Shown: positions 1 through 64,000 of the stretch, piece by piece
How the letters are laid out: each line of letters opens with the position of its first letter
How positions within the stretch are numbered: the stretch's first letter is position 1
From: Spirochaetia bacterium
GTDB taxonomy: Bacteria; Spirochaetota; Spirochaetia; CADAEX01
NCBI GenBank assembly: GCA_017446885.1
Contig: JAFSOR010000001.1
Span: 1-64,000, forward strand
DNA length: 64,000 bases
Direction of reading: 5' to 3'
The notes under the pieces: model-generated
The model's input: the letters and a program-made list of their open reading frames with translations, nothing else
Databases searched by the model: none
Told to the model about the DNA's origin: nothing
Program-made: the position numbers and the translations under genes

Positions 1-18
1 AGAGAGAGAGAGAGAGAG
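1..18. repeat. (AG)9 dinucleotide tract
   Basis: Nine AG dinucleotides open the window and stop at base 18. The tract may continue to the left. It could be a genuine simple repeat or an assembly edge; nothing in the window distinguishes these. Confidence 0.8.
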
Positions 19-57
19 TCAAGCGTCAAAAATACAAGCCAAGCAAAATGGCAACAG

Positions 58-79
58 CAGGACTTCGCTCAGCAGAGTG
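58..79. repeat. 22-bp motif, copy 1
   Basis: The 22 bases starting CAGGACTTCG recur exactly at 57418-57439. In both places the motif follows an AT-rich stretch that contains GCCA, which suggests that the outer end of another leader element like the one at 57319-57401 lies at the left edge of the window. Confidence 0.8.
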
Positions 80-84
80 CACTA

Positions 85-122
85 CCTGCGGGAGTACCTG
101 CCGCAAGCAGGGGTTTCTTTTT
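85..122 (+). terminator. possible hairpin followed by a T-rich run
   Basis: CCTGC (85-89) can pair with GCAGG (107-111), or TGCGG (87-91) with CCGCA (101-105). A T-rich run follows at 114-122. This could end a gene lying left of the window. The pairing is short and the alternatives compete, so the call is weak. Confidence 0.25.
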
Positions 123-141
123 GCTGGTTTTGTTTGCCAGT

Positions 142-170
142 TTGACAGATAGCCAACTATGAGATATTAT
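142..170 (+). promoter_or_regulatory. sigma70-type promoter for glpX
   Basis: TTGACA (142-147) and TATTAT (165-170) are separated by 17 bases, giving a start near 177. The glpX start codon at 207 has a purine-rich Shine-Dalgarno (AGAGGGG) seven bases upstream. Confidence 0.65.
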
Positions 171-206
171 TATTCATAACTTATAATTAATGAGAGGGGT
201 AATTAT

Positions 207-1208
207 ATGGAAAAGATGAACCGCGAATTCTCCATGGAAATTGCGAGAATTACTGAATATGCCGCTATTGCCAGCGCCCGCTGGTGGGGCAAAGGAGACA
301 AGATTGCCGCAGACGGTGCTGCTACCGAGGCTATGAGGGCTATGTTCGACTCTGTCAGCATAGCTGGAACTGTAGTTATCGGCGAGGGCGAGATGGACGA
401 GGCTCCTATGCTCTACATCGGCGAGAAGGTAGGCAAATGGGACGAAGGCGACTTTGCTGTCGATATCGCTGTAGACCCGCTTGAGGGTACCAACCTGGTA
501 GCAAAGGGTATGCCTGGCGCAATAACCACCCTGGCCATGGCTCCTAAGGGAACCCTGCTTAATGCTCCAGACATGTATATGGATAAGATTGCAGCCGGCC
601 CAAGGTGCAAAGGAAAGATTTTCCTGGATGCATCTGTGACCGAGAACCTTAAGGCTGCTGCCAAGGCTCTGGACAAGAGCGTAGGCGATATTACAGTAGT
701 AGTACTGGACAGACCACGGCACAAGGAGATTATAGACGAAATCAGAGCCTGCGGTGCCAGAATCAAGCTTATTACAGATGGCGACGTAGCTCCAGCAGTT
801 TCCTGTGGTTTCCCCGAAAGTGGTATTGATATGATGATTGGCACCGGCGGCGCACCCGAGGGTGTGCTGGCAGCAGCTGCACTCAAGGCTATTGGCGGCG
901 AGTTCCAGGGCAGGCTCCACCCTATGAAGGATGGCGAGCTTGAGCGGGCCGCAAAGATGGCTGGAAAAGATCCGCTCCGCCTTCTTACCATAGACGACCT
1001 GGTTCAGACCCAGGATGTTATGTTTGCCGCAACCGGAGTTACCGATGGCGAGCTTTTAAGCGGCGTACGCTTCTACGGAAACAACGAGGCTTCCACCAAG
1101 ACCATAATCCTGCGTGGATCATCCGGCACAGTACGGTTCATTGAATCAAGACATCACCTGGACCGCAAGGGCGAGCGGACATGGAAGCTCTTTGCTCCAA
1201 TTGCATGA
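207..1208 (+). CDS. glpX: class II fructose-1,6-bisphosphatase
   Basis: 333-aa GlpX-type phosphatase that hydrolyses fructose 1,6-bisphosphate to fructose 6-phosphate in gluconeogenesis (cytosolic, metal-dependent). The family signatures are present: GEGEMDEAP at about residues 59-67, DIAVDPLEGTN at 86-96 (metal-binding acidic residues) and IGTGGAPEG at about 211. The length is normal for the family. The ATG at 207 was chosen for its AGAGGGG ribosome site and the good promoter upstream. The dCMP deaminase gene starts only 9 bases after its stop, so the two are probably co-transcribed. Some class II enzymes also act on sedoheptulose 1,7-bisphosphate; the sequence cannot settle this. Confidence 0.95.
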   Translation: MEKMNREFSMEIARITEYAAIASARWWGKGDKIAADGAATEAMRAMFDSVSIAGTVVIGEGEMDEAPMLYIGEKVGKWDEGDFAVDIAVDPLEGTNLVAKGMPGAITTLAMAPKGTLLNAPDMYMDKIAAGPRCKGKIFLDASVTENLKAAAKALDKSVGDITVVVLDRPRHKEIIDEIRACGARIKLITDGDVAPAVSCGFPESGIDMMIGTGGAPEGVLAAAALKAIGGEFQGRLHPMKDGELERAAKMAGKDPLRLLTIDDLVQTQDVMFAATGVTDGELLSGVRFYGNNEASTKTIILRGSSGTVRFIESRHHLDRKGERTWKLFAPIA

Positions 1209-1217
1209 GGTATAGAT

Positions 1218-1700
1218 ATGAGTGACAACAGGCCTTCCTGGGACGATTATTTTCTTGAGGTTATGGATGCAATATCCAAACGGGCAACCTGCGACAGAGG
1301 CAAAAGTGGCTGCGTAATAGCCAAGGACAACCAGATACTGGTAACCGGCTATGTCGGCAGTCCTGCTGGACTGCCCCACTGCGACGAGGTAGGACACCAG
1401 ATGAAGAAGATGATTCACGAGGACGGCCATATCACTCAGCATTGTGTGCGGACAGTGCATGCCGAGCAGAATGCAATTTGCCAGGCAGCAAAGCGGGGTA
1501 TCTCTATAGAGGGAGGTACCCTGTACTGCCGCATGACCCCCTGCCGCACCTGCACTATGCTTATAATAAACTGCGGTATAAAGCGGGTTGTATGCCAGCA
1601 GCGCTACCATGTGGCCGAAGAATCCGAGGCCATGCTCAAGATGGCAGGCATTGCGCTGGAATACAAAAGCACCGAGACAGTACAGTATAAGAATCAGTAA
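1218..1700 (+). CDS. dCMP deaminase (ComEB-like)
   Basis: 160-aa cytidine/deoxycytidylate deaminase family protein. The zinc site is clear: His81-Ala-Glu83 and the PCRTC motif (Cys109, Cys112). An extra Cys/His-rich insert near residues 54-76 is typical of dCMP deaminases. The expected reaction is dCMP to dUMP, feeding thymidylate synthesis; dut (46.3 kb) would supply dUMP by the other route. GAGGT lies about seven bases ahead of the ATG and overlaps the end of glpX, consistent with one operon. The gene converges on lepA with 16 bases between stops and no obvious terminator. Confidence 0.9.
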   Translation: MSDNRPSWDDYFLEVMDAISKRATCDRGKSGCVIAKDNQILVTGYVGSPAGLPHCDEVGHQMKKMIHEDGHITQHCVRTVHAEQNAICQAAKRGISIEGGTLYCRMTPCRTCTMLIINCGIKRVVCQQRYHVAEESEAMLKMAGIALEYKSTETVQYKNQ

Positions 1701-1716
1701 TTTGAAATTTTAAAGA

Positions 1717-3522
1717 TTAATCGTTCTCTTCGGTCTTAAGGACAGCAAGGAATGCACTCTGAGGCAGCTCTACATTGCCTACTACCTTCATGCGCTTCTT
1801 GCCCTCTTTCTGCTTCTCAAGGAGCTTGCGCTTACGGGATATATCGCCGCCGTAGCACTTGGCTGTAACATCCTTGCGGTATGCGCTTATAGTCTCACGG
1901 GCAATGATGGTGCTGCCTATGGCACCCTGTATCGGAATCTTGAACTGGTGCCGCGGAATCTCGTCGCACAGCTTTTTGCACACATGGCGTGCCTTGTCTA
2001 CTGCACTGTCCTTGAATACCAGCATGGAAAGGGCATCAACAGGGCTTCCGTTGACCAGGATATCAAGCTTTACAAGGTTTGTAGGCTTAAAGCCCTGGAT
2101 TTCGTAGTCGAATGAGGCATAGCCGCGGCTTATGGATTTAAGTCTGTCGTAGAAATCGAAAAGCACCTCAGCCAAAGGCATGTCGTATATAACCTCTACA
2201 CGTTTCTGGTCCAGATAGTTCATGGAAGTCTGCACACCGCGCTTTTCCATGCACAGTGTCATGATAGGCCCAAGGTATTCGGACGGGGTTATGATGGAGG
2301 CAGCGATATAGGGCTCCTCACAGTAGTCTATGCTGACAGGGTCTGGGAAATCCATAGGGTTGTTAATCTTGAGCATCTCGCCATTTTTAAGGTAGACATT
2401 GTACATTACCGATGGCGAAGTGAATACTATGGAAAGGTCAAACTCACGCTCTATACGCTCCTGGATAACCTCAAGGTGCAAAAGCCCCAGGAAACCGCAT
2501 CTGAAACCGAAGCCCAGTGCAGATGAAGAGTCTTTCTCGTAGATAAGGGAGGCATCGTTAAGCTTAAGCTTTTCGATGGCGGCAAGGAGTTCCTCGTAGT
2601 CGTTGGAATCCACAGGATAGATGGAAGAGAATACTACTGGCTTTACCTCTTTGAATCCCTCAAGCGGGTCTGGAGCCGGGTCGTCGGCCAAAGTTATGGT
2701 GTCGCCTATGTGGACATCCGATATATTCTTTATGCCTGCGTTTATATAGCCGACATCCCCTTCCATAAGGCCGTCGTTCTTTTCCAGGTTTATCTTGAAA
2801 AGGCCTGTCTCCTCCACCCGGTATGTACCGCCTGAAATCATGAACTTGATGGTCTGGCCAGCCTTTATCATGCCGGAGAATACACGGATATTGACTATTA
2901 CGCCCCGGTATGGGTCGTAGTGGGAATCGAATATAAGGGCACGCAGCTTGTCATCGGCTGCAGGCGGTGGTGCTGGGATATACTGGATTATGGCCTCGAA
3001 TAGTTCATCTACCCCCTGCCCTGTCTTTGCAGAAACCAGGACTGCCATGTCGGAATCGAGTCCCAGGTCATGGTCAATCTGGTACTTGACCCCTTCTATA
3101 TCGGCACTGGGGAGGTCTATCTTGTTGATGACAGGGATAATCTCAAGGTTGTGGTCTATAGCCATGTACATATTGGCCAGAGTCTGGGCCTCAACCCCCT
3201 GGGTTGCATCTATAAGGAGCAGAGCTCCCTCGCAGGAAGATATGGCACGGGAAACCTCGTATGAAAAGTCCACATGACCTGGGGTGTCAACCAGATTGAG
3301 CACATACTCCTGGCCGTCCTTGGCTGTATACTTAAGGGTTACGGCCTGGGATTTTATGGTTATGCCGCGCTCACGCTCTATGTCCATGTTATCAAGAATC
3401 TGGTTCATGGAGGTGCGGCTGTCCACCAGAGCAGCCTTTTCTATAAAGCGGTCTGCCAGGGTCGATTTACCGTGGTCTATATGGGCTATAATGCAAAAGT
3501 TTCTTATCCGCTTAGTATCCAT
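1717..3522 (-). CDS. lepA: elongation factor 4 (LepA)
   Basis: 601-aa translational GTPase, normal EF4 length. The G domain carries AHIDHGKST (about 13-21), DTPGH (about 80) and NKID (about 133), followed by EF-G-like domains and the EF4-specific C-terminal domain rich in Lys/Arg. It binds ribosomes and remodels stalled or mis-translocated complexes. It is the last gene of the ftsH/htrA run, 8 bases after the protease stop. No Shine-Dalgarno precedes its ATG; instead an extended -10 lies seven bases upstream, so it may also be expressed as a leaderless mRNA. Confidence 0.96.
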
Positions 3523-3529
3523 ATATTTA

Positions 3530-3538
3530 ATTATATCA
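3530..3538 (-). promoter_or_regulatory. extended -10, possible leaderless lepA start
   Basis: On the minus strand TGATATAAT ends seven bases before the lepA ATG, and part of it doubles as the stop codon of the upstream protease gene. The -35 region is poor (TTACCT at a 17-base spacing). The predicted start point falls at or next to the A of ATG. Confidence 0.45.
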
Positions 3539-5324
3539 GATTATTGTCATCTAGGTAAGCCACCAGCTGAAGTCCTGTCTCCATAAAGCCGGCTTTTTTC
3601 TTTTTTACATAAATCTGCATGGCAACATAGCGCAACCTGCTGTCGTACTTCCAGCCCCTGAGCGAGAACGGGTCGTTGGCAGAAAGGTCTGCCTCGTATG
3701 CCGCAAGCCCCTGATATACTTTCTTTATTACATATCCTTCTTTAAAGACATAGTTGCCGGTGCTTTCCACCTGCATTCCGAAAAGTGGCAGCATGATGTT
3801 TTTCTTGCTGTCTTTGCGAAGTGCTATGTCAAAGGCTTTGCGTGGCCGTTTCTTGGTGGCTATGTAGCTGGTGTTCTCCTTTCCGTTCCGTTCCCAGCCT
3901 ATGCAGAGCAGGGTGTCGGGTGAAAGAGAATTTAAAATCTTGTGCACCTGGGTTATAGATTTTATCTCTATACCGTTGATACTCTTGATGATATCGCCGT
4001 TCTGGAATCCGGCTACACTGCCGCTCTCGCCTGGAATAGCATACAGGACTTCAAGGGTATTGTTCTTCTCGTACATGGAAAGGCCAAGCCAGGAGTGCAC
4101 CACCTGCCCGCCATCGTACATACCCGAAAGCAGGTCCATGACCCAGTGGGAAGGAATTGCAAAGTTGATGTTCTGGAACCGTGGGATTCCGGCAAATACT
4201 ACTCCGATTACCTCGTTCTTGTCGTTAATAAGCGGGCCTCCTGAGTTTCCGGGGTTCACCGGCGCATCCACCTGCAGCACATCTCCCAACGGAAGGAACC
4301 TGCGCTGGCCGGCAGAGATAATGCCTGTGGTTATAGTGTTCTCAAGACCACCTGGTGAACCTATGGCATAGACACGGTCGCCAGGGTTATAGCTGTTATC
4401 CAGGCTGAAGTTGAATATATACTCAGGGTCTATCTCGGTCTTGAGCAGAGCAATATCAAATATTGGATCCCATGCTACAACCTTGGCAGGAACACGGCTC
4501 CCTATGGCATCGGGCATACGGATAAAAAGCCTTGAGAAACCCTCGTATTCGGGGTTTACCTCGCTCTCGATGACATGGTAGTTGGTTATGACATAACCAC
4601 GTTTATCTATGAAGAAACCGCTTCCTATGGAACGGTCTGGCACACCTACCCCGTACTGGAGCTTGGTTCCCTTGTTGACATATATTGTGACAGTGCCTTT
4701 CATCATCTCAGCTGGTGTTGAAAGCTTATCCAGCACTGCTATATACTCATTCTTCTTGTCGCAGTCGCCCATGCTGGCAGCAATGAGCTTAAGCATATAG
4801 CGGTTGTTCTGGCTAACAGCAAGATCGCCATATTTTACCAGAAGTTCCTGTGAAGGTTTGGTAAAATTAAGATATTTATAGAACTTATAGAGGGCAGAGA
4901 TATAGTTCTCTTTCCCGTATTCGCTTTCGGCCGCCTGCAGATAAAGCTGGATTATATCGGGGTTCCCGATAAGCGATGTCTTCTCTATGGCAAGCAGAGA
5001 GAAATAGATGGAGATAACTTTATCATATTTCTCTTCTTCCATTGCCTTGTTGTAGTCAGAGACAATGCGCTCGTATATGTTCTGACGGCAGCTTTCCACA
5101 ATTCCTTCGTTCCGTGCCTTGTCATATATCTTATCCCGGGAGCTGTCTATGTATAGTATCTCCTGCAGAGCGGCAAATGGGGCATCTTTCTCCAAAAGCT
5201 TGTCCACTGTGCCTGCAACATCAGGATCACGCTGATATACATATTCCTCGTACTTATCCTTGGATTTGCATCCAGCAAGAAGAAGAAAGGCTAATAAAAC
5301 TGCAAATAGAGTTTTTCTTATCAT
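3531..5324 (-). CDS. HtrA/DegP-like serine protease, putative lipoprotein
   Basis: 597-aa protein with a lipoprotein signal (hydrophobic residues 6-17, lipobox LAGC, Cys19). A helical TPR-like region of about 180 residues follows, then a trypsin-like protease domain with the full triad: His250 (TNYH), Asp290 (FDIALL) and Ser361 (GNSGGP). A PDZ-like domain follows at about 430-480. It probably acts in periplasmic protein quality control, anchored in the membrane. The start overlaps the ftsH stop by four bases (ATGA), so translation is probably coupled to FtsH, another quality-control protease. The N-terminal helical region is unlike standard DegP and may recruit partners. Confidence 0.85.
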
Positions 5325-7318
5325 GCCTGTGCCGGTTCTTCCTCTTTCTTAGGCAGATTGAGAAGCTCTCTTATCTCGGAGTCGTCCAATGTCTCTTTCT
5401 CGAACAGAGTGTCGGCCAGTTTCTCAAGCTTATCCCTGTTCTCCTTAAGGATTGCCTGTGCATCCTGGAAGCATTCGTCGATAATATGCTTTACCTCGTT
5501 GTCTATAGCCTGGGCTGTAGCCTCGGAATAATCCTTGTGCTGTGCAATCTCCTTGCCTATGAATATAGGTTCATCTTCCTGGCCGAATGCAACAGGACCA
5601 AGTATGTCGCTCATACCCCATTCGCATACCATCTTGCGGGCAAGCTGTGCAGCCTGCTGAAGGTCGTTCTGGGTTCCGGTGGTGGTCCAGCCGTAAATCA
5701 TCTGTTCTGCGATATAACCGCCCAGACATATCTTTATGCGGTCTTTAAGCCACATCTTGTTGCGCGAGTAGCTGTCTTTCTCGGGCAGCGACATAGCCAT
5801 ACCCAGCGCCCTGCCCCGAGGAATGATTGTAACCTTGTGGAGCGGATCGGAGTATTTGAGGAAATAGTGCAAAAGTGCATGGCCTGCCTCGTGGAATGCG
5901 GTAGCCTTCTTGTCGTCGTCGGTTATTACCTTGGACTTCCGGGCAACACCCATCATAACCTTATCGAGGGCCTCCTCGAAGTCTTCCATAGTAACTTTCT
6001 TCTTATTCTTGCGGGCTGCAAACAGGGCTGCCTCGTTTACCATATTGGCAATCTCGGCACCGGAGGAGCCTGGGGTTGCCCGGGCAAGGCGTTCCATATC
6101 CACCTCGCCGTCCACAGGAATCTTGGATGCATGGAGCCTGAATATAGCCTCGCGCTCTTTTACGTCGGGCATGTCCACCACAACCTGCCGGTCGAACCGG
6201 CCCGGGCGCAGCAAGGCTGGATCCAGGACATCGGGGCGGTTGGTTGCAGCCAGGATTATAACGCCATCCTTGGAGTCAAAGCCGTCCATCTCCACCAGCA
6301 TCTGATTAAGGGTCTGCTCCCGTTCGTCATGGCCGCCGCCGTAGCCAGCACCACGGGTGCGGCCCACAGCATCAAGCTCGTCTATAAAGATAATACATGG
6401 TGCATTCTTACGCCCCTGCTCGAACAGGTCGCGCACACGGCTTGCACCTACACCTACAAACATCTCCACAAAGTCAGAGCCTGACATATGGAAATATGGA
6501 ACGCCTGCCTCGCCTGCAATAGCTTTGGCAAGCAGAGTCTTTCCTGTTCCAGGCATACCCACCAGGAGCACACCTTTTGGAATTTTGGCACCGATATCGG
6601 TGAATTTCTTAGGATTCTTAAGGAAGTCCACAACCTCCTCAAGCTCGTACTTGGCCTCGTCCTGGCCTGCGACATCGGCAAACATAACCTTCTTGCCGTT
6701 AGAGTCATACCGCTTTGCACGGCTCTTTCCAAAGCCCATGGCCTTGTTGCCGCCGCTCATGTTGCGGAACATAATCCATATGAATGTAAGGCCTATAAGC
6801 CAAGGCACAATATCCACTAAAAGGCGGTATGTGGTCATGTTCTTGACACCGCCTGTAATCTTGACACCGCTTTCCTCAAGACGCTGCAGGAGCTTGTCGT
6901 CGAAGTATGGGATACGGGTCTTGAAAGCTGTATGCTGCCCCGAGACATTGGTAAGATAGCCTTGAATTTCTTCATTGTCCACAATCTTGACGCTTTCTAC
7001 CGACTTGTTCTCCAGGTAGTTGAGGAATGTGGAATACGAGATTTCCTCCATGGCAGTCTCGCCAGTGTTGAACACAAACATGAACAGGAACATGATTATG
7101 AGCGATGTCAGGATAAAGAATGCGAACCTGTTGTTGAAACCAAGTTTCAAAGGTCCTGCACCGCCCCGGAATATAAACATAGGATTTTCGTCCTGATTGT
7201 TTTCATCTTCCTTCTGCTCCGGCTCCCTGCCCTGCTCCGAGCTATTTCCAGCATCGGGTTTCCTGCCGATTTCCGGTTCTTTATCTTTATCTTTTTCTTC
7301 GTTTTCGTTGTCTGACAT
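5321..7318 (-). CDS. ftsH: ATP-dependent zinc metalloprotease FtsH
   Basis: 665-aa membrane AAA+ protease. A charged N-terminal extension of about 45 residues precedes TM1 (about 64-83). A short periplasmic domain and TM2 (about 166-184) follow. The AAA module has Walker A GMPGTGKT (about 254-261; usually GPPGTGKT) and Walker B IIFIDELD (about 309-316), and the zinc motif is HEAGH (about 476-480). It degrades membrane and short-lived cytosolic proteins. The gene abuts tilS with no gap and overlaps the HtrA-like gene by four bases. The acidic/lysine-rich N-terminus is longer than in E. coli FtsH. Confidence 0.96.
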
Positions 7319-8695
7319 TCAATCCTGCCTTATCATTAAAATATAAACTTCCCTATCTTCTCCGGCTTTGTTTTCCAGTCTGATCAAGTCTGACACACGG
7401 TTTCTATAGCCGTACAGGCTTCCACATACTGCAATTACGCCCCTGTTGTCGCAGATTATCGGGACAGAACTGCGCAACTCCACAGGGACCTGCCACTCGG
7501 AAAATATCTTTTTAAGCTTTTTCCGTATGCCGCTGGAGATTATATAATCGCCATTTTCAAAGCTGCGGACCGTAAGTTCGCCTTGGACTCCATCGACCGG
7601 AATCCAGATATCATCCTTCTTACATAAAGATAACAAAGTTTTTTCAATAGAAAAACCCCTATTATTATATATTTTATAATTATCTTTATCTGGATACCAT
7701 TCCAGGTTCTCGCCATGCCGCCTTATCTTAAAGCCATAGCCCTTTAGAAGCAGGGCACCGCGCCGCACCGATTTCTTGTCCAGCACTGTGCGGACAAAGC
7801 GATATGGAAGCTCCCTGTCCTGCCCTTTTGCAAACTGGTCAAAGCAGCTGTAGATTGCCTCTATCTTGATAACATCCGGGCATGACATAAAGTTACTGTA
7901 TGATGTAGAGAAAGAACTGTCTCCGATGTTTTGCCATACTACCAGGCGCGCGGCCTGCTCCCTCACAAAGCGGTAGGTCATGGCTGCCTTGTCCGAAAAA
8001 TCAAGAAGCGATTTAGTGCAGCTTGGAAAGACTTCGCGGATTTTGGGCAGAAGAATGTTACGCACACGGTTACGCAGATAATCGGTACCCAGGTTTGTGG
8101 TGTCAAGCGAATAACCTGTGCCACAGCTTTCCACATAGTCCAGAATCATGCTTTTGGGGCAGGAGGAAAGTGGCCTGATAATATATTCCCGCTGGCCGGG
8201 GATTCCCATCATGCCCCCTATGCCGCTTCCTTTGAAAAAACGCATTACAAGGGTCTCTATGGTGTCGTCCAGGTTATGGGCCAGTGCCAGATAGTCGCAG
8301 CTGTATTTCTTCATGGCTTTATCAAAGAATTCATAGCGTGCCTTGCGGGCAGCACCTTCTTCGCCGATATGTGCCGAAAGCTCTTCGATACGGCCTGAGT
8401 CGGTGCCTATCTCAAGCGGCAGGTCATATTTGTCTGCAATATTGCGTATAAAGGAAAGCTCTTTAGAAAGCTCCTCCTCGGACCTGAGCATGTGGTTATA
8501 GTAAGCAAGCACCAGTTCTATGCCAAGCTGCTCCTTAAGCTCGTTTAAAAGAAGCATAAGGCACATGGAGTCGGGACCCCCCGAGAAGCCCAGTAAAACC
8601 TTTTTTTTATTTTCTTGAGAGGCGAAAGCAGGAAGCGATTTGAAATAATCAATCAGCTGGTCTTTGAGAAATATTTTTGATTGAATTGATTTCAT
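7319..8695 (-). CDS. tilS: tRNA(Ile)-lysidine synthase
   Basis: 458-aa PP-loop ATPase with SGGPDS at about residues 38-43. TilS converts the wobble C34 of tRNA-Ile(CAU) to lysidine, switching it to read AUA. The C-terminal part matches the TilS substrate-binding region in length only loosely. Its first 47 bases overlap the 3' end of pth, and AGGTG precedes the ATG. The tilS-ftsH adjacency is common in bacteria and supports the call. Confidence 0.9.
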   Translation of the reverse strand: MKSIQSKIFLKDQLIDYFKSLPAFASQENKKKVLLGFSGGPDSMCLMLLLNELKEQLGIELVLAYYNHMLRSEEELSKELSFIRNIADKYDLPLEIGTDSGRIEELSAHIGEEGAARKARYEFFDKAMKKYSCDYLALAHNLDDTIETLVMRFFKGSGIGGMMGIPGQREYIIRPLSSCPKSMILDYVESCGTGYSLDTTNLGTDYLRNRVRNILLPKIREVFPSCTKSLLDFSDKAAMTYRFVREQAARLVVWQNIGDSSFSTSYSNFMSCPDVIKIEAIYSCFDQFAKGQDRELPYRFVRTVLDKKSVRRGALLLKGYGFKIRRHGENLEWYPDKDNYKIYNNRGFSIEKTLLSLCKKDDIWIPVDGVQGELTVRSFENGDYIISSGIRKKLKKIFSEWQVPVELRSSVPIICDNRGVIAVCGSLYGYRNRVSDLIRLENKAGEDREVYILMIRQD

Positions 8696-9239
8696 TTGTC
8701 ACCTGCGCCAAAGTCCTATGGGTCAAAGATAGGATTGCATCGCCTGCCATTGCGGCCGCCTTTGCTATATTTTCCCTGTCCAACTTGTCCGGCACACCAA
8801 GCACATAGCCCGACACATCGCCGGAATAAGGGGGGCGGCCAATACCGATATATATTCTTAGGAAATCATTTGCCGGGGCAAATGTCATTATGGATTTAAG
8901 CCCGTTATGACCTGCGTCGCCGCCACCCTGCTTTATACGCAGAACCCCCGGAAACAGATCCATGTTGTCGCATACCACAACTATATCTTTTGTGGTGCAG
9001 TCAGCAGCCTTAAGGACATCGCGGATGACAAGCCCGGAATTGTTCATAAAAGTAAGGGGCTTTACCAGGAAAATCTCTTTTCCCTTAAAAACCCCTTTCC
9101 CGTAGATATATTTTTTAAAGAATTTCTTCTTAAGTTCTATGCCGGTCTTTTCCCCCAGGTAGTCCACCACCGCAAAGCCACAGTTGTGTCTTGTGCCGGC
9201 GTATTCAGAGCCGGGGTTTCCCAGTCCCAGAACAACCAT
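8649..9239 (-). CDS. pth: peptidyl-tRNA hydrolase
   Basis: 196-aa enzyme that releases peptides from peptidyl-tRNA after drop-off. The family motifs are present: GLGNPG (5-10), the catalytic His18 in TRHNCG, the FMNNSG segment, and GGDAGHNGLKS. The length is normal. Its ATG lies just after the rplY stop without a clear Shine-Dalgarno, which suggests coupling to rplY; the rplY-pth pairing is common. Confidence 0.95.
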   Translation of the reverse strand: MVVLGLGNPGSEYAGTRHNCGFAVVDYLGEKTGIELKKKFFKKYIYGKGVFKGKEIFLVKPLTFMNNSGLVIRDVLKAADCTTKDIVVVCDNMDLFPGVLRIKQGGGDAGHNGLKSIMTFAPANDFLRIYIGIGRPPYSGDVSGYVLGVPDKLDRENIAKAAAMAGDAILSLTHRTLAQVTNEINSIKNISQRPAD

Positions 9240-9242
9240 ACA

Positions 9243-9887
9243 TTATTTCTTTTCTGCGTCAGCTGCTGCCTCGCCCTCTGCAGGTGCTGCTGCTTCTGCT
9301 GCCTCGCCTTCTGCAGGTGCTGCAACAGGTTCTTCCTTGACATGGGTAACGTGACATACAATCTCTTCCGGATCAAGCAGAAGCTTTACATCTGGGTTTG
9401 CAGGAATGTCCTTTACATACAGAGCCTGGTTCATATCCAGAGCCGATACATCGATTGCAATCTTCTCGGGAATGTTTCTAGGCAGACACTCAACTTCGAT
9501 GTTGTGGACAATCTGCTCAAGAACGCCACCAGCCTTGACACCGGCAGGAACACCTTCCAGGTAAACAGGAATACTGGTCTTAAGCAGAACGCCTCTTGTA
9601 ATCTCGAAGAAGTCGATGTGCTGCATCTTTCCTGTAAGGATATCGTCCTGATAATCCTTTATAAGAACCTCGCACTGCTCCTCGCCATTAAGCATAAGAG
9701 AGATAATAAGGCTCTCTGGTGCCTTATGATATTTTTTCTCAAATTCTCTGTCATCGATAGCAACATAGCGCTGCTCTTTTCCGCCATATACAACTGCTGG
9801 AATCTTACCTTCTTTTCTGAGCTTATAGTTTGCTCTCTTGCCGAATTCTGTACGCAAGGTAATATCAAGAGTGTTTTTGTCTGCCAT
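9243..9887 (-). CDS. rplY: 50S ribosomal protein L25/TL5/CTC
   Basis: 214-aa two-domain L25 (CTC form) that binds 5S rRNA. The N-terminal RNA-binding domain is followed by the long TL5-type domain, then an Ala/Glu-rich tail with two near-identical AAAPAEGEA-like units. The start at 9887 is preferred over an in-frame ATG at 9893: GAGGAG sits seven bases before 9887 but would be almost on top of the other. It lies directly downstream of tRNA-Gln. Confidence 0.93.
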   Translation of the reverse strand: MADKNTLDITLRTEFGKRANYKLRKEGKIPAVVYGGKEQRYVAIDDREFEKKYHKAPESLIISLMLNGEEQCEVLIKDYQDDILTGKMQHIDFFEITRGVLLKTSIPVYLEGVPAGVKAGGVLEQIVHNIEVECLPRNIPEKIAIDVSALDMNQALYVKDIPANPDVKLLLDPEEIVCHVTHVKEEPVAAPAEGEAAEAAAPAEGEAAADAEKK

Positions 9888-9914
9888 AGTCATTCTCCTC
9901 TACCAAAAGCAATA

Positions 9915-9986
9915 CTGGGATGGCAGGATTCGAACCTGCGATTGACGGAACCAAAACCCGTTGGCTTACCACTGGCCTACATCCCA
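9915..9986 (-). tRNA. tRNA-Gln(TTG)
   Basis: A 72-nt cloverleaf reads on the minus strand. The acceptor stem is TGGGATG/CATCCCA with discriminator G, the T arm is GCAGG-TTCGAAT-CCTGC, and the anticodon loop TTTTGGT gives anticodon TTG (Gln). CCA is not encoded. It lies between spoVG and rplY on the same strand and has its own likely promoter upstream. Confidence 0.95.
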
Positions 9987-10042
9987 TCCATCCACAATAC
10001 TTTATACTATTTTTATAAATACTTCTATAGTCTCTGCGGGCT

Positions 10043-10071
10043 ATTTTAGTAAGTTTTTCACATAATTTCAA
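10043..10071 (-). promoter_or_regulatory. promoter ahead of tRNA-Gln and rplY
   Basis: On the minus strand TTGAAA (10071-10066) and TAAAAT (10048-10043) are 17 bases apart. The start would be near 10036, about 50 bases before the tRNA. It probably drives tRNA-Gln and the rplY-pth-tilS-ftsH run. Confidence 0.5.
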
Positions 10072-10104
10072 TATGTAGGAGGTGTTAAACTGTAAAATTA
10101 TCGA

Positions 10105-10386
10105 TTAGTCTTCTTCTGGTCCTGTTTCTGTTGAATCGTCTTTCGCGTAGGCTTCAAGGATCTTTTCCTGCATTTTTGCTCTGAACTCTGGAGAGATTGG
10201 ATGTGCCACGTCCCTGTACTCACCGGTCTGAGTCTTCCGGCTTGGCATGGCAATGAATGCACCATCCTTACCATCGATGATCTTCAGGTTGTGAACCACA
10301 AAACAATCGTCGAAAGTAACGTTTACATACGCTTTGAGCTTGCCTTCTGCCGTGGCCTTCCGAATCTTGATATCAGTGATTTCCAT
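10105..10386 (-). CDS. spoVG: SpoVG-family regulator
   Basis: 93-aa protein with the SpoVG core: [10 protein letters not shown] at the start and a [11 protein letters not shown]-like helix near residues 60-70. SpoVG proteins are small nucleic-acid-binding regulators; in spirochaetes such as Borrelia a SpoVG binds DNA and RNA. The C-terminal tail is acidic (STETGPEED). A GGGGG Shine-Dalgarno lies about ten bases before the ATG and a promoter lies upstream. No terminator separates it from tRNA-Gln. Confidence 0.93.
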
Positions 10387-10446
10387 AATACAAAACCCCC
10401 TATTTTGTATCTAAATAAAGCAGGGGTTTTCCCGCTCTACTATAAA

Positions 10447-10476
10447 ATTTTATCATACATTTTCTAAAAGTGTAAA
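10447..10476 (-). promoter_or_regulatory. promoter for spoVG
   Basis: TTTACA (10476-10471) and TAAAAT (10452-10447) are 18 bases apart on the minus strand, in a very AT-rich 157-base gap after rsfS. A start near 10440 gives a leader of about 50 bases. Confidence 0.5.
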
Positions 10477-10543
10477 AAAATTTTCAAAAATTACAAAATA
10501 TTATATGTTTTTGATTTTATATTACTTTTTTGAATTTGAGGAA

Positions 10544-10888
10544 TCAGATTTTCTTGCCGTTGAACCAGAGTTTTTCCAGGTTGTAGAACTCCCTTGCCTC
10601 CTGGTTCATAAGGTGGATTACCACATAGCCGCAGTCAAGCAGAACCCACCGCTCATCGTCGGCTTTCTTATGGTGGTGGAACAGAAGAAGCCCCTTGTCA
10701 TCGATAAGTTTGTAGAGCTGGCTTAGAAGACCGCGCAGATGCCCTGAGCTGGTGACAGTGGTTATGATGAAATAATCGGTCCAGCTGTTAAGTTCCGAAA
10801 TATCCAGAACCACAGTATCCTGTCCATTATGCTCATTTATGAAATCCGCAATTTCTTTAACAGTTTTTTCATTTGCATTGTCTGCCAT
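10544..10888 (-). CDS. rsfS: ribosomal silencing factor RsfS
   Basis: 114-aa RsfS/YbeB/Iojap family protein that binds L14 on the 50S subunit and blocks subunit joining in starvation. The DISELNSWTDYFIITT-like core is typical. The start at 10888 is chosen because AAGGA lies about six bases upstream; a TTG one codon earlier is possible. The gene overlaps the LCP gene by about 20 bases and is the last of the rplU operon. Confidence 0.93.
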   Translation of the reverse strand: MADNANEKTVKEIADFINEHNGQDTVVLDISELNSWTDYFIITTVTSSGHLRGLLSQLYKLIDDKGLLLFHHHKKADDERWVLLDCGYVVIHLMNQEAREFYNLEKLWFNGKKI

Positions 10889-12032
10889 CAAAGTCCTTCC
10901 CTAAAATTATTGTTATGGTTCCCTCAGTACCGTTTTCTGTCTGTATGTTCCTGCACTTTATAACGCGTGCAACCCGTTCCAGTATTGAACTGTCGTTCCT
11001 GTGCCCTATTATGATTGTGGCTTCCACATTGCTTTCTTCGGCATTGCCAACTGAGGTGACATTGTACCCCAGGCTGCGGTAAGTACTTGAGGTGCGCTGT
11101 GCAAGGCCGCTCACTGTGGTGCCGTTGAGTATAGCGATATTCAAGTTGCTTCCCTCTATAATATTTGTATTGCCCAGGGCCTCCACAATCTGCTTGAGCC
11201 CCTCTTTAAGCAGGTTTCCATTATAATGGGGGAACAGCATCTCCTTGTCGTCCACTGTCTTCTTGTCGCCCAGAACGCGGTGGAAAATCATGCGCGGACA
11301 GTCTGCATTTGAAATTTCTGCAAGGAAAGATTTAAGCCCCAGCTGCCCCATATTGGTGTCCATGTTCTTGTAAAAAATAGGGAACACCTCTTTCATAAGG
11401 AGCAGATCCTTGTTGGCACCCAGGGCGCTTACAAAGGTCTGTATAAGCTTCTGATGGCTTGAGGAAAGCTCCGAATCTTTATTATTAAGCTCCTCGTTGA
11501 GTATGTATTCTATAACCTTGTCGCCGTCCAGCTTATGCCTTCCACCAGGAAGCAGCACTGTGTCTGACAGGGTTTCGTGGCGCAGCACAGGAGTGCCTAT
11601 GACAAAATCAAGGCCCCCCAGAAGATCGACGCAGTTCTTGAATTCCTCAAGCTCAAAGTCGAAATAGAACGGTATGGAAAGGCCAGTCTCCACCTCTATC
11701 TTCTTGATATACTGTTCGGGCTTACCCTTTTTATAAAGCACATCGAGCCGGTCTACCCTGGAAAGGGATTTTATTAGCGACCCGTAGTTGGCAGGAATAT
11801 CTATGACCGCAGCCCTGTGGGTCCCGGGATGATAGATAAGCACCTCGGAGAAAAGGATAGCCTTATTGGATGTGATGTTGAATATAAATGCTACGCTGTT
11901 GCCAGCGGAAAGCTTTTTCTGAACATTGTCTTCCCTTACGCTCAAGGAGATGAATATGACAGTTGCCAGAAGCACCAGAAGAATAAGAAGAAGTATGATA
12001 TTGCTCTTTGCAAAAAGTTTTTTATTCCGCAT
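10869..12032 (-). CDS. LytR_CpsA_Psr (LCP) family protein with LytR_C domain
   Basis: 387-aa membrane-anchored protein with one TM at about residues 11-31. An LCP-like extracytoplasmic domain follows (IPANYG near 85, FDFELEEF and LLGGLDFVIGTPV, LPGGRHKLDGDKVIEY), then a C-terminal LytR_C domain (NIAILNGTTVSGLAQRTS onward). LCP enzymes attach polymers to peptidoglycan in Gram-positives; the substrate in a spirochaete is unknown. The start at 12032 has AAGGAG seven bases upstream, which beats an upstream in-frame ATG at 12074. It overlaps yqeK by 11 bases. Confidence 0.8.
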   Translation of the reverse strand: MRNKKLFAKSNIILLLILLVLLATVIFISLSVREDNVQKKLSAGNSVAFIFNITSNKAILFSEVLIYHPGTHRAAVIDIPANYGSLIKSLSRVDRLDVLYKKGKPEQYIKKIEVETGLSIPFYFDFELEEFKNCVDLLGGLDFVIGTPVLRHETLSDTVLLPGGRHKLDGDKVIEYILNEELNNKDSELSSSHQKLIQTFVSALGANKDLLLMKEVFPIFYKNMDTNMGQLGLKSFLAEISNADCPRMIFHRVLGDKKTVDDKEMLFPHYNGNLLKEGLKQIVEALGNTNIIEGSNLNIAILNGTTVSGLAQRTSSTYRSLGYNVTSVGNAEESNVEATIIIGHRNDSSILERVARVIKCRNIQTENGTEGTITIILGKDFDGRQCK

Positions 12033-12612
12033 GCTCAAGCTCCTTCTTAAGTTCCAGGGCATAGGGGTCCACACCCTTTCCCTTGGATGCCAGATGGTTC
12101 AGGGTGCCCATAAGCACTGCATAGACCATGCCGTCCAGATCAAGGCCTTCAAGGCTTGACAAGAATTCAGGTGTTATATGCTTGCGTTCGGGTTCGATGT
12201 AATCGGCCACAAAAAGAATCTTGGCCAGGGTCTTCATGCCAGATGTCCCTGTTGTATGAGCCTGAAGGGCAGCAAGAACATCAAGGTCCTCTATGCCGAA
12301 CTGATTTTTAAGCACCATAGCCCCTGCCCTGCCGTGAAGCAGCACTGGAGAATGCAGATCAAGCTCCCGTATAGGCATGCCATCCTTGGAAGCCCATTCT
12401 ACAAGCTCTTCCTTTGAGTATTCCCGGGCTATGTCATGCACCAGGCCGGTAAAGAAAGCACGCTTTGGGTCGCAGCCGAACTTAGATGCCAGAGTGCGGC
12501 ATGTGTTGGCTGTGGAGACAGAATGGGAATAGCGTGATGGAGAAAGATGACTTTTAAGGTAGCTGTCCATCTTGGAAACGAATGAATCATCTGTAAAATC
12601 GGCGCTGTTCAA
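12022..12612 (-). CDS. yqeK: YqeK-type HD phosphohydrolase (Ap4A hydrolase)
   Basis: 196-aa HD-domain protein. The metal ligands are visible as His30 (RYSHSV), His59-Asp60 (LVHD) and a later His/Asp set (LLHGRAGA, AHTTG, FVADYIEP). YqeK enzymes cleave diadenosine tetraphosphate symmetrically to two ADP. It follows nadD, its usual partner, with a 26-base overlap. Confidence 0.88.
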   Translation of the reverse strand: MNSADFTDDSFVSKMDSYLKSHLSPSRYSHSVSTANTCRTLASKFGCDPKRAFFTGLVHDIAREYSKEELVEWASKDGMPIRELDLHSPVLLHGRAGAMVLKNQFGIEDLDVLAALQAHTTGTSGMKTLAKILFVADYIEPERKHITPEFLSSLEGLDLDGMVYAVLMGTLNHLASKGKGVDPYALELKKELEHAE

Positions 12613-13156
12613 TTATCTCCCTCACTTTCTCGGGAACCAGGTACCGGATAGGATACCCGCTTTTAACCCGGTCACGTATCTCTGTAGATGATATCGGCAA
12701 CATTTTGTTTTTTATGTAGAAATCTGGATAATCTGATGCTATGGGATTCTCTGTGTTACGGCGCACCACAATCAGATCCACCAGCTTTTTAATCTCGTCC
12801 GGCTTTTTCCAGGTGCCAAAGCCGCTTAAAAGGTCGTCGCCTATAATAAAGCCCGGCTTGCCTGTTATGTCGTAGTGGTCAAGGATATAGTGGATGGTGT
12901 CTATGCTGTAGGTCACACCACCACGCTTTATGTCGCAGTCCTCCACTATGCAGCCAGGGATATCGTCCACGGCGGCATGCAGCATTAAAAGCCGCTCCTG
13001 TGGGGTAATAAGGGTGTGGTTCTCTTTATGGGATGCTATGTTTGCAGGAACCAGGATGGCCCGCTGGTAGCCCAGCTGGTACATGACTTCCTGCACTATG
13101 AAAAGATGTCCTGTATGGACCGGGTTGAAGCTGCCGCCGAAAATAAAGGTTCTCAT
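12587..13156 (-). CDS. nadD: nicotinate-mononucleotide adenylyltransferase
   Basis: 189-aa nucleotidyltransferase. The GGSFNPVHTGH motif (7-17) with HxGH and the C-terminal ISSTEIR signature are present. It makes nicotinate adenine dinucleotide from NaMN and ATP in NAD synthesis. Its start overlaps the obgE stop by four bases. Confidence 0.93.
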   Translation of the reverse strand: MRTFIFGGSFNPVHTGHLFIVQEVMYQLGYQRAILVPANIASHKENHTLITPQERLLMLHAAVDDIPGCIVEDCDIKRGGVTYSIDTIHYILDHYDITGKPGFIIGDDLLSGFGTWKKPDEIKKLVDLIVVRRNTENPIASDYPDFYIKNKMLPISSTEIRDRVKSGYPIRYLVPEKVREIIEQRRFYR

Positions 13157-14142
13157 TCTTCCTGCAGCACCAGCCTTGAGAAAATATCTTTTATCTTATC
13201 AAGCCCTAAGCCCGAGAATACAGAAATTCCGTGAATCTCTTCCTGCGGATATTTTTTCATAAGATTATCAAGGGCTTCGGAACTTCCTTCTGCATCCATC
13301 TTGGTAGCCAATATGACCCGTTTACGGGAAGCAAGCTCGGGCGAGAATGCCTTAAGCTCGCTTAAAAGAATCTCAAATGCATCCAGGTAGTTTTCCTGCG
13401 ATACATCGATAAGGAACAGAAGCCCCCTGGTCCGGGCAATATGCTTAAGGAACCGTATTCCAAGCCCAGCCCCCTGCGATGCCCCCTCTATGATTCCAGG
13501 GATGTCGGCAAGTACTATATCCTGGTCGTCCAGGGCATAGACACCAAGGTTTGGAATCTTGGTTGTGAACGGATAGCTGCCCACCCTGGGGTTGGCATTG
13601 GTCAGCCGGCCCAGCAGCGTGGATTTGCCAGCGTTAGGAAACCCTACAAAGCCTATGTCGGCTATAATGTTGATTTCTATGATTATTTTGCGGCTCTGGC
13701 CTGGAAGTCCAGGCTGTGCAAACCGTGGTGTCTGGTGGCGGGATGTGGCAAAGTTCATATTGCCAAGACCACCCTTGCCCCCTTTAAGGAACACCCAGTC
13801 GCTTTCATCCTGGGCAAAGTCGTGGAGAACCTCGCCTGTCTCGAAGTCTTTGATTATGGCTCCGGGCGGCAGCACTATAACGGCATCCTCCCCGTCGGCA
13901 CCGTGTTTCTTGCGTCCTTCGCCGGGACGTCCATTGCCGGCATTTATGATACGCTTGTACCTGAGGTGTGCTAATGTCCTAAGATTTCTTTTAATCTGGA
14001 ATACGACATCACCGCCCTTTCCGCCGTCGCCGCCGTCGGGACCGCCTTTGGGAATATACTTTTCCCGCCTTAAAGAAACACAACCGGCTCCGCCTTTACC
14101 GGAGCCGACTTCTAGTGATGTCTCGTCTACAAAACCACGCAC
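13153..14142 (-). CDS. obgE: GTPase ObgE/CgtA
   Basis: 329-aa Obg GTPase. The glycine-rich Obg fold covers residues 1-158. The G domain starts with GFPNAGKST (167-175), with DIPGIIEGA as switch/G3 and TKMD as G4. The usual C-terminal OCT domain is missing or minimal, as in short Obg proteins. It acts in 50S assembly and stress signalling. It sits 15 bases after rpmA, the classic rplU-rpmA-obg order. Confidence 0.95.
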   Translation of the reverse strand: MRGFVDETSLEVGSGKGGAGCVSLRREKYIPKGGPDGGDGGKGGDVVFQIKRNLRTLAHLRYKRIINAGNGRPGEGRKKHGADGEDAVIVLPPGAIIKDFETGEVLHDFAQDESDWVFLKGGKGGLGNMNFATSRHQTPRFAQPGLPGQSRKIIIEINIIADIGFVGFPNAGKSTLLGRLTNANPRVGSYPFTTKIPNLGVYALDDQDIVLADIPGIIEGASQGAGLGIRFLKHIARTRGLLFLIDVSQENYLDAFEILLSELKAFSPELASRKRVILATKMDAEGSSEALDNLMKKYPQEEIHGISVFSGLGLDKIKDIFSRLVLQEE

Positions 14143-14157
14143 AATAGTTTTAAAAAA

Positions 14158-14421
14158 TTATTCTGCTACTTCTACTTTTTCGATACTGATGAATTTTCTG
14201 CCCTGTCTCTGATGGAATTTGACAGTTCCAGTCTCTTTGGCAAAAATAGTGTGGTCTTTTCCAAGGCCAGCGTTCTCGCCAGGATGGAATTCAGTACCTT
14301 TCTGTCTTACAATGATGGAACCAGCAGAAACAAGTTCGCCGCCGAATTTCTTGACGCCCAGTCTCTGTGCATTTGAGTCTCTTCCGTTTCTTGAGCTTCC
14401 GCCACCTTTCTTATGTGCCAT
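14158..14421 (-). CDS. rpmA: 50S ribosomal protein L27
   Basis: 87-aa L27. It begins [16 protein letters not shown], typical of forms whose N-terminus reaches the peptidyl-transferase centre without a cleaved pre-sequence. It lies 6 bases after rplU. Confidence 0.96.
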
Positions 14422-14427
14422 ATTCTA

Positions 14428-14742
14428 TTACCCCTCGATAATGTCTGTAACTTTTACAATTGTATACTGAGCTCTGTGACCTCTGGTCCGCTTGTAATTC
14501 TTTCTTCTCTTATACTTCATTACAACGACCTTTGTATCCTTGATCTGGTCCTCTACAGTTCCGGTAACCTTTGCTCCTGCAATATACGGAGTTCCGATCT
14601 TCTGTGTGCCGTCACCGCTTATGAGCATGATTTCGGTGAAATCAAGAGATGCACCCTTCTCAGCGTCGATTCTGTCCATTCTGAGAAGCGCTCCCTTCTC
14701 AGCCTTGTACTGTTTGCCTTTCATATCAATAAGAGCGTACAT
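14428..14742 (-). CDS. rplU: 50S ribosomal protein L21
   Basis: 104-aa L21 (MYALIDMKGKQYKAEKG at the N-terminus; a KRRKNYKRTRGHRAQYT-like basic C-terminal segment that contacts 23S rRNA). It is the first gene of the operon, with a promoter about 40-65 bases upstream and AGG ahead of the ATG. Confidence 0.96.
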   Translation of the reverse strand: MYALIDMKGKQYKAEKGALLRMDRIDAEKGASLDFTEIMLISGDGTQKIGTPYIAGAKVTGTVEDQIKDTKVVVMKYKRRKNYKRTRGHRAQYTIVKVTDIIEG

Positions 14743-14778
14743 TTTTCTTACCTACTAATAATAAAATTTCGTTCTATA

Positions 14779-14808
14779 TTTATAAAATAAAACCTTGCAT
14801 AAGGTCAA
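14779..14808 (-). promoter_or_regulatory. promoter for the rplU-rpmA-obgE operon
   Basis: TTGACC (14808-14803) and TATAAA (14784-14779) are 18 bases apart on the minus strand. This lies in the 91-base gap after purU. Confidence 0.55.
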
Positions 14809-14833
14809 GTGGGTATGCAGGCTGTTTTTTCAC

Positions 14834-15679
14834 TTACTCTATAATAAATGTCCTGCCGCTGTAGAAGAATATGCTGTGGGACAGGTACCGCCGCACCGAT
14901 TCATACAGCACACGCCGCTCCACATCCTTGCCCATCCGGGTGAATTCCTCCACCGAACAGGTGTCTGCCACACGGATGACATCCTGGAATATTATAGGTC
15001 CCTGGTCCAGGTCTGCTGTGGCAAAGTGGCCTGTGGCACCGATTATCTTTACACCTTTCTGCCAGGCCTGATGGTAGGGTTTTGCCCCCTTGAATGCAGG
15101 CAGGAAGCCGTGGTGTATGTTTATGACACGGTTGTTCCAGCGGCTGCAGAAATCGGCAGAAAGCACCTGCATGTACCGGGCCAGTATGACCAGCTCTATA
15201 TTGTACTGCCTTAAGATTTCCTCAAGGTCTTTCTCGTATTCCTCCTTTCCCTTGGCTGTATCCACCTGGAAGAAAGGTATATGGAACGATGTGGCTATGT
15301 GGGCCAGCTCCGAATGGTTTGAGATTATTACAGGAATCTCGCAGTCAAGCTCGCCGTCGGCATGCTTTAATAAAAGCTCGTAAAGGCAGTGGCTGGTCTT
15401 GGAGACCAGTATGGCAACCCTTTTCTTGATGCCCCGGTTGAAGATATGCCATTTCATGGAGAACTGCTCCCCCACCTTGCCGAACTCCTTCTGGAAGTTA
15501 TCTTCGGAAAAGCCCTCCTGCCCTACAAACACTATGCGGCAGAAGAACATGCCTATATCTACAGCTGTATGCTGTGCCAAATTGATGATATTGCCCCGGC
15601 TTGAGGCTATGCAGTTGGTTATGGCGGCAATAATTCCGCTCTGGTCTGGACATGTTACAGTAAGAATATATGAGCTCAT
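14834..15679 (-). CDS. purU: formyltetrahydrofolate deformylase
   Basis: 281-aa PurU. An N-terminal ACT domain (about 1-80) precedes the formyltransferase-fold domain, with the HHGFLPAFKGAKPYHQA segment and the GATGHFAT and DQGPII motifs. The expected reaction is 10-formyl-THF plus water to formate and THF. The true start is the ATG at 15679 (MSSYILTV), not the longer in-frame ORF. No Shine-Dalgarno is visible, but TATACT ends six bases upstream, suggesting a leaderless start 14 bases after the preceding gene. Confidence 0.92.
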   Translation of the reverse strand: MSSYILTVTCPDQSGIIAAITNCIASSRGNIINLAQHTAVDIGMFFCRIVFVGQEGFSEDNFQKEFGKVGEQFSMKWHIFNRGIKKRVAILVSKTSHCLYELLLKHADGELDCEIPVIISNHSELAHIATSFHIPFFQVDTAKGKEEYEKDLEEILRQYNIELVILARYMQVLSADFCSRWNNRVINIHHGFLPAFKGAKPYHQAWQKGVKIIGATGHFATADLDQGPIIFQDVIRVADTCSVEEFTRMGKDVERRVLYESVRRYLSHSIFFYSGRTFIIE

Positions 15680-15685
15680 AATATC

Positions 15686-15691
15686 AGTATA
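15686..15691 (-). promoter_or_regulatory. -10 element, possible leaderless purU start
   Basis: TATACT on the minus strand ends six bases before the purU ATG, which would place transcription start at the A of ATG. The -35 region is weak. Confidence 0.4.
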
Positions 15692-15693
15692 TA

Positions 15694-16803
15694 TTAAAAA
15701 CGGAGGGTTATTCCAGCCCCCAGCAGAAATCCTCCATAGTTGGAGTATTCGTCGTCGTGGTCGGCCAGCCATTTGGAATAGCCTGCCTCAAGGCCAAACT
15801 TAAGCCAGTCCATAGGGGTAATTTCGGCTAAAAGCTTGACGCTTCCGCCAGTATAGCGCCAGTCGTCGTCTGCATATCCCCGTCCTATATAAATGATGCT
15901 TGAAAGGTCCAGATACCCCAGGTGCCACATGGTCTTAAGGCCCCCGTAGATATTCCAGCAGTTGTCATCAAGACCGTTTATATACTCTGTTCCTGCCAGG
16001 AAACGGAAGAACCTGAAGAAACGGAAATATTCAAGATAGCCTCCCATGCAGTTAAGGTTGTCCCCGAAAATCCTGTCGTAGTAGAAGTTGGCGCCTATGC
16101 CAAGCATTCTTACCCTCTCAACACCATCGCCAGCAATAATCTGATCTTTAAGATGAATAGGCTGAGCAAAGGTAACATCATCCTTTACATTGACAGCATA
16201 GAGCTTTCCTATATCCTGCCCGTTACGCTTTGAGAACACATGGAATTCGTCCCCTTTTGCCACCTTGTCCTTTTTGCCGCAGGAAAGTATGTATTCCCCC
16301 GAAACCATGCTGGATACCGTGAACTCGGACGGATGGATTGTTATGGAACCGGCTATGTCTGAAACATGGATAGCTGCATTCCTGAAACACTTGTCCAGGG
16401 CCTCCTCGTCGGTAGTGCCGTTTCCTACAGTTCCAAATGTGTATTCCTTGGGCTCGGCCCCCTCCTGGCATACTGTGTACTGGAAGTGGACTGTAAAGAA
16501 TACTGTGCCTATGCTGTCGGTCTTTTCTACATCGACCACTTTTTTAAAGACAGTGGCACCCCCTTCGCTGTCCAGAGGATAATCGGCAATATTTTCAGAT
16601 ATGAATGGAGCGAATTTGGCAGAGAAGCCGTCGCCCATGAATGGCCGGTCCATCTCGACAAACGACCTGAATTCGCTTATTCCATATGCCTTGGCCTGAT
16701 CAGGAATTGGAAACTCAACTATAGTTATAGGAATCTCGGCATCCTGTGCAAAAGCAATGGCTGAAAGGAAAATAAAGACAGAAAGTAATAGTAATCTTCT
16801 CAC
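15694..16803 (-). CDS. exported protein, possible outer-membrane beta-barrel
   Basis: 369 residues, no family recognised. The likely start is a GTG at 16803 that overlaps the pepT stop (GTGA). It gives a clean signal peptide ([19 protein letters not shown]). The middle part (about 50-230) is mixed. The last 130 residues alternate aromatic and polar residues as in a small beta-barrel and end in Phe (ITLRF), as many outer-membrane proteins do. FRFFRFFRF at about residue 275 is an odd aromatic repeat. A longer in-frame start at 16875 would bury the signal peptide and is rejected. Function unknown. Confidence 0.7.
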   Translation of the reverse strand: MRRLLLLSVFIFLSAIAFAQDAEIPITIVEFPIPDQAKAYGISEFRSFVEMDRPFMGDGFSAKFAPFISENIADYPLDSEGGATVFKKVVDVEKTDSIGTVFFTVHFQYTVCQEGAEPKEYTFGTVGNGTTDEEALDKCFRNAAIHVSDIAGSITIHPSEFTVSSMVSGEYILSCGKKDKVAKGDEFHVFSKRNGQDIGKLYAVNVKDDVTFAQPIHLKDQIIAGDGVERVRMLGIGANFYYDRIFGDNLNCMGGYLEYFRFFRFFRFLAGTEYINGLDDNCWNIYGGLKTMWHLGYLDLSSIIYIGRGYADDDWRYTGGSVKLLAEITPMDWLKFGLEAGYSKWLADHDDEYSNYGGFLLGAGITLRF

Positions 16804-18038
16804 TGGTCTACCCCTGTGCAGACAAGGTTTATTATAACCTGACAAGCCCGCTCCATCGCAGGGACAGCTACCCACTCAAGCCTGCCGTGGAAATTCTGGC
16901 CTCCAGTAAAGATATTGGGACATGGATGCCCAAGCTCGCTTAACCTGGAACCGTCTGTACCGCCTCGTATGAGCTTATGAACAGGCTTTATGCCAGTCTT
17001 TTCCACCGCCTTCTCAAGGTAAGACAGGCATTTTTTATCCTTATCTATATATTCACTCATGTTGGAATAGCTGTGGGCAATCTCAAGCTCAAAACTGGCC
17101 TTAGGAAAGGTTTTCTTTAATGATTCTGCAATCTGCTCAACAGTTTTTATGCGCCTTTCCATCCCAGATGAATCAAAATCGCGGAGTATAAGGGAAACCT
17201 GGCACTCCTCTATAGATCCTGTTATGCTTACAGGGCAGAAGAAGCCTTCCCTGCCCTCGGTGGTCTCGGGCATCTCGGTTTCTGGCAGCATAGAGAGGAA
17301 CCTGGCCCCCAGCAGACTGGCATTGACCATTTTGCCTTTTGCAGAGCCCGGATGTATCGATACCCCTTTTATTGTAAGTTTTGCGCTGTAGGCGTTGAAG
17401 CATTCAGACTCTATGCAGCCCTCGGTATCGCCATCCACAGTGTATAGGTATTTGGCTTTAATTGATTCCAATGGAAAGTGATCTGTCCCCTGGCCTATCT
17501 CCTCGTCGGGAGTTATGAAAATCTCCATGGAGTTGCGCTTTACATCAGGATGTGTCATGAAGTATGAGGCCGCAGTAACAATCTCGGCTATGCCTGCCTT
17601 GTCATCGGCTCCCAAAAGGGTACTGCCGTCCGAAGTTATGACAGTCTTTCCCTTATACTGGGCAAGAAGCGGATATTCTTCGGGAGAAAGGACAAGATTG
17701 TCTTTAAGCTTTATAGGTTTGCCGTCATATTTCTCATGGATTACAGGTTTGACATCCTTTCCGCTTACCTCGGGCGATGTGTCGGCATGGGATATAAACC
17801 CGAACACTTTTTTACGCTTGACATTGCCTGGGATAAAAGCCCTTAAGTAGCCGTTTGAGCCCACAGAGACATCGGGCACACCCATTTCCTTAAGCTCGGC
17901 AGCAACCATGTTTATAAGTTCAAGCTGTCCATCGGTTGTGGGGCACTTGTCTTTTACAGTATCATCCGATGTGGTTTCGACTCTGACATAGCGGCAGAAC
18001 CGGTCTATCAGCTCCTTTTGAATTTTCTTATCTGCCAT
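16800..18038 (-). CDS. pepT: peptidase T (tripeptide aminopeptidase)
   Basis: 412-aa M20B metallopeptidase. The di-zinc site motifs are [11 protein letters not shown] (His/Asp), [17 protein letters not shown] (catalytic and bridging Glu) and VDGDTEG, with a C-terminal [13 protein letters not shown] (His). It releases N-terminal residues from tripeptides in the cytosol. It overlaps the DnaJ-like gene by 11 bases upstream and the exported protein by four bases downstream. Confidence 0.94.
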
Positions 18039-18582
18039 CTTTTTTCCCTGTCCGGCCCATCATATCGACAAAGCCTTTTATGACATAGCGGATTCCAAAG
18101 AAGAGCACTGCAAAGCACAGCACTATTCCCATAAAGCCAAGACGGCCGGTAAACCGTGCCAGAACCACAGCGGCAACAAAAATCAGAACGCCGCGTAAAA
18201 CTGCATTCCAGCCCTCCACCGGAACTTTTTCCTTAGGTGCAGCTTTTGGAGCTGAATAAGAGCGCTGGAAGCGGTGTGCATTGAAGAAATAGTTGAAAGC
18301 CCCGATAAAATCGGCAGCTGTATAATTCTCGTACGGATTGTGCCATGTGCTGTCATAGCCTTCCACCCTGCTGCGGAAGACCTGTCCGTCATACTCTGAC
18401 CGCTGTGAGGCATCGCTTAATACTGCATAGGCACTGCTTATCTTCTTAAAGATATATTCAGCCTCGGGATCTCCCGGATTGAAGTCTGGATGATACTTCA
18501 TGGCAAGGTCGTGATAAGCTTTTTTTATCTCATCTGCAGAAGCACTCCGGTTTACCCCCAGAATCTTATACAAATCTTCCAT
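18028..18582 (-). CDS. DnaJ-domain membrane protein
   Basis: 184 residues with a J domain at about 1-70 including the HPD motif ([10 protein letters not shown]). A linker of about 50 residues follows, then two hydrophobic segments (about 130-170). It is not full-length DnaJ: the G/F-rich, zinc and C-terminal domains are absent. It probably stimulates DnaK at the membrane. The start is MEDLYKILG at 18582 (AGGA upstream) rather than the long upstream ORF extension. It is divergent from the HisD-like gene. Confidence 0.85.
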
Positions 18583-18679
18583 AACACATCTTCCTATATT
18601 AAAGATAACACATTCTAAAGCGAAAATATAGACGATTATCCCTTTTTTGTTGTAAAATAAAATCAAATTGGAGAAAACA

Positions 18680-19984
18680 ATGGCAAAAATCAACTATAGA
18701 ATCTGGGAAAAGCTTTCTGAAAAACAGAAGGATAAGATTTTTTCCAGAAGCGAGATTAATATAAATGAAATACGCGAGACTGTTGAGAAAATAATTGAGC
18801 ATGTACGTAAATATAAGGATAAAGCACTTAGGGAATATGCCCTTAAGTTTGACAAGGCCGACCTATCAAAGCTGCCCATAAAGGTGCAGAAAAAGGAGTT
18901 TGACAAGGCCGAGAAAAGCCTTAGCCCGGAGCTTAAGAAAGCACTTGAGTTCTGCATTGAGAATGTGCGGACCTTTCATGTGGCAAACAAGCCTTCGGTT
19001 CCTAAAAGCGTTACAGTACGGCCTGGAATAAAGGCATACGAGAAGATGACACCGGTTGAGTCGGTTGGACTTTATATACCGCGGGGCAGAGGGAGTTTCC
19101 CCTCCATGCTCTATATGCTGGGTGTGCCTGCTGTAGAGGCAGGTGTAAAGCGGGTGTGCGTAGTAACCCCGCCAAACCCGGACGGCAGCGTGGATGCGGC
19201 CTGCCTATATGCTGCCAGGCTGTGCGGCATAGACGAAGTCTACCGCACAGGGGGCGCCCAGGCAGTGGCCGCCCTGGCCTACGGGACAGAGAGCATAGCA
19301 CCGGTAGTCAAGGTCGTAGGCCCTGGCAGCAAGTTTGTGTCGGCAGCAAAGCGCATTCTGTATGGCAAGATAGATGTGGGGCTGCCGGCCGGGCCGTCTG
19401 AGTCCATACTGCTGGCAGATGAAAGTGCAGACCCATACCTGGCAGCCCTGGACCTGATGGTGGAGGCAGAGCACGGCTCAGACTCATCGGCCCTGCTTAT
19501 TACCCCGTCCAAAGCCACAGCCGACGGCGTGCTTGCACACCTTAAGAAGATGATTCCGCAGATTCCAGAGCCCCGCCGCACATTCCTAAGCGATGTAATG
19601 TCGGGCTACGGCGGCATCATACTTACCAAGGATATGGATGAGGCATGCGATATAGTGAACAACTTTGCGCCGGAGCACCTTGAGATAATGACTGCAGATC
19701 CTTCCAAGACCGCAGAAAAGATTGTAAACGCAGGCGAAATACTTTTGGGCAGCCATACCCCATTCTCGGCGGCAAACTACTCCACCGGGCCGAATGCAGT
19801 GCTACCCACCGGCGGCACAGCCAAGACATTCTCTGCTGTATCTATCCGCGACTTTGTAAAATACACCTCTGTAATCCAGCTGGATAAGAAGGGATACAAG
19901 GCTGTGGAGCCCCATGTGAAAGAGCTTGCCGACTATGAAGGATTCATAACCCATGGGAATGCATTCAAGCTCAGACGCATTTAA
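18680..19984 (+). CDS. histidinol dehydrogenase family protein with altered active site
   Basis: 434 residues, clearly HisD fold ([42 protein letters not shown]). However, residues that bind zinc and substrate in E. coli HisD differ. QAEHG is EAEHG (Glu262 for the Gln ligand). The GDY Asp ligand is Asn366 in AANY. The His of TNHVLP is Ala373. His425 near the C-terminus and Glu332-His333 remain. No other his genes are in the window. It may be an L-histidinol dehydrogenase variant or, more likely, a paralogue acting on another amino alcohol. The start at 18680 has GGAG upstream. Its 3' end overlaps folC by 32 bases. Confidence 0.8.
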
Positions 19985-21281
19985 TTACATAGAAAGTTTC
20001 ACAAACTTAGAGCGTAATTTCACCAGTTCCCAGGCCGAATATAAGCTTGAGCGGATGGCCTATATGCTTGATTCCTGCGGCCACCCGGAGTGCTCTTTCA
20101 AGGCAGTGCATATAGCAGGCAGCAAAGGAAAAGGCTCCACAGCCGCCATCGTGTCTAAAGTGCTGGCTGCCCAGGGCTGCAAGACCGGGCTTTTCACATC
20201 GCCACATCTGGTATCCTACAAAGAGCGGATAACACTGGCCGGTGAATTTTTTTCTGATGATGTTTATGTCCGCAATACAGGGCTGATAAAAGAGATGCTG
20301 GAATCCGGGAAGCTGACCGGAAACCTTGGGCAGCCCACAACGTTCGAGCTTTTAACGTTGCTTGCATTCCTTATCTTCCGCGAGCAGGGCTGCCAGTGGG
20401 CTGTAATAGAGACAGGCATGGGGGGCCGCCTGGATGCCACAAACCTGATTGTGCCAGAGGTTTCAATAATAACCCCTATAGAGCTTGAGCACTGCGATGT
20501 GCTGGGTGACACCATAGAGAAAATTGCATTCGAGAAGGCTGGAATAATCAAGCCGGGTGTCCCTGTGGTGGTGCAGCACCAGAAGCCAGAAGCCCTTGCA
20601 GTGCTCAAGGATGCCGCCCTAAAACGTGGATGCAGGTTCATATATGCAGATGATAACGCTGCAGTATCTGACCTTAAGATGGGTATGGAAGGCTCTGAGT
20701 TTGAGCTTTCAATTGATGATGCAGCCTACCATGTAAAGACAAACCTGACTGGCGATTTCCAGTGCGATAACATAGCCTCTGCCCTGCTTGCAATAAACGA
20801 GATTCTGAGTGGATTTGATATGCACAAAACCCTTAAAGCCCTCGAAGCTGTGAAACTTGAGGGAAGGCTTGAGATAGTGGGCAGGAAACCACCTATAGTC
20901 ATAGATGGCTCCCATACTGCTTACAGTATACAGCGCCTTTTAGAATCCTGTAAAGCGATTTTTGGAGCAGGCGGTGTGCTGGTGTTCGGCAGCGTAAAGG
21001 GCAAGAACTACCAGGCTATGCTTGATATGCTGCTTCCCTGCTTTGATGCTGTAATCATTTCAGAGCCCCAGGGCTTTAAGGAGACCGATGTTGAGGCTGT
21101 GTATGAATATGCAAAGGCGCTGTGCGCTAAATCTGGGACAAGCAAAGCCGTAGTTCTTGAGATAGAACCCAAGAAAGCCCTGGAGCTAGCCATACATAAG
21201 GCAGCACAGCTTGGAAGCGGCAAACCGGTGGTTATAACAGGATCATTCTACCTGGCAGGAGCTGTAAAGAGGTACATATGA
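19953..21281 (+). CDS. folC: folylpolyglutamate/dihydrofolate synthase
   Basis: 442-aa Mur-ligase-type enzyme that adds glutamate to folates. The P-loop AGSKGKGST lies near residue 50. The FTSPHLVSYKERI motif, the ETGMGGRLDATN motif and the C-terminal DGSHTAYS are present. It starts inside the HisD-like gene and ends with an ATGA overlap onto the next gene, so the three are one operon. Confidence 0.92.
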   Translation: MGMHSSSDAFNYIESFTNLERNFTSSQAEYKLERMAYMLDSCGHPECSFKAVHIAGSKGKGSTAAIVSKVLAAQGCKTGLFTSPHLVSYKERITLAGEFFSDDVYVRNTGLIKEMLESGKLTGNLGQPTTFELLTLLAFLIFREQGCQWAVIETGMGGRLDATNLIVPEVSIITPIELEHCDVLGDTIEKIAFEKAGIIKPGVPVVVQHQKPEALAVLKDAALKRGCRFIYADDNAAVSDLKMGMEGSEFELSIDDAAYHVKTNLTGDFQCDNIASALLAINEILSGFDMHKTLKALEAVKLEGRLEIVGRKPPIVIDGSHTAYSIQRLLESCKAIFGAGGVLVFGSVKGKNYQAMLDMLLPCFDAVIISEPQGFKETDVEAVYEYAKALCAKSGTSKAVVLEIEPKKALELAIHKAAQLGSGKPVVITGSFYLAGAVKRYI

Positions 21282-22678
21282 GCTTAAACGCATCGGAAAT
21301 AAATCTTATACTGGACGAGCTGGATATTGAAGGCTCCTATATCCAGAAGATAATACAGCCCGACTTTCACACCCTGATATTCTCGGTCTACTCAAGCAGG
21401 GACCGGTTCAACCTGCTTATCTCCATGAAGCCGGGAACATCACGCATACACCGCCACACCGGCCGGGTCGGCAAGGCCGAAAAGCTCCAGCGCTTTGCCC
21501 AGTTCCTGCGTTCCCGTATACTGGGAGGCAGGATAACAGATTGCAGCCAGCCCGGGGGCGACCGCATAATACGCATGGCAATAAAGAAAGGGGACGAATC
21601 CACCACCCTGTGGATACGGCTTTGGGGCGGAAACTCAAACATAATAGCAGTGGACAGCGGAAACATTATCCTTGACAGCTACTACCGCCGCCCGGCCAAA
21701 GGAGAGACATCGGGAGCAAAGCTTGTTTACCAGATAAAGGAGAAAGATCTTTCGGCTTTCCCGGTGCGCCCCTACCCTGCTGGCGAAAGTTTCAACAGCT
21801 TTATAGACAAATACTACACCGAGCTTGAGGACAAAGAGAGCCTTAAACAACTCCACCAGCAGATAGAGTCGCTTACAAACCGCACCCTGACCAAGCTTGA
21901 GTGCCGGCTTTCCAATGCCAGGGAGCTGGTGGAAAAATACGAGAACTTCGAGCAGTACAAACAGTACGGCGAACTTATTCTTGCAAACACACGCTCCATT
22001 TCCAAGGGCGACACATTCCTTGAGACTGCAAACTATTACAGCGAGAACGAGACTATACGCATACCCCTTGATGCCAAGCTGAGTGCCAGCGAGAACAGCG
22101 AAAAGTATTTCCACCGCTACAAGAAGGCCAAGAACGGCCTCCAGCTCCTTAATGACGAGGTACAGAACTTAAGTGCCAAGATTAAAGATCTTGCCCAGGA
22201 GCAAAAAAGGCTTTTAGAGGTTCAGGATGTTCAGGTTCTTGAGCAGTGGTACGAAAAGGAGAAACAGCACCAGAGCAAGGTGGTTGTAAAGGATATTCCT
22301 GGGCTCCAGTTTGCATCTGGCAGCTTTATGATTTATGTGGGGCGCACCGCTAAGGAAAACGATGCCCTACTGCGCCGTCATGTGCGGGGTTCCGACTGGT
22401 GGCTCCATACCCGGGATTATGCAGGCGGCTATGTCTTTATAAAGGTGGAGAAAGGAAAGAGTGTGCCACTTGATACACTATTGGATGCAGGAGTCCTGGC
22501 TGTGCACTTCAGCAAGGGTAAAAACAGCCAGAAAGCCGATGTCTACTACACTCAGGTAAAATATTTAAGGCGTGCCAAGGATGGCCCTACAGGACTGGTC
22601 ATTCCCACACAGGAGAAAAACCTCTCGGTAACTGCAGAACCGGCACGCCTTAAACGCCTTTTGGGCGAAGAAGAATAA
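21278..22678 (+). CDS. NFACT-family protein (RqcH/fibronectin-binding-like)
   Basis: 466 residues with an NFACT-N domain (about 1-190), a helical coiled-coil region (about 185-320) and an NFACT-R domain (about 345-440) with GSDWWLHTRD, close to the usual D-WLH signature. RqcH proteins bind 50S subunits with peptidyl-tRNA and add alanine tails in ribosome rescue. It is shorter than the roughly 570-aa Bacillus RqcH, so the middle domain is reduced. It ends 3 bases before the convergent response regulator. Confidence 0.82.
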   Translation: MSLNASEINLILDELDIEGSYIQKIIQPDFHTLIFSVYSSRDRFNLLISMKPGTSRIHRHTGRVGKAEKLQRFAQFLRSRILGGRITDCSQPGGDRIIRMAIKKGDESTTLWIRLWGGNSNIIAVDSGNIILDSYYRRPAKGETSGAKLVYQIKEKDLSAFPVRPYPAGESFNSFIDKYYTELEDKESLKQLHQQIESLTNRTLTKLECRLSNARELVEKYENFEQYKQYGELILANTRSISKGDTFLETANYYSENETIRIPLDAKLSASENSEKYFHRYKKAKNGLQLLNDEVQNLSAKIKDLAQEQKRLLEVQDVQVLEQWYEKEKQHQSKVVVKDIPGLQFASGSFMIYVGRTAKENDALLRRHVRGSDWWLHTRDYAGGYVFIKVEKGKSVPLDTLLDAGVLAVHFSKGKNSQKADVYYTQVKYLRRAKDGPTGLVIPTQEKNLSVTAEPARLKRLLGEEE

Positions 22679-22681
22679 TAT

Positions 22682-23464
22682 TTATTTAGCCAAAGACTTC
22701 TCAAGCACACCCAGTGCCCAGTCATACTTAGGCATAAAGCCGCCAGGAATCTTGCTTATATCCTTGTTGCCCTTCTTAAGCCATTCGTACAGGTCGCTGT
22801 CAAAGATGTCGGTGTTAGCCAGCTGTCCGTGCTTTGTCGAAACCAGAAGGTCAGGAATATTGTCATCTGACAGGGAATCCTTAAGACGCTTTATGGCGTT
22901 GTAGTACACCTTCATGTTCACGTTGTTGTACTCTCTTCCTTCCCACAGGGCGCTGTAAATTTCCTCGTTGGTGGCCTCCTTGCCCTGCATGATGACACAG
23001 TATGCAAGTATTTCCTTGGCTTTTCCGGTTATAGAGGTAGGCTTTCCGTTCTTAAGAACCTCGAACTCGCCGAATGTCTTCATGTAAAGCTCCTTCTCCT
23101 GCCGTTTAACCAAAAGCCGCATGCGGGCCATCATCATCTCAAGGGTCTCATGCTTATATGGCTTTACAATGTAATAATCGGCACCAATAATGTTCGAATC
23201 CTTAATATACTCGCCATAAGCCGAGATAATGACAATAAGGATATCCGGCCGCACTGCCCTAAGCTCCTTGGCCAGCTGTATGCCGGACATTGTAGGCATC
23301 TCCACATCAAGGAATGCTATATCCACAGTGTTTGTCTTTACAAACTCAAGGGCATCCTCGGGACTCTCGAAGGTGCTGAGCACCTGAAGATCCTCAATTC
23401 CACTGCTTAAACGCATAAAGCTCTTGATCATCATCGGCTCGTCATCTACTACAATTGCTCTCAT
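22682..23464 (-). CDS. response regulator, REC plus winged-helix output
   Basis: 260 residues. The receiver domain (about 1-120) has DDE at 7-9, the phosphoacceptor Asp53 (AFLDVEMP) and a Lys in KPYK. The output region (about 130-235) resembles the OmpR/SARP winged helix used in BTAD-type regulators (LYMKTFGEFEVLKNG start), not the LytTR domain usual with LytS kinases. TAGGAGGG gives a strong ribosome site. It follows the sensor kinase by 21 bases and is its likely partner. Confidence 0.87.
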   Translation of the reverse strand: MRAIVVDDEPMMIKSFMRLSSGIEDLQVLSTFESPEDALEFVKTNTVDIAFLDVEMPTMSGIQLAKELRAVRPDILIVIISAYGEYIKDSNIIGADYYIVKPYKHETLEMMMARMRLLVKRQEKELYMKTFGEFEVLKNGKPTSITGKAKEILAYCVIMQGKEATNEEIYSALWEGREYNNVNMKVYYNAIKRLKDSLSDDNIPDLLVSTKHGQLANTDIFDSDLYEWLKKGNKDISKIPGGFMPKYDWALGVLEKSLAK

Positions 23465-23485
23465 CTCTCCCTCCTATTAAAAATA

Positions 23486-26287
23486 TCAGTTGGCTGGGAA
23501 CGTGATTGTCACGGTAGACCCAACCCCTATTGTGCTCTGTACATCCACCTTGGCATTAAGCATCTTCTCGAACCGGAATATAAGGTTAAGCATACCGGTG
23601 GAATCACGCTTACCTGTGGCAATTTCTTCCTTTACCTTATTAAAGTCAAATCCTACGCCATCATCCTGCACCTGAACCACAATGTTGCCTTTGCCATCGT
23701 CATAGCTGCGGATAGTGACAGTACCGCCTGCTTTGCCGCGCCTATAGATTCCGTGGCGGATAGAGTTCTCTACCAGCGGCTGTATACCAAGCGGAACTAT
23801 CTTGAAATCCTTTTTCGGGGTATCATATACCACTTTAAGCTTGTCGCCGAACCGCATGCGCTCTATGTTCACATAAGCTTCGATATTGGCTATCTCCTGC
23901 TCAAACGGAATCAGGTCGTTGCTGGACATAGCCTTTATGCAGGCCCGCAGGTGGGTTGTAAAGTCGTATACCAGATCCGATGCATACTGCGGGTCGTCCA
24001 GAATAATCTCGCGGATAGAGCCCAGGGCGTTGTACAGGAAGTGTGGCTGCATCTGGCTCATGGAGTTCTTTATTCTGGACTCTTTCAAGGCCTCCTGAAG
24101 CTCCTTTACTTCCTTGTTCTTCCTCTTCAGCTCTGTGATGTCGTATACAATGCACAGTGCCATTATATTGCCCGAACCTGTGTTACGGTTTATAAAGAAC
24201 GCAATACGGAGTGAGCGCTCGTCGCCGCTTGTAAATTTAGCCTTGCACTGCACCTCTATGTATGGCATGCCAGAGTTGAATGCGCTTATCAGATAATCTG
24301 ATTTGCAGGATGACATGAACGAACTCTTGTCCGAAAGTATTTTGTTCTCTATGCACCAGTTAAGGAACTTTGTGTAGCTGGATGGCTTTTTAAACGGCAA
24401 TTCCACCTCTTTTGGAACAGAGGAATTCTCGGTGCTGAAGAAATCCAAAAGCTCATCCTTTGAAAGGTTAACGTTGGCATAGAGGACACAGCTTGAGATT
24501 ATGGCGTTGCGGTAAGCCCTCTCCTTCTGGAGCATGTCGGCCTCGCGCCGGATTGCAGAATCGATATTCCGGATAGCCACAAACAGGGTATTTGGGTCCT
24601 CGGCATTCAGCATTCCACGGAACTGATAGTAGATAGGCTGCCTGTTATGCACAACACGGTAGTTGAATATATAATTTCTGGATGTCTTTAAGGCTTCTAT
24701 TATCTTTTCCTTATTGACCATGGAGCTTACATATTCATAGTCTTCATAGAAGATATGAGTCCTGTAGTCCTTGTTTGTAACCTCGAAGAAATTGTCGCCC
24801 TGGGTAGATATTCCTATCTCTGCGAATTCGCCACTGGAATTAAGGGTCTTGAAGCTGTTGTCTGTAAGATTAACAACATATAGGCACTCAAAGTCCTGGG
24901 CAAAGGCGTTGAGGACATTGTTCATCTCGGCCGACCTTAAAAGGGCATTGTGCTCCCTGGTCCGGTCCAATATGGAGCCGAAGATAAAGGTGACTTTTCC
25001 GGTGTCATCCTTGAATGGCGACAGTACTATGCGGTGCCATATGGCATCTTCTTTGGAGCCGGCATCAAACATATATTGCTCACCTGTCTCCTGCACTTTG
25101 GAGAGGGCTTTCTTGAATGTCTTTTCATCAAAGCCTGCAAACAGAGTCTGGCTAAGGAGTCCAAGAGTGTCCCAAGTATAGAGCTTGTTGCGTATTCTTA
25201 GCTCGCTGGTTGCTATATTGTAGTCGAAGAAATCGCAGTTAAGTCTGTCTAAAAGGATGGCATTGCGCTCCTGCTCGAACCTTATGTTCTCCATATTAAG
25301 CCTGCGGCGGTAGATGTTAAGAATCATAAGAAGGAAAAGATATACAAAGAGAATCCAGCTTGCAGAAAGGAAAAGGAGGATAATTATACCTGATTTCTTC
25401 TGCTCTATTGAGTATGTCTGAGCCAAAGCACCTCTATTGCCAGAGACAACCAGATGCCAGTCGTTTATTCCAAGGGACTGCAATACTGCAAGCTGCCGCC
25501 TTTCCTGCATATACTGATATCTGGTGGTGCCACCGCTTTCCATACCAACTGAAAGGAATTTCCAGTCTATGGCGTTTTTCATTATATCAGGGAGCCGTAC
25601 ACCACGGGAATATTCAGGCCCCAAATAATCACGGGCAGGAGCATTGGTAGCCAGAATCTCAAGCTGGGAATTTATAATCATGATGCGCAGAGGCTCGGAA
25701 GATAGGTTGGTGCGGAAAAGGAACTCAAGGTTATCAAGCTGCCTTATGGCATAAAGGACTCCCTTAAGCACTCCATTTTCGTAATATGGTATTGCAAAGA
25801 ACAGATAGATATCCTGGCTTATGAAAGAGTCCCAGCGCATACGGAGCATCTGGGATTTGCCGTTCCTGGCAATCTCGTAGAAGAAAGGCATGTCAGAGAC
25901 ATTTCCCCGGTCCTTGCCCTCCTGGTTTATGGAGTTACCGTCAAGGTCGGCAAACCTTATGGCAGACCAGTCGTTTCCCTCCATCATAGCCTTGAGAAAA
26001 TCGCTGTTAAGGTTGTTCTCGAAGCCGCCATTCTTGGCTAAGTAATCCGATATAAACAAAAGTGGTATGAAGTTTCTATCGAATGCACGGTTTATTGTTG
26101 AAACCTGTTCAGAGGCTATAAATTCCATCTCGTCCAGAACCTGCTTGGAATTATAATGCTGCACAACTACGTTGGAAACCAGCTTTATTACTACGATTCC
26201 AACGATTGATATTACTATAAGAATAGTATAAAAATGTTTCTGGAGTTTATTTAAAATGTTATTGAAAACGATTGCATTTTTACCCAT
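23486..26287 (-). CDS. LytS-type sensor histidine kinase with PAS domains
   Basis: 933 residues. TM1 lies at about 17-40, an extracytoplasmic Cache-like sensor at about 42-300, TM2 at about 305-330 and two PAS-like regions before the kinase. The HATPase_c/His_kinase part has the LytS signature QPHFLYN with the phospho-acceptor His749, then an N box (QPLVENSIRHG) and a G box (DDGVGFD). The start at 26287 (MGKNAIVF) is preferred over a longer ORF that would cross the divergent promoters. It probably senses a small extracellular ligand and phosphorylates the adjacent regulator. Confidence 0.86.
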   Translation of the reverse strand: MGKNAIVFNNILNKLQKHFYTILIVISIVGIVVIKLVSNVVVQHYNSKQVLDEMEFIASEQVSTINRAFDRNFIPLLFISDYLAKNGGFENNLNSDFLKAMMEGNDWSAIRFADLDGNSINQEGKDRGNVSDMPFFYEIARNGKSQMLRMRWDSFISQDIYLFFAIPYYENGVLKGVLYAIRQLDNLEFLFRTNLSSEPLRIMIINSQLEILATNAPARDYLGPEYSRGVRLPDIMKNAIDWKFLSVGMESGGTTRYQYMQERRQLAVLQSLGINDWHLVVSGNRGALAQTYSIEQKKSGIIILLFLSASWILFVYLFLLMILNIYRRRLNMENIRFEQERNAILLDRLNCDFFDYNIATSELRIRNKLYTWDTLGLLSQTLFAGFDEKTFKKALSKVQETGEQYMFDAGSKEDAIWHRIVLSPFKDDTGKVTFIFGSILDRTREHNALLRSAEMNNVLNAFAQDFECLYVVNLTDNSFKTLNSSGEFAEIGISTQGDNFFEVTNKDYRTHIFYEDYEYVSSMVNKEKIIEALKTSRNYIFNYRVVHNRQPIYYQFRGMLNAEDPNTLFVAIRNIDSAIRREADMLQKERAYRNAIISSCVLYANVNLSKDELLDFFSTENSSVPKEVELPFKKPSSYTKFLNWCIENKILSDKSSFMSSCKSDYLISAFNSGMPYIEVQCKAKFTSGDERSLRIAFFINRNTGSGNIMALCIVYDITELKRKNKEVKELQEALKESRIKNSMSQMQPHFLYNALGSIREIILDDPQYASDLVYDFTTHLRACIKAMSSNDLIPFEQEIANIEAYVNIERMRFGDKLKVVYDTPKKDFKIVPLGIQPLVENSIRHGIYRRGKAGGTVTIRSYDDGKGNIVVQVQDDGVGFDFNKVKEEIATGKRDSTGMLNLIFRFEKMLNAKVDVQSTIGVGSTVTITFPAN

Positions 26288-26297
26288 TTCTAAGAAC

Positions 26298-26326
26298 AGT
26301 ATACCAACTTTTTTAAAAAGTGTAAA
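26298..26326 (-). promoter_or_regulatory. promoter for the sensor kinase
   Basis: TTTACA (26326-26321) and TATACT (26303-26298) are exactly 17 bases apart on the minus strand. The -10 ends ten bases before the ATG, leaving a leader of only about four bases and no Shine-Dalgarno. Confidence 0.6.
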
Positions 26327-26334
26327 TATAGAAA

Positions 26335-26363
26335 TTGAATATAAACGTAAATTTATGTATACT
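26335..26363 (+). promoter_or_regulatory. promoter, leaderless start of the Memo-like gene
   Basis: TTGAAT (26335-26340) and TATACT (26358-26363) are 17 bases apart. The -10 ends seven bases before the ATG at 26371, so the transcript should begin at or beside the start codon. It is back to back with the kinase promoter. Confidence 0.6.
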
Positions 26364-26370
26364 TTAAAAC

Positions 26371-27168
26371 ATGAGAAAGCCGATTGTAGATGGAATATTC
26401 TACCCAGCACAGAAAAATGAGCTTGAGGCAAAGATAGAGACTCTTTTGTCTGAAGCACCAGAGCCTGTATCTGGCCTGATTCCAAATGCCATACTGGTTC
26501 CACATGCCGGGTACAGCTACACAGGAAAGCTTGCTGCCATGGGCTTTAAGTCTGTCTCTGGCAGAGATATACAGACTGCAGTAATTCTGGCACCTGTGAC
26601 ACGCGATGCCCAGGATGGAATATTCTTATCCGATTTCGATGCTTTCGGGACTCCTATGGGCGATGTGCAGGTGGACAAGGAAGCCAGAGCTGCCCTCCTT
26701 AATAATAAAGGAAGAATATGTATAAACAATTTTCCATTCCTTGAAGAGCACAGCATAGAGGTTCAGCTTCCATTCATACAGCACCTGTGGCCAAATGCTA
26801 AAATAGTCCCAATACATATGGGCCGCCAGAACCCGGGCACTGTAAAGCAGCTTTCAAAGGCTTTAAAAGATGAGTTCGGGAACAGACTGGACAAGACCCT
26901 GTTTGTGGTAAGTGCCAACATAAGCCCCTACTTGGAGCGCAGCCTGGCCCAGGAGCAGGCCGAAGCCTTTATTTCCTTGGTTACAGAAGGAGATTACGAT
27001 AAAATCCTTACCCAGCTGCAGAAACGAAGGCCCCTTCCAAACGGCACAGGCTGTGCAGCTGCAGTGCTGGGCATGAAAGATGCAAAACCAGAGGTAAGGA
27101 TACTGGGAAAATCTGATTCTGGCGGAGATAAAGCAGTCTTCTACACCAGCCTCTCTATTCAGCTCTGA
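26371..27168 (+). CDS. Memo-family protein (AmmeMemoRadiSam system B-like), altered site
   Basis: 265 residues matching the Memo fold in order: a FYP-type start, PHAGYSYTGKLAA, the TPMGDVQVD segment, EEHSIEVQLPFIQ and a C-terminal GC-containing segment. The family's GPSHH is replaced by APVTR, and SSDLSHY-like by SANISPY, so two conserved histidine regions are lost while the PHAGY His stays. No AmmeMemoRadiSam radical SAM or AMMECR1 gene is nearby. Biochemical role unknown. It overlaps the convergent kinase-like gene by ten bases. Confidence 0.75.
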   Translation: MRKPIVDGIFYPAQKNELEAKIETLLSEAPEPVSGLIPNAILVPHAGYSYTGKLAAMGFKSVSGRDIQTAVILAPVTRDAQDGIFLSDFDAFGTPMGDVQVDKEARAALLNNKGRICINNFPFLEEHSIEVQLPFIQHLWPNAKIVPIHMGRQNPGTVKQLSKALKDEFGNRLDKTLFVVSANISPYLERSLAQEQAEAFISLVTEGDYDKILTQLQKRRPLPNGTGCAAAVLGMKDAKPEVRILGKSDSGGDKAVFYTSLSIQL

Positions 27169-27743
27169 GCAATATTGCAGATTATCTCTACACACTTTTC
27201 TATGCCAAGCGACGATGAGCACAGGCAGATGTCGTAGTTCTCGGCCAGGCCGAACTCCCGCTGGGTATAGTAGTTACAGTATTTGCTGCGTCCTTTGTCC
27301 ACGTCGTGGAGCAGGTTCTTAAGCTCGCTGTATGAAAGGTCCGGGTACAGGTTGCGCACATATTCAAGGCGCCAGGATTCATCGCCGTATACAAAGACAT
27401 GAAGTGTGTCGTCGAACTCCTTAAGAATTGCATCGGCATTGCGCCCTACTATTACACATCTGCCATGGTTTCCGAACTGCTCTATAACCTTTTTCTGGGC
27501 TTCCATGAAACGGTCTTCCATAGTTGTCCGGTATACACCGAAAAGGCTCTGGGCAAAGCCGTACTCGTGGGGCACCTTCTCGTCCAAGTCCGAGCTCTGG
27601 GCCAGGGTCAGGTTAGCCTTCATGGCAGATTGTTCCACCAGGTCGTGGTCCACGTACTTATAGCCAAGCCGGTCTGCGACCATACGCCCTATCTTGCCGC
27701 CAGCCGCACCGAATTTTCTGTTTATTGTGATAATCTTTTTCAT
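27159..27743 (-). CDS. cytidylate kinase-like family protein
   Basis: 194 residues. The N-terminal ITINRKFGAAGGKIG is the P-loop region typical of the cytidylate-kinase-like family, where the Walker motif is relaxed (GAAGGKIG rather than GxxGxGKS). GRNAD and the arginine-containing lid fit this family. The substrate is not known; the family is annotated separately from true Cmk. The start at 27743 has AGGAGG upstream and lies 11 bases after glnQ, so it is the last gene of the transporter operon. Confidence 0.8.
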   Translation of the reverse strand: MKKIITINRKFGAAGGKIGRMVADRLGYKYVDHDLVEQSAMKANLTLAQSSDLDEKVPHEYGFAQSLFGVYRTTMEDRFMEAQKKVIEQFGNHGRCVIVGRNADAILKEFDDTLHVFVYGDESWRLEYVRNLYPDLSYSELKNLLHDVDKGRSKYCNYYTQREFGLAENYDICLCSSSLGIEKCVEIICNIAQS

Positions 27744-27754
27744 ACAGCCTCCTG

Positions 27755-28492
27755 TCAAAGAACCTTGTTAAGGAAGCTCTTTGTGCGTTCGTGCTGCGGA
27801 TTCTTAAGAATCTGGTCAGGAGTCCCCTCCTCCAAGATATAGCCGCCATCCATGAACACTATGCGGTCTGCAACTTCCCGGGCAAAACCCATCTCGTGGG
27901 TTACAACCACCATGGTCATGCCAGCCTTGGCCAGTTCTTTCATTACCTGCAGAACCTCTCCTACCATCTCGGGGTCCAGGGCGCTTGTAGGCTCGTCAAA
28001 CAGCATTATGGAAGGATTCATGGCCAGTGCCCTTGCTATGGCGACACGCTGTTTCTGGCCGCCCGAAAGCTGCTGCGGATATGCCTCGGCCTTGGACTCA
28101 AGCCCTACACGCTTAAGAAGCTTCATGCCAGCCTCGTGAGCCTGTGGCTCGGTCATCTTCTTGGTCTTGACCGGTGCCAGCATTATATTCTTGAGCACGT
28201 TCATATTAGGAAAAAGGTTAAAGTGCTGGAACACCATTCCAATGTCCTCCCGCACTTTGTTTATGTTTATGTTCTTGTCGTTTATATCGTTGCCGTCCAC
28301 TATTATAGTGCCACCGTTGGAGTGCTCCAGCTTGTTAAGGCAGCGCAGGAATGTGGATTTGCCGCTTCCGGAAGGGCCTATGACAACCACAACCTCGCCC
28401 TCGTGGATATCGATGCTTACACTCTTGAGGACTTCCAGCTTGCCGAAATACTTTTTAAGGTCTTTAACATGGATTTTAACATTATCTGTCAT
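27755..28492 (-). CDS. polar amino-acid ABC transporter ATPase
   Basis: 245-aa GlnQ-type ATPase. Walker A is GPSGSGKST (39-47), the Q-loop sequence is [10 protein letters not shown], the signature [15 protein letters not shown] and Walker [14 protein letters not shown]; all are intact. It energises import with the permease and binding protein upstream. Nine bases separate it from the permease gene. Confidence 0.94.
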
Positions 28493-28501
28493 GGCATCCT
28501 C

Positions 28502-29206
28502 CTACTGGTCCCTGTGGCGCTTGCGGGGCTTGCCCTCGCTGTCCTCTATCTTGATCCTGCGCTCTATCCGTTTTGCAGCCTTGCTGAGCGATACAATAAC
28601 TATCATGTACATAACGCCGACAATAGCCCATGTCTGAAGGCTTAAGAATGTGTTGCCTGCAATGGTGCGGCCCATGTTGGTAAGCTCCGGATACCCGATT
28701 ACAGAAAGGATTGATGTATCCTTGAGTGTTATGATGAACTGGTTGATGATAGAGGGAATCATGACCTTGAAGGCCTGCGGAAGTATTACGCACTTCATGC
28801 TGGTGCCGTAGGTAAGGCCCAGGCTGCGGCTTGCCTCCATCTGCCCCTTGTCTATACTCTCTATTCCGGCACGGAAAATCTCGGCCATATAGGCGCCGCA
28901 GTTCATAGCCAGGGCTATGGTACCGGCCTGCAGGGCAGGAAGCCGGAAACTGGTAAAGCCCATCATCTTGAATGCCTGGGGCACGCCGAAATAGATAAAG
29001 AATGCAAGTACAATCAAAGGAACACCACGGATAGCATCCACATATACAGTTCCTATAATGTTAAGTATCCGGCTGTGACTTACGTTCATAAGGGCAAATA
29101 TAAGTCCTATGACCATGGCAAATATAAGGGCCAGGATTGTCAGAACCAGGGTATAGCCCAGAGACCTGAGCAGCATAGTAGAATAACTCTGTAGGATAGA
29201 TATCAT
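28502..29206 (-). CDS. polar amino-acid ABC transporter permease
   Basis: 234-aa HisM/GlnP-type permease with about five TM segments and the EAA loop (EASRSLGLTYGTSMKCVILPQAF region). AAGGAG lies before the ATG. A terminator-like hairpin separates it from the binding-protein gene, so permease and ATPase are probably made from read-through transcripts. Confidence 0.93.
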   Translation of the reverse strand: MISILQSYSTMLLRSLGYTLVLTILALIFAMVIGLIFALMNVSHSRILNIIGTVYVDAIRGVPLIVLAFFIYFGVPQAFKMMGFTSFRLPALQAGTIALAMNCGAYMAEIFRAGIESIDKGQMEASRSLGLTYGTSMKCVILPQAFKVMIPSIINQFIITLKDTSILSVIGYPELTNMGRTIAGNTFLSLQTWAIVGVMYMIVIVSLSKAAKRIERRIKIEDSEGKPRKRHRDQ

Positions 29207-29223
29207 CCGCAGTACTCCTTTAT

Positions 29224-29266
29224 AAAAAAAAAAAAAAGACCAGAGCCCCCCTTAGGAAAGCTCTGG
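29224..29266 (-). terminator. intrinsic terminator/attenuator after the binding-protein gene
   Basis: A 7-bp stem (29240-29246 with 29260-29266) with a 13-base loop is followed on the minus strand by 14 uridines. It sits between the solute-binding gene and its permease, the usual way to make more binding protein than membrane components. Confidence 0.75.
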
Positions 29267-29282
29267 CTCAATCAAAGACCAA

Positions 29283-30047
29283 TTACTTAAGATATTTGTC
29301 CAGGATTGCCTGATACTTTCCGTTAGCCTTGATGTTCTTGAGGCCTGCGTTGAACATATCCAGAAGCTCCTGGTTAGCCTTGTTCATGATAGCAAATCCG
29401 TAAGGTGCACCCTCGCTCTCCATTCCGGCAGGAATCTGAAGCTTAAGGCCTGCATCCTTGATGTTTGCAGCCATGATAGGTGTATCCTCTACACATGCGG
29501 CGCTGTTTCCAAGAATTACATCGTTGTACATAGCTGGGGAATCGTCGAATACTGTAATCTTGTAGCCATACTTGCCCTGAAGTGATTTTGCAAAGTCTGC
29601 ACCTGCTGTTCCGTTCTTAACTGCTACGTTCTTGCCCTTAAGATCTTCGAACTTGGAGATGCTGCTTCCCTTTGCAACTACGAATGTCTGTGTAGCCAGG
29701 AAGTAACCCTCGGAGAAAATCCAGCCTTTGTCAATGCGCTCCTGCTTGATTGTTGCACCTGCGATAAGAGCATCGGCCTGTCCAACCTGAACAGCTGCAA
29801 TACCTGCATCCCAGCCAAGGGACTGGAGGTCATATTTAAAGCCCTGATCCTCTGCAACTGCAGCCAGGATATCTACATCAATACCTACGAATTCGTTCTT
29901 CTCATTGGTATACTCGAAAGGTCTGAATACTGTATCTGTAGCTACGATCCAAACTTTCTCTCCAGATGCTTTCTCTTTGTTTCCACCGGCAAAGCAAACG
30001 CCAGCAGCAACAAGAAGAATCAATGCAATCATTAAAAACTTTTTCAT
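29283..30047 (-). CDS. polar amino-acid ABC transporter substrate-binding protein
   Basis: 254-aa family-3 solute-binding protein. The N-terminal signal MKKFLMIALILLVAAGVCFAGG contains a Cys, but the lipobox (AGVC) is poor, so lipidation versus signal peptidase I cleavage is open. The DTVFRPFEY ligand-cleft start and the GATIKQERIDKG hinge-type region fit amino-acid binders such as GlnH/HisJ. It is the first gene of the operon, with a promoter just upstream. Confidence 0.93.
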   Translation of the reverse strand: MKKFLMIALILLVAAGVCFAGGNKEKASGEKVWIVATDTVFRPFEYTNEKNEFVGIDVDILAAVAEDQGFKYDLQSLGWDAGIAAVQVGQADALIAGATIKQERIDKGWIFSEGYFLATQTFVVAKGSSISKFEDLKGKNVAVKNGTAGADFAKSLQGKYGYKITVFDDSPAMYNDVILGNSAACVEDTPIMAANIKDAGLKLQIPAGMESEGAPYGFAIMNKANQELLDMFNAGLKNIKANGKYQAILDKYLK

Positions 30048-30076
30048 TTTTCTCTCCTGTTATTTCTCTTCTATAT

Positions 30077-30105
30077 AGAATATGCGGAAAAACCGATAAA
30101 GTCAA
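30077..30105 (-). promoter_or_regulatory. promoter for the amino-acid ABC operon
   Basis: TTGACT (30105-30100) and TATTCT (30082-30077) are 17 bases apart on the minus strand. The -35 overlaps the stop codon of the GH57-like gene. Confidence 0.6.
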
Positions 30106-31808
30106 TGGCAGGATAGCTCGAAGGAAATCTGGCAGCTCTTTCCAGGCTCCAAAGATCCGGTCTGGCCGAATGCGTAGATAAGGGTAGAAAGATACTGTCC
30201 GCCGTCGTGGAATATGTTGCGGTATGTGAAATTGCTTACCCGGTCCGATGTTATTGTGACTGTCCTTGAGCGGTCTTCGAACTCGATTCCCTTCTCCAGC
30301 ATCCGTGGACGGAAAATATTGGCTTCGCTTGAAAGGGTCAGGTTGAAGCTCACTGCTCCTCCCATATTGATAGGCAGCCCGCCCACGTTCACAAGCTCGT
30401 ACTTTACAGCAGTTAGGAAGTTGAAGAACCGGTATGTCTTTATTATACGGATCGACCCAGCTGGTGTCTTATGCCTGAACGAAAGGACAAGTTTTTTATT
30501 CTCCCTGTCGTAGTCATCCACATCATAGACTATAGAAGAGAAGTCCTCATAGCCAGCTTTGTCTATGGTTTCTACATCGCCGCGGAACTGGGCAGGGTCG
30601 TACATGCTGTCGCGGAAAAGTCCTGGATATGGGTTGTCGGGGCAGAAACTTACATAGTTCCATGCTGTAGGAATGTTGTCAAATTCAAAGATAAGGCCCC
30701 CTTCCCGCTGGATATAGGCATTGCAGGTGTCGCCCTGATAAAGGTACTGCTTATAGCCCCGCAGCTTGAAATCGGTCTTGACCAGGGAGGATATGAAAGA
30801 GTCCTGGCTCCTTGAAAGTTTTTCAGAGGTTATGAAACAGCTGTAGGCCTTGCGGCTTGCGCTGCAGGTGAATGCCGAGAAATAGCCCTGCCCCTTCCAA
30901 AGCTCTTCCAGGGCACTCTTTTTCTTATATTTATCGCCGCGTATGGAGTTGGCCAGAGTCTGCACATATATCATCTTGGCATACAGGTTATCCATCTCCT
31001 TGGACTTAAGCAGCATCTTCTTGAATATATGCCGGTTCTGGAAATATTCCCTGGCTATCTCGGGTTCCCCCTTTATATATTGGGATGGAGAGATAAGCTC
31101 TATAGCCTTGTTTGAAGTTATAAGCTTAAAGAATTCATCCAGCCATACCAGATCGAGGCTCTGGTTGTTCTTGAAATCGAAGAAAAGGGATACAACCGGG
31201 TCTTTTCCTTTTATCTGAAGAATACGCTGGATAAATTCTTCCGGAGCCAGAAGCCGTCCTTTCTCCAACAGCTTGTCGGCCAGAGGGAATATTGTTATTA
31301 TCTTGCCCTGGTCCTCGGTCATGGAGACATGGTAGTCGGGGCCACGGTATCCAACAGGAAAGAACATATTGGATTTATCCAGGAACACATATTCCATGCC
31401 GCAGCTTTTAAGGCAGCTTATAAGGGAATTATCCCAGCTTGAGCTGTCAATCCTGCACCCTTTGGGCCGCTTCATGAACCTGAGCCGGATTGCGGTTGTA
31501 AGGGCGTCTATCTGCCCTATTCTGTCATTTGTCTGAATAAGCGGAAGATAAGGCTCGTAGTAGGCGCCTCCCAGAATCTCCACCTGTCTGTTCCGTTTCA
31601 TCATCTCGGAAATAAGGGTAAGAACCTCGGGATGCTCCTCGGCAAACCATTCATACCATAGGCCAGAGAAATAAAGGGCTACAGGGATAGTCGGATACCC
31701 ATATAGAATCTGGAAGAAGGGACGATAGAATGAATTGTACTCAGACAAGAAAGAATTGCCGGAAATCTGACTGGGCAAATTTCCGGACAATCCAACAATA
31801 AGCTTCAA
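30102..31808 (-). CDS. GH57-family protein, probable non-canonical or inactive enzyme
   Basis: 568 residues resembling GH57 4-alpha-glucanotransferase/alpha-amylase. The EILGGAYYEPYLPLI motif (about 78-92) and a later GMEYVFLD segment match the family, and the C-terminal half resembles its beta-sandwich domains. Where family members have WLTERVW with the catalytic Glu, this protein has RIDSSSW, so the nucleophile appears to be Ser. The acid/base region reads LFFDFKNNQ instead of a DDGEKFG-like motif. It starts with TTG (31808; AGAGG upstream), 19 bases after rnfB. It may be a carbohydrate-binding pseudo-enzyme. Confidence 0.75.
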   Translation of the reverse strand: MKLIVGLSGNLPSQISGNSFLSEYNSFYRPFFQILYGYPTIPVALYFSGLWYEWFAEEHPEVLTLISEMMKRNRQVEILGGAYYEPYLPLIQTNDRIGQIDALTTAIRLRFMKRPKGCRIDSSSWDNSLISCLKSCGMEYVFLDKSNMFFPVGYRGPDYHVSMTEDQGKIITIFPLADKLLEKGRLLAPEEFIQRILQIKGKDPVVSLFFDFKNNQSLDLVWLDEFFKLITSNKAIELISPSQYIKGEPEIAREYFQNRHIFKKMLLKSKEMDNLYAKMIYVQTLANSIRGDKYKKKSALEELWKGQGYFSAFTCSASRKAYSCFITSEKLSRSQDSFISSLVKTDFKLRGYKQYLYQGDTCNAYIQREGGLIFEFDNIPTAWNYVSFCPDNPYPGLFRDSMYDPAQFRGDVETIDKAGYEDFSSIVYDVDDYDRENKKLVLSFRHKTPAGSIRIIKTYRFFNFLTAVKYELVNVGGLPINMGGAVSFNLTLSSEANIFRPRMLEKGIEFEDRSRTVTITSDRVSNFTYRNIFHDGGQYLSTLIYAFGQTGSLEPGKSCQISFELSCH

Positions 31809-31827
31809 AAATGCCTCTTAAATAAAT

Positions 31828-32640
31828 TTATTTAGAAGCCCTTAAATCAACAATACACTTGGAAGGACAGGATGCGCATGCTGTGTCCCGTTCTCCAGTC
31901 TTGGAGTAATCAATGGTAGCGAGGAAATTGTCCACGACAAATCCTCCCTCGGGAGACTTCTTCTCACACATTTTACAACCAATACAGCCAACTTTGCAAG
32001 CTTTTTTTACAGCAGGACCTTTATCGTGGCTGTTGCAGTCCACAACATGGGTTGCAGAATAAGGAATCATACGCATAGCATGGGTTGGGCAAACCTTGGT
32101 GCAGGCGCCGCAGGAGATACATTTGTCCTTGTCAACCTGAACCAGACCTGTACCTGTCTTGGTTATTGCACCGGCCGGGCAAACCTTGATACAGCTTCCG
32201 AATCCCAGACAGCCGTATTTGCATGCCTTGTAGCCCTGGAACATGGCAAAGGCTGCATTACAGTCCTCGATTCCCTTGTAGTTCATAGCCTTTACAGCAT
32301 TCTCGTTGTCGCCGCGGCAGTGGCAGTGAGCAACCATCTTCTCTGCGTTGAGGTCTACAGCTAATCCGAGGATCTCGGCAATCCGTGCAGCAGATTTTGC
32401 TCCGCCAGGACCACACTTTGTAACCTCGGTCATAGTGCCGTTAAAGAGAGCCTCAGCATATCCGGCACAACCTGACATTCCGCAGGAACCGCAGTTGTAT
32501 CCAGGAAGAGCAGCCTCAAGAGCCTCGAGTTTCTCATCCTTCTTTACAGCAAAGTGCTTGGCAGCAATGGAAAGGCCTGCTCCGAAGAGAGCTCCCAGTG
32601 CTGTAACGATTATACAAGCAAAAATAATATTCTGTACCAT
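31828..32640 (-). CDS. rnfB: Rnf complex subunit RnfB
   Basis: 270 residues with one N-terminal TM, the Fe-S domain cysteines (Cys50, 53, 58 and 75 region) and two or more 4Fe-4S ferredoxin motifs (CIKVCP, CISCGACTKVCP, CIGCKMC). RnfB accepts electrons from reduced ferredoxin. The start at 32640 has GAGGG seven bases upstream. It is the last gene of the rnfCDGEAB order. Confidence 0.93.
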   Translation of the reverse strand: MVQNIIFACIIVTALGALFGAGLSIAAKHFAVKKDEKLEALEAALPGYNCGSCGMSGCAGYAEALFNGTMTEVTKCGPGGAKSAARIAEILGLAVDLNAEKMVAHCHCRGDNENAVKAMNYKGIEDCNAAFAMFQGYKACKYGCLGFGSCIKVCPAGAITKTGTGLVQVDKDKCISCGACTKVCPTHAMRMIPYSATHVVDCNSHDKGPAVKKACKVGCIGCKMCEKKSPEGGFVVDNFLATIDYSKTGERDTACASCPSKCIVDLRASK

Positions 32641-32650
32641 ATCTCTACCC

Positions 32651-33241
32651 TCAACCAATCAGATTGTTCAGCAGTGCTGCATCGAATGCCATGAATGCCA
32701 GAGCCATAAGGCTTGCTGTGATGAATGCTATAGGCACACCCTTGAATGGCTTTGGAATATCGGTGTCTGCAAGCCTTTCGCGGATACATGACATAAGAAC
32801 GATAGCCAGAAGGAATCCAAGACCAGCTGCCATACCGGCAACAAAGCTCTCGATTGCATTGTAATTCTTACCTACTGCGATGATTGCAATACCAAGTACT
32901 GCACAGTTTGTTGTGATAAGCGGAAGGAATATCCCCAGCGATTTGTACAGGGAAGGAGAAACCTTGCGCACTACCATCTCGACAAACTGAACCAGGGCAG
33001 CGATAACCAGGATGAATGTGATTGTCTGGAGATAGGTAAGACCGAATGGGACCAGAAGGAAATGCTGGATGCACCATGTGGTCAGGGAAGCAACGCTGGT
33101 TACGAATGTAACAGCGAATCCCATTCCTATGGCAGATTCATAATCCTTGGATACGCCGATGAACGGGCACATACCCATGAACTGGTTAAGAATAAAGTTG
33201 TTGATGAAAACATATGTAATTATAATTCCAATATAAACCAT
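32651..33241 (-). CDS. rnfA: Rnf complex subunit RnfA
   Basis: 196-aa six-TM protein. It has the FINNFILNQFMG start and the conserved TNCAVLG motif in the middle, part of the RnfA/E pair that holds an intramembrane Fe-S centre. AGGGGG precedes the ATG. Confidence 0.94.
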   Translation of the reverse strand: MVYIGIIITYVFINNFILNQFMGMCPFIGVSKDYESAIGMGFAVTFVTSVASLTTWCIQHFLLVPFGLTYLQTITFILVIAALVQFVEMVVRKVSPSLYKSLGIFLPLITTNCAVLGIAIIAVGKNYNAIESFVAGMAAGLGFLLAIVLMSCIRERLADTDIPKPFKGVPIAFITASLMALAFMAFDAALLNNLIG

Positions 33242-33252
33242 CTTCTACCCCC

Positions 33253-33849
33253 TTATTTCCTGCCTTCGCGGTACTGGAAGAATGCCTTGAGCAGACCAAG
33301 CACCAGAAGAGCTCCAGCCGGGAATGCGATAACCCGCATAGGAGCGATTGAGATTACAGGAACTGTGATTACACAGCCCGGAAGTGTGATTGTACCGGAT
33401 CCAAGCACCTCGCGGATCAGGGCAATAAGTGTAAGGGCCAGTGTAAAGCCCACACCCATTCCCAGACCGTCCAGGATGGAAGGAAGCACCTTGTTCTTGT
33501 TGGCAAATGCCTCGGCACGGCCAAGGATTATACAGTTTACTACAATAAGAGGTACGAATACACCCAGTGCTGCATAGAGCGACGGAGCATATGCTTCCAT
33601 AACCATCTGCACGATAGTTACGAACGATGCGATTACTACGATGTATGCTGGAATTCTGACATTGTCTGGAATGAAATTCTTAAGCAGAGAGATAAAGATG
33701 TTCGAGCATACAAGTACAAAGATTACACCTGCACCCATACCCAGAGCATTGATAACCATTGTAGAGGTTGCCAATGTAGGACAGAGACCAAGTGCGATTA
33801 CAAATATCGGGTTCTCCTTGAAAAGACCCTTGGTGAATTCCTTAATCAC
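33253..33849 (-). CDS. rnfE: Rnf complex subunit RnfE
   Basis: 198-aa six-TM partner of RnfA with the LGLCPTLATS and VNCIILGRAEAFA motifs, both cysteine-bearing as expected. It overlaps rnfG by four bases. Confidence 0.94.
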   Translation of the reverse strand: MIKEFTKGLFKENPIFVIALGLCPTLATSTMVINALGMGAGVIFVLVCSNIFISLLKNFIPDNVRIPAYIVVIASFVTIVQMVMEAYAPSLYAALGVFVPLIVVNCIILGRAEAFANKNKVLPSILDGLGMGVGFTLALTLIALIREVLGSGTITLPGCVITVPVISIAPMRVIAFPAGALLVLGLLKAFFQYREGRK

Positions 33850-34400
33850 TTCTGGCCTCCTAATTTCTTAGCAAATTCGCTGCCATACTCAAGTGCCTTT
33901 GACACGCCGGTGAATGTGATTGTAGCACCGCTTACTGCATCGGCATCCTTAGCATCGAGCATAGTCTTTTTTACTGGAACAGGCTTGTCGCCGCCAGTAC
34001 CCTGGAACTTAACCATATATTCTGGGCTTTCAGCCTTCTTTCCAAGACCTGGTGTCTCGGCATCTTCCATAAGCTTGGCATCTATAACCTCGCCGTTGGT
34101 CTTGAAGTTTGCCAGAAGGATAAGGTCGCCGCCGTAGCCAACGCTCTTAAGGCTCATGATATAGTTGGTGACCTTTCCGCCGTCAGATACAGGGAAATAG
34201 TAGTTTACACCAGCTCCGTCGCCTTCGACCTTCTCTCCTATTGTTCCAGCCTTGTTAATTACAGAAAGGGCATCCAGTTCGGCCTGTGCCTTGGAAGCTG
34301 CAATCTGTGGTGCTGTTATTCCGTTGACCAAAGCCAGGACAAATGCTGCAACCAGACAGATTACTGCAAGCTTTACAGCAATGATAATGACATTTTTCAT
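33846..34400 (-). CDS. rnfG: Rnf complex subunit RnfG
   Basis: 184 residues with one N-terminal TM (about 5-25) and an extracytoplasmic FMN-binding domain. The flavinylation motif SGATIT lies near residue 158; ApbE attaches FMN to the Thr. ETPGLGKKAESPEY is also typical. Confidence 0.93.
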   Translation of the reverse strand: MKNVIIIAVKLAVICLVAAFVLALVNGITAPQIAASKAQAELDALSVINKAGTIGEKVEGDGAGVNYYFPVSDGGKVTNYIMSLKSVGYGGDLILLANFKTNGEVIDAKLMEDAETPGLGKKAESPEYMVKFQGTGGDKPVPVKKTMLDAKDADAVSGATITFTGVSKALEYGSEFAKKLGGQK

Positions 34401-35431
34401 TTCTTTGCCCCCTTCTTTACAGGCTCGACTCCAAACACTTTAGTCTTGCTGAATCTGTCAATCAGCGGAACAACCATGTTCATAAGCACTATAGCCAGAG
34501 AAACGCCCTCTGGGAAGGAACCGTAGAACCGGATAAGGAATGTAAGGAATCCGCATCCGACGCCAAAGATTATCTGTCCCTTGGAGGAAAGAGGTGTGGT
34601 CACCATATCGGTTGCCATATAGATGGCACCCAGCATAAGACCGCCGGAAAGCAGGTTGAACAGCACATCGCCAGTGAACAGGCTGTGTGTGAACTTAAGC
34701 CCGCCGAACACCCATGTAAAGAGTGCAAATGTAATAAGGTAAGCACCCGGGATTTCCCATGTTATGACCTTGCGGTACAGCAGGTATATGCCGCCCAGGA
34801 TAAGGAGCAGGGCAGAAACCTCGCCGATACAGCCGGAGATATTTCCAAGGAAAAGATCCATATAGCTTACATCGTAGCCTGCCTGCTTCATGTATTCGAT
34901 AGGACCAGATACAGAACCGTTAAAGTCCATCATACCGGTTTTTACAAATCCCAGCGGAGAAGCGCCGCCCACTGCATCGATTGTGGCAAAGTTGGTGGCA
35001 GGTGCTGTCCACTTGGTCATATAACCTGTCCAGGAGAAGAATACAAAAAGTCTTCCGCCCAGGGCCGGGTTCATCCAGTTGCATCCAAGGCCGCCGAATG
35101 CCCACTTTACTATGAGCATTGCAAAAAGCGAAGCAAGGAACGGAACAAACAGAGGAACTGCAGGCGGCATGTTATAGCCTACCAAAAGGCCGGTAAGCAC
35201 TGCAGAATAATCTGTAAGGGTAAACTTCTTGAAAACCTTGCACATCATATATTCGCCAAGCACTGCACCGATTATGGAGACAGCAATGACGATAAGAGCA
35301 TGAACTCCGAACACAACCACACCCCAGATACCTGCAGGAATCAGAGCGATGATGACATCCAGCATGATTCTTGAGGTTGAATCAGGATGATGGAGATGCG
35401 GGGAGCTTTCAATTATAAAATTATTGTTCAT
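34397..35431 (-). CDS. rnfD: Rnf complex subunit RnfD
   Basis: 344-aa multi-TM subunit. The flavinylation segment reads GGASPLGF, with Ser where many RnfD proteins have SGAT; both are accepted by ApbE in principle. The start at 35431 (MNNNFIIESSPH) directly follows the rnfC stop and is preferred over a longer ORF running into rnfC. It probably forms part of the ion channel with RnfA/E. Confidence 0.93.
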   Translation of the reverse strand: MNNNFIIESSPHLHHPDSTSRIMLDVIIALIPAGIWGVVVFGVHALIVIAVSIIGAVLGEYMMCKVFKKFTLTDYSAVLTGLLVGYNMPPAVPLFVPFLASLFAMLIVKWAFGGLGCNWMNPALGGRLFVFFSWTGYMTKWTAPATNFATIDAVGGASPLGFVKTGMMDFNGSVSGPIEYMKQAGYDVSYMDLFLGNISGCIGEVSALLLILGGIYLLYRKVITWEIPGAYLITFALFTWVFGGLKFTHSLFTGDVLFNLLSGGLMLGAIYMATDMVTTPLSSKGQIIFGVGCGFLTFLIRFYGSFPEGVSLAIVLMNMVVPLIDRFSKTKVFGVEPVKKGAKK

Positions 35432-35433
35432 TT

Positions 35434-36768
35434 TCAACCCTTCTTTGGTGGCTTTGGTGCCATTCTCTTTCCAAGTCTGAAGCCCTGGACAAGCGGAATA
35501 TTTGCCGGGCAGACAAATGCACAGCAACCACACTCTTTACAATCCATCAAGTTAAGCTTAAGAGCCTCTGCATACTTTCCGGAATTGATTTTCTTGAAAA
35601 GCTTTGTAGGCTGGAGTCCGATAGGACATGCCTTAAGACAGCGTCCGCACTGGAGGCAGGCTGTCCGCTGACCTTTCTTGGCCTCGGAAGCAGAAAGAAC
35701 CAGGATACCGGATGTTCCCTTGATTACAGGGGTATCCAGATCGCTGAATGTAAAGCCCATCATAGGGCCGCCCATAATCAGCTTGACAGCGTCGTCGGTG
35801 AATCCGCCGCACTGCTCCACCAGGTCGCCTACTTTGGTTCCTACCTTGACCAGGTAGTTGCCAGGGTTCTTGATTCCGCCGCCTGTAACTGTAACTACTC
35901 TCTCGTACAGCGGCTTGCCAAGGGCAACAGCCTCGTATACAGCGTTGACTGTTCCAACGTTGGATACAACTGCACCGATAGCAATAGGAAGCTTTCCAGA
36001 TGGAATCTCCTTGTCTATGACAGCCTTAAGAAGCTGTTTCTCATCGCCCTGTGGGTATTTAAGCTGCAGAGGGACAATCTCGATGTCGCCGCCGTTCTTG
36101 GCTGCAAACTCTGTCATCCTCTGGATTGCATCGGGCTTGTTGGCCTCGATTCCCACAAAAATCTTTGGAGCGTTTATAGCTTTTGCGATAATTCTCATGC
36201 CTTTGAAAAGCTGCTCGGTCTTCTCAAGCATAAGCCTGTGGTCTGCTGTAAGATAAGGCTCGCACTCAACGCCGTTAATAACCAGGGCATCCACCTTGGA
36301 ATCTGGCGGGATTGAGTATTTTACATTTACAGGGAATGTAGCTCCACCAAGACCTACAATACCAGCAGCTGCAATCTTATCCACGATTTCCTTAGGGGTA
36401 AGTTTTTCCCAGTCCGATGCTTCGAACTGAACCTCGCCCGGTTTGAAATCCTCAGCTGTCTCCACAACAACTGCCTTGGTCTTCATTCCGCTTGCCAGGA
36501 AGATATCTTTAATCTCCTTGACCACACCTTTTACTGAGCAGTAAATGTTAGCAGAAATAAAGCCGGCAGCCTTTCCGATAAGCATACCTTCGTTTACCTC
36601 GTCTCCCACCTTCACTAAACATTCAGCAGGAGCGCCGATATGCATGGACATAGGGAATATCAGGGTGCCTTTAACCTCCGCATTGCGGATGGCTATAGCA
36701 TTTGACAGTTCCTTATGGCCCGCAGGATGTACACCGCCTTTTGAAAAAGTTTTCATGCCGTTTACCAT
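35434..36768 (-). CDS. rnfC: Rnf complex subunit RnfC
   Basis: 444 residues. It has the FSKGGVHP start, a GLGGATFP flavin/NADH-binding region and two C-terminal 4Fe-4S motifs (CLQCGRCLKACP and CKECGCCAFVCP). RnfC carries the NADH site; the complex moves Na+ or H+ while passing electrons between ferredoxin and NAD. AGGAG is just ahead of the ATG. It is the first gene of the operon. Confidence 0.94.
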   Translation of the reverse strand: MVNGMKTFSKGGVHPAGHKELSNAIAIRNAEVKGTLIFPMSMHIGAPAECLVKVGDEVNEGMLIGKAAGFISANIYCSVKGVVKEIKDIFLASGMKTKAVVVETAEDFKPGEVQFEASDWEKLTPKEIVDKIAAAGIVGLGGATFPVNVKYSIPPDSKVDALVINGVECEPYLTADHRLMLEKTEQLFKGMRIIAKAINAPKIFVGIEANKPDAIQRMTEFAAKNGGDIEIVPLQLKYPQGDEKQLLKAVIDKEIPSGKLPIAIGAVVSNVGTVNAVYEAVALGKPLYERVVTVTGGGIKNPGNYLVKVGTKVGDLVEQCGGFTDDAVKLIMGGPMMGFTFSDLDTPVIKGTSGILVLSASEAKKGQRTACLQCGRCLKACPIGLQPTKLFKKINSGKYAEALKLNLMDCKECGCCAFVCPANIPLVQGFRLGKRMAPKPPKKG

Positions 36769-36812
36769 TTTCTCCTATTAAGAAGTATTATTAATTTGTC
36801 TAGTTTCATAAC

Positions 36813-36841
36813 ATCATATCCATTTTTGAAGAAAAGGTAAA
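36813..36841 (-). promoter_or_regulatory. promoter for the rnf operon
   Basis: TTTACC (36841-36836) and TATGAT (36818-36813) are 17 bases apart on the minus strand, giving a leader of about 40 bases before rnfC. Confidence 0.5.
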
Positions 36842-36884
36842 CTGGGTAAATCGGTTATTTTATGTACCACAAACCGATATAATG

Positions 36885-36893
36885 TGATATAAT
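36885..36893 (+). promoter_or_regulatory. extended -10, leaderless start of the Pr6Pr-like gene
   Basis: TGATATAAT ends six bases before the ATG at 36900, putting the predicted start point at the A of ATG. A second TATAAT lies ten bases upstream (36878-36883). No Shine-Dalgarno is present. Confidence 0.5.
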
Positions 36894-36899
36894 TCACAT

Positions 36900-37511
36900 A
36901 TGATTCAAGGAAAAAAGATTTTCAGACCCATTGCTTTCGCAGTATCGGCAGTATGCATAGTGCTTACCATGATAGACTGTCCAAGGCACAAGGAGCTGTT
37001 CTCCTACTTTACCATACAGAGCAACGTAATGTGCCTTATCGTCCTTCTCTGGAACCTTAAGAAGGAGCCGCCTGCCCTTTTACGCGGGCTTGCCACAGTG
37101 TGCATAACACTGACCTTCCTGGTCTACCACTTTATGCTGCGTCCGGCTGACCTGACTTTGGACAACCTATGGAATATCAAGAACATGGCCACTGCCTTTG
37201 CCCACTACCTGGTGCCGGCATTCGTATGGACAGACTACCTGTTTTTTGCCCCCAAGGGAAACATGAGGGTCTCTTATCCTTTAAAATGGCTATGTTATCC
37301 CCTGCTCTACCTTGCTTATATCAAGTTGATTTACAAGCCTCTGGGCGGCACATTCATAGTGGATGGCCAGGTATGCAGTGTTCCATACTTTTTCCTTGAT
37401 GCCGAGGCTTTAGGGATTATGGGTATGACTGTATGGTGCGTGGCCATAGCAGCTGTAATTATGATTCTGTCCTATCTGTTTTTACTTTTGGACAGGCTTT
37501 TATCGCGTTGA
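36900..37511 (+). CDS. Pr6Pr-like integral membrane protein
   Basis: 203 residues with about six TM segments. The SYFTIQSNVMC motif after TM1 and the His in FAHYLVP match the Pr6Pr/FAR-17a-AIG1-like membrane family of unknown bacterial function. Two conserved His residues (Tyr-His-Phe near 76 and Ala-His-Tyr near 100) could be active-site residues, as in AIG1-type hydrolases. The gene stands alone between divergent rnfC and the TPR gene. Confidence 0.7.
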   Translation: MIQGKKIFRPIAFAVSAVCIVLTMIDCPRHKELFSYFTIQSNVMCLIVLLWNLKKEPPALLRGLATVCITLTFLVYHFMLRPADLTLDNLWNIKNMATAFAHYLVPAFVWTDYLFFAPKGNMRVSYPLKWLCYPLLYLAYIKLIYKPLGGTFIVDGQVCSVPYFFLDAEALGIMGMTVWCVAIAAVIMILSYLFLLLDRLLSR

Positions 37512-37536
37512 CTTTTATTTTTAAATATATTATACT
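37508..37536 (+). promoter_or_regulatory. promoter for the TPR-greA operon
   Basis: TTGACT (37508-37513) and TATACT (37531-37536) are 17 bases apart. The -35 overlaps the end of the preceding gene. Confidence 0.6.
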
Positions 37537-37550
37537 ACAATTTTAGAGAA

Positions 37551-38483
37551 GTGGAAATCATTGTGGAAAAGCCCGATATTTTGCGCCAGGAAGCAGTCAA
37601 CTATATAAACATAGGCGACCTTGAGAAGGCAGAAAAAAACTTTAATCTCCTGCGCAAATCAGATATGTCTGACGAACGGGTCAAGACCGATACCATGTAT
37701 ACAGGATTCTGGCTGTCCAGAAAACCCAAATACAAGGAAATCGAGGACCACTATAAGAGAGGGATATTCATACTCCGGCAATGGAAAGTCTTCCAGGACT
37801 TTATAAAAGGACGGGAACGGGACGAGAAAGTCTATTCTGCCATAAAAGCCAGAGTATTCAGCCAGGCGCTCTACAGCTTCTCCAGGTTTGCAAACGAGTC
37901 CAGGATTTCGGATTCTGCCACCCTGTTCCATATAGGTGTGTGCTATAAGAACATAGGCAACTATCTGGAGGCCATACGCAGCCTGGAGGCGGCCAATGCC
38001 AAAAAGAACGGCGATGCCGCAGTGCTTGCCGAACTGGCCGACTGCTACGAGATGATCGGGCAGACCAGGATGGCCAGGGTGTTCTTCAGGGAAGCTTTTT
38101 ATATAGACCCGCAGAAGGTGGATCTTACAGGGCTTGAGTCTGGCATGATCCGCCAGCTTGTGGAGCTGGTGCAGAGTATGGGCTATACCGGGGCTTCGCT
38201 TAAGGAATGGATTCCGGTATATGGAGTGCTCAAAGGGGTGTTCGACATAAAAAGGGAGCTTAGACCTCTTGAGACAGCACAGCTTAAGCAGTCTATAGTG
38301 ACTTTGGAGACAGCCCTGAATGACGGCGAGAATAACGAGCTTAACATTCCACGGCTTATAAACCGGTATTTCTGGCTTATAGATTTTTACGACATAATAG
38401 GAAATGACAGCGGTGCAAAAGAGAACACGCTGAAGAAAATAAGGGATTTAAACCCTGCAGTATATGAACTTTATACAAACTGA
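37551..38483 (+). CDS. tetratricopeptide-repeat protein
   Basis: 310 residues without a signal peptide. TPR-like helical pairs cover much of the chain (around 15-45, 120-200), e.g. the ATLFHIGVCYKNIGNYLEAI unit. Specific function unknown. The start is a GTG at 37551, or a second GTG at 37563, which would leave a more normal leader; neither has a good Shine-Dalgarno. It lies 15 bases before greA, whose N-terminus is also helical repeat, so the two products may work together. Confidence 0.75.
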   Translation: MEIIVEKPDILRQEAVNYINIGDLEKAEKNFNLLRKSDMSDERVKTDTMYTGFWLSRKPKYKEIEDHYKRGIFILRQWKVFQDFIKGRERDEKVYSAIKARVFSQALYSFSRFANESRISDSATLFHIGVCYKNIGNYLEAIRSLEAANAKKNGDAAVLAELADCYEMIGQTRMARVFFREAFYIDPQKVDLTGLESGMIRQLVELVQSMGYTGASLKEWIPVYGVLKGVFDIKRELRPLETAQLKQSIVTLETALNDGENNELNIPRLINRYFWLIDFYDIIGNDSGAKENTLKKIRDLNPAVYELYTN

Positions 38484-38498
38484 TGGAGAAAACTGAAA

Positions 38499-41231
38499 AT
38501 GGATTCAAACATTACTGACAAAATAAGCCATCTCCTCAACGAGGAAAAATGGACCCGTGCTGCGATTGGCAGCTATTCTGTCTCAAACTTCGACGAGCTT
38601 GACAGCATTATCAAAGAGATTGCTGATGACGAGACCAAAGCAGCTGTGCTTGAGAACTGCGATGAGCATCTTGCCCACAACAAGAACAGCATAATAGGCT
38701 TGTATATATCTGGAATTCTTACCCTTTCCAGAAACCGGCTGGACGACTCCAGCATGCTGCAGCTTTTAGGGCTGTTCACCGAAGCCGGCAAGTGGAATGT
38801 GGCCGAAGCCCTTTGCAACAAGATTCTTGCGCTGGGCGACAACAAGTCTGCCCTTAAGGTTCTTGCCGACTGTTATAAGGAAGAAGGCCAGGAAGACAAC
38901 AAGATACAGACCTGGGAAAAGATTGTCAGGATTGACCACGACGAGACCGAAATAACCAAGGCCCTGGCCGAGAAGTACGAGGCCGATGGCGATACCGAGA
39001 AAGCCATAAGCTACTATAAAAAGGCAATACTCCGATTCTCGCAGAAGAAGCTTTTCACCAATATAAAGGAAATCTGGTCCAAGCTTTTAGAGATTAACCC
39101 TGACGATCTGGATTTCTTCCACTATTTCCTCAAGAAGATAGGCCGGACTATCCAGGCCGAGAAGATTGCCATGCTTATGGACGAGCTTTACAGACACCAT
39201 AAGGCAGACAAGGACTGGGACAATGCCATTGCCATGCTCAAAGAGATAATTGCCCTTAACTTCAAGGGCGAGGAAGTAAGAAAGGAGATCATAGAGTGCT
39301 ACACAGCAAAATATGGCGACCTGCCCCACTTCCAGAATGCCCTTAACGACTCAAACCTTTCCATGAGCTGGAGACCTTTGAGCGATGCCATAAGCGATTT
39401 CGAGAAATACATCGACTTTGCAAAAGGCAACTTTGTATACCATAACGACTGGGGAATCGGCCGTATCAAGGCAGTAAACGACGAGGTCATAACCATAGAC
39501 TTCTTCAACCTGGAGACAGGAAAAACCCAGTTTGGCCAGGAGATGGCCATAAAGATGGCTGTAACAACACTCTCCACACTGCCTAAAGACCATATCTGGG
39601 TTATAAAGTGCACACACAAGCTTTCGGATCTTAAGCAGATGGTATTAAGCGATGTCAAGGGAACCTTGAAGACCCTGATAAAGAGCTTTGACAACTGTGC
39701 AGACCTCAAGCTTATAAAGAAAGAGCTTACCCAGAAGATACGGAAAGAGGGAATACTTACTGCAAATGAATGGACATCCTGGAGCCAGGAAGCCAAGAAA
39801 GTTCTTATGACAGACCCTGAGTTCGGCAACATACTGGACAAGAAAGGCTTCTTTGAAATCCGTGTAAAGCCTATCACCCAGGAAGAGAAACTGTTCAACG
39901 TATTCAAGAACAAGGGCAGTTTCTTTGACAAGTACTCTGCATATGAAGACTATTTAAAGGCAAAGGTGGAGAAGAACGAATTCTATAATGACATGCTTGA
40001 TTATTTCAGCGATGTATACAGAACCACCGGAGACATTGGCGAGAAGATAAGCAGCTGGCTTATCCTGGAAGACACAGACAGCAGTCTGCCAGAATCCTTT
40101 GCCGAGCTCTACAGCCAGATCCAGGATGTCAAGAAAGCATTCTGCGCTATACCCGAACGTCAGAAAACCCTTAGAGAGCGTTTCCTTGCAAAGATAAAAG
40201 AGACTATTCCCGAGTGGGCCGACATTTACTGCAGCCTGTTCCCATGTCAGCTTGATTCCTACATTCCTGATACACTGATAGAATCTGGATGCTCTGACAA
40301 AATAAAGGATGTGTTCAAGAAAGTGCTTGATGACTTCAAGACTGCCAGAAAACCTTTTGTGTGGGTTTGCGAGAACGAGGAAAGCTATCCGTTCATCAAG
40401 GAGATAATGCCACCTGAGGAGAAAATCCTTACCCAGATGATTCTTCTTCTGGACATAACCAACCGCGAGATAGCTGGCAAGAACAAGAAGAACTCCGAGG
40501 AAGACCAGAAGACAAGCAAGAAGATAGTACAGTACCTTTTTGCCACTGATAAGAAAAAGAAAGGGAGCTTAAGCCGGTTTGACCAGTACATAAGAGATGC
40601 AGACCAGAAGAGTGCGAAGCAGATGCTTTTCCGCCTTGAGGGTGTATCTGGCCTCAGCTACGAGATTCTGAACGAGTTCAGGAAAAAGCTCAAGGAGAAA
40701 TATCCAAACATCACATTCGAGACAGGGCGGCCACTGGAAGTTGTAGGCAGAGGCGGAACTACGGTTACCCAGGCAGGCCTTGATAAGAAGCAGGAAGAGC
40801 TTAAGTATATCATGGAAGTTGAGATTCCTAAGAACTCAAAGGAAATTGGCGAGGCTATAGCTTTGGGAGACTTGAGCGAGAACGCCGAGTACAAGTATGG
40901 AAAAGAGAAGCAGGCAATGCTCAATGCCTCTGTCGCCAAGCTGACCGAGGAAATCAACAGCGCACAGGTATTTGACAAGTCTAACCTGGACCTGAACAAG
41001 ATTTCGTTCGGAACCAAGGTTACCCTGCTTAACATGGACACAAACCAGAACGCAGTTTATACTATTCTTGGACCATGGGAGTCTGTTCCAGAGAAGAATA
41101 TTATATCTTATCAGGCTCCGCTGGCCGATGAGCTTATAGGATCCGAAGTAGACGAAGAGCTGCACTTTGAGATAAACGGCACCAAGTACAACTTCAAGGT
41201 TATTTCAATCGAGGCATCAGATTTAATCTAA
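38499..41231 (+). CDS. greA: large GreA-family transcript-cleavage factor with helical-repeat N-terminus
   Basis: 910 residues, against about 158 for ordinary GreA. The last 155 or so are a full Gre factor: a coiled coil with the acidic tip GDLSENAEY and the C-terminal FKBP-like domain. The first roughly 740 residues are Lys/Glu-rich helical repeats with TPR character at about 90-230. Gre rescues backtracked RNA polymerase by stimulating RNA cleavage. The fusion is known in treponemes. GGAG precedes the ATG. A bidirectional terminator follows. Confidence 0.9.
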   Translation: MDSNITDKISHLLNEEKWTRAAIGSYSVSNFDELDSIIKEIADDETKAAVLENCDEHLAHNKNSIIGLYISGILTLSRNRLDDSSMLQLLGLFTEAGKWNVAEALCNKILALGDNKSALKVLADCYKEEGQEDNKIQTWEKIVRIDHDETEITKALAEKYEADGDTEKAISYYKKAILRFSQKKLFTNIKEIWSKLLEINPDDLDFFHYFLKKIGRTIQAEKIAMLMDELYRHHKADKDWDNAIAMLKEIIALNFKGEEVRKEIIECYTAKYGDLPHFQNALNDSNLSMSWRPLSDAISDFEKYIDFAKGNFVYHNDWGIGRIKAVNDEVITIDFFNLETGKTQFGQEMAIKMAVTTLSTLPKDHIWVIKCTHKLSDLKQMVLSDVKGTLKTLIKSFDNCADLKLIKKELTQKIRKEGILTANEWTSWSQEAKKVLMTDPEFGNILDKKGFFEIRVKPITQEEKLFNVFKNKGSFFDKYSAYEDYLKAKVEKNEFYNDMLDYFSDVYRTTGDIGEKISSWLILEDTDSSLPESFAELYSQIQDVKKAFCAIPERQKTLRERFLAKIKETIPEWADIYCSLFPCQLDSYIPDTLIESGCSDKIKDVFKKVLDDFKTARKPFVWVCENEESYPFIKEIMPPEEKILTQMILLLDITNREIAGKNKKNSEEDQKTSKKIVQYLFATDKKKKGSLSRFDQYIRDADQKSAKQMLFRLEGVSGLSYEILNEFRKKLKEKYPNITFETGRPLEVVGRGGTTVTQAGLDKKQEELKYIMEVEIPKNSKEIGEAIALGDLSENAEYKYGKEKQAMLNASVAKLTEEINSAQVFDKSNLDLNKISFGTKVTLLNMDTNQNAVYTILGPWESVPEKNIISYQAPLADELIGSEVDEELHFEINGTKYNFKVISIEASDLI

Positions 41232-41238
41232 GAATCAG

Positions 41239-41274
41239 GTCATCCTGAATTTATTTCAGGATGACTATTTTTTT
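41239..41274. terminator. bidirectional intrinsic terminator between greA and murJ
   Basis: An 11-bp perfect stem (41239-41249 with 41255-41265) with a five-base loop lies between the convergent genes. T-rich sequence follows on the plus side (41266-41274). The minus side overlaps the last base of murJ and has a weaker U tract. Confidence 0.85.
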
Positions 41275-42833
41275 CTCCGCAGCCACAGCATAAAAAGGGC
41301 ATCGAGCTTTAGCGCCTTGAACAGGGCCAGCACTGTTACGGCAAACACAGCGCATACTGCAAGGAAAGCACCCAAGTAGCTTAAGCTTAAGCCGCTGTGC
41401 CACCATGTACCGCATAAGTGCAGGTAGAACAGCACAGGAATCATACCCACTGCCACAGCAATAAGTATCTTAGCCAGTTCCCTCATTATTCCAAGGACAG
41501 AAAGTCCTTTTGAATGGAGCTTGATGTCGGCAAGCATAAGGCAGGTGCTTATGGTAAATGATATAGTGTTTGCCCAGGCAAGACCTGCCACACGCAGCTG
41601 AGTCTCCTTGAGCCACAGCGAAAGAAGCACATCCATAGTTGCGCACAAGACGGCAAAGAAGAATGGTTTTTTATAATTATTAAGCGAATAGTAGTACCGC
41701 TGGACAAAGTTGAAGGCACCTGTACCCAGAAGCCCCCATGCGTAGCCCTGGAGCACAAAGCCTGCCATGGCAGTGTTCTCCACTGTAAAGGAGCCCCGCT
41801 GCATGCCTATGGAGATAATGTCGTAGCCTAGGAAATACATTATGACCGAGGAAGGAATAAGAAGCCCCATAAGGGAAATAACACCAGTAGTAAGTGTGTT
41901 TGTAAGCTGGGCAATCTGGCCGGTGGCCCCTTCCTTGCTCATCTGGGGGAAAAGCACTGTGGTTATAGATGCAGAAAAAATACCAAACGGAAGCTGCCAG
42001 AACACAAGAGCATAGCTTATGGCAGAGGAGCTGCCGGTCTCGAGCCCCGAGGCAAACCGCATGGCAATCTGCTGATTTATGGCAAAGATACAGGATGTGG
42101 CCAATACAGGGAACCAGTTGACCATAATCCTTTTAAATTTCTCGTTCTTAAAATCAAAGGAAAGCTTAAAATCATATCCCAACTTCTTAAAAAGCGGACA
42201 CTGGAACAGTATCTGCAGCACGCCGCCGGCCAGCACCCCTACAGCCATGGAATAGACACCCATAGTTCTGTGCAGACATACTATGCTGATTATAACTGCA
42301 ATAGAGAAAAGAATCGGGGTAAGAGCAGGTATAGTAAAAAAGCCATGCACATTAAGCACAGCCAAAAGCACTGCGCTTATAGATATAAGAAGTATATAGC
42401 TTATGAACCAGCGGAAAAGCGAAACAGCCAGCACCTGCAGCTCTGGATCGGCAAAGTCAAGCAGAACCTTGTTCACCAGGACGTCGGAGAATATTATGGA
42501 CAGAATACATACAGGGACAAGCACCACAACCTGGAAAGCCATTATGTTGCGGACAATCCTGCGTGTAACTGAATGGGGCTCATTGTTGGCCAAAGACCCG
42601 GCAAGAACAGGAATAAAGGAAGAAGATAAAGCTCCTTCTGCCATAAGTTTTCTAAGGTTGTTAGGAATGTTGAATACAGCGTTAAGGACATCGGCCTTGC
42701 CAGAGCCTCCGAAAACCGCTCCTATAAGGACAATCTTGACAAAGCCCAGAATCCTGGAAAGCATGGTGCACAGCATGACAGCAATCGTGCTTAGGCTTCT
42801 TTTCCTGGTTTCGCTGCTATTATCTTTCTCCAC
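41265..42833 (-). CDS. murJ: lipid II flippase MurJ
   Basis: 522 residues with about 14 TM segments (MOP/MVF superfamily). The SRILGFVKIVLIGAVFG start and the early GALSSSFIPV motif are typical. It moves lipid II across the inner membrane for peptidoglycan synthesis. It starts with GTG inside the 3' end of tgt (14-base overlap). The product's C-terminus overlaps the terminator stem. Confidence 0.93.
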   Translation of the reverse strand: MEKDNSSETRKRSLSTIAVMLCTMLSRILGFVKIVLIGAVFGGSGKADVLNAVFNIPNNLRKLMAEGALSSSFIPVLAGSLANNEPHSVTRRIVRNIMAFQVVVLVPVCILSIIFSDVLVNKVLLDFADPELQVLAVSLFRWFISYILLISISAVLLAVLNVHGFFTIPALTPILFSIAVIISIVCLHRTMGVYSMAVGVLAGGVLQILFQCPLFKKLGYDFKLSFDFKNEKFKRIMVNWFPVLATSCIFAINQQIAMRFASGLETGSSSAISYALVFWQLPFGIFSASITTVLFPQMSKEGATGQIAQLTNTLTTGVISLMGLLIPSSVIMYFLGYDIISIGMQRGSFTVENTAMAGFVLQGYAWGLLGTGAFNFVQRYYYSLNNYKKPFFFAVLCATMDVLLSLWLKETQLRVAGLAWANTISFTISTCLMLADIKLHSKGLSVLGIMRELAKILIAVAVGMIPVLFYLHLCGTWWHSGLSLSYLGAFLAVCAVFAVTVLALFKALKLDALFMLWLRRKK

Positions 42834-43950
42834 CTGTATACCTGCTTAAAAAATCTTTCTTAAAAGTCTCGAAAGAGTCGTTGTCTATACTCTTTTTTAT
42901 ATCCTCCACCAGGTCGTACATAAACTGAAGGTTGTGGATGGTGGCAAGCATTGGGCCCATAATCTCGCCTGTCTTGAACATCTGCCGCAGGAATGCCCTG
43001 GTATAATGCCGGCATGTATAGCAGCTGCACCCCTCCTCTATCGGTACAAACTCGGATGCAAAACGCTCTTTCTTCATAGCCAGAAGCCCGTCGTGGGTGA
43101 ACACCGCGCCGTTCCGGGCTATACGGGTTGCATATACGCAGTCAAGCATATCGACCCCGTTCTCAAAAGCCTCTAAAATATATTCAGGAGTCCCCACCCC
43201 CATAAGGTAGTGTGGCTTGTTCTCATCCAGGTAATCGCATGTATAGGCCAGAAAATCCTTGAACACCTCGGGCTTCTCGCCTACCGAAAGGCCCCCTATG
43301 GCTATTCCTGGCAGGTCAAGCGAATTTATGAAGTCGCAGCTCTCTTTTCTTAAGTGCTCGAAGAAATTGCCCTGCACTATGCCGAACAGGTTGCCGCCCC
43401 ATGGGTCAGTCTTGCTTAAATTTATCCACTCGTCCTTGCACCGTTTTGCCCACCTGTGGGTTATATCCATAGCCTTTATAGCCTCGCGCTCGGTTATGCC
43501 AGGGGGTGTGCACTGGTCCAAGGCCATGAGTATATCGCTCTTGAAGCCGCACTGCAGCTGGACTGCAAGCTCTGGAGTAAGCATATGGTAAGAGCCGTCG
43601 ATATGGGAACGGAAATACATTCCCTCTTCTTTTATCTTGCGGAACGGTGCCAGCGAGAATATCTGGAAGCCGCCCGAGTCGGTAAGTATATTATGGGGCC
43701 ATGAGGTGAACTTGTGCAGCCCGCCCGCCTGCCTTATTACATCTATTCCAGGACGCAGATACAGGTGGTATGTGTTTCCAAGTATAAGCCTGTAGCCTAT
43801 GTCTGCCACATCCTGATGCTTTATGGCCTTGACGCTGCCGTTTGTGCCGACCGGCATATACACAGGAGTCTCGATAGTGCCGTGTGGCAGAACTATACGG
43901 GTGCGGCGGGCTTTTGATTTTGTACTTTTCTTAAGTATAGTGAATTCCAT
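42820..43950 (-). CDS. tgt: tRNA-guanine transglycosylase
   Basis: 376-aa bacterial Tgt that inserts preQ1 at G34 of Asp, Asn, His and Tyr tRNAs. The LTDSGGFQIFSL motif carries a catalytic Asp. MLDCVYATRIARNG includes the nucleophile Asp region and the zinc site is CSCYTCRHY plus a later His. The length is normal. AGGG precedes the ATG, 11 bases after lptG. Confidence 0.95.
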   Translation of the reverse strand: MEFTILKKSTKSKARRTRIVLPHGTIETPVYMPVGTNGSVKAIKHQDVADIGYRLILGNTYHLYLRPGIDVIRQAGGLHKFTSWPHNILTDSGGFQIFSLAPFRKIKEEGMYFRSHIDGSYHMLTPELAVQLQCGFKSDILMALDQCTPPGITEREAIKAMDITHRWAKRCKDEWINLSKTDPWGGNLFGIVQGNFFEHLRKESCDFINSLDLPGIAIGGLSVGEKPEVFKDFLAYTCDYLDENKPHYLMGVGTPEYILEAFENGVDMLDCVYATRIARNGAVFTHDGLLAMKKERFASEFVPIEEGCSCYTCRHYTRAFLRQMFKTGEIMGPMLATIHNLQFMYDLVEDIKKSIDNDSFETFKKDFLSRYTGGER

Positions 43951-43961
43951 TTATCCCTACT

Positions 43962-45044
43962 CTAAGTATCGGCATTTTTAAGCATAATTAGACTTAAAAC
44001 TATAAAGGTGCACAGCGCTCCCCAGGCTCCGACAATCGGCGGGATATAGCCCATCTTGGCAAACAGCATAAGCACCATCTGCAGAATATAGTAGCCTGCA
44101 GCTATCATCATACTGGAAAGAAGGCTCATAAGGAGCACATTCTTGCGGAACTTTCCGGTGAACGCAATGGAGATAAGAGCAACAATAAGCGGTGTAAAGG
44201 TAAAGGAGAACCGCTTGTAATATTCTGCAAGAGTCTCGCGGAAAGGCAGGCCTGCCTTGCGCAATGTCGCTATCCAGGCTCTGGCTGCCTCCATATCCAT
44301 CTCCTCTACATTCCTGGAGATATTCCTGAACGAATCGGGTGTCTGGTCGTAGGATGGATCGGTAAATACCCTGTTCTGTGTCATGACATAGAGCTCCTGC
44401 GCAGGGTCCCACTTGAATATTGTTACGTTGTGGAAAACCCAGCATCTGCCATCTTCGTTCCACTCTGCCACATTTGCATCAAGACGCACAGGCCACCCGG
44501 AGCCGTCATTCTCGGTTATGACCACATTGGAAAGAGTATGCTCGGTGTCGTTATAATAATCGGCATGGTATATGCGGTCATGAGGATGGTCTATTATTGT
44601 GACGTTGGCATTATTATAGTTGCGCTTGCTGTTCAAAAGGTCGTATGTAAGCTCGCCCTTCTCTCGGTATGTCCTTATTACCACCTTCTCCTCGAACCAG
44701 AATGATCCTACACTTAAGAGCAGACCTATAAGGATAAAAGGAAATACAAACTTGTATAGCGAGACACCGCATCCGAAAACAGCTATAAGCTCGTTGTTGG
44801 CATAAAGGTTTCCCAAGGTATAGGCAATGGAGAACAGCACCGATATAGGCAGCGAGAAGACCACGCATTTAGGAAAATAGAGAACTGCAACATGAAGAAT
44901 CTGACGCAGCGGAACACCGTTATTGATGTAGCGCCACAGGTTCTGGAACACATCCAGAAGCTCCAGTATAAGGACAAAGAAGAGGATAGATGAGATAAGA
45001 TAGCGTAAAAAATAGCCTATAGACATTTTGTAAAGCAGTCTCAT
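43962..45044 (-). CDS. LptF/LptG-family permease (second copy, LptG-like)
   Basis: 360 residues of the YjgP/YjgQ family: TM segments at both ends (about 12-115 and 265-355) around a periplasmic beta-jellyroll domain. LptF and LptG form the inner-membrane permease that extracts lipopolysaccharide with LptB2. Treponemes mostly lack classical LPS, so the lipid carried here may differ. It overlaps the preceding copy by four bases. Confidence 0.85.
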   Translation of the reverse strand: MRLLYKMSIGYFLRYLISSILFFVLILELLDVFQNLWRYINNGVPLRQILHVAVLYFPKCVVFSLPISVLFSIAYTLGNLYANNELIAVFGCGVSLYKFVFPFILIGLLLSVGSFWFEEKVVIRTYREKGELTYDLLNSKRNYNNANVTIIDHPHDRIYHADYYNDTEHTLSNVVITENDGSGWPVRLDANVAEWNEDGRCWVFHNVTIFKWDPAQELYVMTQNRVFTDPSYDQTPDSFRNISRNVEEMDMEAARAWIATLRKAGLPFRETLAEYYKRFSFTFTPLIVALISIAFTGKFRKNVLLMSLLSSMMIAAGYYILQMVLMLFAKMGYIPPIVGAWGALCTFIVLSLIMLKNADT

Positions 45045-46315
45045 CTTCTTACAAACCTCACTATATAGAGCACAAGGGCTATGAACAGTATGACAAAGTT
45101 AGGAATCCACATAGCCAAGAAACTGTTTATGTCGCTTCTGATACCCAGAGTGTGCCCTGCAAACATCATGCACCAGTAGAAAAGCGAGAATATAAGCCCT
45201 ATTCCAAAACCTACAGTACGGCCGCTACGCTTTGAGAAAAGGCCTGCCGGGAATGCAAATAGAACAAAGCAGAAACAGGATAACGGCAACGAGAATTTCT
45301 TGTAGAACTCAAGCTTATGGATTTTGTAGTTGCGGTCTGTGTTGCGCTCAAAATAGATTTCGCCATACTGGTCAAGCTGGATACGGATATTGCCAACCAG
45401 GGCTGCCCTGTCAGCTGTGCCTGTTGCAAAGAACCAGTCGCTCATGGCCTGAGCTATGTTAGGCCCCATGTATGCCAGCTGGCTTGTATGCTCGGCCTGG
45501 AAATCCTCGTCCATCTTCTTAAGCCTGTCATACACGTCGGCGGCACTCATCTCGCGTGGACCCAGGGTACGCACCGAAGATGACATATTGGCAAGCAGTA
45601 TGTTGTATACCATACGCTTAGCAGTGAAATAATCGTAATCCGACCGCTTCTTCTGATCCCTGACATGGCTGAACACATTGTGGAGCTCAAGCGATATAAC
45701 ACTGTTTCCAGACCCTTTCTCGTCGCTTAAGAACCGGGCTGTCCCAGCAGTTATAATACGCTGGTTGCCATCCTTATCCTTGTCCAGGATCATTATATCC
45801 TGAATCACATTATCCTTGATATCGCCTGTAACTATTACTGTATCCAGGTATTCCTTGACCGAATAAGGAACCAGCTCCAGGGCTGGGTTAGAGAAAATAA
45901 GCTGGCGGTAAAGCTTGGTATATTTGATCGTGCCATAAGGCATCAGGTAGTCATTTATATAGAAAGAAGATACCGAGAATACAATTCCCAGCACTATAAG
46001 GGGATAAAATATCTTTATATGGCGGATTCCCAGGGCCTGCATGGCCAGAATCTCGTTGTCGGAAGAAAGGCGGCCTACTGTCATAAGACAGGCAACCAGA
46101 GCGGCAAACGGGAAAGAGAGCGATATCATGGATGGCATGAAATAGACCAGAAGCATGAATACATCTTTAAGCGGCACATGCTTTTCCAGAATCTTCTCGG
46201 CCAGGAACAGAATCTGGTTCACAAAGAAAATGAAGAAAAAGAAGCAGAAACAGACAAAGAAAGAGAATAGGAATTCTTTGCCTATATACCTGTAGATTCT
46301 AGAAGTAGTCCCCAT
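45041..46315 (-). CDS. LptF/LptG-family permease (first copy, LptF-like)
   Basis: 424 residues of the same family, with three or so N-terminal TMs, a periplasmic domain (about 120-300) and three C-terminal TMs. It has an extra MSDWFFATGTADRAALVG segment in the periplasmic part. It is placed first, as lptF is in E. coli. It is 6 bases after dut. Confidence 0.85.
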   Translation of the reverse strand: MGTTSRIYRYIGKEFLFSFFVCFCFFFFIFFVNQILFLAEKILEKHVPLKDVFMLLVYFMPSMISLSFPFAALVACLMTVGRLSSDNEILAMQALGIRHIKIFYPLIVLGIVFSVSSFYINDYLMPYGTIKYTKLYRQLIFSNPALELVPYSVKEYLDTVIVTGDIKDNVIQDIMILDKDKDGNQRIITAGTARFLSDEKGSGNSVISLELHNVFSHVRDQKKRSDYDYFTAKRMVYNILLANMSSSVRTLGPREMSAADVYDRLKKMDEDFQAEHTSQLAYMGPNIAQAMSDWFFATGTADRAALVGNIRIQLDQYGEIYFERNTDRNYKIHKLEFYKKFSLPLSCFCFVLFAFPAGLFSKRSGRTVGFGIGLIFSLFYWCMMFAGHTLGIRSDINSFLAMWIPNFVILFIALVLYIVRFVRR

Positions 46316-46321
46316 CGTCCC

Positions 46322-46762
46322 CTACACTCCAGTGGAACCGAATCCTCCAGTACCACGATCTGTGGCATCGAGCGAATTGGACAGAACAAACATGCCGTGT
46401 GTCACGGGTGCTATGACCATCTGTGCAATCCTGTCGCCTCTTCTGATAACAAAATCCTCAGAACCAAGGTTTATCATTATTATCTTGACCTCGCCCCTGT
46501 AGTCTGAGTCGATGGTACCAGGGGTGTTAACCAGGCTTATGCCGTACTTTATCGCAAGCCCGGAGCGTGGCCGTATCTGGGCCTCGTACCCTGCCGGCAG
46601 CTGTATGGAAAGACCTGTCGGCACCAGATAACGCTGACCCGGCTTAAGAACTATATCCTCCTGCACACAAGCCTTAAGGTCTGCACCTGCCGCTTCGGCC
46701 GAGGAATAGACCGGCAGGAAATCCTTATCGGAAGCCTTGCAGATAACTTTTACAATTTCCAT
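46322..46762 (-). CDS. dut: dUTP diphosphatase
   Basis: 146-aa trimeric dUTPase. All five motifs are recognisable: [32 protein letters not shown] and the C-terminal GTGGFGSTG. It makes dUMP and keeps uracil out of DNA. The ATG at 46762 is chosen because GGAG lies eight bases upstream; a TTG at 46768 is the alternative. Confidence 0.96.
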
Positions 46763-46779
46763 AGTCAACGCTCCAATTC

Positions 46780-46807
46780 AAAAAAGGGATATGCTGCTGC
46801 ATATCCC
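46780..46807 (-). terminator. intrinsic terminator after pnp
   Basis: A 9-bp stem (46786-46794 with 46799-46807) with a four-base loop is followed on the minus strand by six uridines. It separates pnp from dut, so dut and the lpt genes need read-through or their own start. Confidence 0.85.
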
Positions 46808-46832
46808 CCTGATTATTCAATTGTATTCAGAA

Positions 46833-49046
46833 TTATTCTTCGTCCTTTTTTTCTTTGTCTTCGAATCTTCTTCTGAATCCTCTGTCTCTATCACGGTCCC
46901 TATCGCGGTCGCGGCCGAAGCGCTCTTCCCGTCTGGGGGCACGCTCTGGCTTAGGCGGCACATAGGAAGGATCGATAGCCTCGATATAGCTCAGGTTCAT
47001 ACGGCCCATCCGGTCAATCTCCACCAGCTTTACAGGAATCTCGTCGCCTTCGTGCAGTACGTCGGTAACATTTTCAACTCTGTCCTTTGAGAGCTTGGAG
47101 ATATGGCACAAGCCTTCTTTTCCTGGGAGGAACTCGATGAATGCACCAAAGTCGGTTATTCTTCTGACTGTTCCGTTATAGATTTTGCCTACCTCTGGCT
47201 TCTCGATAAAGCTTTCTACCAGTTCCTTGGCAAAGAGTGCCTTCTCAAGGTTCTTTCCGTAAATCTTTACATTGCCGAAATCATCAATATCTACTTTGGA
47301 CTCGGACTTTTCTGCAATGCTCTTGATATTTTTTCCGCCAGAACCGATAACAGCACCAATCTTATCTACATCTATCTTGAGCTGCACAATCTGAGGAGCG
47401 TTAGGAGATACATTCTCACGTGGACCGGCAAGGGTGTCGCACATAATGCCCAGGATATGCATTCTGCCCTCTTTTGCCTGATTAAGGGCACGCTGCATAA
47501 TCTCTTTGGATACACCTGCAATCTTTATATCCATCTGGAAACCGGTTATACCATCTTTAGTTCCTGCAACCTTGAAGTCCATGTCGCCAAAGTGGTCTTC
47601 CTCGCCCATGATATCGCTTAAGATCACAGTCTTGTCACCTTCGGTGATAAGTCCCATAGCAATACCTGCAACCGGCTTTTTCATAGGAACACCGGTGTCA
47701 AGCAGTGCCAGAGTTCCGGCACATACTGTTGCCATGGAAGATGAACCGTTGGATTCCAGAATCTCGGATACAACTCTTATGGTGTATGGGAATTCGCTCT
47801 TTGGAGGCAGCATGGCAGCCAGCGACCGCTGTGCCAGGTGTCCATGTCCAATCTCGCGCCGTCCAGTGCCAAGTTTTCCTGTCTCGCCTACGCAGAACGG
47901 AGGGAAGTTATAGTGGAGCATGAAGTTGGAATAACGCTTGTCGCCGTCGATATCATCGAACATCTGCTCGTCGTCCTCGGTACCAAGTGTACAGGTGGAA
48001 AGCGACTGGGTCTCGCCTCTGGTGAAAAGCGATGAGCCGTGTGTCATAGGAAGAACGCCGACCTCGCAGGTTATAGGCCTGATCTGGGTAGGAGTTCTGC
48101 CGTCGCAGCGCAGGTTGTTATCGAGGATAGAGCTTCTGAGTATCTTGTACTCGAGGTCTTCGAACACAGCTCCAATCTTGCCAATCTCTTCCTCTGGAAT
48201 CTCTTCCTTGAAGTGGGCAATAGTCTCAAGCTTGACAGCCTTCTTGCCTTTGTTCCGTTCTATCTTGCTGGGGAGGAAAGAGGCAGCCTTATACTTTTCG
48301 TAGGCGTAGTCCCATACTTTGTCGTAGAATGCAAAGCTCTCTTCCTCGGATGGAGGAATCGGAAGCTTCTCTTTGCCAGCCAGCTTCACAAGCTCTTCCT
48401 GAGCGGCACAGATTTCTGCAACAACCTTGCTTCCTCTGTCTATAGCCTCAAGCATGACATCCTCGGAAACCTCGTGGGCACCGCCTTCGACCATGGTAAT
48501 TCCATCTTTGATTCCGGCAACCACAATCTCCATATCTGCCTTCTCAATCTGCTCGAAGGTAGGGTTGATGATATACTCGCCGTCCAAGTAGCACACTCTG
48601 ACTGCAGCGGCTGGGCCGTTGAACGGAATGTCAGAGATGCAGACAGCAGCTGATGCTGCAACCATTGCAACTACGTCCGGCGGATTGATCTGGTCTGCGG
48701 ACACTACGGTTGGAACAACCTGGATATCCCTTTTGAATGCTTTCGAGAAAAGAGGTCTTATAGGACGGTCGATAAGGCGGGATACCAGAATCTCCTTATC
48801 CTTTGCCTTTCCCTCTCTCTTAAGGAAACCGCCAGGAATCTTTCCGGCAGCATAATACTTTTCGTTATATTCGACCTGCAGAGGAACGTAATCAAGCCCT
48901 TCGATAGTGTCCTCAGAGCAGCATACTGTTGCAAGGACTGCAGATCCGGCATAGGTTGCAAACACTGCACCATTAGCCTGCTTAGCCAGCTTACCTGTCT
49001 CGAGGGTAAGATCCTGGCCGCCTACTTTAATTGTTACTTTTGGCAT
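46833..49046 (-). CDS. pnp: polyribonucleotide nucleotidyltransferase
   Basis: 737 residues. There are two RNase PH domains, a KH domain ([16 protein letters not shown]) and an S1 domain ([22 protein letters not shown]). The C-terminal tail is arginine/aspartate-rich ([12 protein letters not shown] then acidic). It degrades mRNA 3' to 5' using phosphate. AAGGA lies ahead of the ATG. Confidence 0.96.
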
Positions 49047-49059
49047 TAATAAATCCTTT

Positions 49060-49083
49060 GTTCTTTAGTTCTTTAGTTCTTTG
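49060..49083. repeat. three 8-bp direct repeats between rpsO and pnp
   Basis: The unit GTTCTTTA occurs three times in tandem (the last copy ends in G). It fills the 39-base rpsO-pnp spacer upstream of the pnp ribosome site. It may be slippage; a role in the RNase-sensitive rpsO-pnp junction is possible but unshown. Confidence 0.8.
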
Positions 49084-49085
49084 AA

Positions 49086-49355
49086 TTACTTTCTTAATCC
49101 AAGTTCTTTAATAAGCGCTCTGTACTTGTCAAGGTCTGTTCTCTTAAGGTACTTGAGCAGCTTTCTTCTCTGTCCGATAAGCTTGAGCATTCCTCTTCTT
49201 GAATTGTGGTCCTTTGTGTGAATCTTGAAGTGCTCGGTAAGCTCGTTGATCCTCTTTGTGAAAATAGCGATCTGAACCTCTGTAGAGCCTGTGTTGGTCT
49301 CACTGCCACCGAATTTTGAAATAAGTTCAAGCTTTTCTTCTTTTGTTAAAGACAT
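49086..49355 (-). CDS. rpsO: 30S ribosomal protein S15
   Basis: 89-aa S15 with the typical [18 protein letters not shown] start and the [18 protein letters not shown] rRNA-binding segment. AGGAG lies before the ATG. It is upstream of pnp, as in many bacteria. Confidence 0.97.
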
Positions 49356-49367
49356 ACATATCTCCTT

Positions 49368-50090
49368 TTAAATAAATTCCCACCCCACAGCCTCATCCGA
49401 AGCCGTAATGGAGGCATTCCTATATTCTCCTCTGTCGTAAAGCTGCAGACTGTAGCTTCCGGCAGGCGGTAAAACCTGTGTTGTATCAGACCTGAGCATA
49501 GGGCTCCGGTGGCCTGATATGTCTATGGAATATCCAAATTCCATAAGTTCTGGCAGGATATTAAGTTCTCCCACCTGGATAAAGGTACGGATCATGGTGC
49601 TCTTTACCGGCACGCCGGAATATCTGTACTCCGGCACAACCTGGACATCGACATCTGTACCCTTGAACATGGAGACAATAACACTGCTGTCGGTATCGTT
49701 CTGATACCCGCATTTGAAATCGTATCCTACTGCAATTTTTTTCAGATTAAGGCTCGCCCTTAATATAGAAAAGAACTGCTTACCTGATAGTTTAACAAAA
49801 TCAGCGGAAAAGTCAATCAGTACCACGTTGTCTATGCCCAGCGCCTCAAAGGCCGAAACCTTCTGGGCCAGAGTGTAGATGTCGCCCCTGTAATTGCCTC
49901 CGAAATAGGTGGCTGGGTTCTCCCTGAACGTGAACACTGCAGACTGTATGCCAGAACCCTGGGAAAGCACCTGGCGCAGAAGCTCCATGTGCCCTTTGTG
50001 GATGCCGTCGAACACCCCTATAGTTATGGCGCACTGAATACCTGAAAGCGGCTTTTTATCTGTAAACTCTTTCCAGCTGTATATTCTCAA
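49368..50090 (-). CDS. ribF: FAD synthetase, RibF-like with degenerate riboflavin-kinase domain
   Basis: 240 residues against about 310 for bifunctional RibF. The FMN adenylyltransferase part is good: IGVFDGIHKGH near residue 25 and the STMIR (ISST-R-like) motif. The C-terminal riboflavin-kinase barrel is short and lacks the GFPTAN-type ATP/Mg site. It may therefore make FAD from FMN only, with FMN coming from elsewhere. It overlaps truB by four bases. Confidence 0.85.
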   Translation of the reverse strand: MRIYSWKEFTDKKPLSGIQCAITIGVFDGIHKGHMELLRQVLSQGSGIQSAVFTFRENPATYFGGNYRGDIYTLAQKVSAFEALGIDNVVLIDFSADFVKLSGKQFFSILRASLNLKKIAVGYDFKCGYQNDTDSSVIVSMFKGTDVDVQVVPEYRYSGVPVKSTMIRTFIQVGELNILPELMEFGYSIDISGHRSPMLRSDTTQVLPPAGSYSLQLYDRGEYRNASITASDEAVGWEFI

Positions 50091-50956
50091 TTAACACCTG
50101 CAGCAAACTCATAATAGAGCCTGCCCCTCCGTTTCCCGACCATAGCGCAGAAATCACCGTCCTCATCAAACAGCGCCTTGTAAATTCCTTCATCAATAAA
50201 AGGGGCAACCTTGGCAGAAAACCTCTTAGTAAATTCCCGCCCCGCCTTAAGCATATCGGCCTCGGTACGGGGCATAACCTGGGTGGCAACTCCGCATAGC
50301 GCCATACCCTCCGATGCCGGAAGCATCTTATAAGAGCCCGGCATAATGCCATCGACCCGGAATGGGCCAATAGAAGTGCGGTGCAGTTCGGTAAGATACC
50401 CCCTGGTGCCGCACAAGGCAGCTAAATCCCGGGCTATAGCCCGGATGTAGGTGCCCCCGGAACAGCACACCTTAAAATGCAGATCCGGCGCCTTATACTC
50501 CAGTATCTCGAAAGAGTGTATAGTAACCTTCTTGGCTGGAATATCAAGCTCCGTTCCCCGCCGGGCCAGTTTATAAGCCCGCTTGCCATCTACATGCACT
50601 GCCGAAAACGAAGGAGGCACCTGCATTATATCGCCAGAAAATGTGCCGGCAGCCTTTTCCACCGCACTCAGTTCTGGTATCGGAAGACCTGCGGCCACTG
50701 TCTTTCCTGTGGGGTCAAGAGTGTCGGTCTCTTCCCCGAACCGGAGCACTGCCTCGTAAACCTTGTCAAAGTTGGCCATGTAGGTCATGAACTTGGTTAT
50801 GCGCCCGGTAAGGGCCAAAAGCAGGCCATCGGCAAATGGATCCAGTGTGCCGCAGTGACCTACCCGCTTGTCGCCGATATCCTTCTTTAGCTGGTTCATG
50901 GCCTGGAAGGAGGAGACCCCCGCTTCCTTATTCAAAAGGACAAAACATGGAATCAA
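50087..50956 (-). CDS. truB: tRNA pseudouridine-55 synthase
   Basis: 289 residues with the KRVGHCGTLDPFADGLL motif containing the catalytic Asp39. It modifies U55 in the T loop of tRNAs. Both ends overlap neighbours by four bases. Confidence 0.95.
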   Translation of the reverse strand: MIPCFVLLNKEAGVSSFQAMNQLKKDIGDKRVGHCGTLDPFADGLLLALTGRITKFMTYMANFDKVYEAVLRFGEETDTLDPTGKTVAAGLPIPELSAVEKAAGTFSGDIMQVPPSFSAVHVDGKRAYKLARRGTELDIPAKKVTIHSFEILEYKAPDLHFKVCCSGGTYIRAIARDLAALCGTRGYLTELHRTSIGPFRVDGIMPGSYKMLPASEGMALCGVATQVMPRTEADMLKAGREFTKRFSAKVAPFIDEGIYKALFDEDGDFCAMVGKRRGRLYYEFAAGVN

Positions 50957-51300
50957 GAAAGGATTTCCTCTATCTTCTTGTTGATCTCGTAGCCCTCTTT
51001 TATAGAATCGTCATAAACAAAAGTAAGTTTAGGGGTCAGGCGGGTCTGAATCTTTTTTCCTACCACACCCTGGATAAATGGAGCGGCGCTGTTAAGACCC
51101 TCCACGCTCCGCCGGGTGACTTTCTCGGACTCAAAGCCAGACACATATACCTTGGCCACGCTAAGGTCCGATGCACACTTGACCCGGTTTATGGAAATCA
51201 TCCTGCTGACACGGTGATCCTTTACCTTGCCGGTAAGGATAAGGGTGCTTATAATCTCCTGTATAACGCCTTCTATGCGCAAAAGTCTATATTCTGACAT
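50953..51300 (-). CDS. rbfA: ribosome-binding factor A
   Basis: 115-aa KH-like RbfA (RVSRMISINRVKCASDLSVAKVYVS core). It acts in 30S maturation at the 5' end of 16S rRNA. It lies 9 bases after infB, the standard order. Confidence 0.93.
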   Translation of the reverse strand: MSEYRLLRIEGVIQEIISTLILTGKVKDHRVSRMISINRVKCASDLSVAKVYVSGFESEKVTRRSVEGLNSAAPFIQGVVGKKIQTRLTPKLTFVYDDSIKEGYEINKKIEEILS

Positions 51301-51309
51301 CTGGATACC

Positions 51310-53886
51310 TCAAAGCTTTCTGGCAATCTCTTTAATCTCGTAGACCTCGATGATATCGCCAATCTGGATATCGTTGAAGTTCTCAAGTCCGATACCGCAC
51401 TCAAAGCCTTTCTCAACCTCTTTGGCATCGTCCTTGAACCGCTTGAGCGAAGAGATTTTTCCGTTGAATATCTCGACATCGTCGCGGTAAACACGGCATA
51501 TGGAGTTGCGCTTGACACTTCCGTCTGTGACATATGCACCTGCAATAGTACCAACCTTGGGCACCTTGAATGTGTCGCGCACCTCGACAGTACCAATCTG
51601 TTCTTCCTTAAGCTCAGGAGCCAGCATACCCTCCATGGCTGCCTTTATGTCTTCCTGTGCATGATAGATTACGTTATACCGCTTTATCTCAACCTTCTCC
51701 TGCTCGGCCAGAAGTGCAGCCTTTGCAGTAGGACGCACGTTGAAACCGATTATTATAGCATCGGATGCAGAGGCCAGGTTTACATCGTTCTCCACAATTG
51801 CACCTACAGATGCATGGATTGTATGCAGACGGATCTCGCTGGTAGAAAGCTTTTCCAGTGTGTTCTTGAGAGCCTCGACAGAGCCCTGGACATCGCCCTT
51901 GATTATAACCTTGAGCTCCTGTACCTCGCCTTCCTGGATTGATGTATAAAGGTTTTCCAATGTCACTTTCTTGACATTCTTGGCAGCGCCGATTCTCTCA
52001 AGCTCCTGGCGTTTCTCGCCTATCTGGCGGGCATACTTCTCGGATTCTGTAACCTGGAACGGGTCGCCTGCGTTAGGAAGCCCCTCGAAACCCAGAATCT
52101 CCACAGGGGTGGAAGGACCTGCGCTCTCTATCTTCTTTCCGCGGTCGTTGAACATAGCCCTTACTTTTCCGGCATATACTCCGGCAATGAAGGCATCGCC
52201 AACCTTAAGGGTTCCACGCTGGATAAGGACTGTGGAAACCATACCGCGGCCCTGGTCAACCTTGGACTCGATTATCTTTCCTTCGGCGCGGCAGTTAGGA
52301 TTGGCCTTGAGCTCAAGCATGTCGGCCTCGATAAGGATGTTCTCCAGCAGGTTGTCGATACCCTCTTTCTTAAGGGCCGAGATAGGACAGTATATAGTGT
52401 CGCCGCCCCATTCCTCGGGGATAAGACCGTATTCTGAAAGCTGCTGCTTGACACGGTCCGGGTTTGCCTCGTAAAGGTCTATCTTGTTGATTGCAACTAT
52501 GATTGGAACATTGGCTTCCTTGGCATGGTTTATAGCCTCTACAGTCTGGGGCATCACACCGTCGTTGGCAGCCACAACCAGGACTACAATATCGGTAAGG
52601 TGTGCACCGCGGGCACGCATCTGGGTGAATGCCTCGTGGCCCGGAGTATCCAGGAATACGATGCTGCGGCCGTTTATCTCCACCTTGTATGCACCGATAT
52701 GCTGTGTAATTCCGCCGAACTCGGTGGCAGCCACGTTGGCCGACCGTATGGCATCCAGAAGCTTGGTCTTGCCGTGGTCTACATGACCCATGACTGTGAC
52801 TACAGGAGGCCGTTCCACTATGTCGGCATCGTCGCCTTTGTCGCCTTCTACAATAGTCTGGTCGTACAGCGATACAATATTGACCTTGCAGCCATATTCA
52901 TCTGCAAGAATTGTGGCTGTATCTGCATCTATCTGCTGGTTTATTGTAACCATCTGGCCCATGCCGATGAGTTTGGTTATTACATCAGATGCCTTAAGGT
53001 TGAGCTTTTTGGCCAGTTCTGCAACTGTAATAACATCCATTATATCGATGCTCTTTGGAACTGGATTTGCCTTCTGGACATCTTTCTTCTTGACCTGATA
53101 GTTCTTCTCCATCTCTTCGATGTTGTCTTTGCGGGTCTTGGAATAATCGGCCTTCTTCTTGGTCTTGAAGAATTTCTTGCCTCCGGTGCGGCCAGTCATC
53201 TCCGGTGGCATCTGCTCGTTTTCGCCACGTGGTCTGAAACCGCCGCCCTGGCCCTGCCCCTCGGTGCGAGGCCTGAAACCGCCCTGACCTTCGGGCCGTT
53301 CTCCGCGGGACTTAAAGCCGCCGCCCTGACCCTGCCATTCGCCACGGGGTTTAAAGCCACCAGGCTGACCTTTCCAGCCGCCCTGACCATGACCTTCGGG
53401 CCGCTCTCCACGGGGCTTAAAGCCGCCGCCCTGGCCTTTCCAGCCACCGCCGGGCTGACCTTTCCAGCCGCTCTGGCCTTCGGTGCGTTCGCCTTTAGGT
53501 CTGAAGCCGCCAGGCTGACCTTTCCAGCCACCGCCCTGGCCTTTCCAGCCGCTGCCGCCCTGGCCTTTCCATTCTCCCTTTGCAGGAGAAGCAGGTTTTT
53601 CTGGTTTTGGGGTAGCAGGAATATCTGCCTTGGGAGCCTGTGGCTCCTGAGCTGGAGCAGCAGGGGCTGCCTTAGGTTCTGGTGCAGGAGCTTCGGCTGC
53701 CGGCACGGCAGGTTCTGCCGGAACAGGAGGCTTCTTTGCAATGACCTTTTTCTTTTTTACAACAACTTTTTTCTTTTTCTGCTCTGCCTCGGCTGCCGGT
53801 TCAGTCTTTTCAACCACAACCTCGTGTTTCGGCTGCTTGATTAAAGTTGCCCTGGGTTTTTCTTTTTTATCCAAATCTTCAGACAT
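51310..53886 (-). CDS. infB: translation initiation factor IF-2
   Basis: 858 residues. A Lys/Ala/Pro-rich start is followed by a Gly/Trp/Lys/Gln-rich repeat region (about 105-230, units such as GWKGQGGGF and FKPRGE). The IF2-N domain comes next, and the G domain with [12 protein letters not shown] begins near 365. GDP/GTP motifs DTPGH and NKID are intact, followed by domains II-IV. It brings fMet-tRNA to the 30S subunit. Confidence 0.95.
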
Positions 53887-53903
53887 ATATTCCTTAAACC
53901 TCT

Positions 53904-55403
53904 TTATTTATCTTCTTCTTCGCTTTCGTCAGGCTCGTCCTCGTCTTCTTCCTCGAAGCTGAGCTCTACACCGCAGTTCGGGCAGTGGTCCATATCTTCG
54001 GTGATAGGCTTGCCGCATTCAGGGCACTCGTAATATTCCTTATCGGAATCAAGTTCTTCATTCCCTTCGGCCTCTTCTTCCTCAGGCATCTCAATGTCCT
54101 CGTCGGTAATCTCGACATTCTCCTCGATAATGGATTTGACAAGCTCAAAGTCCTCTTTTGTAAAGCCCGGGATCTCAAGGAGCTTGGACTCGCTCATGCT
54201 TATGAAAGTCTCTATCTCTACAATGCCGTTATCTGCAAGCAAGGTGACAATGCGCTCCGGAATATCAGGAAGCTCCGAGAGCTTGGTGATTTCCTCGACC
54301 TGGTCCTCGCTTTCGCCGAACAGGTCGGATACAGCCTTCTTGGTCTCGAATATATCCATTTCCTGGAACTGGGATTCGGTCTTGACATCTATGTTCCAGT
54401 CCACCAGACGGTTTGCAAGCCGTACGTTAAGACCCTGCTTGCCTATGGCCAGGGAAAGCTGGCTGTCGCTTACAACTGCAAGGGCCTGACGCTTAGCCTC
54501 GTCCAGGATGTATACCTGCTGAACCTCGGCAGGAGAAAGGGCATTCTTGATGTATACAGTAGGATCTGTGTCATATTTAAGGACATCGATTTTCTCCCCC
54601 TCCATCTCGCGTACTACAGCCTGGATGCGGGCACCACGGAGTCCTACGCAGGCACCTACCGGGTCAATGTCGTCACGGTGTGTGTACACCGACATCTTTA
54701 CACGGTAGCCAGGCTCGCGGACAATCTTGAATATCTCGATAGTCTTGTCTGCAATCTCGGGAACCTCAAGCTCGAACAGCTTTTTGACAAATTCTGTATG
54801 TGTCCTGGAAAGGACTATGCTGAGTCCGCCCTCATCTTTCTTAACTTCGTATACATAGGCCTTGATTCGGTCGTTGGCGTGATAAACCTCTCTTGGAGAC
54901 TGGTACCGTTTAGGAAGAATACCTTCGGTCTTGCCCAGGTCCACAAATATGTTGCCGTTATGCTCCCTCTGGACATAGCCTACAATCATCTCGCCCACCT
55001 TGTCGATGAACTCGGAGTAAATCTTGTCGTCCTTGATAGCCTTGCTCCGCTGGTTAATGCGCTGCTGTGCACTCTGGACATCCATGCGCCGGAATGTGCT
55101 TGGGTCAATGTCGATAAGAAGCTCGTCGCCAATCTCGCAGTCGGTCATGCCATAATTCTCTCTGGCATCTTCAATATCAATTTCTACAGCATCATCAATG
55201 ACATCATCAACAATTCTTTTCTTGACCTGAAGATATACCTCGTTCTCGTCGTCGCTGAACTTTACTTCCACACCATCGGTGGAGCCGAACTTCTTCTTAT
55301 AAGCCGCAAGCATTGTATCTTCGATTGTCTTAAGGGCAAGCTCGTGCGAAATACCCTTTTCCTCTTCATAAAGCCTAATTGCCTCAGCTAATCCAGATGC
55401 CAT
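53904..55403 (-). CDS. nusA: transcription factor NusA with C-terminal zinc ribbon
   Basis: 499 residues: an N-terminal RNAP-binding domain, S1 (about 130-200), two KH domains ([12 protein letters not shown] and [12 protein letters not shown]) and a helix-hairpin-like region (about 375-430). It ends with an extra zinc-ribbon-like CPECGK-x10-CPNCG and a very acidic tail. NusA modulates pausing, termination and antitermination. A strong GGAGG site precedes it and rimP ends four bases upstream. The zinc ribbon is not part of ordinary NusA. Confidence 0.95.
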
Positions 55404-55407
55404 ATCT

Positions 55408-55869
55408 TCATGCCTCCTCCCAAGAAAAATCCAGCTTGGCCTTTTTAATCTGGCTGTAAGGAATCTTTTTCTCGGTTTTTTCTATTGTTTTTATAATTAC
55501 ATTCTTTTCATCGGCCGACATTATGCAGCCATGAACCCATTCATTTTCTCCATCGCACAGAACTTTGACATTGCGCCCTGCAAACACAGCAAACTCATCA
55601 GCATGCTTAAAGTTGCGGTTTATTCCAGGCGATGAGACCTCGAAATAGACATCGCGGGTCTCGGAAGCCACCTCTGTGCGGGCAGCGGCCAGGCGGTGAA
55701 CTTTCTCGCAGTCCTTTACCGAAACACCGGCAGGTGAAAAGATTACCAGGCTTATGTGGATACCGTCCTGCCTTGAGGAAGCAGAAAGCTCCACTATAGA
55801 GAAGCCCAGACCCTCCACCACAGGAGAGAGCAGCTGGTAATATGTTCCGTTTTTATCTGCAAAATCCAT
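55408..55869 (-). CDS. rimP: ribosome maturation factor RimP
   Basis: 153 residues with the VSSPGINRNFKHADEFAVFAG core, typical of RimP, which acts in 30S assembly. It is the first gene of the rimP-nusA-infB operon. There is no good Shine-Dalgarno. A terminator-like hairpin ends about 11 bases upstream of its ATG. Confidence 0.92.
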   Translation of the reverse strand: MDFADKNGTYYQLLSPVVEGLGFSIVELSASSRQDGIHISLVIFSPAGVSVKDCEKVHRLAAARTEVASETRDVYFEVSSPGINRNFKHADEFAVFAGRNVKVLCDGENEWVHGCIMSADEKNVIIKTIEKTEKKIPYSQIKKAKLDFSWEEA

Positions 55870-55880
55870 AAAAAACCTAC

Positions 55881-55910
55881 AAAAAAAGGAGCCGCTTTTA
55901 CGGCTCCTTT
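55881..55910 (-). terminator. terminator-like hairpin in the rimP leader
   Basis: A 10-bp stem (55885-55894 with 55901-55910) with a six-base loop and a U run follows on the minus strand. It ends comF transcripts, but the rimP promoter lies upstream of it, so it also sits in the rimP leader and may act as an attenuator. Confidence 0.85.
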
Positions 55911-55937
55911 AATACCTAAAATATTAAAAGTTATCTT

Positions 55938-55966
55938 ATAATAGGAAAAAATAAAAAATTAATCAA
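55938..55966 (-). promoter_or_regulatory. promoter for the rimP-nusA-infB operon
   Basis: TTGATT (55966-55961) and TATTAT (55943-55938) are 17 bases apart on the minus strand. The -35 overlaps the end of comF. The predicted start near 55931 is upstream of the hairpin. Confidence 0.6.
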
Positions 55967-56666
55967 TAGCAAATGTGAGTATATCTATACTTTCACAGCC
56001 ATTTTCTTTAAGAATCCGTGCGCAGCTTGATGCAGTGGTTCCAGTGGTAAATACATCGTCCAGCAGGATTACATGCTTTCCCTGGCACAACACCTTGAAA
56101 TTATAGGCATCCCGAGGCCTGATATAGAGCTTGTCAACAAGCTCCTCTTTCCGCTCCTTTTTCCCAAGCTTTTTGAGCTGGCGCCCCTTTAGCCGCCGCA
56201 GCACGGCGGCAAAAGGGATGCCGTACACCCTTTTTAGAGCCCGGCACACCGCCTCCATGTGGTTGTACCCTGTCCTCTTAAGGCGGGCCGGGCTGCAGGG
56301 GGCTGGAACCAGAAGCACATTCTCAAGGCCCCTCCTGCGCAGGTAGCGGTATACAACCAGAGCCAGGAAGCGGCCTACCCTGCGCTGAGCCTTGAACTTG
56401 TACAGGCCTATCACAGTTTTAGCGGTTCCTTCGTAGTTCCAAAAGTAGTGGTTTGTATTAAAGTTATAATCCTCGCTGCGGCACCTCATGCATATTCCAT
56501 CCTCGGATATAAGAGGCTGGCCGCAGACACGGCAGCGCTCCCCTTCCTCTTTATGAAACAGCAGCGGGAATGCACACCTTCGGCATAGCCCGTACTTTTC
56601 GGAGAATGAGTCGCTGGTGCCGCACAAAAGGCAGCTCTGGTCAAAGATAAGCGAAAGTATGTTCAT
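55959..56666 (-). CDS. comF: ComF-family phosphoribosyltransferase-like protein
   Basis: 235 residues. Two N-terminal Cys pairs (CLLCG...CRRC and CRVCG...CMRC) form a double zinc site. The C-terminal PRTase fold has the PRPP loop VILLDDVFTTGTTAS. ComF supports DNA uptake in naturally competent bacteria and is widespread outside them; no other competence genes are seen here. GGGAGG precedes the ATG, which overlaps the stop of the upstream gene (ATGA). Confidence 0.88.
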   Translation of the reverse strand: MNILSLIFDQSCLLCGTSDSFSEKYGLCRRCAFPLLFHKEEGERCRVCGQPLISEDGICMRCRSEDYNFNTNHYFWNYEGTAKTVIGLYKFKAQRRVGRFLALVVYRYLRRRGLENVLLVPAPCSPARLKRTGYNHMEAVCRALKRVYGIPFAAVLRRLKGRQLKKLGKKERKEELVDKLYIRPRDAYNFKVLCQGKHVILLDDVFTTGTTASSCARILKENGCESIDILTFAID

Positions 56667-57316
56667 ACTTGCCTCCCAAGATTATTGTTGACAGAATACT
56701 GCAACTGGGGTATATTTTTATTAGAGTTAGTTGTGGATGATGTCAATGTGGTAGGACGCTTGCCCAAGGCAAGAGAGATTGCTGGTTCGACTCCAGCCCC
56801 AACTAACTCATAGTTTTTATTACACAACGCATTCAGCTCAACTTTTTTAATTGTGACAACAAAGTTACCCAATTTATCCTCATTGAAAATCAGAATATTC
56901 ACTTTTGAATTATCCTTTGAATCCAGTCGTATCAGCATAAATGTTCTATAACGTGTACCATTTTCCCTTATGGCATATGTACTCTTTCTTATCCAGTTAG
57001 GAATCTCTTTGTATTCTTCAATTCTGAAATTCTGTTTACTATGCTTTGATTTAGTAATGGGGTTTGTATGGGCAAACCTATGTTTAGTAAAATATAGATT
57101 CCCAATTATTCCAAGCTTTTTTCTGAGACTTTTCTTAATATTAGGCAGAAGAACTGCGTTAGGGATATCTTTGTAGTCAATACAAGAACTATAAAGTATA
57201 TCGACAATATGGTTAAAAGCTTTTTGTGATATTACTTTTAAATTTTTTATATCCTTTTCTACGAGTTCTTCTTTAAATTTGCCCTGATACAAAATATTAT
57301 TTTTTTCATTTTTCAT
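56663..57316 (-). CDS. unrecognised protein, possible BECR-fold nuclease, read into a tRNA relic
   Basis: 217 residues from ATG 57316 (MKNEKNNILYQG). No family is certain. The core (about 75-175) has NLYFTKHRFAH, IPNWIRKSTYAI and a run of beta strands. This pattern recalls phage-type BECR (Barnase-EndoU-ColicinE5/RelE-like) nucleases, a low-confidence guess. The last 45 or so residues (GAGVEPAISLALG onward) are antisense tRNA sequence, so the original stop was probably lost when the gene landed here. There is no Shine-Dalgarno; a -10-like TGTTAC ends six bases before ATG. It is much more AT-rich than its neighbours. Its stop overlaps comF. Confidence 0.6.
   Translation of the reverse strand: MKNEKNNILYQGKFKEELVEKDIKNLKVISQKAFNHIVDILYSSCIDYKDIPNAVLLPNIKKSLRKKLGIIGNLYFTKHRFAHTNPITKSKHSKQNFRIEEYKEIPNWIRKSTYAIRENGTRYRTFMLIRLDSKDNSKVNILIFNEDKLGNFVVTIKKVELNALCNKNYELVGAGVEPAISLALGKRPTTLTSSTTNSNKNIPQLQYSVNNNLGRQV
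56729..56805 (+). pseudogene. tRNA-Gly-like relic
   Basis: The T arm GCTGG-TTCGACT-CCAGC is perfect and the acceptor AGTTGTG pairs 6 of 7 with CCCAACT. CAATGTGGTAGGACGCTTGCC resembles the D/anticodon region of tRNA-Gly, with an expanded D arm. The anticodon loop has lost about three bases (CTTGCC-CAA-GGCAAG), removing the TCC or GCC anticodon. It is not expected to work as a tRNA. Confidence 0.6.
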
Positions 57317-57318
57317 AT

Positions 57319-57401
57319 CTAAGTAACACGATTTTTTTGCATTTTGCTTCAATTTCTGCTCAAAAATTTTCAAAAAATGTAAAAAAATTTGTAAATCTAT
57401 A
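57319..57401 (-). repeat. AT-rich leader element A
   Basis: This is a diverged copy of the leaders at 60351 and 61365. Reading toward the gene it carries TTGAAGCAAAAT and then GTGTTACTTAG with the same spacing as copy B. The gene start follows within a few bases. TTGAAG and TGTTAC are 18 bases apart and could be a promoter. Confidence 0.65.
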
Positions 57402-57417
57402 CATAGAAAGCCAATAA

Positions 57418-57439
57418 CAGGACTTCGCTCAGCAGAGTG
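57418..57439. repeat. 22-bp motif, copy 2
   Basis: An exact match to 58-79, located about 17 bases beyond the outer end of leader A. Confidence 0.85.
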
Positions 57440-57477
57440 GGTACCATATGAAAAAAAATTTTTACCTGTAGAATTAT

Positions 57478-57506
57478 TTGCGACATCAGGAAGAGTATGA
57501 TATATT
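57478..57506 (+). promoter_or_regulatory. promoter for gpx
   Basis: TTGCGA (57478-57483) and TATATT (57501-57506) are 17 bases apart, about 28 bases before the gpx start. Confidence 0.5.
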
Positions 57507-57534
57507 ATAGTTGAGAGCGAATAGGAGAATAGAA

Positions 57535-58074
57535 ATGATTTACGATTACACAATCACCACAAGAAAAGGCGAACAGCTTAGTCTTGCCGATTACAAGGGC
57601 AAGGTCATCATGGTGGTAAATACTGCAACAGGCTGCGGTTTTACACCTCAGTACGCACCTATCGAGCAGATGTACCGCGACTACCACGATAAGGGGCTTG
57701 AGATACTCGACATCCCCTGCAACCAGTTCGGTGCACAGGCTCCTGGGACAGACGATGAGATCCACGATTTCTGCACCATACACTTCAACACCACTTTCCC
57801 GCAGATGAAAAAATCAGATGTGAACGGCGCCAACGAACTGCCACTGTATACTTATCTTAAATCCCAGAAAGGCTTTGGGGGATTCGGCGAGCATCCGTAC
57901 AAGGCACTGCTTGAGAAAATGTTTGCAGAAAAAGATCCCGACTGGGACAAGAAGCCTGATATAAAATGGAACTTCACAAAGTTCATCATCGACCGCCAGG
58001 GAAATGTGGTTGCCAGGTTCGAGCCGACAGCTGACATGGCCGAGGTTGAAGCGTGCATCAAGGCGCTTCTGTAA
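57535..58074 (+). CDS. gpx: glutathione peroxidase-family thiol peroxidase
   Basis: 179 residues. The peroxidatic residue is Cys34 (ATGCGFTPQY), not selenocysteine. The rest of the catalytic tetrad is visible as Gln in FGAQAPG and Trp-Asn in KWNFTKF. Such enzymes usually use thioredoxin to reduce peroxides. The ATG at 57535 has AGGAG seven bases upstream; a TTG at 57511 is rejected. It is followed 15 bases later by an FTR-like protein, a plausible reducing partner. Confidence 0.92.
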   Translation: MIYDYTITTRKGEQLSLADYKGKVIMVVNTATGCGFTPQYAPIEQMYRDYHDKGLEILDIPCNQFGAQAPGTDDEIHDFCTIHFNTTFPQMKKSDVNGANELPLYTYLKSQKGFGGFGEHPYKALLEKMFAEKDPDWDKKPDIKWNFTKFIIDRQGNVVARFEPTADMAEVEACIKALL

Positions 58075-58089
58075 TCAGGGAGGCCAAGC

Positions 58090-58287
58090 GTGAAAATCCG
58101 TCTTAACGATGATAAAGAGATAGTTACTATGATCCAGGAAGGATTGAAGGCGAAAGAGGGTTACTGTCCCTGCCGTGTAGGTAAACGCCCTGAGTACAAA
58201 TGTATGTGCGAGGAATTCCGCAAGCAAATTGCCGACCCCGATTTCGAGGGATTCTGCCACTGCAGGCTGTACTACAAGGAAAAGTGA
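58090..58287 (+). CDS. small ferredoxin-thioredoxin reductase catalytic-like protein
   Basis: 65 residues. Three CxC pairs, CPC near 26, CMC near 38 and GFCHC near 56, match the FTR beta-subunit pattern, which holds a 4Fe-4S cluster next to a redox-active disulfide. The spacing is compressed relative to plant FTR, as in small bacterial homologues. It starts with GTG; GGGAGG lies six bases before it. It probably shares an mRNA with gpx. Confidence 0.82.
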   Translation: MKIRLNDDKEIVTMIQEGLKAKEGYCPCRVGKRPEYKCMCEEFRKQIADPDFEGFCHCRLYYKEK

Positions 58288-58314
58288 TTGCAATAGCGGT
58301 GCAAATGGAAATAA

Positions 58315-58413
58315 GAAAGGAGTACAGAAAATAGAAAGAAAGTTGAAGGCAATTACTATCAATGCAATAATATTGGGAAAGTCGATTTCAAGATAAATAG
58401 ATGGATAGAATAA
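58315..58413 (+). pseudogene. C-terminal gene remnant
   Basis: An open frame of about 32 codons without a start encodes a protein-like tail (KVEGNYYQCNNIGKV, ending INRWIE) and overlaps the start of the next small ORF. It looks like the end of a lost gene. Confidence 0.35.
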
Positions 58414-58598
58414 TAAAAGTCAGATATATTGGAGAAGAACAAGTTGATCTCCGCCCAGGAAAAATCTATGACTGTCTTGAAATTGTCAAAGACAAGGATA
58501 TTGAGGGACACATGAGAATTGTAGATGAGTCCGGTGAAGATTATTACTATTCTCCAGAAAATTTTGAAATTGTCTTTGACGACCTTCCAAAAAGCTAG
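58401..58598 (+). CDS. small protein, unrecognised
   Basis: 65 residues, acidic, mostly beta-like (VRYIGEEQVDLRPGKIYDCL, then MRIVDESGEDYYYSPENF). It resembles small SH3-like immunity or regulator proteins in general appearance only. No Shine-Dalgarno is seen. Its 3' end (FEIVFDDLPKS) shares bases with the end of the ORF at 59092, including 15 identical bases (58573-58587 and 59326-59340). Confidence 0.5.
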   Translation: MDRIIKVRYIGEEQVDLRPGKIYDCLEIVKDKDIEGHMRIVDESGEDYYYSPENFEIVFDDLPKS

Positions 58599-58609
58599 GT
58601 CGTACAGGT
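58581..58609 (+). repeat. tail repeat, copy 1
   Basis: GACCTTCC and, 15 bases later, ACAGGT frame a degenerate unit of about 30 bases that recurs at 59027 and, more weakly, at 59353. It covers the stop codon of the 58401 ORF. Confidence 0.5.
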
Positions 58610-58629
58610 TAAAATTGTGAGATGAACTG

Positions 58630-58977
58630 ATGACAGAGGCAAGGAAAAAGGAAATAGATTCCATTTGGAGAAACACGCTTTTAGGAGAATTCTGCATCGC
58701 CGCCGCCCATGAACAAAATAAAAAAGCTGTAACAGCCCGAAATAATATTTTTAAACTTGGCTATATTTCATTTCCAGCATACGAAGAAAAGATTGCTCTT
58801 AAGATAGCTGCAGCGATATCTTCTCTTCAAGAATTTGACAGTTATCTTTCATTGCTGGAGAAAGAAGATAGCGTTCTTGTAGAGTTTATTGATGAAAGCG
58901 GGATTCTTTATGAGTCTCTAATGAAACATTTCGCACAAAAAACACCCCCTCATAACAACCCCGCATCCAACCCATAA
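58630..58977 (+). CDS. small helical protein, unrecognised
   Basis: 115 residues, mainly helical (EARKKEIDSIWRNTLLGEF; KIALKIAAAISSLQEF). It has no signal or TM. No family is recognised. The C-terminus (TPPHNNPASNP) looks like tail sequence, and the next frame continues with a protein-like stretch, so a frameshift near 58975 is possible. The ribosome site is poor. Confidence 0.5.
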   Translation: MTEARKKEIDSIWRNTLLGEFCIAAAHEQNKKAVTARNNIFKLGYISFPAYEEKIALKIAAAISSLQEFDSYLSLLEKEDSVLVEFIDESGILYESLMKHFAQKTPPHNNPASNP

Positions 58978-58978
58978 C

Positions 58979-59080
58979 CATTACACCGTTGAACAACCCG
59001 TTGAAAGTCTCCGTATAGACCTTGCCGACCTTCCGAAATTAACAGATCATACAGGTGAAAGAAAGTATAAATCAGGATAG
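58979..59080 (+). pseudogene. frameshifted gene tail
   Basis: An open frame of 33 codons without a start codon reads HYTVEQPVESLRIDLADLPK then a short basic end and TAG. DLADLPK mirrors the FDDLPK end of the 58401 ORF. It is probably the decayed C-terminus of the 58630 gene or of a lost gene. Confidence 0.4.
59027..59056 (+). repeat. tail repeat, copy 2
   Basis: Same framing motifs as 58581-58609 with 16 bases between them. Confidence 0.5.
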
Positions 59081-59091
59081 GAGGATGTTAA

Positions 59092-59343
59092 ATGAAATTC
59101 GCAATAAAAATTAACAGCATATATAAATTGTCTTCTGTTTCAATCATTGTGGGGGAAGCTACTCACCTTTCCTTCAAAGGGAAGGTTTCTAACGGTAAAA
59201 AAGTTATCGAGATTGAATCTGCCCTTGATGGCAATATCTATAAAGATGATGCAACATTCAGTGTTCTCCATGGAACAGTCACCAATGACGACATTGGATC
59301 AAATTTTGAAGAAGTCGACCAACCCTCTTTGACGACCTTCTGA
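59092..59343 (+). CDS. small beta-rich protein, unrecognised
   Basis: 83 residues, beta-rich (FAIKINSIYKLSSVSIIVGEA; LSFKGKVSNGKKVIEIESAL). No family is certain. GGAGG precedes the ATG at good spacing. The end (NFEEVDQPSLTTF) is a shifted version of the NFEIV-FDDLP end of the 58401 ORF: an insertion of about ten bases changes the frame, so the C-terminus is probably not original. Confidence 0.5.
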   Translation: MKFAIKINSIYKLSSVSIIVGEATHLSFKGKVSNGKKVIEIESALDGNIYKDDATFSVLHGTVTNDDIGSNFEEVDQPSLTTF

Positions 59344-59352
59344 TTTTGCATA

Positions 59353-59384
59353 GACAACCTTTCGAAATCGGCAGGTCGCACAGA
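59353..59384 (+). repeat. tail repeat, copy 3 (weak)
   Basis: GACAACCTTTCGAAAT then AGGTCGCACAG resembles the two upstream units with several changes. Confidence 0.35.
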
Positions 59385-59408
59385 AATATTCGCTTAGTTT
59401 ACTGTTTA

Positions 59409-59438
59409 AAAAGCCTGTATCAAACGATACAGGCTTTT
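59409..59438. terminator. bidirectional intrinsic terminator
   Basis: An 11-bp stem (59411-59421 with 59426-59436) with a four-base loop has short A/T runs on both sides. It lies between the small plus-strand ORFs and the Rpn-family gene on the minus strand and can serve both. Confidence 0.8.
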
Positions 59439-59458
59439 CTGTTTTCTGTGCTGCAGGC

Positions 59459-60322
59459 TTACAGAGCTGCCACCTGATCAGGCGTCAAGCCGGTGATTTT
59501 GATTATAGTCTCAAGCGGTATGTTCTCAGCCTTCATGCCCCGGGCTGCATAAGCCACGCCTTCCTCCACGCCTTTATCATGGGCAGTATTAATGCCGGAC
59601 TCGTAGTCCATCTGCGCCTTGTACCGCATCTCCTGCTGTGCCCATGCTGTCAAGTCTTCGCTTATCTCCATAAGAACCTCTCCTGCCTCCCTTATCCCCT
59701 CGCTGCTCGCCATAAGCCTGTTAAGGAGGTCTCTCTTCTCTATGTCATTCCCTACTTTTAAGAATATACCCCACTTTTCCAGTTCTGGCAAGTTTTCTGC
59801 CTCATCCTCATCCACAGCAAGAAGCGGAAGCTGCATGAATATGAACTGCAGGTTGTCTGCAAGCTCCTCCTCGTCGTTCCTAACCGAGAACCGCTGGAGG
59901 TATCTCTTGTTGTTCCTGAACAGCTGGAAGTCGGTTATCATGATGTGGTACACTTTGGCGAGATTCTCATATTTGCCTTTCCTCATGGGGATAGAGGCCA
60001 TCATGCGTGTGGCATAATAGAGCGACCTCTTCCTCAGGTCCTCGCTCCCCAGGCAGGTCTGTATCTCGATGTTGATGAGGTCGCCGTCGTCCATCCGACA
60101 CTGGATGTCGAGGCGTATGTCCTTAGCATCCTTTATGCTCTTGGGCGGCTCGTTCTCGATGACCTGGACATCCTCGGGCACATGTCCTATGATAGCGCCG
60201 ATGAACTTCTTCAGTGCATTCTTTGACTTAGTTTTCTCCTGTGTGAACATTGACTTGAATGTGCTGTCCACCTTCGGGTCCAAAAGATTCTTGTCTTTTG
60301 GGATAAAGATCTTGTTTTGCAT
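59459..60322 (-). CDS. Rpn-family PD-(D/E)XK nuclease/transposase-like protein
   Basis: 287 residues. The N-terminal half has the family pattern: FKSMFTQE, then DIRLDIQCRM and LINIEIQT, where Asp and Glu-x-Gln form the PD-(D/E)XK site. The C-terminus ends in a helical GMKAENIPLETI segment common in these proteins. E. coli RpnA-type members are DNA endonucleases that promote RecA-independent recombination. AAGGAG precedes the ATG. Leader element B lies about 30 bases upstream. Confidence 0.85.
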   Translation of the reverse strand: MQNKIFIPKDKNLLDPKVDSTFKSMFTQEKTKSKNALKKFIGAIIGHVPEDVQVIENEPPKSIKDAKDIRLDIQCRMDDGDLINIEIQTCLGSEDLRKRSLYYATRMMASIPMRKGKYENLAKVYHIMITDFQLFRNNKRYLQRFSVRNDEEELADNLQFIFMQLPLLAVDEDEAENLPELEKWGIFLKVGNDIEKRDLLNRLMASSEGIREAGEVLMEISEDLTAWAQQEMRYKAQMDYESGINTAHDKGVEEGVAYAARGMKAENIPLETIIKITGLTPDQVAAL

Positions 60323-60350
60323 GGCAATACTCCTTTAAAAAAGTTTCTGC

Positions 60351-60442
60351 CTAAGTAACACAAAAAAAATCAATTTTGCTTCAAGTTTTTAGAAAAAAGT
60401 TTGAAAAAATATAAAAAACTTTGTAAATACTTACAGTGCCAG
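60351..60442 (-). repeat. AT-rich leader element B
   Basis: Bases 60357-60422 are identical to 61365-61430 (66 of 66), and similarity extends to GCCAG at the outer end. The gene-proximal end CTAAGTAACAC (60351-60361, plus strand) is shared with copy A. TTGAAG and TGTTAC on the minus strand are 18 bases apart. Confidence 0.9.
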
Positions 60443-60459
60443 CAATAAGATAAACCTAG

Positions 60460-61332
60460 CTATATTCTTTGCAGTACTTCCTTTATCACGCTTTTAGCAT
60501 CTTCCAGTTTTGTAAAGGCAAAGCATTTTTTGCCCAAGTCCTTTATAGATGCTCCGATGTGATAAATTTCAGTGTTGTCGATTATAAGGAAACGGTCATG
60601 CATTGAAGAAGTGTACTTTATTGCGATAGTAGGGTATTGCTTGTTGAACTTGTTTATTTCCAGTTGTGTTATTGGTGTATCTGACTTGGTGAATATGGTT
60701 ACATTCACCCCTGGTTGCTTCTTTGTCAGACGCTCTAATACTGTTAAATCAATATAGTTATCTATGAGGATGATTTCCTTCTGTGCTTTCTGTATGAGGT
60801 TCTGGAAGAAAGAGAATGCATCGAATATCTGCCCTTGATAGAAGATTCCTTGTTTGTCCTCAATCTTGTACTTGTCCATGAGGGAGAAGAGAGTGTCAAT
60901 TTTATGTGAGGATTCAATCTTATAAGCTTCCAATGAGTCCAGCCTTTGAAAAACTTGTGCATTGGATAATATGAATTTTCGCATATCTACAAATGCATCC
61001 ATGATTTTAAGGCTGATCTCAATTGCTATATCAGAAGAAAGAACAGTAGATAACATTGCAACCCCCTGTTCTGTAAAAACATGGGGTTTATATTTGATAT
61101 TTCTACCTCGGACTTTCAAGGTCGCAAGTTGCGACCTTGAAAGAAGAGCTGATGTTTCTTCATCAGAAAGGACAAAGCAGTTCTTTTCTGGAAACCTTTT
61201 GGGATTTCTTCTTACAGCTTCGTTAAGGCGTTTAGTCTCCACCCCATACAATTCCGCTAAATCGCGGTCCAGCATAACCTGCTGCCCTCTTATTACCAGT
61301 ATTTTGTTCTCAATGTTTATTAGGTCGTTCAT
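60460..61332 (-). CDS. ORF6N-domain protein with C-terminal PLD-like domain
   Basis: 290 residues. The ORF6N DNA-binding domain (about 1-90) has VMLDRDLAELYGVETKRLNEAVRRN and FTEQGVAML, typical of phage antirepressor-type proteins. A linker helix (about 110-150) leads to a C-terminal region (about 155-290) with SSMHDRFLIID, matching the phospholipase D-like H-x-(K/R)-x4-D motif, and GASIKDLG. It may be a DNA-binding nuclease or a regulator. AGGAGG lies six bases before the ATG; leader C lies about 30 bases upstream. Confidence 0.82.
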   Translation of the reverse strand: MNDLINIENKILVIRGQQVMLDRDLAELYGVETKRLNEAVRRNPKRFPEKNCFVLSDEETSALLSRSQLATLKVRGRNIKYKPHVFTEQGVAMLSTVLSSDIAIEISLKIMDAFVDMRKFILSNAQVFQRLDSLEAYKIESSHKIDTLFSLMDKYKIEDKQGIFYQGQIFDAFSFFQNLIQKAQKEIILIDNYIDLTVLERLTKKQPGVNVTIFTKSDTPITQLEINKFNKQYPTIAIKYTSSMHDRFLIIDNTEIYHIGASIKDLGKKCFAFTKLEDAKSVIKEVLQRI

Positions 61333-61364
61333 ATAGCGCCTCCTGAAAGTGAACTACTGGTATA

Positions 61365-61450
61365 AACACAAAAAAAATCAATTTTGCTTCAAGTTTTTAG
61401 AAAAAAGTTTGAAAAAATATAAAAAACTTTATAAATGCTTACGCGGCCAG
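61365..61450 (-). repeat. AT-rich leader element C
   Basis: 66 bases are identical to leader B. The gene-proximal end differs: GTGTTTATA on the minus strand in place of GTGTTACTTA. The outer end GGCCAG borders the M16 promoter region. Confidence 0.9.
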
Positions 61451-61473
61451 CCCTTTTTTTCCCCATTCATTTC

Positions 61474-61482
61474 TGATATAAT
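61474..61482 (+). promoter_or_regulatory. extended -10, leaderless start of the M16 peptidase
   Basis: TGATATAAT ends six bases before the ATG at 61489, the same sequence and spacing as at 36885. There is no Shine-Dalgarno. The -35 region is a T run. Confidence 0.5.
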
Positions 61483-61488
61483 CTAAGC

Positions 61489-64000
61489 ATGATTTCTTCC
61501 TTTGAATTAATTTCCGAGACCCCGCTTGCGGAACACAACGCTGCAGGCTATTTTTACAGACACAAAAGGACAGGTTGCCAGGTCTTCCATATCAAGAACT
61601 CAGACCCCGAAAACCTTTTCGCATTCATATTCCAGACCCCGGTTTCCGACAACTGCGGCACTGCCCATATAATGGAGCATTCGGTGCTGGCTGGGTCTGA
61701 GCATTTTCCGGTAAAGGATCCGTTCCTGCAGCTTTTGAAGGGGAGTGTATATACTTTCCTCAACGCCATGACATACCCTGACCGCACTGTGTATCCGGCA
61801 TCCACTGTGGTGGAGAAAGATTACTTCAACCTGATGAAAGTGTATGGCGATGCTGTCTTTTTCCCGCTTCTGCGCAAAGAGACTTTCATGCAGGAGAAAA
61901 CAATAGTCTACAACGAGATGAAAGGGAGCTACAGCGATTCTGCGGCTGTGCTTGATGAATATTCACGCCGCTCTCTGTTCCCAGATAACGCCTACCAGTT
62001 CGATTCTGGCGGCATGCCGGACTCTATACCGGATCTGACTTACGAAAAGTTCCGGGATTTCCATAAAAAGTACTACAGCCCTTCTAACTGCCGCATCTTT
62101 CTGTATGGAAACATAGATACCGAAAAACAGCTTGAGTTCTTGGAAAACGAATTCCTGTACCGCTTTGATGCCGACACTGGCAGAGCCGACTGTGTGCCGC
62201 TCCAGAAGAAATATGATACGCCCTTAAGGTTTGACACCACATGCCCTGCTTCGGAGGATGCAGACGGCAGTGCTTCGGTAAGCTGGCTGTGCGGCGAGTC
62301 TGCCGATTTGGATTATACGGTAAAGGCCCGCATCCTTTCCGACATTTTGTTGGACAACCCGTCGTCGCTCTTGTACAGGCGCATAGTGGAATCCGATATA
62401 GCCGAGGACGTGGCCTCGGTAACCGGTGTCTATTCCGGCATACGGCAGACTATATTCACTGTGGGAGTGCGTGGAATAGAGAAGGGGCGCTTGGAAGAGT
62501 TCGAGGCTTTTATAGAGACGCAGCTTAAGGATATTGCTGCGGGGACTATAGACAAGGCACTGGTAGAGGCAGCCCTGAGCAAGGCCGACTTCCGCATTAA
62601 AGAGCTTAAAGTGAGGTTCGGCATGGTGCTGCTGGGGCGTATTATGCCGGGCTGGCTCTACCGCGGAAGCCCCACAGCAACGCTGTGCACAGAGCAGGCT
62701 CTTGGGCGCCTTAAAGCTGCATACCAGGCCGATGACCGGCTGTTCAACAAGTTCATAGAAACCGAGCTGATTTCGGGCCGCCACAAGAGCCTTGTCTCTG
62801 TGTTCCCGGGGGCTGGCCCCCAGGAACGGCTTCCGGTCGAAAACGCATCGGAGGCCGACATAGCCCAGTTCGAGGCTTATAAGAAGAGCACCGACTCGCC
62901 CGAAGACCTGGCTAAGATTCCGGTTCTGCATAGAACCGATATTCCGTACGATGTGGAAAAACCCAATTTCGAGAAAACAGAACTGGGCCATGACATCGTC
63001 TATAAGAATAGCCTTTTCACTGGCGGCATTGTCTACACCGACCTCTTCTTCGATGCTGCTGCCTTAGGCGATGACCAGCTTATCTATATGCCGCTCTTGT
63101 GTGCCCTTTTGGAAGAGATAGGCCTTCCGGACATGCCGTACTACGATGTGGCATCGCGCATGGATACCCTGGCCGGCAGCTGGTTTATAACCACGTTCTG
63201 CGAATCCTGTCTTGACGCTCCTGTGCTGAAGCGTCTTATGGTCCACTTTGCAGCCCTGGAAGAAAAGACCCTGGAAGCTGCTAAGTTCTTAATCAAGGTG
63301 CTGCGGCAGGGGCAGGTGACCGATCTTGAGCGCGTGAAAAATGTAATAATAAGTGTGCGGAACGACCTAAAGGAAGAGCTCTTGGACAACGGCAACAACA
63401 TAGCTATGATGTCTGCCACCGAGAAGTTCTCCGAGTCTTCTCACATGGCTGCCCTGTGGAGCGGACTGCCTCAGCTTGCTTTCCTGGAGGGTCTGGATAC
63501 CGATGATGAATCCCAGATGAAAAAGGTTGCCGCAATGCTTTTCGAGCTTCAGAAATATATTTTCAGCCAAAGCCGTATAATAAGCGTTGCAGCGTCGCCT
63601 GGCTGGAATATCGATTCCTATGTGTCATGCCTTGAGACACTGCTTGTCCCAGAATCTTACAGCATAGCTCCATCGGCAAAGCCTTTTGTTCCAAAGCTTG
63701 GTGCAGACTGCTATACCACCAGTGCAATGGTCAACTTCAACTCCATGGCCTTTAAGGTGCAGGAGAAGGCTCTTGATAACGATATGGTGGCCGAGGCTGT
63801 CCTTTCGCATATACTTACTACAGGACGGCTTTGGGAGACTGTGCGGATGGAAGGTGGTGCCTACGGTGTTTCTGCGATGTCAGACTTCATAGATCATCTT
63901 TTCATCTTTACCTCTTACCGAGATCCTGCCCTTTCGGAAACTTTTAAGGCATTCATCCAGTCCCTTGCGCATACAGCAGAGCAAGGTATAAAAGAAAACA
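61489..64000 (+). CDS. M16C (PreP/presequence-protease-like) metallopeptidase, partial
   Basis: 837 codons are open to the window edge; the 3' end is missing. The inverted zinc motif HIMEH gives His60, Glu63 (catalytic) and His64. The distal ligand is Glu143 in YNEMKG, the M16C signature. LAGSEHFPVKDPF and LNAMTYPDRTVYP are also typical of PreP. Full-length members are about 970-1000 aa with four domains forming a closed chamber that degrades peptides. The start ATG has no ribosome site but an extended -10 six bases upstream. The gene runs opposite to the ORF6N gene. Confidence 0.9.
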   Translation, partial: MISSFELISETPLAEHNAAGYFYRHKRTGCQVFHIKNSDPENLFAFIFQTPVSDNCGTAHIMEHSVLAGSEHFPVKDPFLQLLKGSVYTFLNAMTYPDRTVYPASTVVEKDYFNLMKVYGDAVFFPLLRKETFMQEKTIVYNEMKGSYSDSAAVLDEYSRRSLFPDNAYQFDSGGMPDSIPDLTYEKFRDFHKKYYSPSNCRIFLYGNIDTEKQLEFLENEFLYRFDADTGRADCVPLQKKYDTPLRFDTTCPASEDADGSASVSWLCGESADLDYTVKARILSDILLDNPSSLLYRRIVESDIAEDVASVTGVYSGIRQTIFTVGVRGIEKGRLEEFEAFIETQLKDIAAGTIDKALVEAALSKADFRIKELKVRFGMVLLGRIMPGWLYRGSPTATLCTEQALGRLKAAYQADDRLFNKFIETELISGRHKSLVSVFPGAGPQERLPVENASEADIAQFEAYKKSTDSPEDLAKIPVLHRTDIPYDVEKPNFEKTELGHDIVYKNSLFTGGIVYTDLFFDAAALGDDQLIYMPLLCALLEEIGLPDMPYYDVASRMDTLAGSWFITTFCESCLDAPVLKRLMVHFAALEEKTLEAAKFLIKVLRQGQVTDLERVKNVIISVRNDLKEELLDNGNNIAMMSATEKFSESSHMAALWSGLPQLAFLEGLDTDDESQMKKVAAMLFELQKYIFSQSRIISVAASPGWNIDSYVSCLETLLVPESYSIAPSAKPFVPKLGADCYTTSAMVNFNSMAFKVQEKALDNDMVAEAVLSHILTTGRLWETVRMEGGAYGVSAMSDFIDHLFIFTSYRDPALSETFKAFIQSLAHTAEQGIKEN

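Follow-up and report, generated by a model that had tools for sequence, protein, structure and literature searches.

In type III toxin-antitoxin systems (ToxIN, CptIN, and TenpIN), a small RNA neutralizes an RNase by binding to it; the RNA is encoded upstream of the toxin gene, on the same strand and as tandem repeats, and the toxin presents a ToxN-like endoribonuclease fold. Non-decoding RNAs with a D/T elbow include tmRNA, YrlA, and viral TLS; we know of none among these that is tied to a nuclease gene. On the protein side, CdiA-CT Kp342 and its kin have a BECR fold and cleave the acceptor regions of tRNAs (PMC9071432). A conserved pair of His and Thr residues has been described for PBECR domains (PMC5512222), among which Iyer 2017 also counts MuF_C (PMC5512222); the same source presumes that phages deliver MuF and polyvalent proteins, and PBECR domains are suggested to possibly spare tRNA, which is needed by the phage, with mRNA or CRISPR RNA suggested as targets (PMC5512222). 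Phage tRNAs with mutations in the anticodon loop that evade anticodon nucleases have also been described (PMC10264068).

The window analyzed here, i.e., the whole stretch of 64,000 nucleotides from a Spirochaetia bacterium (contig JAFSOR010000001.1), contains an accessory gene adjoining comF, the product of which is probably a phage-type RNase-like domain of the BECR fold, and, on the opposite strand, a block (56724–56809) that is almost certainly a separately transcribed noncoding RNA gene of roughly 90 nt. We see an even chance that the two represent a toxin and its antidote, with the RNA serving as a decoy of tRNA for the nuclease.

The accessory gene, comF, and the RNA element

The features of the locus are given below in window positions; R1 designates a covariance model of the RNA trained on 16 copies, with the window copy as one training row, and G003 is another genome of the same genus.

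55959–56666, minus strand: comF; its start codon is overlapped by the stop codon of the accessory gene (ATGA)
56663–57316, minus strand: accessory gene; ATG at 57316, 217 aa, stop codon at 56663–56665
about 56828–57274, minus strand: probable BECR-fold RNase-like domain of the accessory gene, from an AlphaFold2 model and structural matches
56688–56716, plus strand: predicted promoter of the RNA, TTGACA-N17-TATATT; −35 box at 56688–56693, −10 box at 56711–56716
56724–56809, plus strand: predicted tRNA-mimic RNA gene, from R1 (73.4 bits at 56725–56808), covariation, and 83/86 identity to G003
56724–56733, plus strand: 5′ strand of an extended (10 bp) acceptor stem, pairing with 56800–56809
56734, plus strand: bulged T, followed by GG at 56735–56736 pairing with CC at 56798–56799, as read in the sequence
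56742–56757, plus strand: D arm GTC/GAC with loop AATGTGGTAG; G18 is 56750 and G19 is 56751
56759–56773, plus strand: hairpin CTTGC-CCAAG-GCAAG in place of the anticodon arm; 15 nt, 3- or 5-nt loop, no anticodon
56781–56797, plus strand: perfect T arm GCTGG-TTCGACT-CCAGC; T55 is 56787
56814–56818, plus strand: run of T downstream of the acceptor stem, perhaps an intrinsic terminator

The ATGA overlap between the accessory gene and comF, which had been reported in the initial annotation of this DNA, is seen in the sequence. The same annotation described the ORF as running antisense through a tRNA-like sequence, and an acceptor, a D loop, and a perfect T arm were indeed found on the plus strand of 56724–56809; the C-terminal tail of the 217-aa protein is the RNA gene on the opposite strand, read antisense. 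The D loop of the element contains GTGGTA, the local fold of the middle hairpin gives a 3-nt loop, and no CCA end is encoded. The folding energy of the element was lower than that of all 200 shuffles (z = −3.6); for the RNA alone, the minimum-energy fold is a rod (−32.8 kcal/mol), as compared to −28.2 kcal/mol for the cloverleaf, i.e., 4.6 kcal/mol apart.

G003 carries the same accessory gene adjoining comF. The block 56724–56809 is identical to its G003 counterpart at 83 of 86 bases, as compared to 382 of 510 bases (74.9%) for the body of the accessory gene, 202 of 267 bases (75.7%) for comF, and 71 of 86 bases for the best other 86-base window of the gene or comF; this extra conservation over the gene body and comF indicates a constraint on the block other than protein. 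The middle hairpin of G003 keeps the 5-bp stem, with changes confined to loop bases. In the G003 promoter, the −35 box is unchanged (6/6), TATATT is replaced by TATAGT, and only 6 of the 17 bases in the stretch 56694–56710 are identical.

In four of six same-genus relatives (G002, G004, G005, and G006), comF comes directly after its leader, with neither the gene nor the element in between, so that gene and RNA together represent an accessory cassette; the designation of the gene as accessory in the initial annotation thus holds. In G001, the region upstream of comF differs and a copy sits elsewhere in the genome. A blastn search with the element against the rest of the host genome returned only a 15-base match.

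The initial annotation considered the element a degenerate tRNA, more specifically the relic of a tRNA-Gly at which mobile DNA had inserted. The element is tRNA-like, but it is not a tRNA-Gly relic; homologues elsewhere have the same form, and a 7-nt anticodon loop is lacking in 39 of 39 copies of the family described below. The gene is an insertion relative to the four relatives, and an arm (CTTGCC..CAAGGCAAG) resembles tRNA-Gly(GCC), both of which would fit a relic. However, the region upstream of comF in these four relatives lacks any such sequence, leaving no intact tRNA at the empty site, and R1 gave nothing above 32.1 bits in these genomes, this best match lying on another contig than comF; the host, moreover, has an intact tRNA-Gly(gcc) elsewhere. 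The architecture also recurs across 37 distinct sequences, whose stems show compensating changes; this, a promoter in register with the element, and the existence of copies outside any such gene argue against a relic, which we consider to have practically no chance of being correct. The rejection of this candidate rests on the blastn search, the comF regions of the relatives, the intact tRNA-Gly of the host, and the R1 scores.

The tail did not arise by loss of a stop codon at this locus, as homologues elsewhere either read through their own copy of the RNA or stop in or just before it. Conservation of the tail as a protein for its own sake, which the initial annotation had named as an observation that would count against a relic, was rejected as well; the motifs common to the tails of homologues map to parts of the RNA gene (GVEP/GVAP falls on the T arm and TTxNxNISQ on the −10 box, both antisense), and MuF homologues end shortly ahead of the element or within it. 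A misleading annotation would be explained if the decoy reading is correct, in that the tail motifs "GVEP" and "NISQ"-like would be the RNA gene and its promoter read backwards.

Distribution, fold, and promoter of the RNA family

R1 identified 39 elements (37 distinct) in Treponema and related genomes, in Helicobacter and Campylobacter phages, and in viral contigs. These elements were aligned as A9, which contains 16 training sequences, 22 more, and one duplicate; three sub-threshold matches (L082, L122 4493–4566, and L133 5190–5271) were left out. The one lower-scoring R1 match found to be an ordinary tRNA among those examined was L122 4493–4566, which ARAGORN calls a tRNA. In 200 Treponema-group genomes, R1 gave 22 matches of at least 51 bits in 16 genomes (five being training copies), with the next match only at 31.7 bits. 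Of the 392 genomes in the phylum sample, 13, representing 4 of 167 genera, presented a match at E 1e-8. Protein searches reached Helicobacter prophages, a Campylobacter coli phage and a plasmid copy, Treponema genomes, and G001. A DNA pattern derived from known copies yielded 13 matches in viral contigs, of which seven were elements (six distinct, five new), with L144 judged by sequence to be the L138 element and L147 the L083 element; the other six (L137, L140, L141, L143, L145, and L146) were chance or ordinary sequence, and R1 gave no match at E 1e-9 for L137, L140, L141, L145, and L146. Neither an exact-motif scan of viral contigs nor a blastn search of the window element against phages found anything useful.

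ARAGORN called no tRNA at the window element, and the Rfam tRNA model (RF00005) gave 16.7 bits there, with E about 1 per genome and below the cut-off of 29. Across 30 loci, ARAGORN called the element a tRNA only in Helicobacter canis, where three copies were called as tRNA-Lys; the decoy reading, if true, would explain these calls. A cmscan search of 55500–58000 against Rfam returned only two matches, both at 55879–55954 and outside the element, and at E up to 1 no Rfam match was found in L083, L120, L065, L077, and L002. A full-text literature search, covering few subscription papers or preprints, revealed no such RNA in the titles or the beginnings of the abstracts among the matches listed. 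For Campylobacter jejuni RM1221, given as an example of strains with Mu-like prophages, the accessible passages of PMC3656092 report start sites in the prophage and make no mention of this RNA.

The sequences themselves show how the RNA gene is built, that its fold is conserved, and that it is associated with the domain. Over the 37 distinct sequences of A9, 85.0% of cells were paired, as compared to 62.3% in shuffles, and 25 of 28 pairs presented changes on both sides. The covariation score was 0.604 for these 37 sequences (0.213 shuffled, at most 0.206 slid) in an alignment fitted to the model, and 0.542 (0.200 shuffled, at most 0.291 slid) in an unfitted MAFFT alignment of 16 sequences. Pairing in helix 1 (acceptor) reached 91.6%, and double changes were seen at 10 of its 11 pairs; helix 4 (T arm) was 98.9% paired over the 37 distinct rows. 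RNAalifold recovered the acceptor, D stem, and T arm (18 pairs) from A9 and only the T arm from the MAFFT alignment of 16 (A5); the T arm was present in the single-sequence optimum of 27 of the 39 elements.

The identity of D-loop base 18 goes with that of T-loop base 55 in every one of the 37 distinct rows (A/G in 19 and G/T in 18; 0.999 bits), with base 18 of L065, which has a gap in this column, taken from its shorter loop; G19 and C56 are present in the loops of 39 of 39 elements. On the nuclease tree, which has several long branches and partial support, the 18/55 state switched four times (bootstrap range 3–4), with two switches forced by well-supported branches, and a single Treponema gene that carries two elements in tandem (L077) shows both states. 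Judging from these patterns, the 18/55 coupling is the tRNA elbow contact. The middle arm, at the position of the anticodon arm, varies in length among elements; its local-fold loops measured 3 nt (16 elements), 4 nt (10), 5 nt (9), 6 nt (3), and 8 nt (1), and a 7-nt loop was found in none of the 39.

The predicted window promoter, of the sigma-70 type and near-perfect, matches 11 of 12 consensus bases and is the best of eight promoter-like sites in 56400–57600, where 4.2 would be expected; as seven bases separate the −10 box from the acceptor stem, the predicted transcription start falls at about the first acceptor-stem base. A −10 box with at least five of the six bases of TATAAT was found 3–12 bases upstream of 24 of the 39 elements, and no −10 box could be recognized for 15 of the 39, including 10 of 10 in class 2. 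Class 1 contains 26 elements, either found alongside phage-type genes or standing alone behind a promoter that could be seen, class 2 contains 10 elements in two versions from the Treponema group with no visible promoter, and L131, L133, and L134 belong to neither class; because the promoter was used in sorting the elements, the two classes are not independent of it. In class 1, several members of which are close copies, 24 of 26 elements passed the −10 test, as compared to a mean of 3.4 and a maximum of 9 in dinucleotide shuffles of the same flanks, and both boxes reached at least 5/6 in 10 elements, as compared to at most two in the shuffles. A run of at least four T within 25 bases downstream was counted, without shuffle control, for 27 of 39 elements, and six to seven T directly follow the stem in 10 of 10 class 2 elements; the RNA probably ends at its own terminator. 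Close tandem pairs among the 39 elements are confined to L077 and L120, and in the latter each of the two RNA genes is preceded by TATAAT. Class 2 copies lie among unrelated small genes, possibly islands.

This placement of the class 2 copies, together with the tandem copies in L077 and L120, could also be expected of a DNA recombination site (att or cassette boundary) that is cloverleaf-shaped by chance. A DNA site would need neither a promoter in register nor a coupling between the T loop and the D loop within one strand, however, and the outer arms of many copies read GTT..AAC, the reverse of integron attC; we regard a recombination site as very unlikely. Integron attC itself was rejected, as the outer-arm motif of attC has the opposite orientation to GTT..AAC.

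The probable nuclease domain and its association with the RNA

The AlphaFold2 model of the 217-aa protein presented a mean pLDDT of 80.9. Among the 10 structural matches listed, eight are a toxin, a toxin-antitoxin entry, or HP0892, with Z scores (2.3–3.7) below the clear level of the tool; the top match (Z 3.7) is 6cp9 chain A, from a CDI toxin-immunity complex of Klebsiella pneumoniae 342, taken as the toxin from its residue numbers, and further matches include RelE2, HigB2, RelE, BrnT, and HP0892. Apart from CdiA-CT Kp342, these matches are presumably of the BECR fold as well; given their low Z scores, they represent support for the fold rather than proof. Foldseek returned no match with E below 0.001 against the PDB and four matches against viral models (best E 1.1e-5), and the model of the MuF-type domain reached a pLDDT of only 60. 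Pfam, PHROGs, and NCBIfam gave nothing significant for the window protein, and PADLOC and PDB sequence searches gave weak matches only. Two of nine homologous proteins run against Pfam matched PBECR3 (PF18812) below its cut-off of 30, i.e., L077 (E 0.0024, 18.2 bits) and L148 (E 0.0035, 17.7 bits); PBECR3 was not listed for the other seven. All 11 rows of A11, which combines polyvalent and MuF types, have His67 and Thr136 (L071 numbering), and the same kind of His/Thr pair is present in 9 of 9 rows of alignment A8.

Early protein searches, which mostly used queries or profiles with all or part of the tail and were not blind to the RNA, found 17 loci, 16 with an RNA of at least 45 bits and one (L082) with a shortened copy. 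With tblastn queries ending before the element, the domain was confirmed at 17 loci, with only 65 aa aligned in G001 (L063) and only 20 aa in G029 (L135). A11, a domain-only profile of 11 rows that ends before the element, matched five of 196 Treponema-group genomes and eight of the 392 genomes in the phylum sample, of which five were clear (E 1.8e-22 or better) and three weak. The two samples combined gave eight clear genomes at E 1e-21 or better, including five that contributed training rows to A11 (G000, G381, G399, G464, and G608); in seven of these eight, the RNA lies beside the domain (61.7–91.1 bits), with two copies in G608. G631 has a shortened RNA copy (67 bases, 29.7 bits); L082, which presents the same 29.7-bit match and was taken to be the G631 locus, has TTGACT and TATATT upstream. 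No RNA was found beside the three weak A11 matches. G246 (L164) contains a possible distant relative of the domain (E 3.3e-6; an ORF among phage-like ORFs, as judged by eye) and no RNA at E up to 1, so the link between domain and RNA is not universal. Four weak protein matches (L064, L075, L165, and L166), also without RNA at E up to 1, were taken as chance, and a single-sequence nuclease search and an A4 profile search of viral contigs found nothing useful.

Starting from the RNA, all six distinct phage loci found with the DNA pattern, five of them new, encode the domain according to tblastn; Pfam identified MuF proteins at five of the six (five were submitted, L149 being left out), and in five of the six the stop codon comes shortly ahead of the element or within it, being 1.1 kb away in the sixth, L142. 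The domain that precedes the RNA in L125 is another phage domain, MuF_C (PF18819, E 1.2e-16), which was searched for in the Pfam-run proteins only and met only there. Fourteen RNA loci (L118, L120, L122–L124, and L126–L134) presented no tblastn match to the nuclease domain within 4.8–11 kb, and the fold is kept in all of them; in L118, the tail lies in a frame of only 122 codons. The association is thus asymmetric, as all clear domain members come with the RNA or a shortened copy and the RNA also occurs without the domain. Partner asymmetry of this kind is usual for antidotes and immunity genes, and the RNA is likely a partner of the nuclease.

The overlap with the gene would also permit plain antisense regulation. 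As a cis-antisense, type I-like regulator, the RNA would act by pairing with the nuclease mRNA at its 3′ end, blocking or destabilizing it, with the tRNA fold serving stability only. In the window and in polyvalent proteins, the last part of the coding region is complementary to the RNA, and in MuF phages the RNA begins at the stop codon or close to it, which would suit such a regulator. We nevertheless judge it unlikely; in L142, a distance of 1.1 kb that includes two ORFs separates the RNA from the MuF gene, the 14 loci without a domain match retain the fold, and the coupling of the D and T loops and the missing anticodon loop would be left unexplained.

Proposed function and comparison with known systems

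The decoy antidote appears the most likely reading because the RNA copies the body of a tRNA and the probable fold class of the domain includes tRNases that cut the acceptor (PMC9071432). The RNA is encoded convergently with the nuclease domain, overlapping it here, and its conserved fold resembles a tRNA body, with an extended acceptor stem, D and T loops meeting in an elbow, and no normal anticodon loop. Under the proposal, the nuclease would attack tRNAs, and the RNA would occupy its tRNA-binding site as a substrate that is not properly cut, such that a cell or lysogen with the cassette would be immune. This proposal infers three things, namely that the RNA is transcribed, that the domain actively cleaves tRNA, and that it is inhibited by the RNA. 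More tentatively, and somewhat short of an even chance, the family may represent a new class of toxin and antidote, in which a phage-delivered tRNA-cutting enzyme would be neutralized by an RNA with the tRNA body and without the parts usable by the enzyme; solitary bacterial copies would then confer immunity against such phages.

Low Z scores, PBECR3 matches below cut-off, a rod as the best fold of the window RNA, a T arm in the single-sequence optimum of only 27 of 39 elements, the 15 of 39 elements without a −10 box, the possible distant relative of the domain in G246 that has no RNA, the H. canis copies that ARAGORN can draw as tRNA-Lys, and a PBECR group that perhaps spares tRNA (PMC5512222) weigh against a decoy.

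Alternatively, the nuclease could use the RNA as a functional component or a guide (e.g., a scaffold or an RNA packaged with MuF), or the RNA could serve as a decoy for tRNA nucleases with which the host attacks the phage. Phages are presumed to deliver MuF and polyvalent proteins (PMC5512222), which would agree with a packaged cofactor, and a tRNA mimic could serve an anti-defence role. Copies without a domain nearby fit immunity better than a packaged cofactor, however, and a general decoy would account less well than a cognate partner for the recurring link to a single domain group; we find this pair of roles rather improbable.

A decoy antidote would differ in several respects from the systems closest to it. 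As compared to tRNA, the RNA shares the D/T elbow (18–55 and 19–56), whereas the 7-nt anticodon loop is absent in the 39 elements. The elbow is also held in common with tmRNA, YrlA, and viral TLS, while the window RNA has no Rfam match. The phage tRNAs of PMC10264068, as far as the accessible part of that source goes, share a tRNA-related answer to cleavage; their anticodon loop is mutated, whereas that of the window RNA is absent. As in type III toxin-antitoxin systems, the RNA is proposed to neutralize an RNase by binding; however, it is tRNA-shaped, has its own predicted promoter, is encoded on the opposite strand where the nuclease gene ends or beyond that point, and is usually single-copy, as in the window, and the fold of the window protein is probably BECR, with listed structural matches that are mostly RelE-like and of low Z. 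If the decoy reading is true, the RNA would represent a form of RNA antidote that we did not find in print, i.e., a mimic of the toxin's own substrate.

The domain shares with the PBECR domains of phage polyvalent and MuF proteins its context (the C-terminus of MuF proteins and Helicobacter jhp1044-like mosaic proteins), a probable BECR-like fold, and the His and Thr pair (PMC5512222). The accessible part of that source mentions no RNA partner and suggests mRNA or CRISPR RNA as targets (PMC5512222), whereas the window locus includes a candidate RNA partner; the decoy reading, if true, would suggest tRNA as a target of this phage PBECR-like group, for which targets were left open there (PMC5512222). 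With the BECR tRNase toxins (e.g., CdiA-CT Kp342), the window domain shares the probable fold class and the proposed tRNA substrate (PMC9071432); the inhibitors of CdiA-CT are proteins (CdiI) (PMC9071432), whereas the candidate inhibitor in the window is an RNA.

Possible partner domains of the RNA gene

At locus L125, the RNA gene (4521–4613) lies opposite a gene encoding a 1660-aa polyvalent-type protein and is directly preceded by a MuF_C domain, a different phage domain, in place of the nuclease domain encoded in the window; the RNA may therefore serve more than one nuclease type. An intact nuclease domain at locus L082 adjoins a truncated RNA copy of 67 bases (3464–3530; 29.7 bits), which apparently lacks the middle hairpin. 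Locus L164 (G246:C217) encodes an apparent remote homologue of this domain (E = 3.3e-6; match at 24765–25166 of the contig) in an ORF located among phage-like ORFs; the RNA was not found at this locus by R1, the covariance model trained on 16 copies.

Tandem copies and class-2 elements

Tandem pairs of the RNA gene, in both of which each copy has its own -10 box, are present at two loci:

Tandem RNA gene pairs
L077 (same locus as L119): 3455–3541 and 3599–3688
L120: 4202–4288 and 4312–4403

No match to the nuclease domain was found near the L120 pair.

The ten class-2 elements, which represent two versions and are found in Treponema-group genomes (loci L122, L123, L124, L126–L130, and L132), share a GCTTC immediately 5′ and T6–7 immediately 3′; no sigma-70 promoter was seen at these ten elements. 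Their neighbours are small, unrelated genes, judged by eye to be SLOG-like, phosphoesterase-like, and VapBC-like.

Weak matches and resemblance to known RNAs

A weak match to the RNA model (G004:C6:33967–34043; 32.1 bits) scored slightly above other weak matches of the same genus. Within the window, a terminator-like stretch after rimP (55879–55943, minus strand) resembles the sRNA STnc370 at 34.7 bits (cut-off, 54) and is probably a terminator only. ARAGORN called three Helicobacter canis prophage elements (L066, 947–1026 and 3452–3531; L067, 3470–3549) as tRNA-Lys (ttt), likely a mis-call of the tRNA mimic.
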